Shown here one piece after another: positions 1 through 39,395 of a stretch of DNA of 39,395 nt. Numbering within the stretch: position 1 is the first letter of the stretch; each line of letters begins with the position of its first letter. The DNA is from a virus. A program made the position numbers and the translations under genes. The stretch lies in IMG/VR virus record IMGVR_UViG_3300048672_000578, positions 1-39,395 of that record; one strand, written 5' to 3'. Below the pieces are notes generated by a model. It saw only the letters and a program-made list of their open reading frames with translations. It ran no database searches and had not been told where the DNA came from.

Positions 1-1483
1 CAACATAATTACCATATGTATCATAACCTAATGCTGTAGCAATAGCATTTTTATTAATTTCTTCTTTACCAATTTCTCCTAAATCTGTTCCAATTGAACC
101 AAGTAATTTAGATTTTTGATTTCTATAGTTAGCTTGATTTCTATCATTAATATCTAATTGTGCATTAGATTGATTAATGTTAGCTTGATCTACACCTAAA
201 TTAAATTGTTGACCTGTAGCTGATTGTCCTGCATTAAATTCTCTCATTTTAGCATAAGCATCATTCATACCTCTAATTCTACCAACACCTGCACCAACTA
301 AATTAGCTCTTAATGCTGATTCAGAACCTGCTGTAGCATTAGTTAAACCTGCAACAGTGTTATTCATTTCATTAGAAACATTGTTTTGCATAGACGCTTC
401 ATCCATATATGTAGGTTTAAATCTATTACCTAATCTATCTAATGTAACTCCTTGTGGTTTTTTAAGTTGAGATAGTTGATAAGCATTCATAGCTACTGGT
501 GCATATTTTAAAAATTTACCACCATTTTTATCTAAATAATCAGTTGTTTTATTTAAAAAAGATTTATTATTATTTTGTATAATTGGTTTTGGAATTGAAG
601 CATTTCCTTCAATATCTGTAATATTTGGGAGTTTACTTTCTAAAAATTGATTTGATAAATTTTTTGTAATATTTTCATCAGTTAACGTTCCTTCAAGATA
701 ACCACCTTTATCAAATGTATCTGAAAATTGTGAATTAGCTGTTATTGCATTTTTATTTAATATAGAAGTGTCTGGCTTTTTAAGCAAACCACTTATTGTA
801 TCTATAATAGGTGCTACTAATTGTCCAGACCCTGGTAATAATACATTAGCACCAGCTGCTAAACCTCCTTTTAATGCTCCATTAAAACCACCAGTTAAAG
901 CTCCTCCAACTAAACCAGTTGCACCAGATTCACCAAGTTGTTTTAATTGATCATTTTGTAATAAATTACCACCATCATCATATCTTTTAATAAAACCACC
1001 GTAAGCAGAAGCTTGAGGTTGTTCCATTATTTCTTCTTGTGGATTATTTTGTGGTTGAGTATATTCTTCCATACCTTGTGGTACAGGATTTTGACTAACA
1101 TCAGGCATTTGTTGCATATTCTGCATTATAGCTTGTTGTTTTTGAGCTTCTTCAGCTTTCAACGTTTCTTGAGCGTCTTTTAAACGATTTAAATGTTCTT
1201 TATGAGTAAGTTTGTCAGGATTACTATTTTTATCCTTAAAAGGCTTGTCAATGATTTTAGAAGCGTCTGCAAATGTTTTACCTTTAATTGAATTAGGTAA
1301 ATTAAATTGTTTTACTAAATCTTCATTAATATATAATCTATTTGAATAGATATATTTACCATTTGGAGTTTTAGTTGAGGTTTCCCCTTGTTCTACTGTT
1401 GCATTTGGTCCTTGTGGTATTCCATTAAGTGGTGAGGTTTCGTGTGTACCACCTACGTTGAATTCATTTAATTTATCGTTCAT
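1..1483 (-). CDS. Virion cargo-type structural protein, C-terminus off window
   Basis: Open frame read on the minus strand from ATG 1481-1483 to the left edge without a stop, giving at least 494 residues. The N-terminus contains VGGTHETSPLNGIPQG and a polar segment with TVEQGE. A Gln/Glu-rich helical stretch follows around residues 100-150, then YGGFIKRYDDGG and a Gly/Ala-rich hydrophobic patch. The visible C-terminal half is Asn/Gln-rich. This N-terminal pattern, directly downstream of the muzzle gene, is what I know from crAss-like virion proteins thought to be ejected cargo. The cargo role is inferred from family and position. The start lies 2 nt after the stop of a GIY-YIG gene. Confidence 0.7.
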   Translation of the reverse strand, partial: MNDKLNEFNVGGTHETSPLNGIPQGPNATVEQGETSTKTPNGKYIYSNRLYINEDLVKQFNLPNSIKGKTFADASKIIDKPFKDKNSNPDKLTHKEHLNRLKDAQETLKAEEAQKQQAIMQNMQQMPDVSQNPVPQGMEEYTQPQNNPQEEIMEQPQASAYGGFIKRYDDGGNLLQNDQLKQLGESGATGLVGGALTGGFNGALKGGLAAGANVLLPGSGQLVAPIIDTISGLLKKPDTSILNKNAITANSQFSDTFDKGGYLEGTLTDENITKNLSNQFLESKLPNITDIEGNASIPKPIIQNNNKSFLNKTTDYLDKNGGKFLKYAPVAMNAYQLSQLKKPQGVTLDRLGNRFKPTYMDEASMQNNVSNEMNNTVAGLTNATAGSESALRANLVGAGVGRIRGMNDAYAKMREFNAGQSATGQQFNLGVDQANINQSNAQLDINDRNQANYRNQKSKLLGSIGTDLGEIGKEEINKNAIATALGYDTYGNYV

Positions 1484-1485
1484 TA

Positions 1486-2013
1486 TTATAAATATTTATA
1501 TATTGTTTTATTATTTCTTTTACCATTTAACCATCTTGACATATATTTAGGATTTAAATTGTTCTTATCACAACATTCTGTTAAACTAAAATATATTTCA
1601 TTTGTAATAATATTTATTACTTTTTTAGATTTGTTATTTAATATTCCTTTTTTACCATACATAGGATTGTTTTTACCAGAATTAATTTTTACTAATAATT
1701 TTTTAGTTTCTTCAGAAACAATACGTTTAAGTTCATTAGTGTGTGTAAGATAACAATTTAATCCTTTTTTAGATAATACATCATATAAGTCTTGATAATA
1801 TCTTTCCTTTGTATTTAATTCTTCAATTGTGCATTCTTCAATAAATTCAAATATATGATTTGTTATTCCATATTTTAAAAATGAATTATGTAATCTTATT
1901 TGTTTTTTAGAACCTTTTAAATTTTTATATTTATTTAATCTATTTTTATAATTTATGGTTTGCCCAATATATATTCTATCGTTTGGACTTGTTATTTTGT
2001 AAATTCCTATCAT
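1486..2013 (-). CDS. GIY-YIG homing endonuclease with NUMOD DNA-binding tail
   Basis: A 175-residue free-standing homing endonuclease. The GIY motif is GIYKI (residues 3-7), YIG is in RIYIGQT (13-19), Arg25 fits the conserved catalytic Arg, and Glu70 in KERYYQ fits the metal-binding Glu. After the nuclease, GKNNPMYGKKG is a NUMOD3-type element, and the last 45 residues look like a NUMOD1/helix-turn-helix region. It makes site-specific DNA breaks that promote its own spread and is not needed for virion building. It sits between a terminator and the cargo gene, and shares clear N-terminal identity with the gene at 6652-7047. Confidence 0.9.
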   Translation of the reverse strand: MIGIYKITSPNDRIYIGQTINYKNRLNKYKNLKGSKKQIRLHNSFLKYGITNHIFEFIEECTIEELNTKERYYQDLYDVLSKKGLNCYLTHTNELKRIVSEETKKLLVKINSGKNNPMYGKKGILNNKSKKVINIITNEIYFSLTECCDKNNLNPKYMSRWLNGKRNNKTIYKYL

Positions 2014-2026
2014 ATTTTTTAGTTAT

Positions 2027-2059
2027 AAAAAAAGGAGAAGAAAATTAATCCTTCTCCTT
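2027..2059 (-). terminator. Intrinsic terminator downstream of a promoter
   Basis: A perfect 9-bp stem (2051-2059 with 2032-2040) with a 10-nt loop is followed on the minus strand by seven Ts. It lies between the promoter at 2090-2122 and the GIY-YIG start at 2013, an unusual order that would give a leader RNA of only about 55 nt unless it is read through. Confidence 0.85.
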
Positions 2060-2089
2060 AAAGTTTATTGTGTTATAAGTTTAGATTTA

Positions 2090-2122
2090 CAAATATAATA
2101 AATTTATTTAATATTTCCAAAC
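2090..2122 (-). promoter_or_regulatory. Bacteroidetes-type promoter upstream of HEG/cargo genes
   Basis: Minus-strand TTTGG at 2118-2122 and TATATTTG at 2090-2097, 21 nt apart, match the Bacteroidetes -33/-7 consensus. It lies in the gap after the muzzle stop and would drive the GIY-YIG and cargo genes. Confidence 0.75.
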
Positions 2123-2162
2123 TTTTTATTAAGTATTTTATAATTTATTTTTTAATACTTTA

Positions 2163-5100
2163 TTATACAGTATAGAACACATTTAACGGGTGTAATATAA
2201 ATTTATAATTATTTGTATTATCAAATTGTAATTTAAGTTTAATATAATTTCCTCTAATACGTTCTCTTTTATTTTGTTGTCTAGGAATTAATGCATTCCA
2301 ATCTCTAAACTTACGTCTAAGGTTGTTATTTCTACCTAATATTAGATGTTCTAATGAACTATTTTGATAATCACTATATGCTTGTATGTGTGTTAATGTT
2401 TTATCTGGTTGATCTATATTATTTAAATAACATTCAGATTTAAAATTAATATTATCAAACACGCAGTCTACATCGTATTCAGGGTTTACATTTAAAATAA
2501 TATAAGAAGGATAATATTGCCCAAAGAATTTATTATATTCTCCATCATATTGTTTGTAAATAGATTTAGAATTAGGTTCTACAGCAAGAAAATGATTTCC
2601 TTTACTAAGATATCTAGTTGGTAAATAATCATATCTAGAAACAAATGTTTTTGTATTATCATCAAAATTTAATGTAAATGATTTATTATTTTGTAAAAAA
2701 GTGAAAAATACTTCATTATTTAAATAATCATATCCTGTACATATACCTGAATTAATAATTGGATTATCTCTATTTATATAAGTTTCATCTATATTATTTA
2801 CAAAAAATGTATGCATTCCTTTTAAATCAGATAATTCGTCTACATTTTGTCCTGAACATATTTGAAGATTATTGTTAATACTATCATAAAAATAAAAAGC
2901 TGTTGGTGAATTAATAACACTCCATTTATTTCTAGTACCTAATTCTGTAGATAAATATTTATATCTTTCTAATACATTACCTGTACCTAATTGTACAGCA
3001 ATACCATCAGAACCTTGAACTTGTACACGAGGTTGAACAGATATGCATGCTATCGCATTATCTTGAATAGCATATAATTCATCTTTAAAATTATGTAAAG
3101 AATTAATAGAACCATATTTACCATCAAGTGTCATTACTTCATTTTGTAAAATATCTGTCCAATTATCTATAATTTCACCAGCTACTTTTACCTTACTTGT
3201 AATAATATTAGTATCAAAGTTTTTTACTTTTTTAAATAAATAATTATTATCTCTATTTAATATTAGATTTTGAGTTTGTGAATAAACATAATTATAATTA
3301 TGATAGTCAGCATCTCTAATTTGAAATTTAGAATCCCAATTACCAAAACTAACATCATTTCTATTTTTTAAATCAATAGTTGTTTCAGTTGTATATTCTA
3401 TTATTTCTTCAAATTGTTTAGTACCCTGTTCTTTAACATCAGTTTCTTTTCTAACAATTCTTAAAAATCTAAAATTTTGTACATATGTGTCACCAGGTGA
3501 TTCAATAGTAACAACATTATTAATTATATTTTGATAGTCACCTATTTCTATATAATTTGTTCTTTTTTTATCTTCATAAGTATTACCACCATATATACCA
3601 CCTAAATAAATTTCTTCATTAGATTTTACAAGTTCACCTATTAAACCGTTATTGTCACCATCTAAACCTGAATCATAAAATAAATTTTCTAAAGATTTTC
3701 TATTCCAGTTTTCTACAGTTATATCATTATCACCTGTAACAAACGTAATACATCTATTATTATCACTATTAACACTTACAATTCTTCTACCGTATACACC
3801 ACCATCTGAATAACTACTATCTCCATCAGTTAAACAACTTTGTAACGAATTAGAATATCTATAATTTAAATCATTATTATATGTTGTAAAATCTTGACCT
3901 TTTTCAGTTATTTCAGGAATACCGTATAAATCAAATAATGTATTATTACCTTTATTATAATAATTTGTAAACGTATTAGTATGTATATTTATATCTACAA
4001 TATTACCGTTTGATTGTTTAACTAAACTTGAGGCTCCAGAAACAGACGCACTTATATTTATTGTACATTTATAATTTACTGCTGTATCAATAACAAGAAA
4101 ATAATCATAAGTTTTATCAAATAAAGAAGATGGTGATAAAGTATCATTATGTGTTATATTTTGAACACCTATTACATTTGTTAATTCTGATAAAACATTT
4201 TGTCCATTTTGATCTGAACATATCTTAATAGTATATGGTGTTGATATATTTAAAATATCTGGAAATATAGTATAAGAAATTAAAGAATGATTAACCGTTG
4301 GTGTTAATTTAATACTTATACTATTATTATAATTACTATTATAAATAATACTATTAGACGGATCAGAACCTGAAATTATATTTAATGTATTTGGTATATT
4401 TACTATAATATTTGATGAAAAAATATCAGTAATTAAAATATTACCATATGCTCTATAAAATAAGTTTGTTTCAATTGTATTTGGTTCAGATCCACCAGGA
4501 TGTGCTAAAATACCTTTATCTAAATTATTATAAGCACTACCTATTATATTTTTTCTATAATTAGAATAAAATGGTGAAATACCTGAATATACTTTAGATT
4601 CTGTGTTTATTGAACCATCTGTTAAATTTTCTTCTTTATTCCATGAAGCATTATATACATTTTTTAAAGAACCTTTTATTCTAAGTTTTAAACCAGAAGT
4701 AAGTGAAATGTTTTTATTAAATAATATTTCTGGTGAATACAATTGTATCATTGGATTGAATTGCCAAAACTTACCAGAAGCATCACTATCTCCATAATAA
4801 GGAGATGTTACTTCATTTGCTGGATTTGGACCACCACCAACATGTACTAAATTTTCTAAATGTTCACATCTTTTTAAAGGTTGTGTGTTACCATATAAAA
4901 ATGTTTCATTACAATTTCTTAAAAGAATATTTGGTAATTTTGGATTCTCCTTACTAAATTGCTTTACATCTGAAGTTGAATAAGACTCAATATTAGATTT
5001 ATGATTAAACATCATAGTACTTAATATACCATTAGAAACAATTGTTCTATCATTAAGAGTTCTTTCTGCTATTAATACTTTATAACCAATAGGTATATCA

Positions 5101-6659
5101 TAATCAGAAGTAAAATTAGAACTATTATTTAACCATATATAAAATTCAGGCTTTAACGTGATTTTAAATGTATTATAATTACCTTCAAGATTACCATCTA
5201 AAGATCTAAAATCTGCAATCCAATACGGTGTTGTTTTCTGACCATATTTGTTATAAAATTGTATTGCTGTTCTATATATTTCTTGATCTTTAAAATATGT
5301 TGCATTTTTATCATAAACAGTAGATTGTGTTAATTCATATTTAATATATTTACCTTCACCACCATTTGTTATACCATCATATTGATATTTATAAACATCA
5401 TGATTTAAATTAATTGAATCATTTTTATAATTATATTCATTTGTAAAAACATCTGTTATTAATTCTTCATGTCCTGTAATACCGTTAATATTTGGAGTAA
5501 TATCACCTATTTTAAATATTTTTATATTGTCATAAATTTTACAAATTTGAGATGAATCAAAACTATATGCTCTAAAATCTTTATTTACTTCAAAATTTAT
5601 TTCTTTATAATTAGAATAAAATAATCTATTAAATTTAGAATTTATATGTTTTGGTATAATTATATCTGAACCTAAAAATAAAAATTCTTCTAATGATAAT
5701 GTTGATATAATTGAACCATCATCAAATATTTCTAAATTACCAGATGTTGGTATTTCTCTATCATCTATTAAAGATATAGAAGGTTGTTCATTATAAGAAG
5801 TATATTTAATAGCATAAGTTCTTATGTTTGTCCATGTTTTATCAATATCTTTAATATAAATAACAGGAACTGTTGTTACTTTTTCATTAACATTTCCTCC
5901 ACCTAATGTACCATTTGTTAGTGATACCATTTCACTAAATGGTGATAGTTTTGTTTGTGATGAATTTAATCTATATAAATTATATACATATTGTATTCTA
6001 CCAGCTGTGTGTGTACCACCAGTTGTTAATTTTAATATAGATGGTTGATTTAAATCATAAGTACCAACAGTGTTTATAACATTTGAAGGTAAATCTATTA
6101 AATTTTCATAATCACCATTATTTAATGAATGATTTATATTAATAAATCTCATTTGATATTTAGAATCAACCCAATATACCTTATCTATTTTTTCATTTTC
6201 AAAATTATTTAAAACTTGTATTGGATTATTTGTACTAAATCCCAAGTTTCTTAAATATAACAATCTTATAGAAAAATTATTATAATTTATTCTCCATATA
6301 CAATCAAATCCATGATTATCTGTAGAAAAAATAACAAAACCATCTCTAATGTTTGTGTGACCTATAATTATTTGTTCCTGACTTTGTGATATAGATGAGT
6401 ATTGATTATTTATTTCATTATTTTCATAATTTAAATAATTATCATTATAATTAATTTCTTTATTAGGATAATTGATTATAGGTGTAGGTATTGTTAATAT
6501 TAAACTATTTCCTTTCTCATTAGTTACAGAACCTGTACTTTGAGTATCAGTAGCAACAATTCGTATGTTTCTACCTTCAAAATAAAAATCATTATTAAAT
6601 TGTGACTGTGCTACGTCTTGCATCATCCCTTTAAAAGAATGTTTTATAGATTTATTCAT
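2163..6659 (-). CDS. Muzzle (tail stem) protein of crAss-like phage
   Basis: A giant virion protein of 1498 residues, by far the largest gene here. It begins MNKSIKHSFKGMMQDVAQSQ, then FEGRNIRI and NEKGN, a start typical of the crAss-like muzzle/stem protein that forms the distal tube of the short tail. The rest is Asn/Tyr/Ser-rich with beta-type composition, and the last about 60 residues are Arg/Lys-rich. I chose ATG 6657-6659 because an upstream alternative (6692) would add 11 residues lying wholly inside the preceding GIY-YIG gene, and because family members start at this methionine. It overlaps that endonuclease by 8 nt. Function is from family knowledge and from its place between a ring protein and the cargo gene. 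Confidence 0.85.
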   Translation of the reverse strand: MNKSIKHSFKGMMQDVAQSQFNNDFYFEGRNIRIVATDTQSTGSVTNEKGNSLILTIPTPIINYPNKEINYNDNYLNYENNEINNQYSSISQSQEQIIIGHTNIRDGFVIFSTDNHGFDCIWRINYNNFSIRLLYLRNLGFSTNNPIQVLNNFENEKIDKVYWVDSKYQMRFININHSLNNGDYENLIDLPSNVINTVGTYDLNQPSILKLTTGGTHTAGRIQYVYNLYRLNSSQTKLSPFSEMVSLTNGTLGGGNVNEKVTTVPVIYIKDIDKTWTNIRTYAIKYTSYNEQPSISLIDDREIPTSGNLEIFDDGSIISTLSLEEFLFLGSDIIIPKHINSKFNRLFYSNYKEINFEVNKDFRAYSFDSSQICKIYDNIKIFKIGDITPNINGITGHEELITDVFTNEYNYKNDSINLNHDVYKYQYDGITNGGEGKYIKYELTQSTVYDKNATYFKDQEIYRTAIQFYNKYGQKTTPYWIADFRSLDGNLEGNYNTFKITLKPEFYIWLNNSSNFTSDYDIPIGYKVLIAERTLNDRTIVSNGILSTMMFNHKSNIESYSTSDVKQFSKENPKLPNILLRNCNETFLYGNTQPLKRCEHLENLVHVGGGPNPANEVTSPYYGDSDASGKFWQFNPMIQLYSPEILFNKNISLTSGLKLRIKGSLKNVYNASWNKEENLTDGSINTESKVYSGISPFYSNYRKNIIGSAYNNLDKGILAHPGGSEPNTIETNLFYRAYGNILITDIFSSNIIVNIPNTLNIISGSDPSNSIIYNSNYNNSISIKLTPTVNHSLISYTIFPDILNISTPYTIKICSDQNGQNVLSELTNVIGVQNITHNDTLSPSSLFDKTYDYFLVIDTAVNYKCTINISASVSGASSLVKQSNGNIVDINIHTNTFTNYYNKGNNTLFDLYGIPEITEKGQDFTTYNNDLNYRYSNSLQSCLTDGDSSYSDGGVYGRRIVSVNSDNNRCITFVTGDNDITVENWNRKSLENLFYDSGLDGDNNGLIGELVKSNEEIYLGGIYGGNTYEDKKRTNYIEIGDYQNIINNVVTIESPGDTYVQNFRFLRIVRKETDVKEQGTKQFEEIIEYTTETTIDLKNRNDVSFGNWDSKFQIRDADYHNYNYVYSQTQNLILNRDNNYLFKKVKNFDTNIITSKVKVAGEIIDNWTDILQNEVMTLDGKYGSINSLHNFKDELYAIQDNAIACISVQPRVQVQGSDGIAVQLGTGNVLERYKYLSTELGTRNKWSVINSPTAFYFYDSINNNLQICSGQNVDELSDLKGMHTFFVNNIDETYINRDNPIINSGICTGYDYLNNEVFFTFLQNNKSFTLNFDDNTKTFVSRYDYLPTRYLSKGNHFLAVEPNSKSIYKQYDGEYNKFFGQYYPSYIILNVNPEYDVDCVFDNINFKSECYLNNIDQPDKTLTHIQAYSDYQNSSLEHLILGRNNNLRRKFRDWNALIPRQQNKRERIRGNYIKLKLQFDNTNNYKFILHPLNVFYTV

Positions 6660-7047
6660 AATATGTAAATGATGTTTTATTTGAATTACCAATTTTTAAT
6701 TTTGTTTCTTCAGATAATCTACCAGATTTATCATTTGTATTTGTAAATTTACAATTTAAACCGTTTAATCCGACACAATTAAAAAATTCCTGATAATAAC
6801 GTTCTTTATTGTTAAGTTCTTCTATTTTACATAATTCAATTATTTCAAATATATGATTTTTTATACCATATTTATTAATAGAATTAAATAATTTTTTTTG
6901 ATTTATATATTTTGTTTTATCTGTGAAATAATTTTTAAATCTTTTATCTATATTAACTGATTGTCCAACATATATTTTATTACTAGGACTTGTTATTTTA
7001 TATATTCCTATTTTACTTTCCATCTTCAAAATGTCTAAGTTATTCAT
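6652..7047 (-). CDS. GIY-YIG homing endonuclease, short form
   Basis: A 131-residue protein with GIY in IGIYKI, YIG-type IYVGQS, and the conserved Glu in KERYYQ. It is closely related to the protein at 1486-2013 but stops soon after SEETKLKIGNSN, where the relative continues into NUMOD DNA-binding elements. The nuclease domain looks complete while the specificity tail is largely missing. Its stop codon is embedded in the muzzle start (TATTATGAATAA), suggesting that insertion or trimming preserved the neighbour's ATG. Nuclease activity is likely; targeting ability is uncertain. Confidence 0.85.
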   Translation of the reverse strand: MNNLDILKMESKIGIYKITSPSNKIYVGQSVNIDKRFKNYFTDKTKYINQKKLFNSINKYGIKNHIFEIIELCKIEELNNKERYYQEFFNCVGLNGLNCKFTNTNDKSGRLSEETKLKIGNSNKTSFTYYE

Positions 7048-7802
7048 TATCTAAATTTTCTAATTCTTTCTTTTTCACCCATCTTTTTATAAAAGTTTTG
7101 ATGAGCTGTAGTGTTAATAATTAATCTATTAATAGAATTCATTACTGATTCCATCATATCTTCATTTGGCATTTGCATTGAATTATAAGCAGAAGGTATA
7201 TAAAAATATCTTTTTTGTTGAATATATTCAAATGCTTTATCTGTTATTTTACCCATCATCCATAAAGGTTCTAAGTATCTACTTAATATATAATATTCAA
7301 TACCTATTAATACTTTTTCATTGTCAGGTATTAACGGATATCCGTCTTCATCTAAACTTAAACCCTGATATGCTATTTCAACACAACCTGTTCTCATTGA
7401 TGCAAATAAAATACCTCTTTGAATTTTATAAGTAAATTCAGATCTTCTATGGTTACCTCTTAAATCAAATTCAGTATCTTGTTCATTTGAATATTCATTT
7501 GGATCAAAATGATAAGCATTTGTAGCTTCTCTCATTGCAATAAAATTACCTTTTTGACCATCTTCATCTGAATCTAAATATCTAACACCGTCCATTTTAA
7601 TTATATCACAAGGAAGTTCCATTTTATGCATTTGTAAATTTCCTGTAAATAATTTTTTTTCATATGCTGTCGGGGCTCCTAAAAGTCTTATAAATTCTAA
7701 AGCATATTCAGCAGCTTCTTCATATGTCAATTCAGCAGCTAATGGATTTTTTAAAACTTTCCATAATACAGTGCCTAGTGACTTGTAATTTCCATTTATC
7801 AT
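7047..7802 (-). CDS. Tail ring/adaptor protein next to muzzle (ring 1-like)
   Basis: 251 residues. The N-terminal part is helical (TYEEAAEYALEFIRLLGAP), a pattern resembling P22 gp4/T7 gp11-type connector proteins. The central part is beta-rich, with MELPCDIIKMDGVRYLD. A helical C-terminus contains a long segment from YEYI-like residues to the basic end RIRKFR. In crAss-like phages the gene just before the muzzle encodes a ring protein of the tail barrel, and this gene fits in size and position. It ends at the first base of the GIY-YIG start codon and starts 1 nt after its upstream neighbour. The ring-1 assignment is inference. Confidence 0.6.
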   Translation of the reverse strand: MINGNYKSLGTVLWKVLKNPLAAELTYEEAAEYALEFIRLLGAPTAYEKKLFTGNLQMHKMELPCDIIKMDGVRYLDSDEDGQKGNFIAMREATNAYHFDPNEYSNEQDTEFDLRGNHRRSEFTYKIQRGILFASMRTGCVEIAYQGLSLDEDGYPLIPDNEKVLIGIEYYILSRYLEPLWMMGKITDKAFEYIQQKRYFYIPSAYNSMQMPNEDMMESVMNSINRLIINTTAHQNFYKKMGEKERIRKFR

Positions 7803-7803
7803 T

Positions 7804-8322
7804 TTAATATAGTAAAAAAGTATCGTATCTATCTTTTGTTTCGTCTTTTATTCTTGCAGATAATAATCTTTGAAATTTTCTTCCAGATTCAAAATTATAA
7901 AATTTCTTATTAATAAAAGGATGTATATGTTTTTTAAAATAAATTCTAAAAACATATTTAGAAGTGTGATTATTATTATATCTAACTAATAATTTTTTTT
8001 CTCTAGATTCATCATCTTCACTCCATAATTTATTTGTAGCTACCCAATCAACTGGTGTAGGATTATATAGTTTTCCATTAACTATTTTAGGAACTCTTTT
8101 ATCTTTTTTAATAGATAAACTAGCACCCAAATAAGGTAATATATATTCAAAGTTATCTTCTATAATTAAATCTCTTAATTCTTCATTAAAATCAGATATA
8201 ATATTAGAATATGTTGATTTATCTATACTTATTTCTGAATCTTTTTTAAAAAATTTAAAATAATCATTTATACCATAATGTGATTTTATTTTACCACTTG
8301 TTCTAGGCTTTTTAATTATCAT
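7804..8322 (-). CDS. Conserved crAss-like tail assembly/ring-region protein
   Basis: 172 residues, basic and rich in aromatics. Features include an N-terminal KKPRTSGKIKSHYGINDYFKFFKK, a central EELRDLIIEDNFEYILPYLGASLSIKK helical region, and a C-terminal FESGRKFQRLLSARIKD. It overlaps the upstream gene by 11 nt and is followed 1 nt later by the ring-1-like gene, so it is translated with the tail-barrel proteins. No catalytic motif is visible. I associate it with the tail module by position only. Confidence 0.5.
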   Translation of the reverse strand: MIIKKPRTSGKIKSHYGINDYFKFFKKDSEISIDKSTYSNIISDFNEELRDLIIEDNFEYILPYLGASLSIKKDKRVPKIVNGKLYNPTPVDWVATNKLWSEDDESREKKLLVRYNNNHTSKYVFRIYFKKHIHPFINKKFYNFESGRKFQRLLSARIKDETKDRYDTFLLY

Positions 8323-8998
8323 TGTTTGAATCGTTTTCTTTATCTTCTGGTTTTGAAAGTTCTAAAGTTAAATCTTTAATTATTTCATTTTTAATTAAAT
8401 CAATATAATGAGGTTGTATTGGATAATTTGTAGTACTTTCATTAAAACAAGGTGTTGAATCATTACAATTACAACAAGTTGTATAGTTTTTTAATTCTAA
8501 AGGATCTTCAAATACACCTGTTATTGTAATACATTCAAGTAGATTTAAACTATCTTCATTACTTAATAAGTAAATATATCTATCATTATCTAAAAATGAA
8601 AATATAGCATTACTAAATGGAGAATTTTTACTATATATTGCTTTAGCTTTAGTTGTAAAATTAAAAGGTATACCTATTCTTTTTGTAGATTTTACACTTG
8701 TTATTGCAGACTTAATATGTAATTCTAAAGGTTGAGGTATTGGTTTTTTAGTTCTTAATATTGTTTCACAATTATAATCTATATCACATTCATTAATACT
8801 TACTCTTTCTAAACCTAAACATAACGTTTGTGTTACAGATTGATCTGTAGTTCTTTGATAATTATTTAAATCTTGTCTTAAATATTTAGCTCTTTTTATA
8901 TTATATAAATAAATAATATATCTATTATCTATTTCTGAATCATCAGCATATTGCTTTAATGATTCTCTTACATCGTATATAATTTTATCTAGTGTCAT
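8312..8998 (-). CDS. Conserved crAss-like tail ring-region protein
   Basis: 228 residues from ATG 8996-8998 (MTLDKIIYDVRESL). A longer frame using TTG at 9028 would begin inside the terminator hairpin at 9010-9044 and is rejected. The N-terminal helices (DSEIDNRYIIYLYNIKRAKYLRQDL) are typical of phage connector proteins. A beta-rich middle follows, then a Cys cluster (TTCCNCNDSTPCF) near residue 185 and an acidic Asn/Asp-rich tail. The likely role is a tail-barrel ring or connector, inferred from position. The Cys cluster could bind a metal, but spacing does not match a clear zinc finger. Confidence 0.5.
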   Translation of the reverse strand: MTLDKIIYDVRESLKQYADDSEIDNRYIIYLYNIKRAKYLRQDLNNYQRTTDQSVTQTLCLGLERVSINECDIDYNCETILRTKKPIPQPLELHIKSAITSVKSTKRIGIPFNFTTKAKAIYSKNSPFSNAIFSFLDNDRYIYLLSNEDSLNLLECITITGVFEDPLELKNYTTCCNCNDSTPCFNESTTNYPIQPHYIDLIKNEIIKDLTLELSKPEDKENDSNNDN

Positions 8999-9009
8999 TT
9001 TTGTTGTAT

Positions 9010-9044
9010 AAAAAAAGCTTCTCAACAATGAGTCAAGAAGCTTT
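9010..9044 (-). terminator. Intrinsic terminator after exonuclease gene
   Basis: A 13-bp stem on the minus strand (9032-9044 with 9014-9026, two G-U pairs) with a short loop, followed by a run of Ts. It lies between the exonuclease stop (9054) and the next start (8998). There is no promoter between it and that start, so downstream tail genes need read-through. Confidence 0.8.
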
Positions 9045-9053
9045 CGTTAATAT

Positions 9054-9986
9054 TTATTTATTTAATTTATATTTTAAATAATTTGTATTAGACATTTCAA
9101 ATATTCTATCGTTGTCTAAATCTTTCATTATTCTTTTTATTGTTCCTGTATTTGTTGTAACAGTTTTAATTAATTCTAAATTATAACCTCCTGATATAGG
9201 AGAACTATATTTAACTTCATTATTTAAAACACCAACATGTAATTTAGGATTGTCTAAATATTGTAATTCATTATAAACATTCTCAAGTTGTCTAACATCT
9301 TCATCACAATAATCTAACATATCTTTCATAGCATTTCTATCATTTAACATTACAACTTTATTCCATAAATCAGGAGTTGTTTGTATTTTACCTTCAAAAC
9401 CTAAAAATTTAGAAATGTAATCTAATCTATTTGAGTTTAAATAAAGTTTAGCTTTTGCTAATTTAAGAGTATCAAATTGTTTATAATTAGGTAGCATTGG
9501 TATTCTATGAAATAATGCTCTAGTTTTTAACCATTTAAGATCAAAATTATCACCATTATGTGCTACAATTAAATCAGCTTCATTTAATACTTCAACAAAT
9601 TGTTCAATAAGAAATTTATCACATTGATTTTTATCCCAAGTTAAATTATAAACTTCATCTTCTCCTTGCCATTTATAAGAAACACATATAATTGCTCTTT
9701 CTTTTACAATTTGATTTGGTTGAATGTTTTGTTTATAACCAGCTCTCCAAAACCAACCTATATTAGGACTTGTTTCTAAATCATAGATTAGTACTTTAGC
9801 TGTTTTTGTTTTTACTTTATTTACAATTTGTGAATTTTCTTGTCTACATTGTCTTAAAGCTTCTTTACAATCTTTTATTGTAGTTTCAAAACCTTTATTT
9901 TTTAAATGATCTCTTAATCTTTTTCCACCTTCTTTAATATATCCAGGACGATTACGTAAAAATTCTTTAATTTCTAACAAATTCAT
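9054..9986 (-). CDS. DEDDy 3'-5' exonuclease (RNase H-like fold)
   Basis: 310 residues. The exonuclease motifs are all present: motif I YDLET (Asp69, Glu71), motif II AHNGDNFD (Asp149), a middle FDTL (Asp172), and motif III YCDEDVRQL (Tyr226, Asp230). This is the DEDDy arrangement seen in the YprB-like/RNase_H_2 branch of the DnaQ superfamily. An N-terminal winged-helix-like region (residues 1-60) and a C-terminal segment with GTIKRIMKDLDNDRIFEM, like a small regulatory/HTH motif, flank the nuclease. The substrate is probably DNA ends in repair or recombination, but this is not provable here. It has its own promoter at 10011-10042 and its own terminator. Confidence 0.85.
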   Translation of the reverse strand: MNLLEIKEFLRNRPGYIKEGGKRLRDHLKNKGFETTIKDCKEALRQCRQENSQIVNKVKTKTAKVLIYDLETSPNIGWFWRAGYKQNIQPNQIVKERAIICVSYKWQGEDEVYNLTWDKNQCDKFLIEQFVEVLNEADLIVAHNGDNFDLKWLKTRALFHRIPMLPNYKQFDTLKLAKAKLYLNSNRLDYISKFLGFEGKIQTTPDLWNKVVMLNDRNAMKDMLDYCDEDVRQLENVYNELQYLDNPKLHVGVLNNEVKYSSPISGGYNLELIKTVTTNTGTIKRIMKDLDNDRIFEMSNTNYLKYKLNK

Positions 9987-10010
9987 ATTTAATTATTTAT
10001 AATTATTGTA

Positions 10011-10042
10011 CAAAGGTACAACAAATATTTGACATTTCCAAA
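10011..10042 (-). promoter_or_regulatory. Bacteroidetes-type promoter for exonuclease gene
   Basis: Minus-strand TTTG at 10039-10042 and TACCTTTG at 10011-10018, exactly 20 nt apart, give a full match to the -33/-7 consensus. The start codon is about 25 nt below the -7 box. Confidence 0.85.
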
Positions 10043-10065
10043 TAAAATAGCAATTATTTTATAAT

Positions 10066-10659
10066 TTATTTTCTAATATTAATAAATCTAAAAGAATATC
10101 CTAAATAAATGTTCTTATTTGTGTCATATCCTGTAGTAAATAAGTCACCTCTTTTATTTTGAAATGATAAGTTAGCTTTAGTGCCAAATGAATTTAATTG
10201 TAAACTATTAAATACTTCAAAACCACCATATAATGCAAAAACAGTTTTTCTTTCAGGTAGTCTAGCTTTAATTGTTATTGTAGGAGCTATTTTAAGTAGT
10301 TTTCCTTCAGTTTCTGTAAAAATAGATACATCAGCTATACTATCATTAAATTCGTTCTTATATTGTCTTATTTTAGTTGCATCAATAAACATTTTTGTTT
10401 TAGTAGAATCTTCTGCTTTTTCAAAAACTTTAATTTTAATAGTATCTACTTTACCTTTTATAAAAACAGTATCACCATTTATAGTTTTATATTTTGTTAT
10501 TATTTTAGAAGGTAACTCAATAGGTTTATATATTGTATCAAATTGTTTAACTATTTTATCCTTATATACAATAGAATTGTTTTTACAACTTCTTTGAATA
10601 AAAATTACAACCAGTAAAAATAATATAATTACTGGTTGTATATATTTTTTATTTATCAT
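10066..10659 (-). CDS. Membrane-anchored protein at end of lysis cassette, spanin candidate
   Basis: 197 residues with one N-terminal transmembrane segment (about residues 8-22, VIILFLLVVIFI) and then a long extracytoplasmic part. KIVKQFDTIYKPIELPSKIITKYK and repeated VDTI/GDTV motifs resemble DUF6808-type proteins of Bacteroidetes and their phages. The C-terminus is beta-rich and ends with aromatic residues (NIYLGYSFRFINIRK). It overlaps the endolysin by 4 nt. The topology, an inner-membrane anchor plus a beta-rich periplasmic part, would suit a spanin-like role in breaking the outer membrane, but that is inference from position. Confidence 0.5.
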   Translation of the reverse strand: MINKKYIQPVIILFLLVVIFIQRSCKNNSIVYKDKIVKQFDTIYKPIELPSKIITKYKTINGDTVFIKGKVDTIKIKVFEKAEDSTKTKMFIDATKIRQYKNEFNDSIADVSIFTETEGKLLKIAPTITIKARLPERKTVFALYGGFEVFNSLQLNSFGTKANLSFQNKRGDLFTTGYDTNKNIYLGYSFRFINIRK

Positions 10660-11159
10660 TTAGGTAATCTTTTAATTACTGAATTCATCACTTGTTTTAA
10701 TTGATAAGCATAATCAGGTGCTGTTGCATATCCTGCTTTAGCAATTTCATCAAAAAACATTGCAGGTATATGTTTAACTTTTACAGCTGTTGTATATCGA
10801 GGATTTTTTAAAAAGAAATCTGTATGATCTGCAAATCCTTGAGCTGCTGATGGATATTTTCTAAAGTAATCTTTTACAGTATATTTAAATTTATTACCTG
10901 CTTTTATAATTTTTAAAATTACAGGAAATTTAACTTTATCTGTAGATAAATATTCAGTAGTAGTAATTAATTGTTCATTACCATTAACTCCATCTGTATC
11001 TTTAATTCCAAAAAAGTTATTACCTACTGCTTTAGAACCCCAACCACTTTCAAGAGCAGCTTGAGTTAAAGGTATGAGATAATGAAATCCTGAACGAACT
11101 TCTTCTTTTTTAGCTTCTGGTAAATAAACTTTTACAAATTCTTCTGGTGTAAGATTCAT
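10656..11159 (-). CDS. Endolysin, glucosaminidase family (FlgJ-like)
   Basis: 167 residues. The motif LIPLTQAALESGWGSKAVGN with catalytic Glu37, followed by NFFGIKD, is the signature of the glucosaminidase (PF01832) fold that cleaves the glycan chains of peptidoglycan. The C-terminal YAYQLKQVM is also typical. There is no signal peptide, so export would rely on a holin, and holin-like genes lie just upstream (12672-11778). The start ATG overlaps the stop of a GIY-YIG endonuclease by 4 nt (ATGA). The endolysin role in host lysis is well supported. Confidence 0.88.
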   Translation of the reverse strand: MNLTPEEFVKVYLPEAKKEEVRSGFHYLIPLTQAALESGWGSKAVGNNFFGIKDTDGVNGNEQLITTTEYLSTDKVKFPVILKIIKAGNKFKYTVKDYFRKYPSAAQGFADHTDFFLKNPRYTTAVKVKHIPAMFFDEIAKAGYATAPDYAYQLKQVMNSVIKRLPK

Positions 11160-11770
11160 GTTAAAAATTTTAAAGATGTTTTATTTTTATTTTGTTCTGT
11201 TAACATTGCTGTTAAAGTTGTTCTTTTCATATTAAAAAACTCAGCAGCTAAAGATGAAGTTTCAAATATTTTATTTGTAGAAGTATCTATTACTTTTTTA
11301 GCAGATGGATTTTTACCCCCTTTAGTAGCTTTAGAAATATTAGATTTCCAATCATTAGAAAATACTTTACCTTTCATCCAAATATTTTTACCTTTAAAGG
11401 CTTTTGATCTTTTTTGTTTTTCATGCTCAGACATTTTATAACCATAACAACCTTTTCCTCCTTTAGATATATTACATAATTTACTTCCAGATTTTATGTA
11501 ATAATCAATCCAATAAATTTCTCTTTCTTCCCATTTTTCTAAACATTTTTCTATTATTTCCATAATTGGTTTTTTACCATCTTTTAAAAAAGTTAATAAC
11601 CAGTTTGATAAATGTTTACTTCTTGAGTTTAATTGTATTTTGTAATTAGAATGTTGTATATATCTTTTTTTTGGTTCAATAGATTTTCCAACATATTTAA
11701 TTTCTAAAGTATCTGGATGTTTTAGTATATAAATATATGTAATCTTATTATTACATTCTTCTGGTGTCAT
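11156..11770 (-). CDS. GIY-YIG homing endonuclease with NUMOD3/NUMOD1 repeats
   Basis: 204 residues. The catalytic core is a variant: YIYILKHP for GIY and IKYVGKS for YIG, with the conserved Glu in EEREIYWIDYY. Downstream are two NUMOD3-like elements (GYKMSEHEKQKRSKAFKGKNIWMKG and GGKNPSAKK) and a NUMOD1-like helix-turn-helix (KIFETSSLAAEFFNMKRTT). It differs from the other two endonucleases here, so it was acquired separately. It is inserted inside the lysis cassette between the XhlA-like gene and the endolysin. A mobile role is likely. Confidence 0.85.
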   Translation of the reverse strand: MTPEECNNKITYIYILKHPDTLEIKYVGKSIEPKKRYIQHSNYKIQLNSRSKHLSNWLLTFLKDGKKPIMEIIEKCLEKWEEREIYWIDYYIKSGSKLCNISKGGKGCYGYKMSEHEKQKRSKAFKGKNIWMKGKVFSNDWKSNISKATKGGKNPSAKKVIDTSTNKIFETSSLAAEFFNMKRTTLTAMLTEQNKNKTSLKFLT

Positions 11771-11777
11771 AATTTAA

Positions 11778-12107
11778 TTATTTAGTTGTGAACCAATAAA
11801 TTGCTACACCTGTAAAAATAGTAGAAATAACTCCTAAAACCCATTGCATAATCCATAACAATGTATCGTTTTTTATTTTATTTGTTTCTAACAATTCTAT
11901 TTTTTCATGTAATAATTTTTGTTCTTCTTTTATATCTCTAATTTCACTTGTAATACCTGTGTTTCCATTAACAGAATTACCAATAAGAGCATTAAGTATG
12001 TTTGCTATATCTTTTTGAATTTCCTTAATGTGTTGTTCCATTCTGTCTAATTTGAATTTTTCTTCTGTATTCATTTTTGCTTTATTAGTTTCTTCCATAT
12101 TGGACAT
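11778..12107 (-). CDS. XhlA-like coiled-coil membrane protein, lysis-associated
   Basis: 109 residues. A charged N-terminal region predicted to form a coiled coil (KFKLDRMEQHIKEIQKDI and EIRDIKEEQKLLHEKIELLE) is followed by one C-terminal transmembrane segment (ILWIMQ to AIYWF). This is the layout of XhlA/hemolysin-type phage lysis accessory proteins. It begins on the last base of the upstream stop (TAATG) and is followed by the GIY-YIG gene and endolysin. A role with the holin is inferred. Confidence 0.6.
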   Translation of the reverse strand: MSNMEETNKAKMNTEEKFKLDRMEQHIKEIQKDIANILNALIGNSVNGNTGITSEIRDIKEEQKLLHEKIELLETNKIKNDTLLWIMQWVLGVISTIFTGVAIYWFTTK

Positions 12108-12298
12108 TACATTTTATCTTTTAATTTTAATATTGTTTCTGTATATTTAGTACTTCCTATATATGCTGTAGATATAATTATCCATTGCCATCCATCCACA
12201 TAATGTGAAAATAAAGCAATAGTAGACGTTATAAATACTAAAAAAGTTTTACTTATAGTTCTATTAAATAATTTATCTATAATTTCTTGTCTACTCAT
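12107..12298 (-). CDS. Small membrane protein, holin candidate
   Basis: 63 residues with two hydrophobic segments (FLVFITSTIALFSHYV and WIIISTAYIGSTKY) separated by a short polar turn and followed by a basic tail. Size and topology fit a small class II-like holin, and it sits directly upstream of the XhlA-like and endolysin genes, overlapping its upstream neighbour by 4 nt. No family could be named from sequence alone. Confidence 0.55.
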   Translation of the reverse strand: MSRQEIIDKLFNRTISKTFLVFITSTIALFSHYVDGWQWIIISTAYIGSTKYTETILKLKDKM

Positions 12299-12672
12299 AA
12301 TAATATATAAATTATTGTTCCTATTATTCCACTATATCCTCCTGCATGTACATCACACCAATCAAATTTAGCTTTTCCTAAATATTCTAAAAGACCTTCT
12401 CTTATTAAGTTTATTGTATATCCAATTATCCATCCTACTAGTATTAGTATACAAATATTAAAATCTGCAAAATGGAAATATAAAAATCCTAATCTAATAA
12501 CTGCTAAAACAATAGGTAAGGTTACAAATATATGTAAGTAATACCTCTCTTTAAAAAAGTTTTTACTAAATATTTTAGGTATAGCTGTAAAACCTCCTGA
12601 TAAAAATTTTAATAATCCTGGTACTGCTGAGAAATCAGGAATTAAGTTATTTATTATTTCTTTTATTTTCAT
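12295..12672 (-). CDS. Polytopic membrane protein of the lysis cassette
   Basis: 125 residues with three or four transmembrane segments (HIFVTLPIVLAVIRLGFLYF, NICILILVGWIIGYTI, GIIGTIIYILL). The loop WCDVHAGGYSGIIG carries a polar/Gly motif just before the last segment. It lies 2 nt after the upstream gene and overlaps the holin candidate by 4 nt, so it belongs to the lysis unit. It could be the main holin or an accessory membrane protein. I do not recognise the family with certainty. Confidence 0.5.
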   Translation of the reverse strand: MKIKEIINNLIPDFSAVPGLLKFLSGGFTAIPKIFSKNFFKERYYLHIFVTLPIVLAVIRLGFLYFHFADFNICILILVGWIIGYTINLIREGLLEYLGKAKFDWCDVHAGGYSGIIGTIIYILL

Positions 12673-12674
12673 AG

Positions 12675-13097
12675 TTATAATTTTATTAAGTTTGCATTTA
12701 TAAATATATCGTCAATTTGTTCTTTTGAAAGTTGTAAAACTGCTTGTAAATAATTTATAGTTTGACTATCTCGGTCAATTGTAGTTCCGTAATTCCAAAT
12801 GTATAATCCAGCAGTTTTAGTTGGTTCGTCTAAATTCTCTAAAGCATTTGCTACATTTTGTTCCAATCCCTTTAATTTCAAAATAACTCTTAACTTCCAC
12901 AAAGAAACCTCTAAAGGACATTCTATTTCAGTTATTTCTTCAACTTTATAGAAAGTAGATGTTTCTAAATTGTAGTAATTATTATCTGCTAATACACTTG
13001 CTTCAACTTCAACTATGATTTCATCAGCTTGTAAATTTACTTCTGTTAAAGTAGCATATAAGATTTTCTCTGTTGTTGTATTAATTACTATTTTCAT
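12675..13097 (-). CDS. Small fibre-associated protein (baseplate/XkdW-like pattern)
   Basis: 140 residues. A beta-rich N-terminal half is followed by a helical C-terminal half, with VSLWKLRVILKLKGLEQNVANALENL, then IWNYGTTIDRDS and LQLSKEQIDDIFINANLI. This two-part pattern is common in small phage proteins found beside tail fibres and thought to cap, anchor or help fold them. It lies 1 nt after the large fibre gene, which supports a fibre-related role. Function is inferred. Confidence 0.5.
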   Translation of the reverse strand: MKIVINTTTEKILYATLTEVNLQADEIIVEVEASVLADNNYYNLETSTFYKVEEITEIECPLEVSLWKLRVILKLKGLEQNVANALENLDEPTKTAGLYIWNYGTTIDRDSQTINYLQAVLQLSKEQIDDIFINANLIKL

Positions 13098-13098
13098 A

Positions 13099-15069
13099 TT
13101 AATTAGTGATATTAGCGAGTTGAAAAGTTAGATATTCAGATGTTACAGTATTTCCTTGTTGAAGTGTAAAAAATACATATAAGTCGTTAGCAGTATTATA
13201 AGCCGTTGTACTTGGCGCACTTCCATTATTTACTTCATCAGTTACGGCACTTGTTGTAAAATTAATTCCAGACAAATTACCATTATTTAAAGCAAAAGAC
13301 CTTACTAATTTTTGATATGAAAATGTGAATTGTGTTTGTAGGTAAGCTATTTGCACAGCTCCAGTTAAAGTATTAGCAGTATTAATTTTAACTTTCATTG
13401 AGCCGTTAGAAGTAGATACATTTTTGGATATGTTAAATATAATTTTTATTACATCACTGCTATTGAAAGTACCTGCAGGTATAAAAGCAGTTGCAACTAT
13501 AGTTTCTAAAATAACTCCCGCTATTGTGTATGGAGTAGTATTCAAATACTTATAAGGCGTAAATCCTAAAGCATTTTGCTTACCATTCCATGTAGCCTTT
13601 TCAGTTGTGCTAACTGCTTGGTCAATAGCTGAAATTTTAGTAAGTTCAGCATCTGTAACATATCGCTTATCAGTGCTATCAGGTAAAGACGCTGTTGAAC
13701 TTGGTATATCTGTAATATCAGCTATTCCTGTATAATCTTTATCTTGCCACTCTGCACTACGGTCACTACTAACATTATAAGAAGATAAAGTCATCTTCTT
13801 AGTATCTCCGTTTGTCTTAGTAACTATTTTCAAAGCCTCTAATCCATTTGCTCCTAAATCCAGCAACGTAGCTGCACCACTAAAAGGTACTAAACCGCTA
13901 ATATCTGGTATATCCGTAATATCAGCAATACCCGTATAGTTTTTATCTTGCCACTCTGCGGTATATTCTGAATTTACATTACTTGACCTTAAAGTCATTT
14001 TCTTTGTAGTACCATTAGTTTGAGTAACAACCTCCCCTGCTCTAATTCCAAAATCACCCAAATCAATATTTGAATTAGCATTGCTACCGTCAATTGCTAA
14101 TGCACCAATATCAGAAGGATTAGAAGAGTAAGTTAAAAAACCTATATCATCTGTTAATTGACTTATTAATGTTGGTATATTAGAAGTTAATGCAAAAGTT
14201 CCTGAACTATTTGGAAAATTATATTTTCTAGTGACATCTAATAAAGATGTACTAAGTTTAACATATATTGATCCATTTTTTGAAAAAACCATTTGCCCAT
14301 TTTCATCAGCAGTAGCGTTAACTCCAAATAAATACACATCATCATGTGTATTATTAGCACCAGCACCACCTCCTATAGCAGTAACTCTATCTCCAGTATT
14401 ATTTGTTCCAGCATACATTCCAATAAGATTGCAATTATTACCTGAATTATTAACACCTGTATATTCACCAAATATATTAACGTATAATCCAGTATTTCCT
14501 ACACCTGCACCAGTTCCTTGAAGATTAATACCGTTAGTTAAAGTATGATTGGAATTTAAAATATTTTCTAAACTAAATAAATCTAAAGAACCATCACCTC
14601 TAACATATTCATTTATTGTTCCTGTTGGTATAGGAAAATACCCATTAATATCAGAAATTAATGCTATTGTACCTGAAGAAGATGGTAAACTCCAGCCAAC
14701 AGCAGGTCCACTGTAAGATAATGTTCCAGAATTAAGTTGTAGTCCATAAGGAGAAAGAATACTTTGATTTCCAGAAAAATCATCTAAAATTAATCCTACA
14801 TAAGGTTGATATAAAAGATTATAATTTGTATCAAAACTATCACTAATTCCAAAATTATAACCATCACTAAATAAATTACCAGAGGTTAAACCTCCAACTG
14901 TTATTGAATTTGTTGTTATTGGACTTATATCTGTAACTTCTTGTAATCCTGGGTTAAAAATAGAAGGAATATTAATTAAATCATTAAAATCTCCAGAAAA
15001 AGCTACATCTGCAAATATAGATAAATCAATATTACCATTGTCACCTAATATATTATTTTCAAATGCCAT
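13099..15069 (-). CDS. Tail fibre / receptor-binding protein with duplicated modules
   Basis: 656 residues. The N-terminus (MAFENNILGDNGNIDLSIF) is probably the virion attachment part. The middle is a low-complexity beta-rich shaft with SSSGTIALIS and SSGTFALTS repeats and a Gly/Asn-rich section (NLIGMYAGTNNTGDR). The C-terminal half holds two related copies of a module of about 70 residues containing TNGxTKKMTL, AEWQDKxYTGIADITDIP. The distal end ends in a beta-rich domain. The module copies and the C-terminus have less AT-rich DNA than flanking genes, which suggests recombination with other phages. Host recognition is the likely role. Confidence 0.75.
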   Translation of the reverse strand: MAFENNILGDNGNIDLSIFADVAFSGDFNDLINIPSIFNPGLQEVTDISPITTNSITVGGLTSGNLFSDGYNFGISDSFDTNYNLLYQPYVGLILDDFSGNQSILSPYGLQLNSGTLSYSGPAVGWSLPSSSGTIALISDINGYFPIPTGTINEYVRGDGSLDLFSLENILNSNHTLTNGINLQGTGAGVGNTGLYVNIFGEYTGVNNSGNNCNLIGMYAGTNNTGDRVTAIGGGAGANNTHDDVYLFGVNATADENGQMVFSKNGSIYVKLSTSLLDVTRKYNFPNSSGTFALTSNIPTLISQLTDDIGFLTYSSNPSDIGALAIDGSNANSNIDLGDFGIRAGEVVTQTNGTTKKMTLRSSNVNSEYTAEWQDKNYTGIADITDIPDISGLVPFSGAATLLDLGANGLEALKIVTKTNGDTKKMTLSSYNVSSDRSAEWQDKDYTGIADITDIPSSTASLPDSTDKRYVTDAELTKISAIDQAVSTTEKATWNGKQNALGFTPYKYLNTTPYTIAGVILETIVATAFIPAGTFNSSDVIKIIFNISKNVSTSNGSMKVKINTANTLTGAVQIAYLQTQFTFSYQKLVRSFALNNGNLSGINFTTSAVTDEVNNGSAPSTTAYNTANDLYVFFTLQQGNTVTSEYLTFQLANITN

Positions 15070-15467
15070 TATATTGTTTCTATTAAATATTTAACTATTA
15101 TTTTACTTCCTGCTTTTATAGTAAATTTAAATTCTGTTTGATTTAATGTTGTTAATTCTGTATTTAAAACTGTTTTTGTTGGAAAAGTATAAACATTACC
15201 ATTTATTAATTGTGTAATATTACCTTCCAAAACTAATACAGATATTGAATGATATGTGTTTACAGGATAAGTTACAACTAAATCTGTAACAGGTTCATAT
15301 GATTCTATTATTTCAGTATCATAATGAACACCACCATTAGCACATACGCTTACTGCTTGAACTAATTCTACAAGTTTTCTTAAATCACTATTTTTATATT
15401 TATTACAATCTTCAAAAGCTATTAATAATTCATTAACAGTTTGATTTATTTCATTACATTGTATCAT
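15069..15467 (-). CDS. Small beta-rich fibre-region protein
   Basis: 132 residues. A helical N-terminus (NEINQTVNELLIAFEDCNKY) is followed by a beta-sandwich-like region rich in Thr/Val (VVTYPVNTYHSISVLVLEGNI). It shares its last base region with the start of the tail fibre gene and is likely part of the fibre or collar structure. No catalytic motif is seen and I do not recognise the family. Confidence 0.45.
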   Translation of the reverse strand: MIQCNEINQTVNELLIAFEDCNKYKNSDLRKLVELVQAVSVCANGGVHYDTEIIESYEPVTDLVVTYPVNTYHSISVLVLEGNITQLINGNVYTFPTKTVLNTELTTLNQTEFKFTIKAGSKIIVKYLIETI

Positions 15468-15478
15468 TTGTTTTTATT

Positions 15479-16084
15479 TTAATAAATTGGTTTTGAATAC
15501 ATAGTTGGTGTATTATATGCTTTATCTACAATATATTCCATTTTAAAACCATCCATAAAAAATTCTAAAACAGCAGGTGTCCATAAAGGATCATATGTTA
15601 AGTGTATACTTAATGTTATTGTTTGACCCGCAGTAAAAGAAATTTCATTATAAAAAGTTTGCCAAGCATTATAAACATATGTGAAATTAGGTATTGAATT
15701 ACTACCTATATTAAAAGGTAATGTTGCATATGGTGAACCTGAACCATTTACATAAAAACTAATTCCACCAACTAATTCTGGTAACCAATTTGTTCCATGA
15801 ATCATTGTTCTAAATGAAAAAATATATTTTCCATTTCTAGGTACGACAAAAGAATAATCTGTACTATTTGTTGGTCTAAATGATATATCGTTTAAATTAT
15901 AATGAGGATGATTTATTTTTAATGATTTTTCACCAACAAAATGTTCACTTGTTGAGGTTGTAACAGTTGCTCCTGAACCACTACCTACAGTTACATCCCA
16001 TGTCTTAGTATTATCAAATGTAAAATCTTCAGTTAAAATATTTTCATTATATAATGGTTTTTCCCACGTTATTTTTGTCATCAT
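15479..16084 (-). CDS. Jelly-roll/carbohydrate-binding-like virion protein
   Basis: 201 residues, nearly all beta-type. NILTEDFTFDNTKTWDVTVGSG, then EHFVGEKSLKINHP, YSFVVPRNGKYIFSFRTMIHG and FTAGQTITLSIHL follow the strand order of carbohydrate-binding beta-sandwich modules (CBM-like). This suggests surface glycan binding at the virion. The start may be the first or second ATG (16084 or 16081). It lies between collar-type and fibre genes. The fold assignment is by pattern only. Confidence 0.5.
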   Translation of the reverse strand: MMTKITWEKPLYNENILTEDFTFDNTKTWDVTVGSGSGATVTTSTSEHFVGEKSLKINHPHYNLNDISFRPTNSTDYSFVVPRNGKYIFSFRTMIHGTNWLPELVGGISFYVNGSGSPYATLPFNIGSNSIPNFTYVYNAWQTFYNEISFTAGQTITLSIHLTYDPLWTPAVLEFFMDGFKMEYIVDKAYNTPTMYSKPIY

Positions 16085-16088
16085 AATT

Positions 16089-17117
16089 TTAAATTTTCAT
16101 TATTCTTAAACGTACTATATATGGCTGCATGTTATTGTGTGGTTTACTACTACCTAAAATACCAGATGTTTCACCACCAGTTGTTTCTGTATTATTTGTA
16201 CATAATATAGCACCAGGTGCAGCATATCCAGAAGTATTTAAATCACCATTTCCAGTAACATCTTCTGTTGAAAGTATATCATGTCTATGTTTAGGCATTT
16301 CTTCTAATGTTAAAGAATGATCTTTTTCTCCACCAGTTGCTTCCAATGTAGTATAATTTGTACCATAAGCAATTGTAACTTTACCATTATCATCAGGTGT
16401 TAAATTATTACCATTCATTATAGCCCACCCTAATCTTAAATTTTTACCAAGACCCATTGTTGGACCAGGTGTCATATTAAAATTAGCACTTAAATATGCT
16501 GCATCACAAACTATTTCTTTTGTATCACCATATAAATCTGTTGTAGGAATTGATGAATTTATAATTAAAGGATTACCTGATGTACCATCTCCAGTTATTG
16601 TTACATTTGTACCTGCTTGTATATAAAAATTAGAAGTTATTACATACGGTGTAGCTGTTGTACCATTACCTGTTATTGTAATATTTTGACCAGCATTTAT
16701 TTTTGTTTCAGAACCTGAAACAGTTAAATGTATTGTTGTAGGTGTAACATATGTTACAGTTACAGAATTATTTGGTGAACTTATTACAGGTATATCATCA
16801 GTAGTTATAGATTGTACTAAAAAGAAATTAAATACTTTTAAAGAATAATCTATATCAAATACAATATGATTATCAGGATAAGTAAAATCATCATTTAATA
16901 ATCCTGTATTTTCTTCACCTGTTTGTACTTCTCTCCATTCCCAAATAGTTCTTTCATTTTGACAAAATACCCTCATACCATCATAGTATGTAAATGCTAA
17001 ATTATTATTTAATCCTAAATTAGATAATACAGATTCATTTAAAGAATACTCTTTAACATCTAAAGGTATTTGTGTTGTTATATTTAAACCTGTTGGTATG
17101 TTTGTAGAATTTGACAT
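16089..17117 (-). CDS. Tail collar-domain fibre protein
   Basis: 342 residues. The C-terminal third has the phage tail-collar signature: a Gly-rich turn (TTLEATGGEKDHSLTLEEMP), the His motif KHRHDI around residue 275, and HNNMQPYIVRLRIMKI at the end. Upstream are two related Gly/Asn-rich repeats (AGQNITITGNGTTATPYVI and AGTNVTITGDGTSGNPLII), a repeated beta-shaft unit. The N-terminus contains YDGMRVFCQNERTIWEW, probably the attachment region. It likely forms a short fibre with a metal-binding collar knob. The role is from family knowledge. Confidence 0.7.
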   Translation of the reverse strand: MSNSTNIPTGLNITTQIPLDVKEYSLNESVLSNLGLNNNLAFTYYDGMRVFCQNERTIWEWREVQTGEENTGLLNDDFTYPDNHIVFDIDYSLKVFNFFLVQSITTDDIPVISSPNNSVTVTYVTPTTIHLTVSGSETKINAGQNITITGNGTTATPYVITSNFYIQAGTNVTITGDGTSGNPLIINSSIPTTDLYGDTKEIVCDAAYLSANFNMTPGPTMGLGKNLRLGWAIMNGNNLTPDDNGKVTIAYGTNYTTLEATGGEKDHSLTLEEMPKHRHDILSTEDVTGNGDLNTSGYAAPGAILCTNNTETTGGETSGILGSSKPHNNMQPYIVRLRIMKI

Positions 17118-17119
17118 TA

Positions 17120-17653
17120 TTATAGTGTTATTTCAGTGTATGTTACATAAACATCAATTCCACTATTTCCTCCTAATGGATTATTTCCAGATGTTGTTAA
17201 CAATATTGGAGAATTATCAAAAGCAGAAGAAGTAGTAAATGATGAATAAAAAAGTGTTTGTATTGTTTGTTGATTATAAGTAGCAGATCCTAAATAACTA
17301 GTTGTTGTTGCTATTGCAGTACTTGTACTTCCATATCTAATTTTCCAAGATCCTCCAACATCTGAATAAGTATTTGAATTATAATTTATTTTTATAACTA
17401 TGCAGCTAGGTACAATTATTTTTCCAGAAACAGCTGGAACTATTGTTATTGGTGTTGTGAAAATATCAAGTATTTGATCACTTGTTATTGTTGTTTTTGC
17501 AACCTTATAATTTCCAATTAATAATATTTGTTGATCTGTATAATCAACAATGGCTTTCATATCATTGCCTAGATTAACATTACTTAAACTTTTTGGAAGA
17601 GTTTTATTTGTAACATCAGTGTCTATTGCTGTTTTTAATTGTGTATTTGTCAT
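17120..17653 (-). CDS. Fibre-region structural protein
   Basis: 177 residues. The N-terminus is helical (MTNTQLKTAIDTDVTNKTLP and NDMKAIVDYTDQQIL). The remainder is Thr/Ser-rich beta sequence with TTPITIVPAVSGKIIVPSCIVIKI, ending VYVTYTEITL. A helical foot with a beta head is typical of small phage fibre or head-decoration proteins. It overlaps the upstream gene by 1 nt. No specific family is recognised. Confidence 0.45.
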   Translation of the reverse strand: MTNTQLKTAIDTDVTNKTLPKSLSNVNLGNDMKAIVDYTDQQILLIGNYKVAKTTITSDQILDIFTTPITIVPAVSGKIIVPSCIVIKINYNSNTYSDVGGSWKIRYGSTSTAIATTTSYLGSATYNQQTIQTLFYSSFTTSSAFDNSPILLTTSGNNPLGGNSGIDVYVTYTEITL

Positions 17654-18357
17654 TAATTAAATGTATCGTTAAATGTATCGTTAAATATTCCGTTATCAAA
17701 AATTTCTGTTGTTTTTTTAAATTTAAAAAACATAGTACCATGACTATATGTATTTTGAGATACAAATAATATTGTTTTAATTGAAGGTACAAAAACTCTA
17801 TTAAATGTATGTGTTACATCATTATTTAAAGAATCATATATTTTATATGTGTCTGTGTCTTTAGCTTCTGTTATTGCAAAACATATTTTACCTATTTCAA
17901 TATAGTTTATGTTTTTACCAATATAAAAAGACTCTTTTGTATCATAAGGTTTATTTAAGAAATAACCTTGGTTGTCTATTAACAATAAAATATTTTCTAT
18001 TGTTGTACTTAATTCTTCTTCTTGCCAATAATAAACTTTATCTGCAATTGGATATTGATTACAATCTTCAGTTTCAGCTTGAAAAAATATATTCTTTTTT
18101 GTTACTTCATAACTTTTTATAATTGAAGTAGGACAGATGATATCTGATGTTAAATATATTTGTCTATATAAATTCATTAATTGTCTTCTTTGAGGATGTG
18201 TTAATTCTAAACAACATCCATTTAACAATTTAAATATCATATTTAAAATATATAGATCTATAGATTTTAATTTACCAGTTAATCTTCCTTGATTGTATAT
18301 TTTTTCTAATGAACTTAGTAATACAGAAGTATTGTTTAATTCATTTATTTCTATCAT
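17653..18357 (-). CDS. Conserved virion-region protein with repeat tail
   Basis: 234 residues. The helical N-terminal part contains SLEKIYNQGRLTGKLKS, a Cys pair (NGCCLEL) and HPQRRQLMNLYRQIY. The C-terminal part is mixed beta. The protein ends FNDTFNDTFN, encoded by a 12-nt direct repeat at 17657-17692. It pairs with the next upstream gene (18360-18923), which is also Cys-bearing and 2 nt away. The family is unknown to me; position suggests a head or fibre adaptor. Confidence 0.4.
   Translation of the reverse strand: MIEINELNNTSVLLSSLEKIYNQGRLTGKLKSIDLYILNMIFKLLNGCCLELTHPQRRQLMNLYRQIYLTSDIICPTSIIKSYEVTKKNIFFQAETEDCNQYPIADKVYYWQEEELSTTIENILLLIDNQGYFLNKPYDTKESFYIGKNINYIEIGKICFAITEAKDTDTYKIYDSLNNDVTHTFNRVFVPSIKTILFVSQNTYSHGTMFFKFKKTTEIFDNGIFNDTFNDTFN
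17657..17692. repeat. 12-nt tandem direct repeat inside 3' end of a gene
   Basis: TTAAATGTATCG occurs twice in tandem (17657-17680), followed by a degraded third copy TTAAATATTCCG (17681-17692). It encodes the NDTF repeat at the C-terminus of the overlapping gene and is a likely slippage site. Confidence 0.85.
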
Positions 18358-18359
18358 AA

Positions 18360-18923
18360 TTAAGATTGTCTAAATTGACTACAACTATTACATTTTACAG
18401 TATTACAATTTGTACATTGATTTAAAGAACATAGTTTTTTAAGTTTGTTTACACTTGCAATAGCTTGTATATAATATCCTAAATCAATTGAAATAGGTAT
18501 TGAGTCGATTAATAAATTTATTGTAACTAGTAAGTTTTTATTACTAGTATCTTTACATGAAACAATGTCTGTTTTTAATAAATAATTTAACATACACTGG
18601 TAATAAGGAAGAAGACTATATGTAATTCCTAATGCAGGTAATAAACAAGTACTACATTGTTCTGTAGGTGCATCACTTTCTACTTCTATAAAATATATAT
18701 CTTCAAATTTTAATATACCTAAATCAGTAGCATTCACTATAAATACTTCTTTATTATTTACATTTTCTAATCTATCACTTAAATTTAAAGATAATGAATA
18801 ATCTTTAAAAGAATTCATATCCCAAAGTAATATTGAAGTTATACTATACCCAACAGAAGTTTCAACATCAATAGCTAATTGACTTCCACTATTTAATATT
18901 TCAAAATTATTTATAGTTATCAT
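18360..18923 (-). CDS. Cys-rich C-terminal virion-region protein
   Basis: 187 residues. An N-terminal beta-type half (EILNSGSQLAIDVETSVGYSITSILLWD) is followed by QCSTCLLPALGITYSLLPYYQCML and a C-terminal Cys cluster, CSLNQCTNCNTVKCNSC, that could bind one or two zinc ions. This layout recurs in crAss-like structural gene clusters. It is the first gene after the terminator at 18936-18965 and has no promoter of its own, so it depends on read-through. Function unknown. Confidence 0.45.
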   Translation of the reverse strand: MITINNFEILNSGSQLAIDVETSVGYSITSILLWDMNSFKDYSLSLNLSDRLENVNNKEVFIVNATDLGILKFEDIYFIEVESDAPTEQCSTCLLPALGITYSLLPYYQCMLNYLLKTDIVSCKDTSNKNLLVTINLLIDSIPISIDLGYYIQAIASVNKLKKLCSLNQCTNCNTVKCNSCSQFRQS

Positions 18924-18935
18924 ATTTTTTTATAT

Positions 18936-18965
18936 AAAAAAAGGAGAGAGTTTTTGACTCTCCCC
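18936..18965 (-). terminator. Intrinsic terminator after abundant virion protein gene
   Basis: A 9-bp stem on the minus strand (18957-18965 with 18943-18951, one G-U pair), loop CAAAA, followed by seven Ts. It is placed directly after the gene at 18984-19991. Confidence 0.9.
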
Positions 18966-18983
18966 TTGATTGGTTTTTAATTA

Positions 18984-19991
18984 TTATGTAATTGCTAAGT
19001 TAGCAGGTACTGTTGCATTTGAAGCTACTGCTGTTCTAATACTTGTTAGAACTGCATTTGTTGCTGCATTGTTTGCTAAAGTATCTGTTCCTTTATCAAC
19101 CATAATTGTACAAACTTTATATTGACGTTCAACACTTGTTTCTTTACGAGGAGTATAATATACAATATTAATTGTATTGTGTAGTCCTGTAGCAGAAGCG
19201 TAATATGGAGTATCAAAATCAGCTGGATAACCAGTTTGTCTATAAACTTCATATTTGTAACCTTTAACAAACCATTCGTAAGTGATAGCGTGTTTTGGTG
19301 TACCTGAACCTGGATTTGAATTAGTAGTTGTTACTACAGTAACTAAACCTGTATTTTGAGTAATCAAAGTTACATCATTAGTATTAGAGTAAGATTTACC
19401 TAAAGCATCAAATTCAATTTGTTTTCCTATGATTTTACCAGGAACTACTTTTTGGAATTTTCCTTCAATAGTAAATGTTGAAGCACCTGTAGAAACTACA
19501 GCTAATTCAAAATTACCTCTTTTCATAAGATTTTTTTGTAAAGAAGCAACTAAACCATCTTTAACTTGTGTTGCAGTTTCAGTAGCTGAACCTGTTACAT
19601 AAAATCCTTGTATGATTGCAAAATTTTCAGGAGATAAAGAACCACCATCATTATACAATCTAACTTCAATTTCATAAGTTGTGTTAATTGTAGGAGTACC
19701 TACAGTAACAGTTAATTTTTTTTGTATTTCTGCTAAGTATGTGGCAAGAGTAACTCTTTCAACATATCTAGGATCGATTACATCAGAAAATTCGTAATTC
19801 AATCCTTTAGCTGCATCGCCTGATGTCTTTTGAACAATTTTAAAAGGTCCATTAGCTGCAACAGCAGTACCTTCAGCACTTAATACTTTAAGAGCTTTAT
19901 CAGCAGCGTTTGCAATAAATCCTTGAATCGTTGTTTCAGTTGATGCTGAATTACCAATAAGTAATTCGCCGACTTGATTTGGTCCAAACAT
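18984..19991 (-). CDS. Abundant virion protein (capsid auxiliary or tail component)
   Basis: 335 residues, Ala/Thr/Val-rich with low Lys/Asn, unlike its neighbours. It begins MFGPNQVGELLIGNSASTET and continues AADKALKVLSAEGTA, a start I associate with a conserved crAss-like structural protein. The codon choice is less AT-rich and a strong terminator follows immediately; the major capsid gene shows both features, so high expression is likely. It could be a capsid auxiliary protein or a tail-hub component. The exact position in the virion cannot be decided from sequence. Confidence 0.55.
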   Translation of the reverse strand: MFGPNQVGELLIGNSASTETTIQGFIANAADKALKVLSAEGTAVAANGPFKIVQKTSGDAAKGLNYEFSDVIDPRYVERVTLATYLAEIQKKLTVTVGTPTINTTYEIEVRLYNDGGSLSPENFAIIQGFYVTGSATETATQVKDGLVASLQKNLMKRGNFELAVVSTGASTFTIEGKFQKVVPGKIIGKQIEFDALGKSYSNTNDVTLITQNTGLVTVVTTTNSNPGSGTPKHAITYEWFVKGYKYEVYRQTGYPADFDTPYYASATGLHNTINIVYYTPRKETSVERQYKVCTIMVDKGTDTLANNAATNAVLTSIRTAVASNATVPANLAIT

Positions 19992-20022
19992 AATTTATTT
20001 CAATTTAATTATTAATTTATTT

Positions 20023-20760
20023 TTATTCATTTCTTTGGTCTATCTGAATTTTTGATTCAAGACCTGATGGTTTGTAATCTCTAAGTGCTAATTCAACAGC
20101 TCTGTCTAATATTTCTCTATGTATTGAAGGATGTAATTCAGAAGTTTGTGCCTGAACTATTCCATCTATAGTTAAATTTTCACCAGGAAAAGTTGTATTT
20201 AAATTAGAAACTATTATTGGTTTTGGATATTTTAAATATCTTATTTTATATTCAGATAAGTCATATAAACTTATTAATTCAGCAACACTAGTTATTCCTA
20301 TTTTAGAATAATCTAATCTCCATATGTGATCATGATCTGGTTTTTTAAATGGATTATTAATTTGTATATTAAACTCATCGTGAGTTTTAACATATACATT
20401 AATATTATTTCCATTATAACAGTCATTGCTTTTTATTTTAGCAGATTCATATATTGTTATAAAAACATCGTCTGGTATTGTGAAGAAAATTGAATCATTT
20501 GAAATATGTTTATTTGATACAACTTTTGTTGTTGAAACATAATCTCTTATTAATTCTTTTAAATCAACTCTTCTTTTTTCTGAATTTTCAAAACCATCTT
20601 TATATTTATTTCCAGATGGATTATAATTATTTTTAATGATTTCTAACTGAGCCTTAGTTAAGTAAACAGACAACTCATAATCATCAATAGATGGTGCAGA
20701 GTTACTAGCTATTGCATTATAATGAATATTAAACTCGTTCTTAAACTCTTGTACTGTCAT
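20023..20760 (-). CDS. Head-tail connector / ring protein
   Basis: 245 residues. The N-terminus TVQEFKNEFNIHYNAIASNSAP, then YELSVYLTKAQLEIIKNNY, is highly characteristic of a conserved crAss-like virion protein that sits between the portal region and the tail. A middle beta-rich domain and a C-terminal helical segment (HPSIHREILDRAVELALRDYK) follow, as in T7 gp11/P22 gp4-type connector proteins. It ends 31 nt before the abundant virion protein and overlaps its upstream neighbour by 1 nt. Specific ring number is not assigned. Confidence 0.65.
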   Translation of the reverse strand: MTVQEFKNEFNIHYNAIASNSAPSIDDYELSVYLTKAQLEIIKNNYNPSGNKYKDGFENSEKRRVDLKELIRDYVSTTKVVSNKHISNDSIFFTIPDDVFITIYESAKIKSNDCYNGNNINVYVKTHDEFNIQINNPFKKPDHDHIWRLDYSKIGITSVAELISLYDLSEYKIRYLKYPKPIIVSNLNTTFPGENLTIDGIVQAQTSELHPSIHREILDRAVELALRDYKPSGLESKIQIDQRNE

Positions 20761-21623
20761 TATTTTTTATTATTTAATTTAGCTTCAATAAATGATCTAA
20801 CATCTTGATGTTTTGGATTATCTAAATAAGATACTGCATTTTCAAATGTTGGTAATTGACCGTTTTCACACAAATCTAAACCATCAGCTGTTTTATATTT
20901 ATTGCTAACTTTTAGTATAATTTTATTATCTACACCTTCTTGAACCAATAGTTTAGTATCAAGAGATTTATCTTTCATTATTGATACAAATGATTCTGGT
21001 TTAGAATCTAAGAATGCTTCAACTTGTGTTTGAACCCATGTTAATGCAGAATCTTTTGAAATTGGTTTGTTTGTTAATAATCCTAATACACCAATAAGTT
21101 TATCTTTATCATCTTCAATTTTACCATAAAGTTTAAATGCTTCTTTTTTAACATCAAAACTTACTTTTCTTTCATTTAATTCTTCATCATTAGATGTAAT
21201 TACAAACTGATAAGTTTGTTTTCTATCTCTTTCTGCCCAAGTTGGTGAAACATCATCTTTTAAATTTAATAGTATTTTATATGATATATAATCTAAAGGA
21301 TTACCTAAATCTAATCTATTATCATCTTTAAATAAAGAAACAAAATGATTACCCCAAAATTCACTATATACAGATAAATTTAAACCTGTAGATTTTTCAA
21401 GAAATTCTTTTTCATCATTAGTTAAAACATTTGCAAGTGAACCATTTCTTAATAGTGGACACTGAAATCTTTTAACTGCTCCTGAAAGCATTCCTCCAGA
21501 AATAACATGGTCTTCTGATACACTAGAAGCCATTCCTTTTTTTCTTTTTAAATATTTAATATTTACAATCGTATTAGGTAATGTAAATTTATTTTCTAAT
21601 TCTTTAACTGTATTCTCTCCCAT
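20760..21623 (-). CDS. Conserved crAss-like structural-region protein
   Basis: 287 residues. The core motif VISGGMLSGAVKRFQCPLLRNGSLANVLTNDEKEFLEKSTGL, followed by LGNPLDYISYKILL (quoted in two parts), is recognisable as a protein kept next to the capsid gene in crAss-like phages. The rest is charged and helical. It starts just after the terminator that follows the capsid gene, and its start region has the purine-rich GGGAGAAAA upstream. A capsid or connector accessory role is likely from position. No enzymatic motif is visible. Confidence 0.55.
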   Translation of the reverse strand: MGENTVKELENKFTLPNTIVNIKYLKRKKGMASSVSEDHVISGGMLSGAVKRFQCPLLRNGSLANVLTNDEKEFLEKSTGLNLSVYSEFWGNHFVSLFKDDNRLDLGNPLDYISYKILLNLKDDVSPTWAERDRKQTYQFVITSNDEELNERKVSFDVKKEAFKLYGKIEDDKDKLIGVLGLLTNKPISKDSALTWVQTQVEAFLDSKPESFVSIMKDKSLDTKLLVQEGVDNKIILKVSNKYKTADGLDLCENGQLPTFENAVSYLDNPKHQDVRSFIEAKLNNKK

Positions 21624-21642
21624 TTTTCTCCCTTTTTAAATT

Positions 21643-21672
21643 AAAAAATGGAGTGATTAAGGCTCACTCCAT
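21643..21672 (-). terminator. Intrinsic terminator after major capsid gene
   Basis: A perfect 9-bp stem on the minus strand (21664-21672 with 21648-21656), 7-nt loop, followed by six Ts. It would limit transcription into the downstream genes and so raise capsid protein relative to them. Confidence 0.9.
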
Positions 21673-21685
21673 AAAGCCATTATAA

Positions 21686-23191
21686 TTAGTCTATGATAGA
21701 CGGTTTCAAAGTTGCAGTTCTTGATGGATCTTTAACCATTGCACCAGTACCACACATTGCAGTCATTGTTGCAGAGTCTTCCATTAACTGCATAATTCCA
21801 CCTCTACGTCCAGAGAAAGGATCTCTAATACCCGCCATGTAACCACGTAACTCATCGTCACCACGTACTTTAATTTTTTGGATATTAGGCTCTTCCATTG
21901 AACCAATGTAAAGGATATCATAACGATATGATTCAGCAACTCCTCCATCTGGATGAAGAACTTTGTTACGAACTTTATCATCATACATAGGGTCAACTTC
22001 TAACATAATATGAATATTGTTAGGAGCTCTCCATTCTGTAAATTGGAATCCACCTTGGAATGCGTTGTCATGGAATTTAGAACTAACTTGTTTAACAGCG
22101 TTTTGATTCGTGTTATCAAAGATAGCTTTCCATCCTGAAGCAGCAGCTGTAGCAGCTCTATTGAACTGAGCAGCTCCACGCTCACCTGTACGCAACATGA
22201 ATTTTCTTTCAGTAAAATCTAATTTACCTTCTGACAATTCAGACAATACATCTTCTAAAAGACGCATTGAGAATCTATTATATGTGATAGTATTAGATAC
22301 TTCCATTTGTTCTCTAATACCAGAACCAGCTTTGATTTCAATATTAGAATTCCCTTTATTTAAATAACGACCTTTTTCATCTCTATTTGTTTTACCAAAC
22401 ATGATAGTACGTGATTTAATTCTTGAGAATGCTTTTTCAAACTGCCAGTATACTTCTTGCATCCAAGTAGCTGATTTATGAACTTTTCCTGTGTTAGGAT
22501 CTCTTGTTTCAATACCTGCAAAATACACAGGTTCTACTTTAACATCAATCATTGCACCAGAAACTTTATGTTCCATACGTAATGTAGAAACTGAGTTTCT
22601 CATTAAGTAAGGTGAAGTAAATTGAATTCCAGCACCTTGTGTAGAAAGCTCATCTTCAGCATAAGAAGATTCAATAGAGAATCTATTTCCTGGTAAAAGC
22701 TCATCTCCAGGAATACCTGCTAATGATTCTTGACCACCCCATACTTCACATTCATAAATGTAATTTCCACCTTCTTCAAAAGGTTCATCTAAAATTCTAA
22801 TTTGGTATACGTCTGGTCTTGGACCTGCAATAACATGCATTTTAGTAAACCATTTTTCTCCAAATACTAATTGGAATTTTGTTCTTGCAACACCAACACC
22901 AACAGTGTTAGTATCTACAACAGAACCTTGAAATCTTGCTTCAACAAGTGGAATATTTCTTTCGTCACTTCCAACTACTTTCCAAACAAAATCATCTGCT
23001 GTATTTAAAACTTTTTCAGGAAATAAAGATAAGGTTGTATCTAAATTTTTCATTCCTGAGTTTTGTAACAAAACAGTTGTTAATGGAGAAACTAATTGTG
23101 GTTGACTTCCAAAAATAGCACCAATGTGATTCTTTAGTGTTAAACCTGACCATGCTTTTCCTTTGGTCATTACAAACTTACCTAAACTCAT
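21686..23191 (-). CDS. Major capsid protein (HK97 fold, crAss-like)
   Basis: 501 residues. MSLGKFVMTKGKAWSGLTLKNHIGAIFG at the start, then RNIPLVEARFQGS, FGEKWFTKMHVIAGPRPDVYQI and the C-terminal IRDPFSGRRGGIMQLMEDSATMT (each quoted in part) are the hallmark of crAss-like major capsid proteins, which build the icosahedral head. Length fits the family. The DNA is less AT-rich than flanking genes, consistent with strong expression. It lies 30 nt after the acidic scaffold-like gene and is followed by a strong terminator, so promoter 24331-24362 plus terminator 21643-21672 define a scaffold-capsid unit. Confidence 0.93.
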   Translation of the reverse strand: MSLGKFVMTKGKAWSGLTLKNHIGAIFGSQPQLVSPLTTVLLQNSGMKNLDTTLSLFPEKVLNTADDFVWKVVGSDERNIPLVEARFQGSVVDTNTVGVGVARTKFQLVFGEKWFTKMHVIAGPRPDVYQIRILDEPFEEGGNYIYECEVWGGQESLAGIPGDELLPGNRFSIESSYAEDELSTQGAGIQFTSPYLMRNSVSTLRMEHKVSGAMIDVKVEPVYFAGIETRDPNTGKVHKSATWMQEVYWQFEKAFSRIKSRTIMFGKTNRDEKGRYLNKGNSNIEIKAGSGIREQMEVSNTITYNRFSMRLLEDVLSELSEGKLDFTERKFMLRTGERGAAQFNRAATAAASGWKAIFDNTNQNAVKQVSSKFHDNAFQGGFQFTEWRAPNNIHIMLEVDPMYDDKVRNKVLHPDGGVAESYRYDILYIGSMEEPNIQKIKVRGDDELRGYMAGIRDPFSGRRGGIMQLMEDSATMTAMCGTGAMVKDPSRTATLKPSIID

Positions 23192-23221
23192 TTAATTTAA
23201 TTTTAATTGTTTTTATTTATT

Positions 23222-24301
23222 TTAATATACTAATTCAGAACCAAAACTGCCTCCATAGCTGTTTTTGTCTTGCATATATCCTGGGGTACCATTATCCTCA
23301 AACTTTGTTTTTCTAAGTACTGTTTCTAATTTCTTAGTAGCACTAGATGTTAAATTTGTTTGAATCTTACTTAAATCAGTAAAACCATTTGTTAACTCAT
23401 AAAAGTAATACATTTTTGTATCAAATTCAATTGGGTTAATAGAACGATCTTTCATAAGTTTATTTTCAAACTCACCTGTCTGTGGATTTTTTGCTACAAT
23501 TTCTGTCATTGATTTAAAGACTTTTTCTTGTAACACTTTTGTATTAGGAATTCCTTTTACAACTTCTTTTGACTCAAAAATATATTTTTTAATTTTGTCA
23601 TCAACTTGTTGTTGTTCTTCCTTTTGTTGTTTGATTACTTCTTGATATCGTAGTTTTTCAGATTCTTCTTTTCTTTTTTCAAATTCTTTCAAACTATCTT
23701 TAGAATCTAAAGCATCTTCTACAATTACATCTTCTCCTAAATCAATTGTTTTTTTAAGCATTTTTTTTGCTCTGTCTTCAGACAAACCTTGATTTAGTAA
23801 ATCTTGATAAATTATATCTTTTGCTTTTTCAAGATTATTTCTTAAATAATCTTCATCAATAGAATCTAATTCTATTTGAGATTTTTTAGAACTTGCAATT
23901 TTTTCTAAATCTAAATTATCTAAATATTCTTGAAGTTTTCTTTGTGATTGTAATTCAACTTCATTTTTTAATGAGTTAGCTAAATCATCAACACTTTTTA
24001 CATTTTCAGAAGACTCTAGTGAAGGAGTAATTCCTTGTTCTATTAAAACATCGGCTAGGGAAGAATATAAGTTGGGAGAAGTATCATTACCTGAATCATC
24101 TCCATCACTATCATTGTCTTTATTCTCCTTATCTACGCTCTCCTGAGAATCATCTTTCTCATCGACAAGTTTGTTTTTATCTTTATCTTCATCATTCAGA
24201 TTATCATCATTCTGATCTTGATCATCATAATTTGTAAAATTGTCAAAATTTAATTCCATTCCAGAATCAAATGCTGACATTAAATCGTTTTCATCTTCCA
24301 T
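23222..24301 (-). CDS. Acidic scaffold-like protein upstream of capsid gene
   Basis: 359 residues. The first 85 are extremely acidic (runs of Asp/Glu/Asn such as NDEDKDKNK and DNDSDGDDSGND). The centre is a long Lys/Glu-rich helical region likely to form coiled coil (EEQQQVDDKIKKYIFESKEV). The C-terminus is a short structured tail. A highly charged helical protein encoded directly before the major capsid protein is the usual layout of a scaffolding protein that directs procapsid assembly. Scaffold function is inferred from composition and position. It has its own promoter with an upstream conserved element. Confidence 0.65.
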   Translation of the reverse strand: MEDENDLMSAFDSGMELNFDNFTNYDDQDQNDDNLNDEDKDKNKLVDEKDDSQESVDKENKDNDSDGDDSGNDTSPNLYSSLADVLIEQGITPSLESSENVKSVDDLANSLKNEVELQSQRKLQEYLDNLDLEKIASSKKSQIELDSIDEDYLRNNLEKAKDIIYQDLLNQGLSEDRAKKMLKKTIDLGEDVIVEDALDSKDSLKEFEKRKEESEKLRYQEVIKQQKEEQQQVDDKIKKYIFESKEVVKGIPNTKVLQEKVFKSMTEIVAKNPQTGEFENKLMKDRSINPIEFDTKMYYFYELTNGFTDLSKIQTNLTSSATKKLETVLRKTKFEDNGTPGYMQDKNSYGGSFGSELVY

Positions 24302-24330
24302 AATTTTCTCCCTTTTTTATTATAAAGTTA

Positions 24331-24362
24331 CAAATATAAACTATTTACTTAATTTTTCCAAA
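24331..24362 (-). promoter_or_regulatory. Late promoter for scaffold and capsid genes
   Basis: Minus-strand TTTG at 24359-24362 and TATATTTG at 24331-24338, exactly 20 nt apart, a full consensus match. The conserved element at 24392-24412 lies about 30 nt further upstream. The leader is about 25 nt and carries GGGAGAAAA before the ATG. Confidence 0.88.
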
Positions 24363-24391
24363 ACTTTATTAAATTATTTTCATTTTTTTTA

Positions 24392-24412
24392 TATTAAGTA
24401 ATAGCTTTTATT
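24392..24412 (-). promoter_or_regulatory. Conserved upstream promoter element, copy 1
   Basis: Minus-strand sequence AATAAAAGCTATTACTTAAT, overlapping the portal stop codon and starting 30 nt upstream of the -33 box of the scaffold/capsid promoter. The same sequence occurs at the same distance upstream of two other promoters. Confidence 0.75.
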
Positions 24413-26822
24413 AACCTTTTGTTGTTGTTTTCTTTTTAATTCTATTAATACTTTGGTCTACTTTTTTAGCATCCATTTGATCTTTATGTTTATCCATATC
24501 TTGTTTTAAAGCTAACATTTTTTCTAAATGAGAATTTTTAACTTTCTCTTTATCTAAATTTAACTTTTCAATATCTAACGGATTAACTACACCATCATCT
24601 TCAACAACCTCATCTGGTTGCATACTTAACTTAAGTTGTTCAATATAGATTTTAGTATCAGAATCTTTATCAATTTTATATTGTTCTAATTCTAATTTTC
24701 TATTTTCTAATTCAGCAGCTTGTGCCATTGCAGCTTGGGTATCTTTAGATTGTTGTTGAGATGCTTCAGAATTACGTTGATGTATTTGTTCTTCTGCTTC
24801 TTCAAGTCTTCTACGCATATCTGATAAAGAAGGACTAAAATATATATCCATAATAGTAGACATTGTTCCACCATTTTGTAAGAATGCTTGAGCATTAGAT
24901 TTAATCATTTGTTCAAGCTCTTGTGTTTTAGAACTAGAGGTAATAACTAAACCATAATCATTTTCACAAAATTCTTCTGGATCTAAATTTAATATTTGAA
25001 TAGATTGATCATCTAATATGTATTGAGCTTTTTTACTATTTCCTTTTAGTGCTTCTTTAGCTGTTTCAAGAAAACATTCTAATACTCTAATTTTACATTG
25101 TTCATGTAACATAAACCAATATTCAGTAATATGACTAGATTGATTTACAGAACGTTCTACACCACCAACAGTTTCTCTATTATCAATTTGTCCTTGGCGT
25201 TGTGCAGTTACTCCTGCAATTTCACCCATTTCCATTTTAATAAATTCAAGTAACTGAATATGTTGTTGAATATATGAACCTGTTTCCATATCCATTACAC
25301 GACCACCTTGAGTATTCATACTACCAGCAAGTTTACCAGTAGCAGCTCCTTGGTTACCTTCTTTAAAAGAATCTATTACAGCAATTTTATTAACCACTGC
25401 AAAGTGTAACCATTTATCCATTTCCCAGTTTTCAGGTATTTTAGAAATATCTAATTCCATTATCTTACCATAGTTAGTTGAAATAGCTTTATTAAGTCTA
25501 TCCCAAATAACATCATACATATATTGATAGTTTTTACATCTATCAACTAATGATACAGCTTTAGATTGATTGGTATTATATATTTGACCAACTATACCAG
25601 GACCACAAATAGAAGGATTATGTAATTTATTATATTGAACTTTACGAGGTTTTAAATTTAAATAAATATCTTTACCTATTTTAACACCTTCCCACCATTC
25701 ACTAACCCACATTGAAGTTTCTTCTTCTCCTAATGTTTTATTTGGAATATATTCTTCTGAAACAGTTTTATATTGTTCTTCACCATATTCATCATAAAAC
25801 TTTATTTTTTTAACTTGTTTTATTGATTTCCATAATACTTTAAGAACTCTAATGTTACCAGTATCATCTGTATAGTTAGAACCAAAAAAGTGTCCGTTAA
25901 GTTCAGCAAGATTAAAAATTGTATCATACATTCCTTCAACTCCAGTATTCAAAGCATCACGTAAAAGAACGTGATTGTTTTGATCATCTGAATATGACCC
26001 TTTAGATGATGTTGTACTATATTCTAAGATATAATCAATATCTTCAGGTTTAAGTTCATCATGATAAACATCTATAATTTTATGAGGACTCCAATGATCC
26101 TGTATAATAATAATAGATGAATCTTCAATTCTATCAGAATTACCAGAACGTACTGTATGTACTTTTAAAGGATTAAGTTTTATCATTACAGGTTCATCAT
26201 GAATAATATCACACTGATATATTTCTTCAGCAAATATTAAAGCATCTTTAAAACCATCATTAAATGTTCTATCAAATCTTTGTTCTTGACTATAATGTTT
26301 TAGAATTTGACTAGCTGTTTTTTCACGAATATCTTGCCAACTATATTTCATATGTTTAGCAAGTTCATCCATTTTAGCTTTTAATTCTTCATCTTTATAA
26401 TTAGATTTAATAAAATCTGTAATCTTTTCTTTTAAAAATAATTTTTTATCTTCTTCTTTTTTACTAATAGCATCTGGATTAGTAACTATAACTGACCAAT
26501 CAAATCTTCTTTTAATTTCTTCACCAACCAATAAATCTATTTTAGGTACAAGTATTGGATTGTGAGGAATATTATCTGGAACAAATGATGCATCTATTTG
26601 ATGTGGATTAACAACGTTAGTTAAATCTCTAACATCAACAATCCCATTATATAGATTCAAGTTAATTATTTTATTCTGAAGACTTTTTCTTACTCTTTCA
26701 TTATTGTAGAAAGAATGTCTATCTGCATAATCAACACAATCTTTTCTCCATTGTAAATTCTTTTGTTTATAAGGGAGTCTTTGTCTTGGTAATGTAATAG
26801 AATTTATCCTAGGTGTTGACAT
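24411..26822 (-). CDS. Portal protein
   Basis: 803 residues, the usual size of crAss-like portals. The protein sits between the terminase and the scaffold/capsid genes. Recognisable features are the N-terminal RQRLPYKQKNLQWRKDCVDY, the central KIDLLVGEEIKRRFDW, the conserved AGVTAQRQGQIDNRETVGGV near residue 550, and a long charged helical C-terminus with AEEQIHQRNSEASQQQSKD. The portal forms the dodecameric DNA gate at the capsid vertex and docks the terminase. It has its own promoter at 26848-26879. Confidence 0.9.
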   Translation of the reverse strand: MSTPRINSITLPRQRLPYKQKNLQWRKDCVDYADRHSFYNNERVRKSLQNKIINLNLYNGIVDVRDLTNVVNPHQIDASFVPDNIPHNPILVPKIDLLVGEEIKRRFDWSVIVTNPDAISKKEEDKKLFLKEKITDFIKSNYKDEELKAKMDELAKHMKYSWQDIREKTASQILKHYSQEQRFDRTFNDGFKDALIFAEEIYQCDIIHDEPVMIKLNPLKVHTVRSGNSDRIEDSSIIIIQDHWSPHKIIDVYHDELKPEDIDYILEYSTTSSKGSYSDDQNNHVLLRDALNTGVEGMYDTIFNLAELNGHFFGSNYTDDTGNIRVLKVLWKSIKQVKKIKFYDEYGEEQYKTVSEEYIPNKTLGEEETSMWVSEWWEGVKIGKDIYLNLKPRKVQYNKLHNPSICGPGIVGQIYNTNQSKAVSLVDRCKNYQYMYDVIWDRLNKAISTNYGKIMELDISKIPENWEMDKWLHFAVVNKIAVIDSFKEGNQGAATGKLAGSMNTQGGRVMDMETGSYIQQHIQLLEFIKMEMGEIAGVTAQRQGQIDNRETVGGVERSVNQSSHITEYWFMLHEQCKIRVLECFLETAKEALKGNSKKAQYILDDQSIQILNLDPEEFCENDYGLVITSSSKTQELEQMIKSNAQAFLQNGGTMSTIMDIYFSPSLSDMRRRLEEAEEQIHQRNSEASQQQSKDTQAAMAQAAELENRKLELEQYKIDKDSDTKIYIEQLKLSMQPDEVVEDDGVVNPLDIEKLNLDKEKVKNSHLEKMLALKQDMDKHKDQMDAKKVDQSINRIKKKTTTKG

Positions 26823-26847
26823 AATTAATTATTTTATATTTAACTTA

Positions 26848-26879
26848 CTAATATACTAAAATTTTAATCAGTTTCCAAA
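26848..26879 (-). promoter_or_regulatory. Late promoter for portal gene
   Basis: Minus-strand TTTG at 26876-26879 and TATATTAG at 26848-26855 with a 20-nt spacer; one mismatch to the -7 consensus. The conserved upstream element lies 28 nt further upstream. Confidence 0.78.
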
Positions 26880-26906
26880 TAAAAACAGGAAAAAGATTAA
26901 AATTCT

Positions 26907-26928
26907 AATATTAAGTAATAGCTTTTAT
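26907..26928 (-). promoter_or_regulatory. Conserved upstream promoter element, copy 2
   Basis: Minus-strand ATAAAAGCTATTACTTAATA directly after the terminase stop codon (TAG), 28 nt upstream of the -33 box of the portal promoter. Nearly identical to copy 1. Confidence 0.75.
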
Positions 26929-29181
26929 CTATATTGCTTCTCCAATATTAGATATAAAGTTTTTGTTATAGTTTCTTTCAAAAAATTTATCTTGTGATAA
27001 TTTCTTAATTTGTTTATGTTGATTTTCTATTGCAGAGTTTGTTCTTTTAACTCTATCTTCTCTTAAAAGAAATAACATACCTGCGGCAGATACACGGTCA
27101 AAGTTACCATCACTATTCCAAGCAACACATTCTTCAAGATAAGGTATACTTCTAACATGATGTAATTTTAAACTCATATCTTCTTCGTCACCTTCATTAT
27201 ATCTTGTAAGCATATATTGTGCTTGTAACAATCTACCCCATTTGTTTATTTCTTTATTAGCATGTGTACCTTTAGCTTTATTACCGTATAAATTGGTTGC
27301 TTTAACCATATCCATATCTTTAAGTATTTGAGGTACATCACATAAATAATGTAAACAATTTCTTGCATCAAAATAACTAAATAAACCTTTTAAGTTACTT
27401 TCATAGTTAGCTTCTGCATTATAAAACTTTAACATTCTTAATGCAGTTTCATACGCATCATTTGCTAATCTTGGTCTACCAGTATATTCTGCAACTATTC
27501 TATCTGTAAATGTATCCATTACAAATATACTAAATAATGATGTTCCTGTATCTGCATCAATAGGGTCAATACCTGCAATATATCTACCACGTTGTATTTC
27601 ACCATTTGCATTTTTCTTAGGCATTTCAAATATTTCTAAACAACCTGTACGATCTGTATCTGAACTATCATATGCTCTAAGTGGATATTTATCACCTGTT
27701 GGTCGCCAATCAACATCACCATTTTCAGTATAAACTAATTCTCCAATATAATGTTCTGCTAAAAATGATTCTTTTTTAGGACCAATACTTTCAAGATAAT
27801 CTTTTATATCTGCAACAGGAAATACTGTTCCTTCAGTACGCATAATAGCTTCCTGTGGAGTAATAGGCTCCTCTGCTTTCTTTTGAGTAATAGCTCTAGC
27901 ATCAGATGAATTATATTTTACCTCATGTCTATCTAAAAGAATTTGAATTAATGCTTTTATTATGTCTGGTTCACCTGTAGATAAATCATAACATTCATTA
28001 CGATTTAAGTAAGCACCCCAAAAGAAACCACATTCTAAATCACCATTAGCTCCTTTATCATAAACATTTGGTATTCCATATATGTTAAATGCTCCTGGTT
28101 TATAAAATAGTTTTTCAGAACCTTCAAATGAAGCTCCTTCAGTACCACCTGTTCCACCTGCTAACATAAATCCAAATGCTACATCACCATCTTCCACAGC
28201 TTTTCTATTTACGTTCCATGCTTTTTCAAGGTTAGGAAATAATCCATCTTCTTCATAATGAATATATGGACCACGAATACCCCTTGCTTTATCAGGGTTA
28301 TCTTTTAAAGATATACATTTAACAGATGATAATAAGCCTTTACGTGAACCATATTCATCTTTATAACCTAACTGTACATACATCTCTTTTGTTGCATCTA
28401 CAGTACGCATACGAGGTAATGGAGTATGTTCTGCTATCCAGTCTAAGTTATCTAATATTTTACCCCATATTCCACTATCTCCAGATAAGAATGTTTTTTC
28501 AGAAGCGAGGTGGTGATTAATATTACCAGTACCTCTAAATACAAACATATTTCTAGGTGACTCTGAAGCATTCTTAAAACTAAATCCAATACCACGAGTT
28601 TTTAATACTTTACCATGTTTACCATTACGTTTAGCTTGAGCTGTATAATGAAAATATAAATAATCACCTAACCAAGGTTTAGCAAACTTACGTACACGTT
28701 CTCCTTGTGATTTACCACCTTTACCACCTGTAGCAACTGTATCAACTAACCATATTGGACTATAGTTCCAATAAAAATATAATTCACCAGGAATCCATTC
28801 TCCATCAGATTCACGAACCATACCATGTTTCCATCGTCTAAGTTCTTCTTTCCAAAATTCAGCATATTCAGATTTAGGATTACTATTAGGTGGTAAATTA
28901 GTATATCGTTTATTCTTTTCAAAAAAGATAGCTCTTTCTCTAAAGTAATCTACATCTTCTAATATATGTGGATTAGTAACATCTACAATGATTCTACCAT
29001 CATTATATAACTCTGTATGTTTAGGTCTATTTTTAGCAAATCCACGTATGTGTTCAGGTGCAATAAGATTCTTAATAAACTTTACAGTTGATATATATTC
29101 AATTAAATTTTCATATACTTCTCTAGGTAATTCTTTTTTTAGTTCATCTGTTATTGGAGATTGATATTTATTTAATTCCAT
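26929..29181 (-). CDS. terL: Terminase large subunit (packaging ATPase-nuclease)
   Basis: 750 residues. The ATPase domain has a deviant P-loop-like segment KTRGIGFSFK (residues 194-203) and a Walker B-like YIHYEEDG (306-313). The RNase H-like nuclease domain begins with AGIDPIDADTG (about 536-546), whose first Asp fits metal-binding motif I. Overall pattern (NYSPIWLVDTVATGGK, RGIRGPYIHYEEDG) is the crAss-like TerL that pumps and cuts DNA during packaging. The start overlaps the end of the GroEL-like gene by 10 nt, implying coupled translation. Confidence 0.92.
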   Translation of the reverse strand: MELNKYQSPITDELKKELPREVYENLIEYISTVKFIKNLIAPEHIRGFAKNRPKHTELYNDGRIIVDVTNPHILEDVDYFRERAIFFEKNKRYTNLPPNSNPKSEYAEFWKEELRRWKHGMVRESDGEWIPGELYFYWNYSPIWLVDTVATGGKGGKSQGERVRKFAKPWLGDYLYFHYTAQAKRNGKHGKVLKTRGIGFSFKNASESPRNMFVFRGTGNINHHLASEKTFLSGDSGIWGKILDNLDWIAEHTPLPRMRTVDATKEMYVQLGYKDEYGSRKGLLSSVKCISLKDNPDKARGIRGPYIHYEEDGLFPNLEKAWNVNRKAVEDGDVAFGFMLAGGTGGTEGASFEGSEKLFYKPGAFNIYGIPNVYDKGANGDLECGFFWGAYLNRNECYDLSTGEPDIIKALIQILLDRHEVKYNSSDARAITQKKAEEPITPQEAIMRTEGTVFPVADIKDYLESIGPKKESFLAEHYIGELVYTENGDVDWRPTGDKYPLRAYDSSDTDRTGCLEIFEMPKKNANGEIQRGRYIAGIDPIDADTGTSLFSIFVMDTFTDRIVAEYTGRPRLANDAYETALRMLKFYNAEANYESNLKGLFSYFDARNCLHYLCDVPQILKDMDMVKATNLYGNKAKGTHANKEINKWGRLLQAQYMLTRYNEGDEEDMSLKLHHVRSIPYLEECVAWNSDGNFDRVSAAGMLFLLREDRVKRTNSAIENQHKQIKKLSQDKFFERNYNKNFISNIGEAI

Positions 29182-30644
29182 TTATCTTTATTTAAAACAA
29201 TACAGTCTGTAGATAAAACAGTTTTAGCTATAGATACAGCATTTTCTAATGCACATCTTGTTACTTTAAGTGGGTCTATAATATTTTTATCAAACATATT
29301 TTTTTTAATTTCATACCCTATAATATCTTCAGGATAAATTATTTTATATGGTTGTAATATAGAATAAAGTAATTTAGCTTCAATTGTTTCTGGTTCTTTT
29401 TTAATATTAGACCATGCTTTTGTTAAAGCAACTCCACCACCTTCAACAATACCTTCTTCTAATGCACAAGCTACAGCTTTAACTGCATCATCATATCTAT
29501 CATACTTTTCTTTAACTTCAATCTCTGAACCTCCACCTACTTTAATAAGTGCAACTTTAGCTGTTAAATTTTCAATACGTTTATTAATTATTTCAACATC
29601 GTGTTTTGTAAGTTCTTTAGATTTAGACAGTTCTGTAAGATTTTCTATAATATCAGCAACATCTACATCATCATGTTTGATAAGTAATGAATTATTTTTA
29701 GTTATCTTACATGATTGTAAATTACCAAATACACCTGTATGAATTGTTTTAATATTTGTAACAATAATAGAACCTGTAAAATCAGATAAATCTCTTAAGA
29801 AATCTTTTCTAACTGGACCAAATCCTGGAGTTTTAATTACACAAAGTTGAATATTACCACTTAGAACATTAGATTCTAATTTACGTAATTCTTTTTCAGT
29901 TATATCTTCTACAATAATTAATAATGGTTTTCCTGATTGAGCAAATGTATTAAGTACATTTTGCATTGGAACTAAATCTTCTATTTTACCATCTATTAAT
30001 AATACAGACGGTTTATCAAAAACACATTCACCTTTTTTAAGATTATTTACAAAGTGTTTAGAAAAATAAGATACATCTAATTGCATACCATTAATTAATT
30101 CTACACTATCTTTTTGATTAGTAGATTCTTCAACTTTAATTATATTAGAAAAGTTATAAGCCTGTTGAATAATATCCCCAATCTGTATATCATTATTAGC
30201 AGATATACTAGCAACATATTTAATGTCTTCACGTTTTAATTCCTTTGAATTAAGTTTTAATTGTTCAATTACTTTTGGTATAATTTCATCAAATGCTTTA
30301 TTGATTTCATTTGAATCAAAATCTTTTAAATTTTGTATAAAAGCATTAGCTAATACAATAGCTGTTGTAGTTCCATCTCCAGCTAAATCAACTTGTAATT
30401 CAGCTACTTCTTTAACTAATTGTGCTCCTATATTCTCTATTGCATTTTTAAAATTTATTTCTCTTGCTACAGATACACCATCTTTTGTTATCTTATATTT
30501 ATCAAATGCAGTATTATCTGGTATAATAACTGTTTTACCATTTGGTCCCATAGTCTTAGCTACAGCATTACATAACTTTTGTATACCATTAAATAATAAA
30601 TCTCTAGCTTCTTTTTCAAAATATATTTCTTCCATATTATTCAT
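29172..30644 (-). CDS. groEL: GroEL-like chaperonin (phage Hsp60)
   Basis: 490 residues, clearly homologous to GroEL along the whole length. ATP-site motifs are intact: TMGPNGKTV (31-39), ITKDGVSVAREI with Asp55 (equivalent to Asp52), AGDGTTTA with Asp91 (Asp87), and Asp386 in YDDAV (Asp398, needed for hydrolysis). The apical domain has KPLLIIVEDI and KTPGFGPVRKDFLRDL, and EEGIVEGGGVAL closes the intermediate region. About 20 residues are missing before the DPLKVTR motif, and there is no Gly-Met tail. It overlaps the upstream gene by 8 nt and terL by 10 nt; a GroES-like gene is encoded upstream. Likely folds virion proteins. Confidence 0.93.
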   Translation of the reverse strand: MNNMEEIYFEKEARDLLFNGIQKLCNAVAKTMGPNGKTVIIPDNTAFDKYKITKDGVSVAREINFKNAIENIGAQLVKEVAELQVDLAGDGTTTAIVLANAFIQNLKDFDSNEINKAFDEIIPKVIEQLKLNSKELKREDIKYVASISANNDIQIGDIIQQAYNFSNIIKVEESTNQKDSVELINGMQLDVSYFSKHFVNNLKKGECVFDKPSVLLIDGKIEDLVPMQNVLNTFAQSGKPLLIIVEDITEKELRKLESNVLSGNIQLCVIKTPGFGPVRKDFLRDLSDFTGSIIVTNIKTIHTGVFGNLQSCKITKNNSLLIKHDDVDVADIIENLTELSKSKELTKHDVEIINKRIENLTAKVALIKVGGGSEIEVKEKYDRYDDAVKAVACALEEGIVEGGGVALTKAWSNIKKEPETIEAKLLYSILQPYKIIYPEDIIGYEIKKNMFDKNIIDPLKVTRCALENAVSIAKTVLSTDCIVLNKDKWN

Positions 30645-31203
30645 AATCTAATCCGTCTTCAAATAATCCAAAACTTCTAGCACCTTTAGTTTTACCTTCT
30701 AATTCTTTTTGTTCTGCTAATACTTCTTTATAAGCAGATTTCATATCTTTCATAATTGTAGGTACTGATTTTAAAGCACCTGTAATTGTAGCTAATGTGT
30801 TTACAACACTTCCATTAGCAGTTCGTTCTTGTAATAATTCATCAGTTGATTCTAAATAATTAGATATATCATCTGCTGCTTTTAAAGAAGATTTATATAG
30901 TTTAGCTATTGGGCTTATTGATTTAGATTTATAAAAATCAATTGCTGTTTGCATTATAGCATCTATTTTCCATTCAGGAGGTAATCCAATATCTTTAACT
31001 ATTTCTTTACATCTATCATCATCATTTGTAGTATAAATATAATCAGATCTAATATCTACATAATAATAAATAAATAATACTTCTTTAAATGCTGTTTCTT
31101 TATTACGATTTTTATCTCTTTTAAGAATTGCTTTAAAAGGCAACAGCCCCCAAGCTTCTTCTGAAACCTGTAGGCTGTAATCTTTCATTTCAAATAATTT
31201 CAT
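30637..31203 (-). CDS. Conserved protein upstream of chaperonin/terminase
   Basis: 188 residues. MKLFEMKDYSLQVSEEAWGL then PFKAILKRDKNRNKETAFKEV is a pattern I associate with a conserved crAss-like protein encoded upstream of the large terminase. The C-terminal half is helical (NYLESTDELLQERTANG and SAYKEVLAEQKELEGK). It overlaps the chaperonin start by 8 nt. Position makes it one candidate for the small terminase subunit, but no DNA-binding motif is clear, so I leave function open. Confidence 0.45.
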   Translation of the reverse strand: MKLFEMKDYSLQVSEEAWGLLPFKAILKRDKNRNKETAFKEVLFIYYYVDIRSDYIYTTNDDDRCKEIVKDIGLPPEWKIDAIMQTAIDFYKSKSISPIAKLYKSSLKAADDISNYLESTDELLQERTANGSVVNTLATITGALKSVPTIMKDMKSAYKEVLAEQKELEGKTKGARSFGLFEDGLDYE

Positions 31204-31391
31204 TATTTTTTAGTTTCAACTTCTTGTTCAACATCAGGTTGATCTTCTTTACAATGATTTGTATTTACAAATTGTATTACATTTTGTAATGCTTGTGCAA
31301 CTGTTGCTGAATCTTGTAAATTAAATACTCCTGCTTTTGATGAAGCATTTAATGCTTGTTCTAAAATTTTAATTGCTTGTTCTGTTTTCAT
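31203..31391 (-). CDS. Small helical protein
   Basis: 62 residues. The N-terminal two thirds form amphipathic helices (EQAIKILEQALNASSKAGVF and SATVAQALQNVIQFVNTN); the tail is acidic (EDQPDVEQEVE). It shares one base with the next gene and lies 1 nt after the GroES-like gene, so it is part of the chaperonin-terminase operon. No family is recognised. Confidence 0.5.
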   Translation of the reverse strand: MKTEQAIKILEQALNASSKAGVFNLQDSATVAQALQNVIQFVNTNHCKEDQPDVEQEVETKK

Positions 31392-31392
31392 A

Positions 31393-31758
31393 TTATCTAT
31401 TATCTTTTGCTTTAATTACTCTATCTTCTACAAATGCAAATCTTTGTCCGTTTACTTCAATTAAATCTAACTGAACCTCTCTAACTTCCTCATATTGATT
31501 GTTTGCTTCATATCCTTTTGGTTTCATTAATTTTTCAATATCAATCAATACTTTCTGTCCTATTTCAACACCATTTACCATTGGTCCTTTAGCAACTATA
31601 AATTGACAATCTGAAATCATATTATCAGATAATATTAAATTACCATCTGCTTCTAATGTGTTTAAAGTAATACATACTTTATTAAACATTGGTTCTAATG
31701 GAAACTTTCCCATTAAGTCTAAAACATCATCTTGTGTTAAATTTTTTTGTTCTCCCAT
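31393..31758 (-). CDS. groES: GroES-like co-chaperonin
   Basis: 121 residues. PMFNKVCITLNTLEADGNLILSD aligns with the GroES start (PLHDRVIVKR followed by the mobile loop GGIVLTG): the hydrophobic NLIL would be the GroEL-binding tripeptide region. VAKGPMVNGVEIGQKVLIDIEKL matches the GVGxxxxxGDxVxF strand pair, and the end (GQRFAFVEDRVIKAK) fits the last strand (EVLIMSESDIL). It is longer than GroES by about 20 residues, as are some phage co-chaperonins such as T4 gp31. The GroEL-like gene is two genes downstream in the same operon, strengthening the call. Confidence 0.78.
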   Translation of the reverse strand: MGEQKNLTQDDVLDLMGKFPLEPMFNKVCITLNTLEADGNLILSDNMISDCQFIVAKGPMVNGVEIGQKVLIDIEKLMKPKGYEANNQYEEVREVQLDLIEVNGQRFAFVEDRVIKAKDNR

Positions 31759-32027
31759 TTCTCTTTTAAATTATCTTTTTGTTTTTTTAACTTATTAAAT
31801 ATTCTATAGTTAGTATATAACTTACCTATATGAACATAAATAAAGTTAGTTTTTAATTTATTAAATTGTTCTTCTGTTTCAATATCATCTATCTCTAATG
31901 ATGATATTTTTTCTCTTGTAAATTTGTATGGAGATGTTACTATTTTCTTAATAACCTCATCTCTTAAATTGTATTTTAATCCTAATCTATGTATTAATAT
32001 TTTTATCTTATCATCATTACTTCTCAT
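31737..32027 (-). CDS. Conserved small basic helical protein
   Basis: 96 residues, strongly basic. KIKILIHRLGLKYNLRDEVIKKIV looks like a helix-turn-helix-like start, and KFTREKISSL with EEQFNKLKTNFIYVHIGKLY is a segment I have seen in small phage proteins near terminase genes. It overlaps the GroES-like gene by 22 nt and the upstream gene by 11 nt. DNA binding is plausible, and it is a possible small-terminase candidate; neither is shown. Confidence 0.45.
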   Translation of the reverse strand: MRSNDDKIKILIHRLGLKYNLRDEVIKKIVTSPYKFTREKISSLEIDDIETEEQFNKLKTNFIYVHIGKLYTNYRIFNKLKKQKDNLKEKWENKKI

Positions 32028-32415
32028 TATCTACTATATTAAAATTAAATACTACTTTAAAGTTTTTTGAATCAATACTTAATTCAGGAATAAATACAGG
32101 TGATATTTTACCATCTATAATTATTTTTTTCTTTCTAAGTGATGTTAATATATTTTGAAGAGAATTATCACTCAATCCTTTTTTAAATATATCATCTTCT
32201 TTAATTTTTAATTTAGTGTCATAATCAAATAATATTTTCCATAGTATTTTATCATTTGTTATTTCTTTTTTGTATAAAAAATGATAATATAAAAATAAAG
32301 CTAATACTTGTTGTTGTTGATTATTTAACTTATGAAACGATTTAGTAACATCTAACCATCTAAAAAATAAATCTTTTAGTTTAACATTCAAGTTAGCTAT
32401 TTTTATATTATTCAT
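32017..32415 (-). CDS. Putative winged-helix protein
   Basis: 132 residues. DDIFKKGLSDNSLQNILTSLRKKKIIIDGKISPVFIPEL has the recognition-helix plus wing pattern of a winged-helix domain in the second half (quoted from about residue 74, in part). The first half is helical (LNNQQQQVLALFLYYHFLYKK). It overlaps both neighbours by 8-11 nt. It could be a transcription factor or a small terminase subunit; the sequence does not decide. Confidence 0.45.
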   Translation of the reverse strand: MNNIKIANLNVKLKDLFFRWLDVTKSFHKLNNQQQQVLALFLYYHFLYKKEITNDKILWKILFDYDTKLKIKEDDIFKKGLSDNSLQNILTSLRKKKIIIDGKISPVFIPELSIDSKNFKVVFNFNIVDNEK

Positions 32416-32725
32416 CTTTTAATTTTAAATATTCTTTATATTTATAAATATTTTCAAACTCAACCATTTCATTAATTGAACCACAACGCATACATACATT
32501 GTTATCAATATCATCTGTTACAATATGTAAACTTTTACAATGTCTACAAGCAACTACTGGTTCTTCATCGTATTCTTTTGTTTTATCACTCATTATATTT
32601 ATTAATTTATTTTCTACATCATTTACATAACTAGTATCGAACACTGGAAAAGGAGCCATACTGTTGTAATATTTCATATGTTTAAGATACTTTTTTAAGT
32701 ATTCTATTATTAATTTGCTTTTCAT
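32408..32725 (-). CDS. Zinc-ribbon protein
   Basis: 105 residues with one clear zinc ribbon: CRHC (about residue 61) and CMRC (about residue 78) separated by a beta-rich stretch. The N-terminus is helical and basic, and the C-terminus is Lys/Tyr-rich (YKYKEYLKLKDE). Zinc ribbons of this type often bind nucleic acid or RNA polymerase. It overlaps the upstream gene by 44 nt, so the true start may be slightly later. Specific role unknown. Confidence 0.55.
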   Translation of the reverse strand: MKSKLIIEYLKKYLKHMKYYNSMAPFPVFDTSYVNDVENKLINIMSDKTKEYDEEPVVACRHCKSLHIVTDDIDNNVCMRCGSINEMVEFENIYKYKEYLKLKDE

Positions 32726-32900
32726 GTTTTATTGTTATCTCAGCATCCCATAGGTTGTTATTGGTTATTAATTTTACATCATATAAATATCCTGAATGTT
32801 TATTTCTAAAAGTATTTATATTTGTTATAATAATATCTACTTCATTTAATATTTCTTTTAAATGTTTATTTTGAATTTTGTAACAGTTATTTAATGTCAT
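32682..32900 (-). CDS. Small protein of unknown function
   Basis: 72 residues, basic, with a helical first half (KNKHLKEIL-type segment) and a beta-type second half (GYLYDVKLITNNNLWDAEITI). It overlaps both neighbours, so it lies in the same transcript. I see no recognisable motif; the call as a gene rests on frame continuity and tight packing. Confidence 0.45.
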   Translation of the reverse strand: MTLNNCYKIQNKHLKEILNEVDIIITNINTFRNKHSGYLYDVKLITNNNLWDAEITIKHEKQINNRILKKVS

Positions 32901-33180
32901 TATTTTCTTTATATTTATCCCATTCAGGTTTACTCATTAAATCAGGAAATCTTTCTCCTTTATTACAACTTTCATTTACATATAGTTTTCCAGGAACATC
33001 ACAACCACATACTTTACATTTACCTGCTTCCATACAGTCACTACATTTTAACATCCTGTAAGCTATTTGTTCTTTTATATGTTGTGGTTGTAATCCTAAG
33101 TTTCCTAAAAACATTTTAGAGTTACCTTCTAAAAAAGATTTAATATTATGTAAGTTGATCTGTGGTTTTTTCTTTTCCAT
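32887..33180 (-). CDS. Cys-rich metal-binding protein
   Basis: 97 residues from ATG at 33178-33180; an in-frame ATG at 33195 would add five residues and increase overlap with the upstream gene. CSDCMEAGKCKVCGC (about residues 45-60), followed by CNKGERFPDLMSKPEWDKY, is a compact Cys motif kept in small proteins of Bacteroidetes phages. It probably binds zinc or iron. Function is unknown. Confidence 0.6.
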   Translation of the reverse strand: MEKKKPQINLHNIKSFLEGNSKMFLGNLGLQPQHIKEQIAYRMLKCSDCMEAGKCKVCGCDVPGKLYVNESCNKGERFPDLMSKPEWDKYKENNDIK

Positions 33181-33412
33181 GATGTAATTTTCCAAGTACT
33201 AAAAACTTCTCCATTGAATCTAAATCTCTACCAATAATAGGATTTACATATGAATCAATGTTTTCTTCAGTGTATTCTAATGTAGGATCTAACTGTTTAG
33301 CTACTACATCCATTTGTTCTAATATATTATAAAAAGCTTTTACATGTGCTTTTGTTTTCTTTCTTTCTGCTAATTTAGCTTGTCTTTGTCCGTTCTTTAA
33401 ATAACTACTCAT
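33146..33412 (-). CDS. Small helical protein
   Basis: 88 residues. A basic N-terminus (GQRQAKLAERKKTKAHVK) is followed by helices with an acidic face. The stop lies 35-50 nt inside the next gene and the start overlaps the upstream stop by 1 nt. No family recognised; encoded with other small proteins likely made before or with the packaging genes. Confidence 0.45.
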   Translation of the reverse strand: MSSYLKNGQRQAKLAERKKTKAHVKAFYNILEQMDVVAKQLDPTLEYTEENIDSYVNPIIGRDLDSMEKFLVLGKLHHGKEKTTDQLT

Positions 33413-33714
33413 TATGGTTCTAATTTAGGGAATTTTAATACTTCTTTTTTATCTACAAATAATCCTTTATTTTCAAAGTTAACTAATTTGTTATATCTTT
33501 TTCTACTTATTACCACACAATCTATTTCCATTTCTACATCTGAAATATCATTATTAGGATAACCTTGTTTAGTTTTAACTAAATCTGTATGTTCTCTAAT
33601 ACAATCAAATAACATTGTTCTTTTAGCAAAATCTAAATTCTGTTGATTCATTGTTCCACTATTATTTAAATTAATAGCGTGTGTTTGTTTTTTATATAAA
33701 ATTATATCTTCCAT
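33412..33714 (-). CDS. Small protein of unknown function
   Basis: 100 residues, mixed alpha/beta. A short beta start (DIILYKKQTHAINL) is followed by a helical FAKRTMLFDCIREHTDLVKTK, then VEMEIDCVVISRKRYNKLV and a C-terminal strand. The FDCIREHTDL and RKRYNKLV pieces look like a small DNA- or protein-binding domain but match no family I can name. It overlaps both neighbours by 1 nt. Confidence 0.45.
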   Translation of the reverse strand: MEDIILYKKQTHAINLNNSGTMNQQNLDFAKRTMLFDCIREHTDLVKTKQGYPNNDISDVEMEIDCVVISRKRYNKLVNFENKGLFVDKKEVLKFPKLEP

Positions 33715-33980
33715 TAATTTATTCTTTTAATTATTAAATCATTATCATACATAGTAAAGTTTTCATCTAGAAATAATTGTTCTCTTATCTTAGTATTCTT
33801 ATCTGCTACATATATCTGTGCTGTAAGTACTTGTTTATCATTTCTAAATAACCCTACATTTATATCCAATAATCTATCATTACTTCTCCATTTATGAGTA
33901 TAGTAGTGATATAGATTAAATAAATCTTTTCTATTCTGTATTAAATCTCTTCTAATTGTATCGTGTATTTGTTCTATCAT
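33714..33980 (-). CDS. Small protein of unknown function
   Basis: 88 residues. The helical N-terminus (IHDTIRRDLIQNRKDLFNLY) is followed by a beta-rich C-terminus (VGLFRNDKQVLTAQIYVADK). Its ATG overlaps the stop of the 20-residue microprotein gene (ATGA), showing the run of coupled starts continues upstream. No recognised motif. Confidence 0.45.
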   Translation of the reverse strand: MIEQIHDTIRRDLIQNRKDLFNLYHYYTHKWRSNDRLLDINVGLFRNDKQVLTAQIYVADKNTKIREQLFLDENFTMYDNDLIIKRIN

Positions 33981-34039
33981 TTTCTTTTATCTGTTTGTTT
34001 TTTATAAAAATCTTCTATAAAATTAATATATTCTTCCAT
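33977..34039 (-). CDS. Microprotein, 20 residues
   Basis: A minus-strand frame from ATG 34037-34039 to TGA 33977-33979 encodes MEEYINFIEDFYKKQTDKRK. It fills the gap between two genes, starts 6 nt after the previous stop, and its stop overlaps the next start by 4 nt, the same coupling used by the accepted genes. That packing is the main support. Confidence 0.45.
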   Translation of the reverse strand: MEEYINFIEDFYKKQTDKRK

Positions 34040-34045
34040 TGTAAT

Positions 34046-34168
34046 TTAACCTATAAATAATTGTTCATATTTAAATTGTCTTATTTTTATCCATTCATTC
34101 CAACCACATTCTTCTTGAATCATATTAGCTGGTGGATTTTTACCGTTACTTCTTATATCTTCTTCCAT
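34046..34168 (-). CDS. Small protein, 40 residues
   Basis: A minus-strand frame from ATG 34166-34168 to TAA 34046-34048 encodes 40 residues, with ANMIQEECGWNEWIKIRQF in the middle. It overlaps the upstream gene by 23 nt and is followed 6 nt later by the 20-residue frame. Both share a MEEDI/MEEYI start. Supported by packing and by the Trp/Cys-containing, protein-like composition; function unknown. Confidence 0.45.
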   Translation of the reverse strand: MEEDIRSNGKNPPANMIQEECGWNEWIKIRQFKYEQLFIG

Positions 34169-34337
34169 CATTTACTGGATATAATGTATTATATGTTTTA
34201 AATAACATACTATTAAAACTATTAATATTAAAACCATCTTTAGTTATATAATCTGATTTAGATATTGTTGTATTATTTGGTAATATGATTTTATCCTTTA
34301 ACCAAATTATTTTTTTAAACCATTCTTGATATGTCAT
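34146..34337 (-). CDS. First gene of the minus-strand small-protein operon
   Basis: 63 residues, basic, with YQEWFKKIIWLKDKIILP at the start and several Tyr/Phe. It lies about 25 nt below the -7 box of the promoter at 34362-34393, so it is the first gene of the operon that runs through the small proteins toward the chaperonins. No family recognised. Confidence 0.5.
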   Translation of the reverse strand: MTYQEWFKKIIWLKDKIILPNNTTISKSDYITKDGFNINSFNSMLFKTYNTLYPVNDGRRYKK

Positions 34338-34361
34338 TATCTATTAATTTTAAATCTGGTA

Positions 34362-34393
34362 CAAAGATACAACATATTTTTGACATATCCTAA
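34362..34393 (-). promoter_or_regulatory. Promoter of the small-protein/chaperonin operon
   Basis: Minus-strand TTAG at 34390-34393 and TATCTTTG at 34362-34369, 20 nt apart. The -7 box is a full match and the -33 box has one mismatch. No copy of the conserved upstream element at the matching distance. Confidence 0.78.
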
Positions 34394-34404
34394 TAAAAAG
34401 TGAT

Positions 34405-34770
34405 TTATTTTTCATATTTTTTTAAATATTTTACAGCTTCATTTAATAAGTCAACACTATCTCTAAATTTTCCTAATGCTGTATTACAAGTATCACATAA
34501 TAAACCTCTAACATTTCCTGTAATATGACAATGATCTACAGATAATCTTCTTTTTGATTTATTTGGATGTTTACATATTTCACAACAATAATTTTGTTTT
34601 TCTAATAATTTATCATAATAATCTAATGTTATTCCGTATTTAGACATTAAATGTTTTTCTCTATAATTTTCAACAGAACATGGTGTACATACAGAAGCAT
34701 AATAACCATTTTTACGTTTATTAAAATAACTTGTTTCTTTTTCTTGTTTACAACAACTACAAATTCTCAT
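34405..34770 (-). CDS. Endonuclease VII family HNH nuclease
   Basis: 121 residues. CSCCKQEKETSYF with VCTPC forms one zinc-binding group; CCEICKHP and CDTCN form the second. LSVDHCHITGNVRGLLCDTCNTALG (quoted in two parts in families) carries the HNH-type catalytic His and is the signature of recombination endonuclease VII (T4 gp49, PF02945). The C-terminal LLNEAVKYLKKYEK is the usual helix. Members resolve branched DNA before packaging, but free-standing copies also act as mobile nucleases. It has its own promoter and stands alone between an ncRNA terminator and the next promoter. Confidence 0.88.
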   Translation of the reverse strand: MRICSCCKQEKETSYFNKRKNGYYASVCTPCSVENYREKHLMSKYGITLDYYDKLLEKQNYCCEICKHPNKSKRRLSVDHCHITGNVRGLLCDTCNTALGKFRDSVDLLNEAVKYLKKYEK

Positions 34771-34785
34771 ATCAATAATTTTTTA

Positions 34786-34816
34786 CAAATATACAAAATA
34801 TATTTTAATTATGCAA
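34786..34816 (-). promoter_or_regulatory. Promoter for endonuclease VII gene
   Basis: Minus-strand CTTG region at 34814-34817 and TATATTTG at 34786-34793, 20 nt apart. Full -7 match, partial -33 match. The start codon is 16 nt downstream of the -7 box. Confidence 0.75.
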
Positions 34817-34866
34817 GTTTTTTATCAATTATTTTTTAAAAAAAGTGAAAATAATTTAAAAGACAT

Positions 34867-34900
34867 AAAAAAACCCACTAAAACATAAGTTAAAGTGGGT
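34867..34900 (-). terminator. Terminator of the minus-strand ncRNA
   Basis: A perfect 7-bp stem on the minus strand (34894-34900 with 34073-like partner at 34873-34879) followed by seven Ts. It ends the noncoding transcript that begins near 35152. Confidence 0.88.
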
Positions 34901-35153
34901 AATGTATATAAGTTTCCTATAACTATAACATTAAAGTTATAAGTTTATTTTAAATTAGTTAATAATTAAACACAAAAGGGTTTCCCACGAAACTGATGTT
35001 TGTAGGAAGCTCTTGGCTTATATAGTTTGTTGAAGTCGTCGTACCCTTAAAACCCGTTATCTATTCATCTATCCTCTTTTGCCCTGGACTGTATATAAAA
35101 TATACTATGAAATAGCAACAACCACCTATATAAGTTGCATAATTATTTTACTG
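34867..35153 (-). ncRNA. Independent structured ncRNA, about 285 nt, family unknown
   Basis: No coding frame, but a perfect promoter (35159-35190) and a perfect terminator bound it. The RNA can form several helices: 35126-35134 with 35017-35025 (9 bp), extended by 35116-35121 with 35027-35032; inside it 35107-35115 with 35061-35068 and a hairpin 35091-35105; then a GTTTC/GAAAC hairpin at 34980-34993. The order and nesting are consistent with one folded RNA. It is not recognisably tmRNA, RNase P or SRP RNA. The promoter carries the conserved upstream element also found before portal and scaffold genes. Confidence 0.72.
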
Positions 35154-35158
35154 AGCTA

Positions 35159-35190
35159 CAAAGATACAACATTTATTTGACAAATCCAAA
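35159..35190 (-). promoter_or_regulatory. Promoter of the minus-strand ncRNA
   Basis: Minus-strand TTTG at 35187-35190 and TATCTTTG at 35159-35166, 20 nt apart: full match. The conserved upstream element lies 30 nt further upstream. Confidence 0.88.
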
Positions 35191-35219
35191 TATTTTAGTG
35201 ATTATTTTTCAAAAAGTTG

Positions 35220-35240
35220 TATTTAGTAATAGCTTTTATT
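35220..35240 (-). promoter_or_regulatory. Conserved upstream promoter element, copy 3
   Basis: Minus-strand AATAAAAGCTATTACTAAAT in an intergenic region, 30 nt upstream of the ncRNA promoter. Here it does not overlap a gene end, so its conservation is not explained by coding. Confidence 0.78.
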
Positions 35241-35252
35241 GTAAAAACACTA

Positions 35253-35284
35253 CAAAGATACAAAATAAAAATGACAATTCCAAA
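35253..35284 (-). promoter_or_regulatory. Second tandem minus-strand promoter
   Basis: Minus-strand TTTG at 35281-35284 and TATCTTTG at 35253-35260, 20 nt apart: full match. It lies 94 nt upstream of the ncRNA promoter and lacks the upstream element, so the ncRNA may be made from two differently controlled starts. Confidence 0.8.
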
Positions 35285-35369
35285 TTTTTTTAAAATTTTT
35301 TTTGAAATTTTATTTGTTGATGAAAGTGTGAGATAAACCAAACATACACCCCGACCTCAATACAATTTT

Positions 35370-35486
35370 GGGCTTCGCCCCACTGCAAGTTTTTGCAAGC
35401 TACCTTGTAGTAGCAACGTATCTATACGGAAAGAATAGAAATACTAGACTGTTGTTCACAGCGCTGAAGATATATTACATATTCAG
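35370..35486. other. Cascade of six short hairpins; origin or hairpin-promoter candidate
   Basis: Six consecutive inverted repeats in an otherwise AT-rich noncoding stretch: GGGC/GCCC (35370-35380), TGCAA/TTGCA (35384-35397), GCTAC/GTAGC (35399-35414), CGTA/TACG (35417-35428), CTGT/ACAG (35449-35461) and CTGAA/TTCAG (35464-35486). The block lies between the minus- and plus-strand transcription units and is clearly richer in G and C than its surroundings. Arrays of this kind occur at replication origins and, in phages with a virion RNA polymerase, as hairpin promoters. Neither role is proven. Confidence 0.5.
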
Positions 35487-35520
35487 TAGCAAGCTCACAA
35501 CTTACTGTGTGTTTCACTTA

Positions 35521-35595
35521 ATGAAGCTTAATCTTGAGGATTTTGCAATGGAAGTTAACAAGGAGATAGAAAGCCTTGTTTTAATATTAATATAA
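35521..35595 (+). CDS. Possible 24-residue peptide
   Basis: ATG 35521 to TAA 35595 encodes MKLNLEDFAMEVNKEIESLV plus four more residues. Composition is protein-like and amphipathic, and it ends just before the palindrome at 35591-35607. There is no Shine-Dalgarno sequence and no clear promoter. It may be chance. Confidence 0.25.
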   Translation: MKLNLEDFAMEVNKEIESLVLILI

Positions 35596-35607
35596 GATAA
35601 TCTTATA
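35591..35607. promoter_or_regulatory. 17-nt palindrome overlapping a promoter, operator candidate
   Basis: TATAAGATAATCTTATA has 8-nt perfect arms around one base. Its right end overlaps the -7 box TATATTTG at 35606-35613 and it occupies the spacer up to where a -33 box would be. A dimeric regulator is the likely reader. Confidence 0.6.
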
Positions 35608-35613
35608 TATTTG
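35606..35613 (+). promoter_or_regulatory. Plus-strand -7 box lacking a -33 box
   Basis: TATATTTG matches the -7 consensus, but no TTTG is found 19-21 nt upstream. The nearest TTG is 27 nt away. The leader from about 35620 to 35682 can form a perfect 8-bp hairpin (35622-35629 with 35645-35652). Confidence 0.55.
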
Positions 35614-35682
35614 TCTAACCTTGTGTTATATCTATGAATCAGAAATAACACACTAATATCGACGGATTTACGTATCAATCTT

Positions 35683-36072
35683 ATGTCAACTGAAAAAACA
35701 GCATTAAAAAGCTTATCAGCTACAGTAACTACGGTTATCACAACAACTAAAGAGGGTGCTCCATTAATGAAGAAACGTGCAGACGGTTCTGAATCACCTG
35801 TTGCATTGTGTGGTCTTAAGCTTACAGAGGGACCTCACACAGGTAAAACTCTTTGGGCTCAAAGAACTTTAGTAAACCGTGACGGTGTTGCTAAAGAACC
35901 TGTTGCTAAAGGAGATAATGTATTTGCTACATTAACTTCTGTTGTCGACGGTAAACCATTCTTTGAAGTAACAACTTCTGCGAATGCTTCTGATGAAGAC
36001 TTATTGTCTGCGTTTGGTGCAACTGAAGTTGTTGCTACAACTGAAGAAGTAGAAATACCTCTTGCACAGTAA
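35683..36072 (+). CDS. Probable abundant early protein, OB-fold-like
   Basis: 129 residues. Ala/Thr/Val-rich with less AT-rich codons than almost all other genes here. VALCGLKLTEGPHTGKTLWAQ, then VAKGDNVFATLTSVVDGKPFFEV, looks like a beta-barrel with alternating strands; the C-terminus is acidic (EEVEIPLAQ). A small basic-to-acidic beta protein could be a single-stranded DNA-binding or nucleic-acid-associated protein, but no signature confirms this. It is the first gene of the plus-strand arm, has a palindrome-controlled promoter and an excellent terminator, and so forms a single-gene unit that is probably strongly expressed. Confidence 0.6.
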   Translation: MSTEKTALKSLSATVTTVITTTKEGAPLMKKRADGSESPVALCGLKLTEGPHTGKTLWAQRTLVNRDGVAKEPVAKGDNVFATLTSVVDGKPFFEVTTSANASDEDLLSAFGATEVVATTEEVEIPLAQ

Positions 36073-36080
36073 TAAAGATT

Positions 36081-36105
36081 AGCCTCTTCGGAGGCTTTCT
36101 TTTTT
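36081..36105 (+). terminator. Strong intrinsic terminator
   Basis: AGCCTC, UUCG tetraloop, GAGGCT, then TTCTTTTTT. It begins 9 nt after the stop of the gene at 35683-36072. The tetraloop makes it very stable. Confidence 0.95.
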
Positions 36106-36189
36106 AATGTACATTCATTGTCCTTTACACATAAAAATACCTTATATGCACCACGCATTTGATATTTTCTACCTTATTATATATACCAC

Positions 36190-36377
36190 AAATACAGTGT
36201 TTAGCTATTGCTCTCATTTATGTAGTCGTTGATTAGGAATCTACAACTGTATTTTATTTTATAACTTGTTGATTGTGATGGTTTTACATCATCGTTCACT
36301 CTAGTTTCAGTGATGTAAATGTGTGGTTATTAGTTCTCTCATGTTCTAATAAAGCTCTCAAATCCATCACATCAACA
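36190..36377 (+). ncRNA. Candidate structured RNA with two multi-helix domains
   Basis: This gene-free stretch folds into two domains. Domain 1: AAATACAGT 36190-36198 pairs with 36246-36254 (9 bp) and encloses TGTAG/CTACA (36220-36224 with 36240-36244). Domain 2: 36267-36281 pairs with 36364-36377 (14 bp, one bulge) and encloses two hairpins, TTTACATCA/TGATGTAAA (36283-36291 with 36311-36319) and TTATTAG/CTAATAA (36327-36333 with 36346-36352). CTCTCA occurs three times in unpaired positions. The strand is uncertain, since inverted repeats fold on both, but the plus-strand arm makes plus more likely. No promoter is clear. Confidence 0.55.
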
Positions 36378-36521
36378 CTTTATTTAACACTTATAGCTTT
36401 TTTAAAACGTATTATCATTATAAATTACTTATAATTATAAATATTAATTATTCAATCCAATACAAATTTATAATAATTTTATTACAAATAATACAAATAC
36501 TAACTGACTAAAACTAATATT

Positions 36522-37052
36522 ATGGAAACTTTAATTAAATACAGTACTAAATGGAGTATAGAAGAAACTAAATATTTACGTGATTTAAAAATTAAAGGTA
36601 AGAATCTTAATGAAATTTATATACTATTTAATAATAAATTTACAACTCAAAGAACAAAAGATTCTATAGAAAAAAAAATAGAATCAATATTTAAAGTAGA
36701 TTATAATTTTAATATGGATAAAATAATTGTTGAAAATGTTATTAAATATCCATTAAATTTACAATATGCTTTTGAAATAACCGCAAAAATATTAAATAAA
36801 AATTATCCTCAAAAAGATAAATTATTTACAAAACAAGTAATTCAAGGTAGATATTATTCTTATATAAAACATAATTATAATATAATAACTACAGGTTCTA
36901 AAATAGGTTTTAGTATTAATATTAAAAATCAACATAAAGATAAAAATAAAATATTAAAACAAAATCTAACATCTTTTCAAGTATTAATAAAAGAAATATT
37001 AAATCTTTCAGATGATGAAAGAAAAAAAATAATTACATTATTAACAAATTAA
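36522..37052 (+). CDS. Myb/SANT-like putative DNA-binding protein
   Basis: 176 residues. The N-terminus KWSIEETKYLRDLKIKGKNL followed by RTKDSIEKKIESI has the tryptophan-helix-turn-helix layout of Myb/SANT-like DNA-binding domains (about residues 10-58). The rest is basic and helical, with KQVIQGRYYSYIKHNYNI in the middle and LSDDERKKIITLL at the end. It is an early-arm gene preceded by the leader GACTAAAACTAATATT. A regulator role is inferred from the domain. Confidence 0.5.
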   Translation: METLIKYSTKWSIEETKYLRDLKIKGKNLNEIYILFNNKFTTQRTKDSIEKKIESIFKVDYNFNMDKIIVENVIKYPLNLQYAFEITAKILNKNYPQKDKLFTKQVIQGRYYSYIKHNYNIITTGSKIGFSINIKNQHKDKNKILKQNLTSFQVLIKEILNLSDDERKKIITLLTN

Positions 37053-37397
37053 CAACACTTTAGTCAGTCAATTACAGGTGATGCTGGGTTGACTGATTAT
37101 AATAAACTAGCTGTAACTGAAGCAGTATAAATTCAGGTGAGTATTGGTGTTTTATCTATTAATAACCAATTACAATATAACAAATAGATTTGTGGTTCCT
37201 GCATATATTAAGGGAAATGAGCTCATTATTTTATCTATTTTAGAGATGATGCAATAAACAAATAGATATTTTATAAAAGAACAATAAACAAAAGTCATCA
37301 GCCCTTTGAGAACTATTAATAAAGTACATTATAGTCTGGTTCCACGTAAATGATGTCTAACTCGATGGTGGTGTAGAGTTTATTTTTAAACAAAACT
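37053..37397 (+). other. Noncoding hairpin-rich region, leader or ncRNA
   Basis: No gene is seen in 345 nt. It contains a 10-bp stem (37063-37072 region with the TTGACTGATT segment at about 37090-37099), two look-alike hairpins with ATCTATT/AATAGAT arms (37154-37160 with 37183-37189; 37233-37240 with 37260-37267), the 12-nt palindrome AATGAGCTCATT (37216-37227), ACTAT/ATAGT (37314-37318 region) and AACTC/GAGTT (37359-37363 with 37376-37380) followed by a T-rich stretch. This density suggests a structured transcript. Confidence 0.45.
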
Positions 37398-37493
37398 ATG
37401 TCAAAGAAAATTAAATTATATGGTAGATTCTTACGAAAAGAATTATCATTCAAAAAACTAGCAAAAGCTGCTAGTGAAGTTCAAAATTATTAA
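37398..37493 (+). CDS. Small basic protein, 31 residues
   Basis: ATG 37398 to TAA 37493 encodes MSKKIKLYGRFLRKELSFKK followed by LAKAASEVQNY. It is strongly basic and helical. It ends 19 nt before the next ATG in an AT-rich leader. Good amino-acid composition and close packing with the next gene support it; function unknown. Confidence 0.5.
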   Translation: MSKKIKLYGRFLRKELSFKKLAKAASEVQNY

Positions 37494-37512
37494 CAAATTA
37501 AATTTAAACATT

Positions 37513-37968
37513 ATGGTTTCAACAGGAATTTTAATAGGAATTTTACTATTCTTTGGATTAGTAGCGTATGTATTATCTAAAACAGAAGTACCTGAATATT
37601 TAGATAATCAAAACAAACCAATTACATCACAAGATGGTCTTGAAGATGTAATTAAAGAACCATCAACAGAAGATATTGTATTAGAAAACAATTTAGTATT
37701 AAAGAAAAAACTATTAGATGTTGATTTTATTGAAAAAGGTGCACAATTTGATGAACCTATTAATTATGATTTAATTGATAAGAAAACTTTAGATGTTAAA
37801 GAAGAAATTGATAAACCATCAGCAACTGAAGAATTTCAAAATACTGAAGGAGGTAGACAATTAACAGAACATATTAAAGAAATTGTTAAACTAAATCCTG
37901 ATTCTAAAAAACGTTTAACAAAACGCAGTCGTAATACTGTTGATAAAATTGTTAAAGAAAAGAAATAA
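37513..37968 (+). CDS. Single-pass membrane protein
   Basis: 151 residues from ATG 37513; an earlier GTG in frame (37474) lies inside the previous gene and is rejected, and ATTATG is the same start context as other plus-strand genes here. One N-terminal transmembrane segment (VSTGILIGILLFFGLVAYVL) is followed by an acidic soluble part and a strongly basic C-terminus (DSKKRLTKRSRNTVDKIVKEKK, in part). The basic tail could bind nucleic acid. No family recognised. Confidence 0.6.
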   Translation: MVSTGILIGILLFFGLVAYVLSKTEVPEYLDNQNKPITSQDGLEDVIKEPSTEDIVLENNLVLKKKLLDVDFIEKGAQFDEPINYDLIDKKTLDVKEEIDKPSATEEFQNTEGGRQLTEHIKEIVKLNPDSKKRLTKRSRNTVDKIVKEKK

Positions 37969-38061
37969 TATAAATAATAAGGACGTGTAATAAGTTTATA
38001 CCTACGTTCAGAACAAACTGCTGTTGTTCACAGAGGGTGAATTTATATTATTAACAGTTTC

Positions 38062-38080
38062 ACACTTCTGTAAAAAGTGT
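38062..38080 (+). other. Hairpin just upstream of the tmRNA 5' end
   Basis: ACACTT (38062-38067) pairs with AAGTGT (38075-38080), 5 nt before the mature tmRNA 5' end. It may belong to the precursor leader and mark processing. The wider gap 37969-38085 holds no gene; it also contains a second copy of CTGTTGTTCACAG at 38021-38033. Confidence 0.4.
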
Positions 38081-38085
38081 AATAA

Positions 38086-38451
38086 GGGGGTGACAGGCTT
38101 TGACATAGGTCATAGTAAATATAATAATCAGCCAGAGAGATAACTGTAAACTAAGGTGAATACAAGAAATGACAAGAATACGATCGCTCAAACAAGAGCA
38201 AACATGCAAGTAGTTCATAACATCTTAAATGGTGGAACTGAAGTTAAATCAAACGACATTGTCGAATTTGAATTAGCAGCATAATAGAATTTTAGATTAT
38301 TTTAAGATTTCTTCATTAGATTAAATGAAGTGGTGGAATCACTGAGTAATCAGTTGACCTCGTGTATCTAAACACATAAATCTATAGTAAAGCTGTAATA
38401 ATTATTATATTGAATTTATTTATGGACGCGGCTTCGATGCCGCCACCTCCA
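38086..38451 (+). ncRNA. ssrA: Transfer-messenger RNA (tmRNA), phage-encoded
   Basis: The acceptor stem GGGGGUG (38086-38092) pairs with CACCUCC (38444-38450), with a G-U pair at position 3 (38088-38448), the alanine identity element, and discriminator A38451. The T arm is GCGGC, UUCGAU, GCCGC (38428-38443). UAGUU at 38211-38215 precedes the tag frame starting CAU 38216, ending GAA UUA GCA GCA UAA UAG. Downstream are hairpins CTTCAT/ATGAAG (38311-38330) and CTGA/TCAG (38342-38353) in the pseudoknot region. The 3' end reads CUA where CCA would be. Length about 366 nt is normal. It would rescue stalled ribosomes and tag proteins for proteolysis; partner SmpB is not in this window. Confidence 0.93.
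38216..38284 (+). other. tmRNA tag reading frame, 22 codons
   Basis: Directly in register after UAGUU, the frame CAU AAC AUC UUA to GAA UUA GCA GCA encodes HNILNGG at the start and VEFELAA at the end, followed by UAA UAG. With the alanine carried by tmRNA the tag would be 23 residues. The terminal LAA is the ClpXP-type degron; the residue before it is Glu where host tags usually have Ala. Confidence 0.8.
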
Positions 38452-38454
38452 CTA

Positions 38455-38644
38455 TATTTAATCTCTAAAATGGCAGAGAATGAAATTATATTATCAGTTA
38501 CGGCCATCATCAAGTAATAATTATTAATTTTAATAATATGAAAGATTTCATCCCGTCAATTAATATAATAGAAATTTGTAGTGGCGCCGCTACTTAAATA
38601 GAACGAAATTAAGGGTCTTAGTAAATGTTAGAGATACTGAATCC
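38455..38644 (+). other. Noncoding hairpin chain downstream of tmRNA
   Basis: No convincing gene. Successive inverted repeats: TCTCT/AGAGA (about 38462-38480), ATTATTAA/TTAATAAT (about 38520-38537), ATGAA/TTCAT (38538-38551) and the GC-rich GTAGTG/CGCTAC (38578-38593, one G-U pair, loop GCGC). It may be the tmRNA trailer or a separate small RNA; two very short frames (15 and 19 codons) here are not convincing. Confidence 0.4.
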
Positions 38645-38672
38645 GTCTATTACAAATAGACCCTTATTTTTT
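38645..38672 (+). terminator. Terminator with a competing upstream pairing
   Basis: GTCTATT (38645-38651) pairs with AATAGAC (38655-38661), a perfect 7-bp stem with loop ACA, followed by CCTTATTTTTT. The 3' arm can instead pair with AAGGGTCT at 38611-38618 (8 bp with 38658-38665), which would prevent the terminator from forming. Confidence 0.65.
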
Positions 38673-38716
38673 AAATTATAAATTATAATAAATTTATTAA
38701 CTAACAATTAATTATT

Positions 38717-38821
38717 ATGAATAATCCTCAATACATTAGATTATGGTTTCCAGATGGTGAATTTACTTATGTACATGTTTGGAATACTATTGATTTAAAT
38801 AAATGTTTAAAACTTAACTAA
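38717..38821 (+). CDS. Small protein, 34 residues
   Basis: ATG 38717 to TAA 38821 encodes a 34-residue protein starting MNNPQYIRLWFPDGEFTYVH. Composition with Trp, Pro and His is protein-like, and the AT-rich leader TTATTAACTAACAATTAATT resembles those of other plus-strand genes. The next gene starts 2 nt after its stop. Function unknown. Confidence 0.5.
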   Translation: MNNPQYIRLWFPDGEFTYVHVWNTIDLNKCLKLN

Positions 38822-38823
38822 TT

Positions 38824-38931
38824 ATGATAAGAAAAATAATATTTAACATTAAAATGAATTACGAATGGTATTTGATTAAGTTATTAATTATTGTTTTAAT
38901 AATTTATCATACATATTATTTATTTAATTAA
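38824..38931 (+). CDS. Small single-pass membrane protein, 35 residues
   Basis: ATG 38824 to TAA 38931. A short basic N-terminus (MIRKIIFNIK) and one hydrophobic segment (LIKLLIIVLIIYHTYYLF) suggest a membrane protein. It is translated right after the preceding small gene (2-nt gap). Function unknown. Confidence 0.5.
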   Translation: MIRKIIFNIKMNYEWYLIKLLIIVLIIYHTYYLFN

Positions 38932-38954
38932 AATTAACTAAAACTAATAACATT

Positions 38955-39257
38955 ATGAAAAATATTAATGAAATAGATATTTCAAAAAGATGTGGAATTA
39001 AACCAGAAAACACTATTTATGATTTTTTAGAAAAAGTTACAACAATTTCTTTTAGAAAAACAATGAAAAAAGTTATCGCTTGGAAAAATGATACTAATCC
39101 AAATTTTAGAAAACATGGATTAGATGCTGAAATACGATATACACCTTATTTAAAATCTAAATTAAAAGATATTCCCGAAGATGTATTAAAAAATTATTCT
39201 AGCGGATGGTGTACAGATGGTAAAAATATTTATATTTACAACCATTGTTGTCGATAA
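38955..39257 (+). CDS. Hypothetical early-arm protein, 100 residues
   Basis: Basic, with a helical N-terminal half (SKRCGIKPENTIYDFLEKV) and a beta/turn-rich end containing Trp and a CC pair (SGWCTDGKNIYIYNHCC). The leader AACTAAAACTAATAACATT directly before ATG is shared with other plus-strand genes and supports this start. No family recognised. Confidence 0.55.
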   Translation: MKNINEIDISKRCGIKPENTIYDFLEKVTTISFRKTMKKVIAWKNDTNPNFRKHGLDAEIRYTPYLKSKLKDIPEDVLKNYSSGWCTDGKNIYIYNHCCR

Positions 39258-39279
39258 ACTAAACTAACAAAACAACATT

Positions 39280-39395
39280 ATGAAAAAACAACAATCATCT
39301 ATATCTCAACTTGAAAAAGCTGGATATAAAGGAACAAAAGTGATGTCAATGATTAAAGCTATTGAATCACAAGAAATCTTTAAACATTTACGTCT
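39280..39395 (+). CDS. Hypothetical protein, C-terminus off window
   Basis: Starts at ATG 39280 after the AT-rich leader AACTAAACTAACAAAACAAC and runs off the right edge with 38 codons visible (MKKQQSSISQLEKAGYKGTK at the start). The visible part is basic and helical. Too little is present to assign a function. Confidence 0.5.
   Translation, partial: MKKQQSSISQLEKAGYKGTKVMSMIKAIESQEIFKHLR

Follow-up and report, generated by a model that had tools for sequence, protein, structure and literature searches.

The window (the whole stretch of 39,395 nucleotides of viral DNA that was analysed) was found to encode a true GroEL homologue of the group I Cpn60 type with every ATP-site residue intact (29172-30644, minus strand), together with a remote member of the GroES/Cpn10 family, recognised by predicted fold and family profile (31393-31758, minus strand). 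The two ORFs are separated by two genes (31203-31391 and 30637-31203), and the GroEL stop overlaps the start of terL, followed by the terL, portal and capsid genes, an arrangement that the initial annotation had described correctly. The conserved gene block is opened by the counterpart of the VpsT-like regulator gene, and its ORFs were found to overlap by 22 nt (HU/GroES), 8 nt (gp16/GroEL) and 10 nt (GroEL/terL).

32017..32415 (-): counterpart of the crAss001 'VpsT-like regulator' gene (28-41% identity)
31737..32027 (-): counterpart of the crAss001 'protein HU' gene, overlapping the GroES start by 22 nt
31393..31758 (-): GroES-like co-chaperonin, 121 aa, 13.7 kDa (AF2 fold and family profile)
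31203..31391 (-): small ORF, 62 aa, between GroES and the gp16-like gene, identified in roughly half of the relatives
30637..31203 (-): crAss001 gp16-like conserved protein, 188 aa (phrog_16390, E=2e-5; Steigviridae homologue alignment)
29172..30644 (-): GroEL-like chaperonin, 490 aa, 54.6 kDa (PF00118, phrog_5725, AF2)
26929..29181 (-): terminase large subunit (terL), 86 kDa (phrog_6681)
24411..26822 (-): portal protein, 93 kDa (phrog_6547)
21686..23191 (-): crassvirus major capsid protein, 501 aa, 56.1 kDa (PF23898, E=4e-173)

The gene order VpsT-HU-GroES-gp16-terL was found to be syntenic with that of crAss001. The window also contained the Crassvirales markers, namely the crassvirus capsid (PF23898) and the PHROG portal and TerL, and its TerL was 39-42% identical to the TerL of Asinivirinae. 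Judged by the capsid, portal and TerL matches, the gene order and the TerL identity, the phage is a Steigviridae-like member of the Crassvirales.

Identity of the GroEL-like and GroES-like proteins

The GroEL ORF was scored at 149 bits by the Cpn60 profile PF00118 (curated cut-off 34.3) and at 391 bits by phrog_5725 ('chaperonin groEL'), and it matched PDB GroEL entries by sequence down to E=1e-87. Its AF2 model (pLDDT 89.5) contained the three-domain fold and was aligned to GroEL 4ki8 with Z 39.8 over 481 residues. Conservation was counted over 48 relatives, with positions in E. coli numbering, and the ATP-site residues T30, G32, P33, K51, D52, D87, G88, T89, D398 and D495 were found to be kept in 48 of 48. 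The claim of a catalytically intact GroEL-like protein was thus borne out.

The single GroES ORF gave no match in Pfam, in PHROGs or, by single-sequence phmmer search, in the PDB, and the Pfam Cpn10 model did not reach the window GroES in the searched record, so that the protein can be placed only as a remote Cpn10 member. Direct sequence searches alone would have spoken against the earlier GroES call. The AF2 model (pLDDT 76) was found to match Cpn10 in all of the top 30 Foldseek results. With VIA, the same model reached Z 9.5 at best, in alignments of 80-86 residues, and T4 gp31 was found at Z 7.3; the best 15 structural matches were all Cpn10 or gp31 (Z 7.2-9.5), followed by the GroES-like domains of dehydrogenases. 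A whole-family profile matched bacterial GroES in hhalign at 96.1% (E 3e-9, in a single-profile library), and the 20 column shuffles used as a control gave at most 2.7%. Restricted to the close clade, the profile gave only 20%; the signal needs the wider family, of which crAss001 gp15 showed a direct Cpn10 match below the cut-off. The GroES fold of the 121-residue protein, which had been set as a test of the initial annotation, was therefore recovered.

The GroES-like protein was found to contain an N-terminal extension of about 18 aa, followed by a loop at residues 37-46, which is the only long low-confidence loop of the model (pLDDT below 50), lies where the GroES mobile loop would be and contains the NLIL motif at residues 40-43. 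An L-x-L motif was common, but not universal, in the GroES of the relatives. The roof was reduced to 8 residues, compared with 17 in E. coli, and the roof of gp31 is also short.

Remodelling of the phage GroEL and ring number

The main equatorial inter-ring helix (helix P) was found to be 0-4 residues long in 45 of the 48 relatives, and the E. coli residues E461, S463 and V464 faced gaps in all 48. The inter-ring contacts R452, E461, S463, V464 and A109 were deleted or substituted, which departs from the canonical double-ring pattern. The segment 416-492 contained 40-67 residues in the clade versus 76-78 in bacteria, and the GGM tail was absent, with typically 3 residues past position 525. The deletion of the inter-ring helix suggests that the chaperonin forms single rings or that its rings pair in a non-canonical way. 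The loss of helix P was rejected as proof of single rings; it is not a reliable marker, since the AR9 chaperonin is a single ring (PMC9598537), yet the segment is long in the AR9-like phage PBS1.

The hydrophobic GroES/substrate contacts L234, V263 and V264 were found to be polar or charged in the clade GroEL, and the R197-E386 ion pair was lost in 46 of the 48 relatives. The polar residues at these three positions could mean weak lid binding, and the polar apical face suggests a private GroEL-GroES-client interface, not a general folding machine. The conserved C-terminal W of the clade GroELs was set aside as a functional residue, as it is probably imposed by the overlapping terL start (AAATGGAATTAA).

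Conservation of the pair and known counterparts

The clade contigs were collected via terL, at an identity of at least 63% and with enough upstream DNA, and represent uncultured relatives. Both genes were found in 32 of 32 distinct terL-anchored contigs, with GroEL always directly before terL, and in 38 of 38 contigs when all queries were pooled; GroEL and GroES were never apart in the terL-anchored contigs with enough upstream sequence. The expected co-occurrence of the pair in related phages was thus observed. Most of the Steigviridae tested (6 of 8 named genomes) contained GroES without a phage GroEL, and distant gut relatives such as crAss001 contained GroES in the same slot, with GroEL usually absent. 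The placement of the pair in the packaging operon therefore holds in part: GroES belongs to this operon across the Steigviridae tested, whereas the terL-adjacent GroEL is specific to the window clade. The mobile loop was found to be shorter in the window clade than in the gut GroES-only forms (median 22 versus 28 residues), and the N-terminal helical extension was present wherever GroEL was fixed.

The distances of GroEL, GroES and terL were correlated (r 0.71-0.77, 0 of 999 permutations), so that the genes are co-inherited. Beyond terL, the partial correlation was 0.53 for GroEL-GroES and 0.47 for GroEL and its gp16-like neighbour; the former is barely above this control, and a specific GroEL-GroES co-evolution is not claimed. 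A single origin of all crassvirus GroELs could be neither established nor rejected (AU p 0.56 for the grouping with phi14:2 and cr111_1, and 0.33 when L108 was included as well), the tree being limited by long branches.

A phage GroEL-GroES pair is not new. Some phages encode both proteins (PMC7185714), and both are annotated in Cellulophaga phi38:1, the Flavobacterium immuto and elemo phages, ctfjg026 and the crassvirus cr111_1, so that the pair, put forward as notable, is real and fixed beside terL but not unprecedented. The fixed position beside terL and the remodelling of GroEL and GroES look new; no paper describing chaperonin pairs in Crassvirales was found in the mostly open-access literature searched.

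The pairs of phi38:1, immuto, elemo and ctfjg026 are matched and phage-encoded, as in the window, but lie outside the head and packaging operon in their records, and their GroES still match bacterial GroES by sequence, unlike the window GroES. In cr111_1 (Lahndsivirus rarus, Steigviridae), GroEL and a 10-kDa chaperonin were found ahead of terL in the corresponding late operon, as in the window; its GroEL is only 28% identical and precedes the VpsT-like gene, some 4 kb ahead of terL, whereas the window GroEL adjoins terL. The GroEL of Cellulophaga phage phi14:2 (Steigviridae) contains 490 aa (36.8% identity) with a similarly short equatorial segment and lies in the same operon, but about 4.8 kb upstream of terL. 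As in the window, phi14:2 also has a GroES-like protein, g096; g098 was rejected as the GroES, being the VpsT-like gene. The crAss001 gp15 ('putative 10kDa chaperonin') is a homologue in the same slot, between the HU-like gene and gp16, with a longer mobile loop and no N-terminal extension, and the crAss001 genome, unlike the window, contains no phage GroEL. Sub-cut-off Pfam Cpn10 matches were also observed elsewhere in cr114_1 and cr273_1.

T4 gp31 shares with the window GroES the Cpn10 fold, the shortened roof and an insertion in the second half near the same place, at about 12% identity, but T4 contains no GroEL of its own and uses that of the host. The chaperonins of the jumbo phages EL, OBP and AR9 are also GroEL homologues, and R197-E386 is lost or altered in EL and OBP as in the window clade; the window GroEL, which is accompanied by a GroES, resembles bacterial GroEL far more closely than they do. 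The OBP and AR9 chaperonins are single rings, ring splitting is reported for EL, and all three act without a co-chaperonin (PMC9598537, PMC7185714).

One virus family thus offers a series of lid only (crAss001), lid with a distant GroEL (phi14:2, cr111_1) and fixed lid with a terminase-linked GroEL (the window clade). A comparison of its members would show what a phage gains from owning the whole cage and would test capsid folding by a chaperonin that has lost the inter-ring contacts and the GGM tail. The series bears on two questions, the need for a lid in phage chaperonins and the need for a second ring, and may aid the production of soluble crassvirus capsid proteins.

Proposed client and alternative readings

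We infer the GroEL-GroES pairing, the client and the ring number together, and hold it probable that the two proteins are expressed together as a cage and its lid, dedicated to the 56-kDa capsid protein and perhaps built as a single ring. GroEL, GroES and terL would be translated from one tightly overlapping operon, so that the pair would be made when heads assemble. The phage GroEL would bind an unfolded phage protein and take ATP, and the phage GroES would then cap it by means of the hydrophobic loop at residues 37-46; the capped GroEL would then fold the client and release it. The lid alone occurs widely in the family, and in that state the phage GroES would recruit the host GroEL, whereas the window clade owns the chaperonin.

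The limit of the canonical chaperonin cage is about 60 kDa. The muzzle (173 kDa), portal (93 kDa) and TerL (86 kDa) are therefore too big for a canonical chamber, whereas the capsid protein (56.1 kDa) fits. The major capsid protein would be the most likely client, as is gp23, an analogous protein of similar size, for T4 gp31. The dedicated chamber for virion proteins proposed in the initial annotation is thus kept as the best reading for the capsid, and corrected as to the muzzle. As gut relatives have homologous heads without a phage GroEL, the latter is not essential to the crassvirus capsid fold. A narrower reading, put forward tentatively and as rather doubtful, is an obligate single-ring chaperonin owned by the virus, closed by a roofless lid of its own and devoted to a single capsid protein. 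If true, such a chaperonin would be lidded, unlike those of EL, OBP and AR9, and incapable of double-ring allostery, unlike GroEL, and it would have arisen step by step in crassviruses from a lid-only, host-dependent state.

It appears unlikely that the phage GroES mainly serves the host GroEL, as does T4 gp31, the phage GroEL being separate and lid-independent like those of EL, OBP and AR9. The occurrence of GroES without phage GroEL in six of the eight named Steigviridae genomes, the chaperonins of EL, OBP and AR9 that need no co-chaperonin, the loss of the ion pair in the clade as in OBP and EL, and the partly polar apical contacts are consistent with it; however, the two genes are never apart in the window clade, and the loop and the N-terminal helical extension of the clade GroES set it apart from the gut GroES-only forms. 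A role in stress or takeover, in which the pair would reinforce the chaperones of the host for a wide set of late or host proteins and have no client particular to the virion, is less probable still. The pairs of phi38:1 and immuto adjoin DNA polymerase, that of elemo lies among tail-fibre genes, and chaperonin genes close to phage polymerases were reported in a 2024 survey (PMC11348598), but the pair was found inside the head and packaging operon in every relative checked, and the remodelled, partly polar binding face speaks against a generalist.

It is very improbable that the GroES-like protein is a small barrel of unrelated origin, placed near GroEL by coincidence. The single protein without a Pfam, PHROG or PDB sequence match and the weak close-clade profile would agree with this, but the 15 best structural matches, the whole-family profile set against its shuffles and the Cpn10 match of crAss001 gp15 all argue for the Cpn10 family. 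Hardest of all to credit is that GroEL is a decaying passenger gene taken from a host. Consistent with this are the reduced length of the window GroEL relative to its bacterial counterparts and its rapid evolution, with amino-acid distances of up to 0.72, against up to 0.37 in TerL; however, dN/dS against the nearest relative was 0.13 for GroEL and 0.16 for GroES, so that both genes are under purifying selection. The ATP residues were kept in all the relatives, GroEL was found in every clade contig with enough upstream sequence, and the clade GroELs formed one group with a support of 100.

GroEL homologue and GroES-like protein

Two chaperonin genes were found in the window:

29172-30644, minus strand: GroEL homologue, 490 aa (sequence matches in Pfam, PHROGs and the PDB, and fold)
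31393-31758, minus strand: GroES-like protein, 121 aa (predicted fold and family profile)

The 490-aa ORF was found to be a GroEL homologue by every test applied. The ATP, magnesium and catalytic residues of E. coli GroEL (T30, G32, P33, K51, D52, G53, D87, G88, T89, D398, G414 and D495, E. coli GroEL as reference) were identical in 48 of 48 relatives, and its initial annotation as catalytically intact was right as far as the sequence tells. Both GroEL (dN/dS 0.13) and GroES (dN/dS 0.16) were found to be under purifying selection. In the relatives' contigs L008 (11079-13571) and L009, the GroEL at the same site before terL was 831 aa long because of an apparent intein inside the ATP motif, between GDG and TTT. 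The apparent intein ended in HN before T and contained a LAGLIDADG_3 match above the cut-off and an intein-splicing match below it; no GroEL intein was found in the literature search.

The 121-aa ORF gave no match in Pfam, PHROGs or the single-sequence PDB search. Its relatives were found to include crAss001 gp15, annotated as 'putative 10kDa chaperonin'. In the AlphaFold2 model built with 49 family members the chain formed a barrel, whose single long loop of low confidence (residues 37-46) lay where the mobile loop should be. The best 30 Foldseek matches of the model were all Cpn10, and the best 15 VIA-align rows were Cpn10 or T4 gp31 (Z 7.2-9.5), followed by the GroES-like domains of dehydrogenases. 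Profile-profile alignment of the family with 70-odd bacterial GroES gave 96.1% with most of the chain covered, against at most 2.7% for 20 column-shuffled versions and at most 0.5% for the neighbouring operon families. The GroES fold proposed earlier for this protein was thus borne out. Pfam Cpn10 matches below the cut-off were also found away from terL in two Suoliviridae genomes (NC_055904, 25984-26112, minus strand; NC_055897, 29394-29531, plus strand), and the Steigviridae profile may understate how widely lid proteins occur in crassviruses.

Operon layout, co-occurrence and inheritance

The minus-strand gene order was VpsT-like, HU-like, GroES, a 62-aa ORF, gp16-like, GroEL, TerL and portal, followed by capsid, with ORF overlaps of 22 nt (HU/GroES), 8 nt (gp16/GroEL) and 10 nt (GroEL/TerL). 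Co-translation of the chaperonin genes with TerL may fairly be inferred. The C-terminal tryptophan of GroEL was near-invariant; the overlap probably accounts for this, since the same bases encode the terL start (AAATGGAATTAA, window 29172-29183).

Both genes, with GroEL directly before terL, were present in 32 of 32 distinct TerL-anchored contigs (terL at least 63% identical to that of the window, at least 4.2 kb of upstream DNA, chosen without reference to chaperonins) and in 38 of 38 when pooled with the chaperonin-anchored contigs. GroEL was found in 12 of 12 whole long IMG/VR records of the window clade and 0 of 8 gut-type records. The expected co-occurrence of the pair in related phages was confirmed. 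At 59-60% terL identity, contig L109 contained GroES only, and contig L108 contained GroEL upstream of gp16, beside a 99-aa ORF missed by the profile. This ORF (L108, 7104-7403, plus strand), directly before GroEL, was GroES-like by eye (IGDEV, roofless) and gave only 5.6 bits with a bacterial GroES profile. Below 55% terL identity, GroES was present in 14 of 14, a count biased by the many contigs fetched by GroES query, and GroEL only in phi14:2 and cr111_1. Whole named Steigviridae-like genomes, which lessen this bias, contained GroES in 8/8 and GroEL in 2/8; the other crassvirus-type genomes tested, from Suoliviridae, Intestiviridae and Fpv3, contained neither by these profiles.

The window-clade GroELs formed one group (SH-aLRT 100) outside bacterial GroEL in the tree without the longest branches. 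The distances of GroEL, GroES, TerL and gp16 were correlated across 35 contigs (all 0/999 permutations), and these genes were therefore inherited together. Divergence was much greater in GroEL than in TerL, the largest amino-acid distances being 0.72 and 0.37 respectively. The data would allow a single acquisition of all Steigviridae GroELs but do not demonstrate it.

Phage GroEL-GroES pairs are already known and annotated (PMC7185714), and cr111_1 is a crassvirus with annotations for GroES as well as GroEL. No description was found of uncultured crassviruses that share, as a group, a fixed GroEL-terL junction, a deleted inter-ring helix and a gp31-like lid; the literature coverage was incomplete, so that an earlier description is possible.

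Remodelling of the pair and its candidate client

The equatorial segment 416-492 of the clade GroELs contained 40-67 residues instead of the 76-78 of bacteria. E461, S463 and V464 aligned with gaps in 48/48, and helix P was reduced to 0-4 residues in 45/48. SR1, the engineered single-ring GroEL, carries mutations at these three residues and at a fourth, R452, which was not conserved here. The segment was short in phi14:2 and cr111_1 too, whereas it contained 70-82 residues in DAC23, immuto, elemo, phi38:1 and ctfjg026. The C-terminal GGM tail was missing. In the apical face, Y199, F204, L237 and L259 were largely kept, L234, V263 and V264 were polar or charged, and Y203 was occupied by H, A or another residue. 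The R197-E386 ion pair, reported to be important (PMC9598537), was lost in 46/48, as in the phage OBP and EL chaperonins.

The GroES roof contained 8 residues versus 17 in E. coli, resembling T4 gp31; the insertion that follows the GD(K/Q)V motif also has a counterpart in gp31. At its N-terminus the protein was extended by about 18 residues, with a helix predicted there, an extension not seen in the gut GroES-only forms, and the loop was shorter (median 22 residues versus 28 in those forms).

An ATP-driven GroEL cage would be closed by its own GroES lid, and the pair would be made together with TerL. The chamber limit is in general about 60 kDa, and T4 gp23, of similar size to the capsid protein, is a known precedent as client of a roofless lid. 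The most likely client would be the capsid protein, whose 56.1 kDa fits this limit. A canonical chamber is too small for the portal (93 kDa), TerL (86 kDa) or muzzle (173 kDa), although single rings of the phage EL chaperonin are reported to take larger clients (PMC5934643). That the clade GroEL acts as a single ring is plausible but uncertain, since known phage chaperonins show no consistent relation between the length of helix P and the number of rings.

Affiliation and other elements of the window

The major capsid protein matched the crassvirus capsid family of Pfam with E=4e-173, and PHROG head-and-packaging families were matched by portal and TerL; TerL was 39-42% identical to those of Steigviridae/Asinivirinae such as crAss001, cr126_1 and cr85_1. 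The window (39,395 bases, from an IMG/VR virus record) is a fragment, because long contigs of relatives run to about 91-105 kb. Further elements were found:

38086-38454, plus strand: tmRNA gene, unusual for a phage (ARAGORN, tag ANMQVVHNILNGGTEVKSNDIVEFELAA; Rfam RF00023, 58 bits)
34405-34770, minus strand: protein resembling recombination endonuclease VII (PF02945, 91 bits); the gene lies upstream of the chaperonin operon
1486-2013, 6652-7047 and 11156-11770, minus strand: three free-standing ORFs similar to homing endonucleases of GIY-YIG type, located among tail genes, the third slightly below the GIY-YIG cut-off but carrying NUMOD3

Follow-up and report, generated by a model that had tools for sequence, protein, structure and literature searches.

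What a phage tmRNA appends to the unfinished chains of an infected cell, and how far that tag departs from the tag of the host, is the question raised by a locus in the window, i.e., the whole 39,395-nt stretch of IMG/VR record IMGVR_UViG_3300048672_000578 analysed here. tmRNA tags are mainly regarded as short degrons. From the letters alone, a sequence-only reading of the window had proposed a complete tmRNA inside a crAss-like phage genome, with a 22-codon tag that ends in ELAA instead of ALAA and that may differ from the tag of the host.

The window is a Crassvirales fragment. It matches the Crassvirus capsid family PF23898 (E 4.3e-173) and the muzzle protein family PF25731 (E 2.5e-187), which bear out the crAss-like assignment, and among annotated phages its capsid comes closest to that of Cellulophaga phage phi14:2, at 62.9% identity. 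The window also contains a GroEL/Cpn60-like chaperonin gene at 29172-30644 (-) (PF00118, E 2.5e-43), a family that is matched in 15 of the 50 tmRNA-bearing records. The stretch at 37042-37106 (+) is mostly non-coding, contains the inverted repeat AGTCAGTCAA / TTGACTGATT and has no Rfam match; at least 10 otherwise diverged tmRNA-bearing contigs (L018, L025, L039, L058, L075, L085, L130, L136, L143 and L144) share it at 83-96% identity over 52-84 bases. Two long stretches without obvious genes, 34900-35660 and 36080-36500, lie on the early-strand gene side.

The gene at 38086-38452 (+), the sole one that ARAGORN reports in the window, is a complete one-piece tmRNA, as the sequence-only reading had claimed. 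An Rfam scan of the window found a single family, RF00023, at 38086-38454 and over the full length of the model (1-374 of 374), with 58.4 bits (E 1.7e-20) against a gathering score of 47 bits, and the search with tmRNA models that had been suggested as a check therefore came out in favour of the claim. A permissive Rfam scan of 34700-39395 found no family besides tmRNA. The fold energy of the RNA beats those of 100 of 100 dinucleotide shuffles (z -4.68), and the minimum-energy fold pairs the acceptor stem, helix 2 and T stem. The parts of the RNA are as follows.

38086..38452 (+), tmRNA gene (ARAGORN limits, Rfam and fold)
38086..38092 (+), 5' strand of the acceptor stem, GGGGGTG, with G3 (38088) opposite U (38448)
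38118..38128 (+), 5' strand of helix 2, pairing with 38401-38411 (minimum-energy fold and Rfam alignment)
38129..38151 (+), conserved core CAGCCAGAGAGATAACTGTAAAC at the PK1 position, with the hairpin CAG-AGAGATAA-CTG
38401..38411 (+), 3' strand of helix 2 (Rfam alignment and minimum-energy fold)
38428..38443 (+), T arm GCGGC-TTCGAT-GCCGC with a 6-nt loop and covariation of the T stem among 89 distinct relatives
38444..38450 (+), 3' strand of the acceptor stem, CACCTCC, followed by the discriminator A 38451

The acceptor stem with G3-U, T arm, stop pair and ELAA end named in the earlier reading are all present in the sequence. CCA is not encoded, the genome having ACTA after the acceptor stem. 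Compensatory changes are found at acceptor positions 4-7 among the 89 distinct relatives; positions 1-3, including G3-U, are fixed in the relatives by the search pattern, and only the G3-U pair of the window itself counts. tmRNAs typically possess four pseudoknots. The Rfam alignment spans the pseudoknot region of the window tmRNA, and the PK1 position is occupied by a hairpin whose stem covaries and whose loop is constant among the relatives. A promoter scan was uninformative (10 found, 9.8 expected).

The T loop of the window has 6 nt (TTCGAT) rather than 7, and its closing pair is C-G rather than G-C; 6-nt T loops are found in 4 of the 89 distinct sequences, including that of the window. 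The T arm is letter-for-letter the same as that of the unrelated tmRNAs on contigs L002-L005, which have the T arm alone in common with the window and are of the permuted type, and a T-arm 27-mer used as a probe of viral contigs retrieved solely such unrelated permuted tmRNAs. For the window itself, a permuted two-piece tmRNA (RF04321) is ruled out by the linear order and the full-length RF00023 match.

The start of the tag was placed by comparison with relatives and host tmRNAs. Of 97 distinct phage entries, 92 have UAA(A/U)(U/C) just ahead of the tag frame and G(G/A)N as its first codon; the five exceptions are the window, L085, L139, L137 and the truncated L133. In host Bacteroidota tmRNAs, the loci of which were picked by their tag, GENNYALAA begins with GGC GAA AAY after TTTTAAA(T/C) or a similar sequence. 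The window has GAAAT before GAC AAG AAT (38166-38179). Because its homologue L095 has TAAAC before GAC AAG AAT, GAC 38171 is assigned as the resume codon, and the tag is therefore taken as 37 aa long, not the 22 codons counted in the sequence-only reading. The window has the frame-setting A at -4 and a G instead of U at -5; in E. coli tmRNA, A at -4 sets the frame and G for U at -5 is tolerated (PMC2481249). An open tag frame, A at -4, a hydrophobic end and a stop are all present in the window tmRNA, in which the parts of the tag are assigned as follows.

38166..38170 (+), resume context GAAAU with A at -4, homologous to UAAAY of relatives and hosts
38171..38281 (+), tag frame of 37 codons, DKNTIAQTRANMQVVHNILNGGTEVKSNDIVEFELAA (comparison with relatives)
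38189..38230 (+), conserved motif QTRANMQVVHNILN, consensus Q[IV]xANMxxV[HF][NS][LI][LI], with Q, A, N and M invariant and V near-invariant
38231..38269 (+), variable linker GGTEVKSNDIVEF, differing in length and sequence in relatives; a low-confidence tail in the structure model
38270..38281 (+), C-terminal ELAA, a presumed ClpX-type degron (AA at the end of 85 of 92 distinct tags; function by analogy, PMC8512704)
38282..38287 (+), tandem stops TAA TAG (sequence and ARAGORN)

The UAGUU at 38210-38214, previously regarded as the resume signal, is in register as had been stated, but it represents two Val codons inside the tag. A start at this position was rejected because Val-Val is without counterpart in KVFSL-type tags and the Q, A and N upstream are conserved as amino acids. 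The start called by ARAGORN, GCA 38198 (28 aa), looks too late on comparative grounds; ARAGORN tag starts disagree between closely similar phage tags, and the program is often inconsistent in placing the tag start for these phages. The phage tags range from 26 to 50 aa, with a median of 35. The residues that precede the terminal AA vary, and the ELAA end, correctly noticed before, is ordinary variation among phage tags rather than a special change of ALAA. The phi14:2 tag ends in LAMVA and those of Calle and phi40:1 in AVGV; as some tags are without LAA, the degron is not strictly kept. Sequences from phage tags include ANMEAVNAILNLEVAVGV and ANMTVVHNILNG.

The core CAGCCAGAGAGATAACTGTAAAC, 23 bases long, is present in 112 IMG/VR stretches and absent from 84,980 species genomes, and each core-bearing stretch with enough sequence has an open frame with A-N-M downstream. 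A degenerate DNA pattern for VVHNILNG, built regardless of the RNA, retrieved 42 stretches, 40 of which are tmRNAs. The Crassvirus capsid is over the cut-off in 41 of 50 tmRNA-bearing records, where it falls into a close (E near 1e-160) and a divergent (E near 1e-30) class. Over 41 bases the RNA matches Cellulophaga phage phi14:2 at 97.6%, within short open frames since withdrawn by RefSeq, and cmscan finds an unannotated phi14:2 tmRNA at record position 4031-4502 with 46.0 bits, slightly below the gathering score. The isolated Flavobacterium phage FpV4, which has a crAss capsid, possesses the tag GNTNNSVVSLEDNAQVEANMNMAFSLIREDVAVAA, and the identical tag is found in 28 records. The motif is present in the cultured phage phi14:2 and recurs in phages of the FpV4 type and in Pervagoviridae, where phi38:1, phi40:1 and Calle do not differ in the 5' part of the tmRNA and have the tag GNNTNAVNAQIEANMEAVNAILNLEVAVGV; a crAss-type capsid was not found in Calle or phi40:1. 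Annotation of this gene as tmRNA is found solely in Calle records. Isolates with unannotated tmRNAs are phi14:2 (KC821624.1, 4031-4502; L006), phi40:1 (KC821612.1, 26803-27164; L273) and FpV4 (KT876724.1, 81947-82361; L272). Searches of crAss001, Kolpuevirus, PhiCrAssBcn25, cr111 and cr108 from Bacteroides or the human gut gave just tmRNA fragments of 11-12 bits. Short-peptide tblastn gave no match with the window tag and recovered near-identical relatives with the FpV4 tag.

In 135 viral contigs and the window, Q-x-x-A-N-M-x-x-V lies between variable-length linkers and upstream of a C-terminal AA-type degron, and the conservation of the tag frame in related phages, proposed earlier as a check, thus extends to 135 other contigs. 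Of the 136 readable tag blocks 73 are distinct, and in these Q(-3), A, N, M and V(+5) are the same while the wobble bases vary (GCT/GCA/GCC/GCG, 57/11/4/1; AAC/AAT, 41/32; GTA/GTT/GTG, 35/33/5). When a tree is made from the RNA minus its tag, 44 changes at third positions and 1 elsewhere are counted in the codons for Q, A, N and V, and selection therefore acts on the peptide. At columns +8 and +9 the second base stays T and the first and third change, giving Leu, Ile or Met. As the remaining columns also differ in sequence, the excess over all 13 codons is weaker (third positions 201 vs. 139 and 83, permutation p 0.017). The tree blocks were selected by a loose motif pattern, and the stronger statement is therefore that the RNA core alone led to no tmRNA without ANM. 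Between the window and contig L016, 27 of 28 residues are the same in the common half of the tag, and 8 of the 9 differing codons are synonymous. The L016 record has a divergent capsid alone (family match E 7e-30), and the near-identity of the tags despite this divergence suggests that lineages exchanged the tag and that selection followed. An AlphaFold peptide model of the tag predicts a helix at residues 2-20 (pLDDT ~83) followed by a low-confidence tail (pTM 0.38). Comparisons of a tag profile with PDB and of the tags with Pfam and PHROGs gave no convincing match, and the motif is absent from other long frames of the phage loci examined.

Cellular tmRNA was found in 147 of 149 Flavobacteriaceae genomes, scoring 117-180 bits on RF00023 compared with 58 for the window. 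Among 49 ARAGORN calls at sampled Flavobacteriaceae loci, 48 tags are of the GENNYALAA type with 9-10 aa and one looks misread; 26 of the calls are exactly GENNYALAA with one stop. The motif is absent from the 48 tags read. The difference from the host tag is therefore larger than had been proposed, as 37 aa with a phage-specific internal motif stand against 9-10 aa. One Flavobacteriaceae genome has a second, apparently decaying tmRNA copy (L313, 2762-3173; 49.3 bits) with the tag GENNYALAA and a mismatched acceptor stem.

Searches for partners of the tmRNA and its tag found SmpB in 0 of 50 tmRNA-bearing phage records (ten control genomes positive), SspB in 0 of 38 phage records and 0 of 4 host genomes (E. 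coli and Caulobacter controls positive) and a ClpX-like AAA+ protein over the cut-off in 2 of 38 phage records. Recognisable SmpB and SspB are thus missing from the phage records searched; since some of these are fragments, absence is weak for any single record and consistent overall. On these counts phage-encoded SmpB, SspB and ClpX-like AAA+ proteins were set aside as partners, and so was SspB-dependent tagging, SspB being missing from the 38 phage records and the 4 host genomes alike. A conserved neighbouring gene was also discarded, as the commonest families lie near just 37 of ~138 loci and none is common to most carriers.

We propose, with a probability of roughly 0.55, that the phage tmRNA is functional, draws on host SmpB and encodes a bipartite tag of a docking helix and a ClpX-type degron. 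The computational basis is the tmRNA with its tRNA-like end, the tag frame, the conservation of the motif at the peptide level and its absence from sampled host tags. The phage tmRNA would act with host SmpB, AlaRS and EF-Tu on stalled ribosomes of the infected cell, where its 37-aa tag would replace the 9-aa tag of the host on the unfinished chain. The helical motif Q[IV]xANMxxV[HF][NS][LI][LI] would dock onto a partner protein, flexible linkers would join it to the C-terminal ELAA degron, and the degron would deliver the tagged chain to host ClpXP, such that stalled ribosomes are cleared and the tagged products pass via the docking partner. A docking site plus a degron is the likeliest reading of this layout, by analogy. 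We infer that the RNA is active in the cell, that its products are destined for ClpXP, that the motif docks and that the phage benefits; it may also replace the host tmRNA and act late in infection.

That the gene is a phage tmRNA of the ordinary kind whose tag is simply long, in which release and the degron alone matter and the inner stretch is a spacer conserved through recent ancestry or RNA structure, appears unlikely. A longer stretch before ALAA improves adaptor-free degradation by ClpXP in vitro (PMC8512704), linker lengths vary freely, and many tags have a recent common ancestry with recombination; however, the 44-to-1 third-position excess at Q, A, N and V is not predicted by RNA structure or ancestry alone, and the motif persists in both capsid classes, in FpV4 and in Pervagoviridae. 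Rather less credence is given to the helix as a payload that acts on a host protein, the ribosome tunnel or a protease, with tagged chains as carriers or decoys. The predicted helix, the phage-only distribution in the searches made and the tags without LAA ends would be consistent with it, but the AA end kept in most tags would tend to destroy a payload.

We consider it most improbable that the RNA is dual, with the AUG of ANM also starting a small protein (MQVVHNILNGGTEVKSNDIVEFELAA in the window). This AUG is invariant in all readable relatives, but Q, A and N upstream of it are invariant too and with synonymous changes, and translation therefore runs through from upstream; with these selected codons, a small ORF that begins on its own at ANM is unlikely. 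Hardly any weight is given to a functionless passenger or remnant, be it a tmRNA captured from a host or the residue of an integration site. Integration into host tmRNA genes is known and has served to explain phage copies (PMC11590407), and the window gene has just 58 bits against 117-180 for Flavobacteriaceae genes. On the other side, it is complete, has covarying stems and a selected tag that is unlike sampled host tags, its core is absent from the 84,980 species genomes, and no integrase happened to be noticed in the window.

Based on the preferred reading of a working tmRNA with a bipartite tag, infection by these phages probably reprograms the marking of unfinished proteins in the cell. 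In a large phage group the tag has grown to ~35 aa, about four times the length of the likely host's, with an inner motif held by selection on the peptide, and this conservation points to a putative partner of the tag. It is possible, and advanced here tentatively, that this is a separate trans-translation class, in which a phage-specific docking helix with a dedicated partner causes tagged proteins to be handled unlike host-tagged ones, and that the module has spread among at least three Bacteroidota phage lineages by descent and exchange. Why phages carry tmRNAs is testable in cultured Cellulophaga baltica with phi14:2, phi38:1 or phi40:1.

Phage tmRNAs are known, in 402 of 18,146 genomes (PMC9004378) and in Maribacter phage Panino (PMC11590407), and tags in the tmRNA database are most often 10 aa long (PMC11915505). 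The tag class looks undescribed: no description of the motif or of a crAss-like phage tmRNA was found in the open-access literature searched, subscription literature being outside its scope. Melnitz, Bxz1 and DS6A also have a phage tmRNA or tmRNA-like RNA that presumably works with host SmpB (PMC9004378; PMC4131195). Unlike the window, Melnitz has a two-piece RNA, Bxz1 is a mycobacteriophage and DS6A has the tRNA-like domain only, so that they differ in form or host lineage or are tag-less, the comparison here being one of RNA form and host lineage. Like the Flavobacteriaceae host tmRNA, the phage RNA is in one piece, with an Ala-type G3-U acceptor, UAAAY before a G-starting codon and an LAA-type end, whereas its tags have 26-50 aa and the ANM motif in place of a nearly fixed 9-10 aa. 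In the E. coli tag, AANDENY is the binding site for the adaptor SspB and ALAA that for ClpX (PMC8512704). The proposed order of the phage tag, a docking part and then a ClpX degron, resembles this SsrA tag by analogy, not by membership, as the phage motif differs in sequence, is a predicted helix and occurs where SspB is missing from the phages and 4 host genomes. Cellulophaga phage Calle (Pervagoviridae) is reported to have one tmRNA (PMC8776804); no crAss-type capsid was found in this phage, and its tmRNA encodes the same tag class as that of the window.
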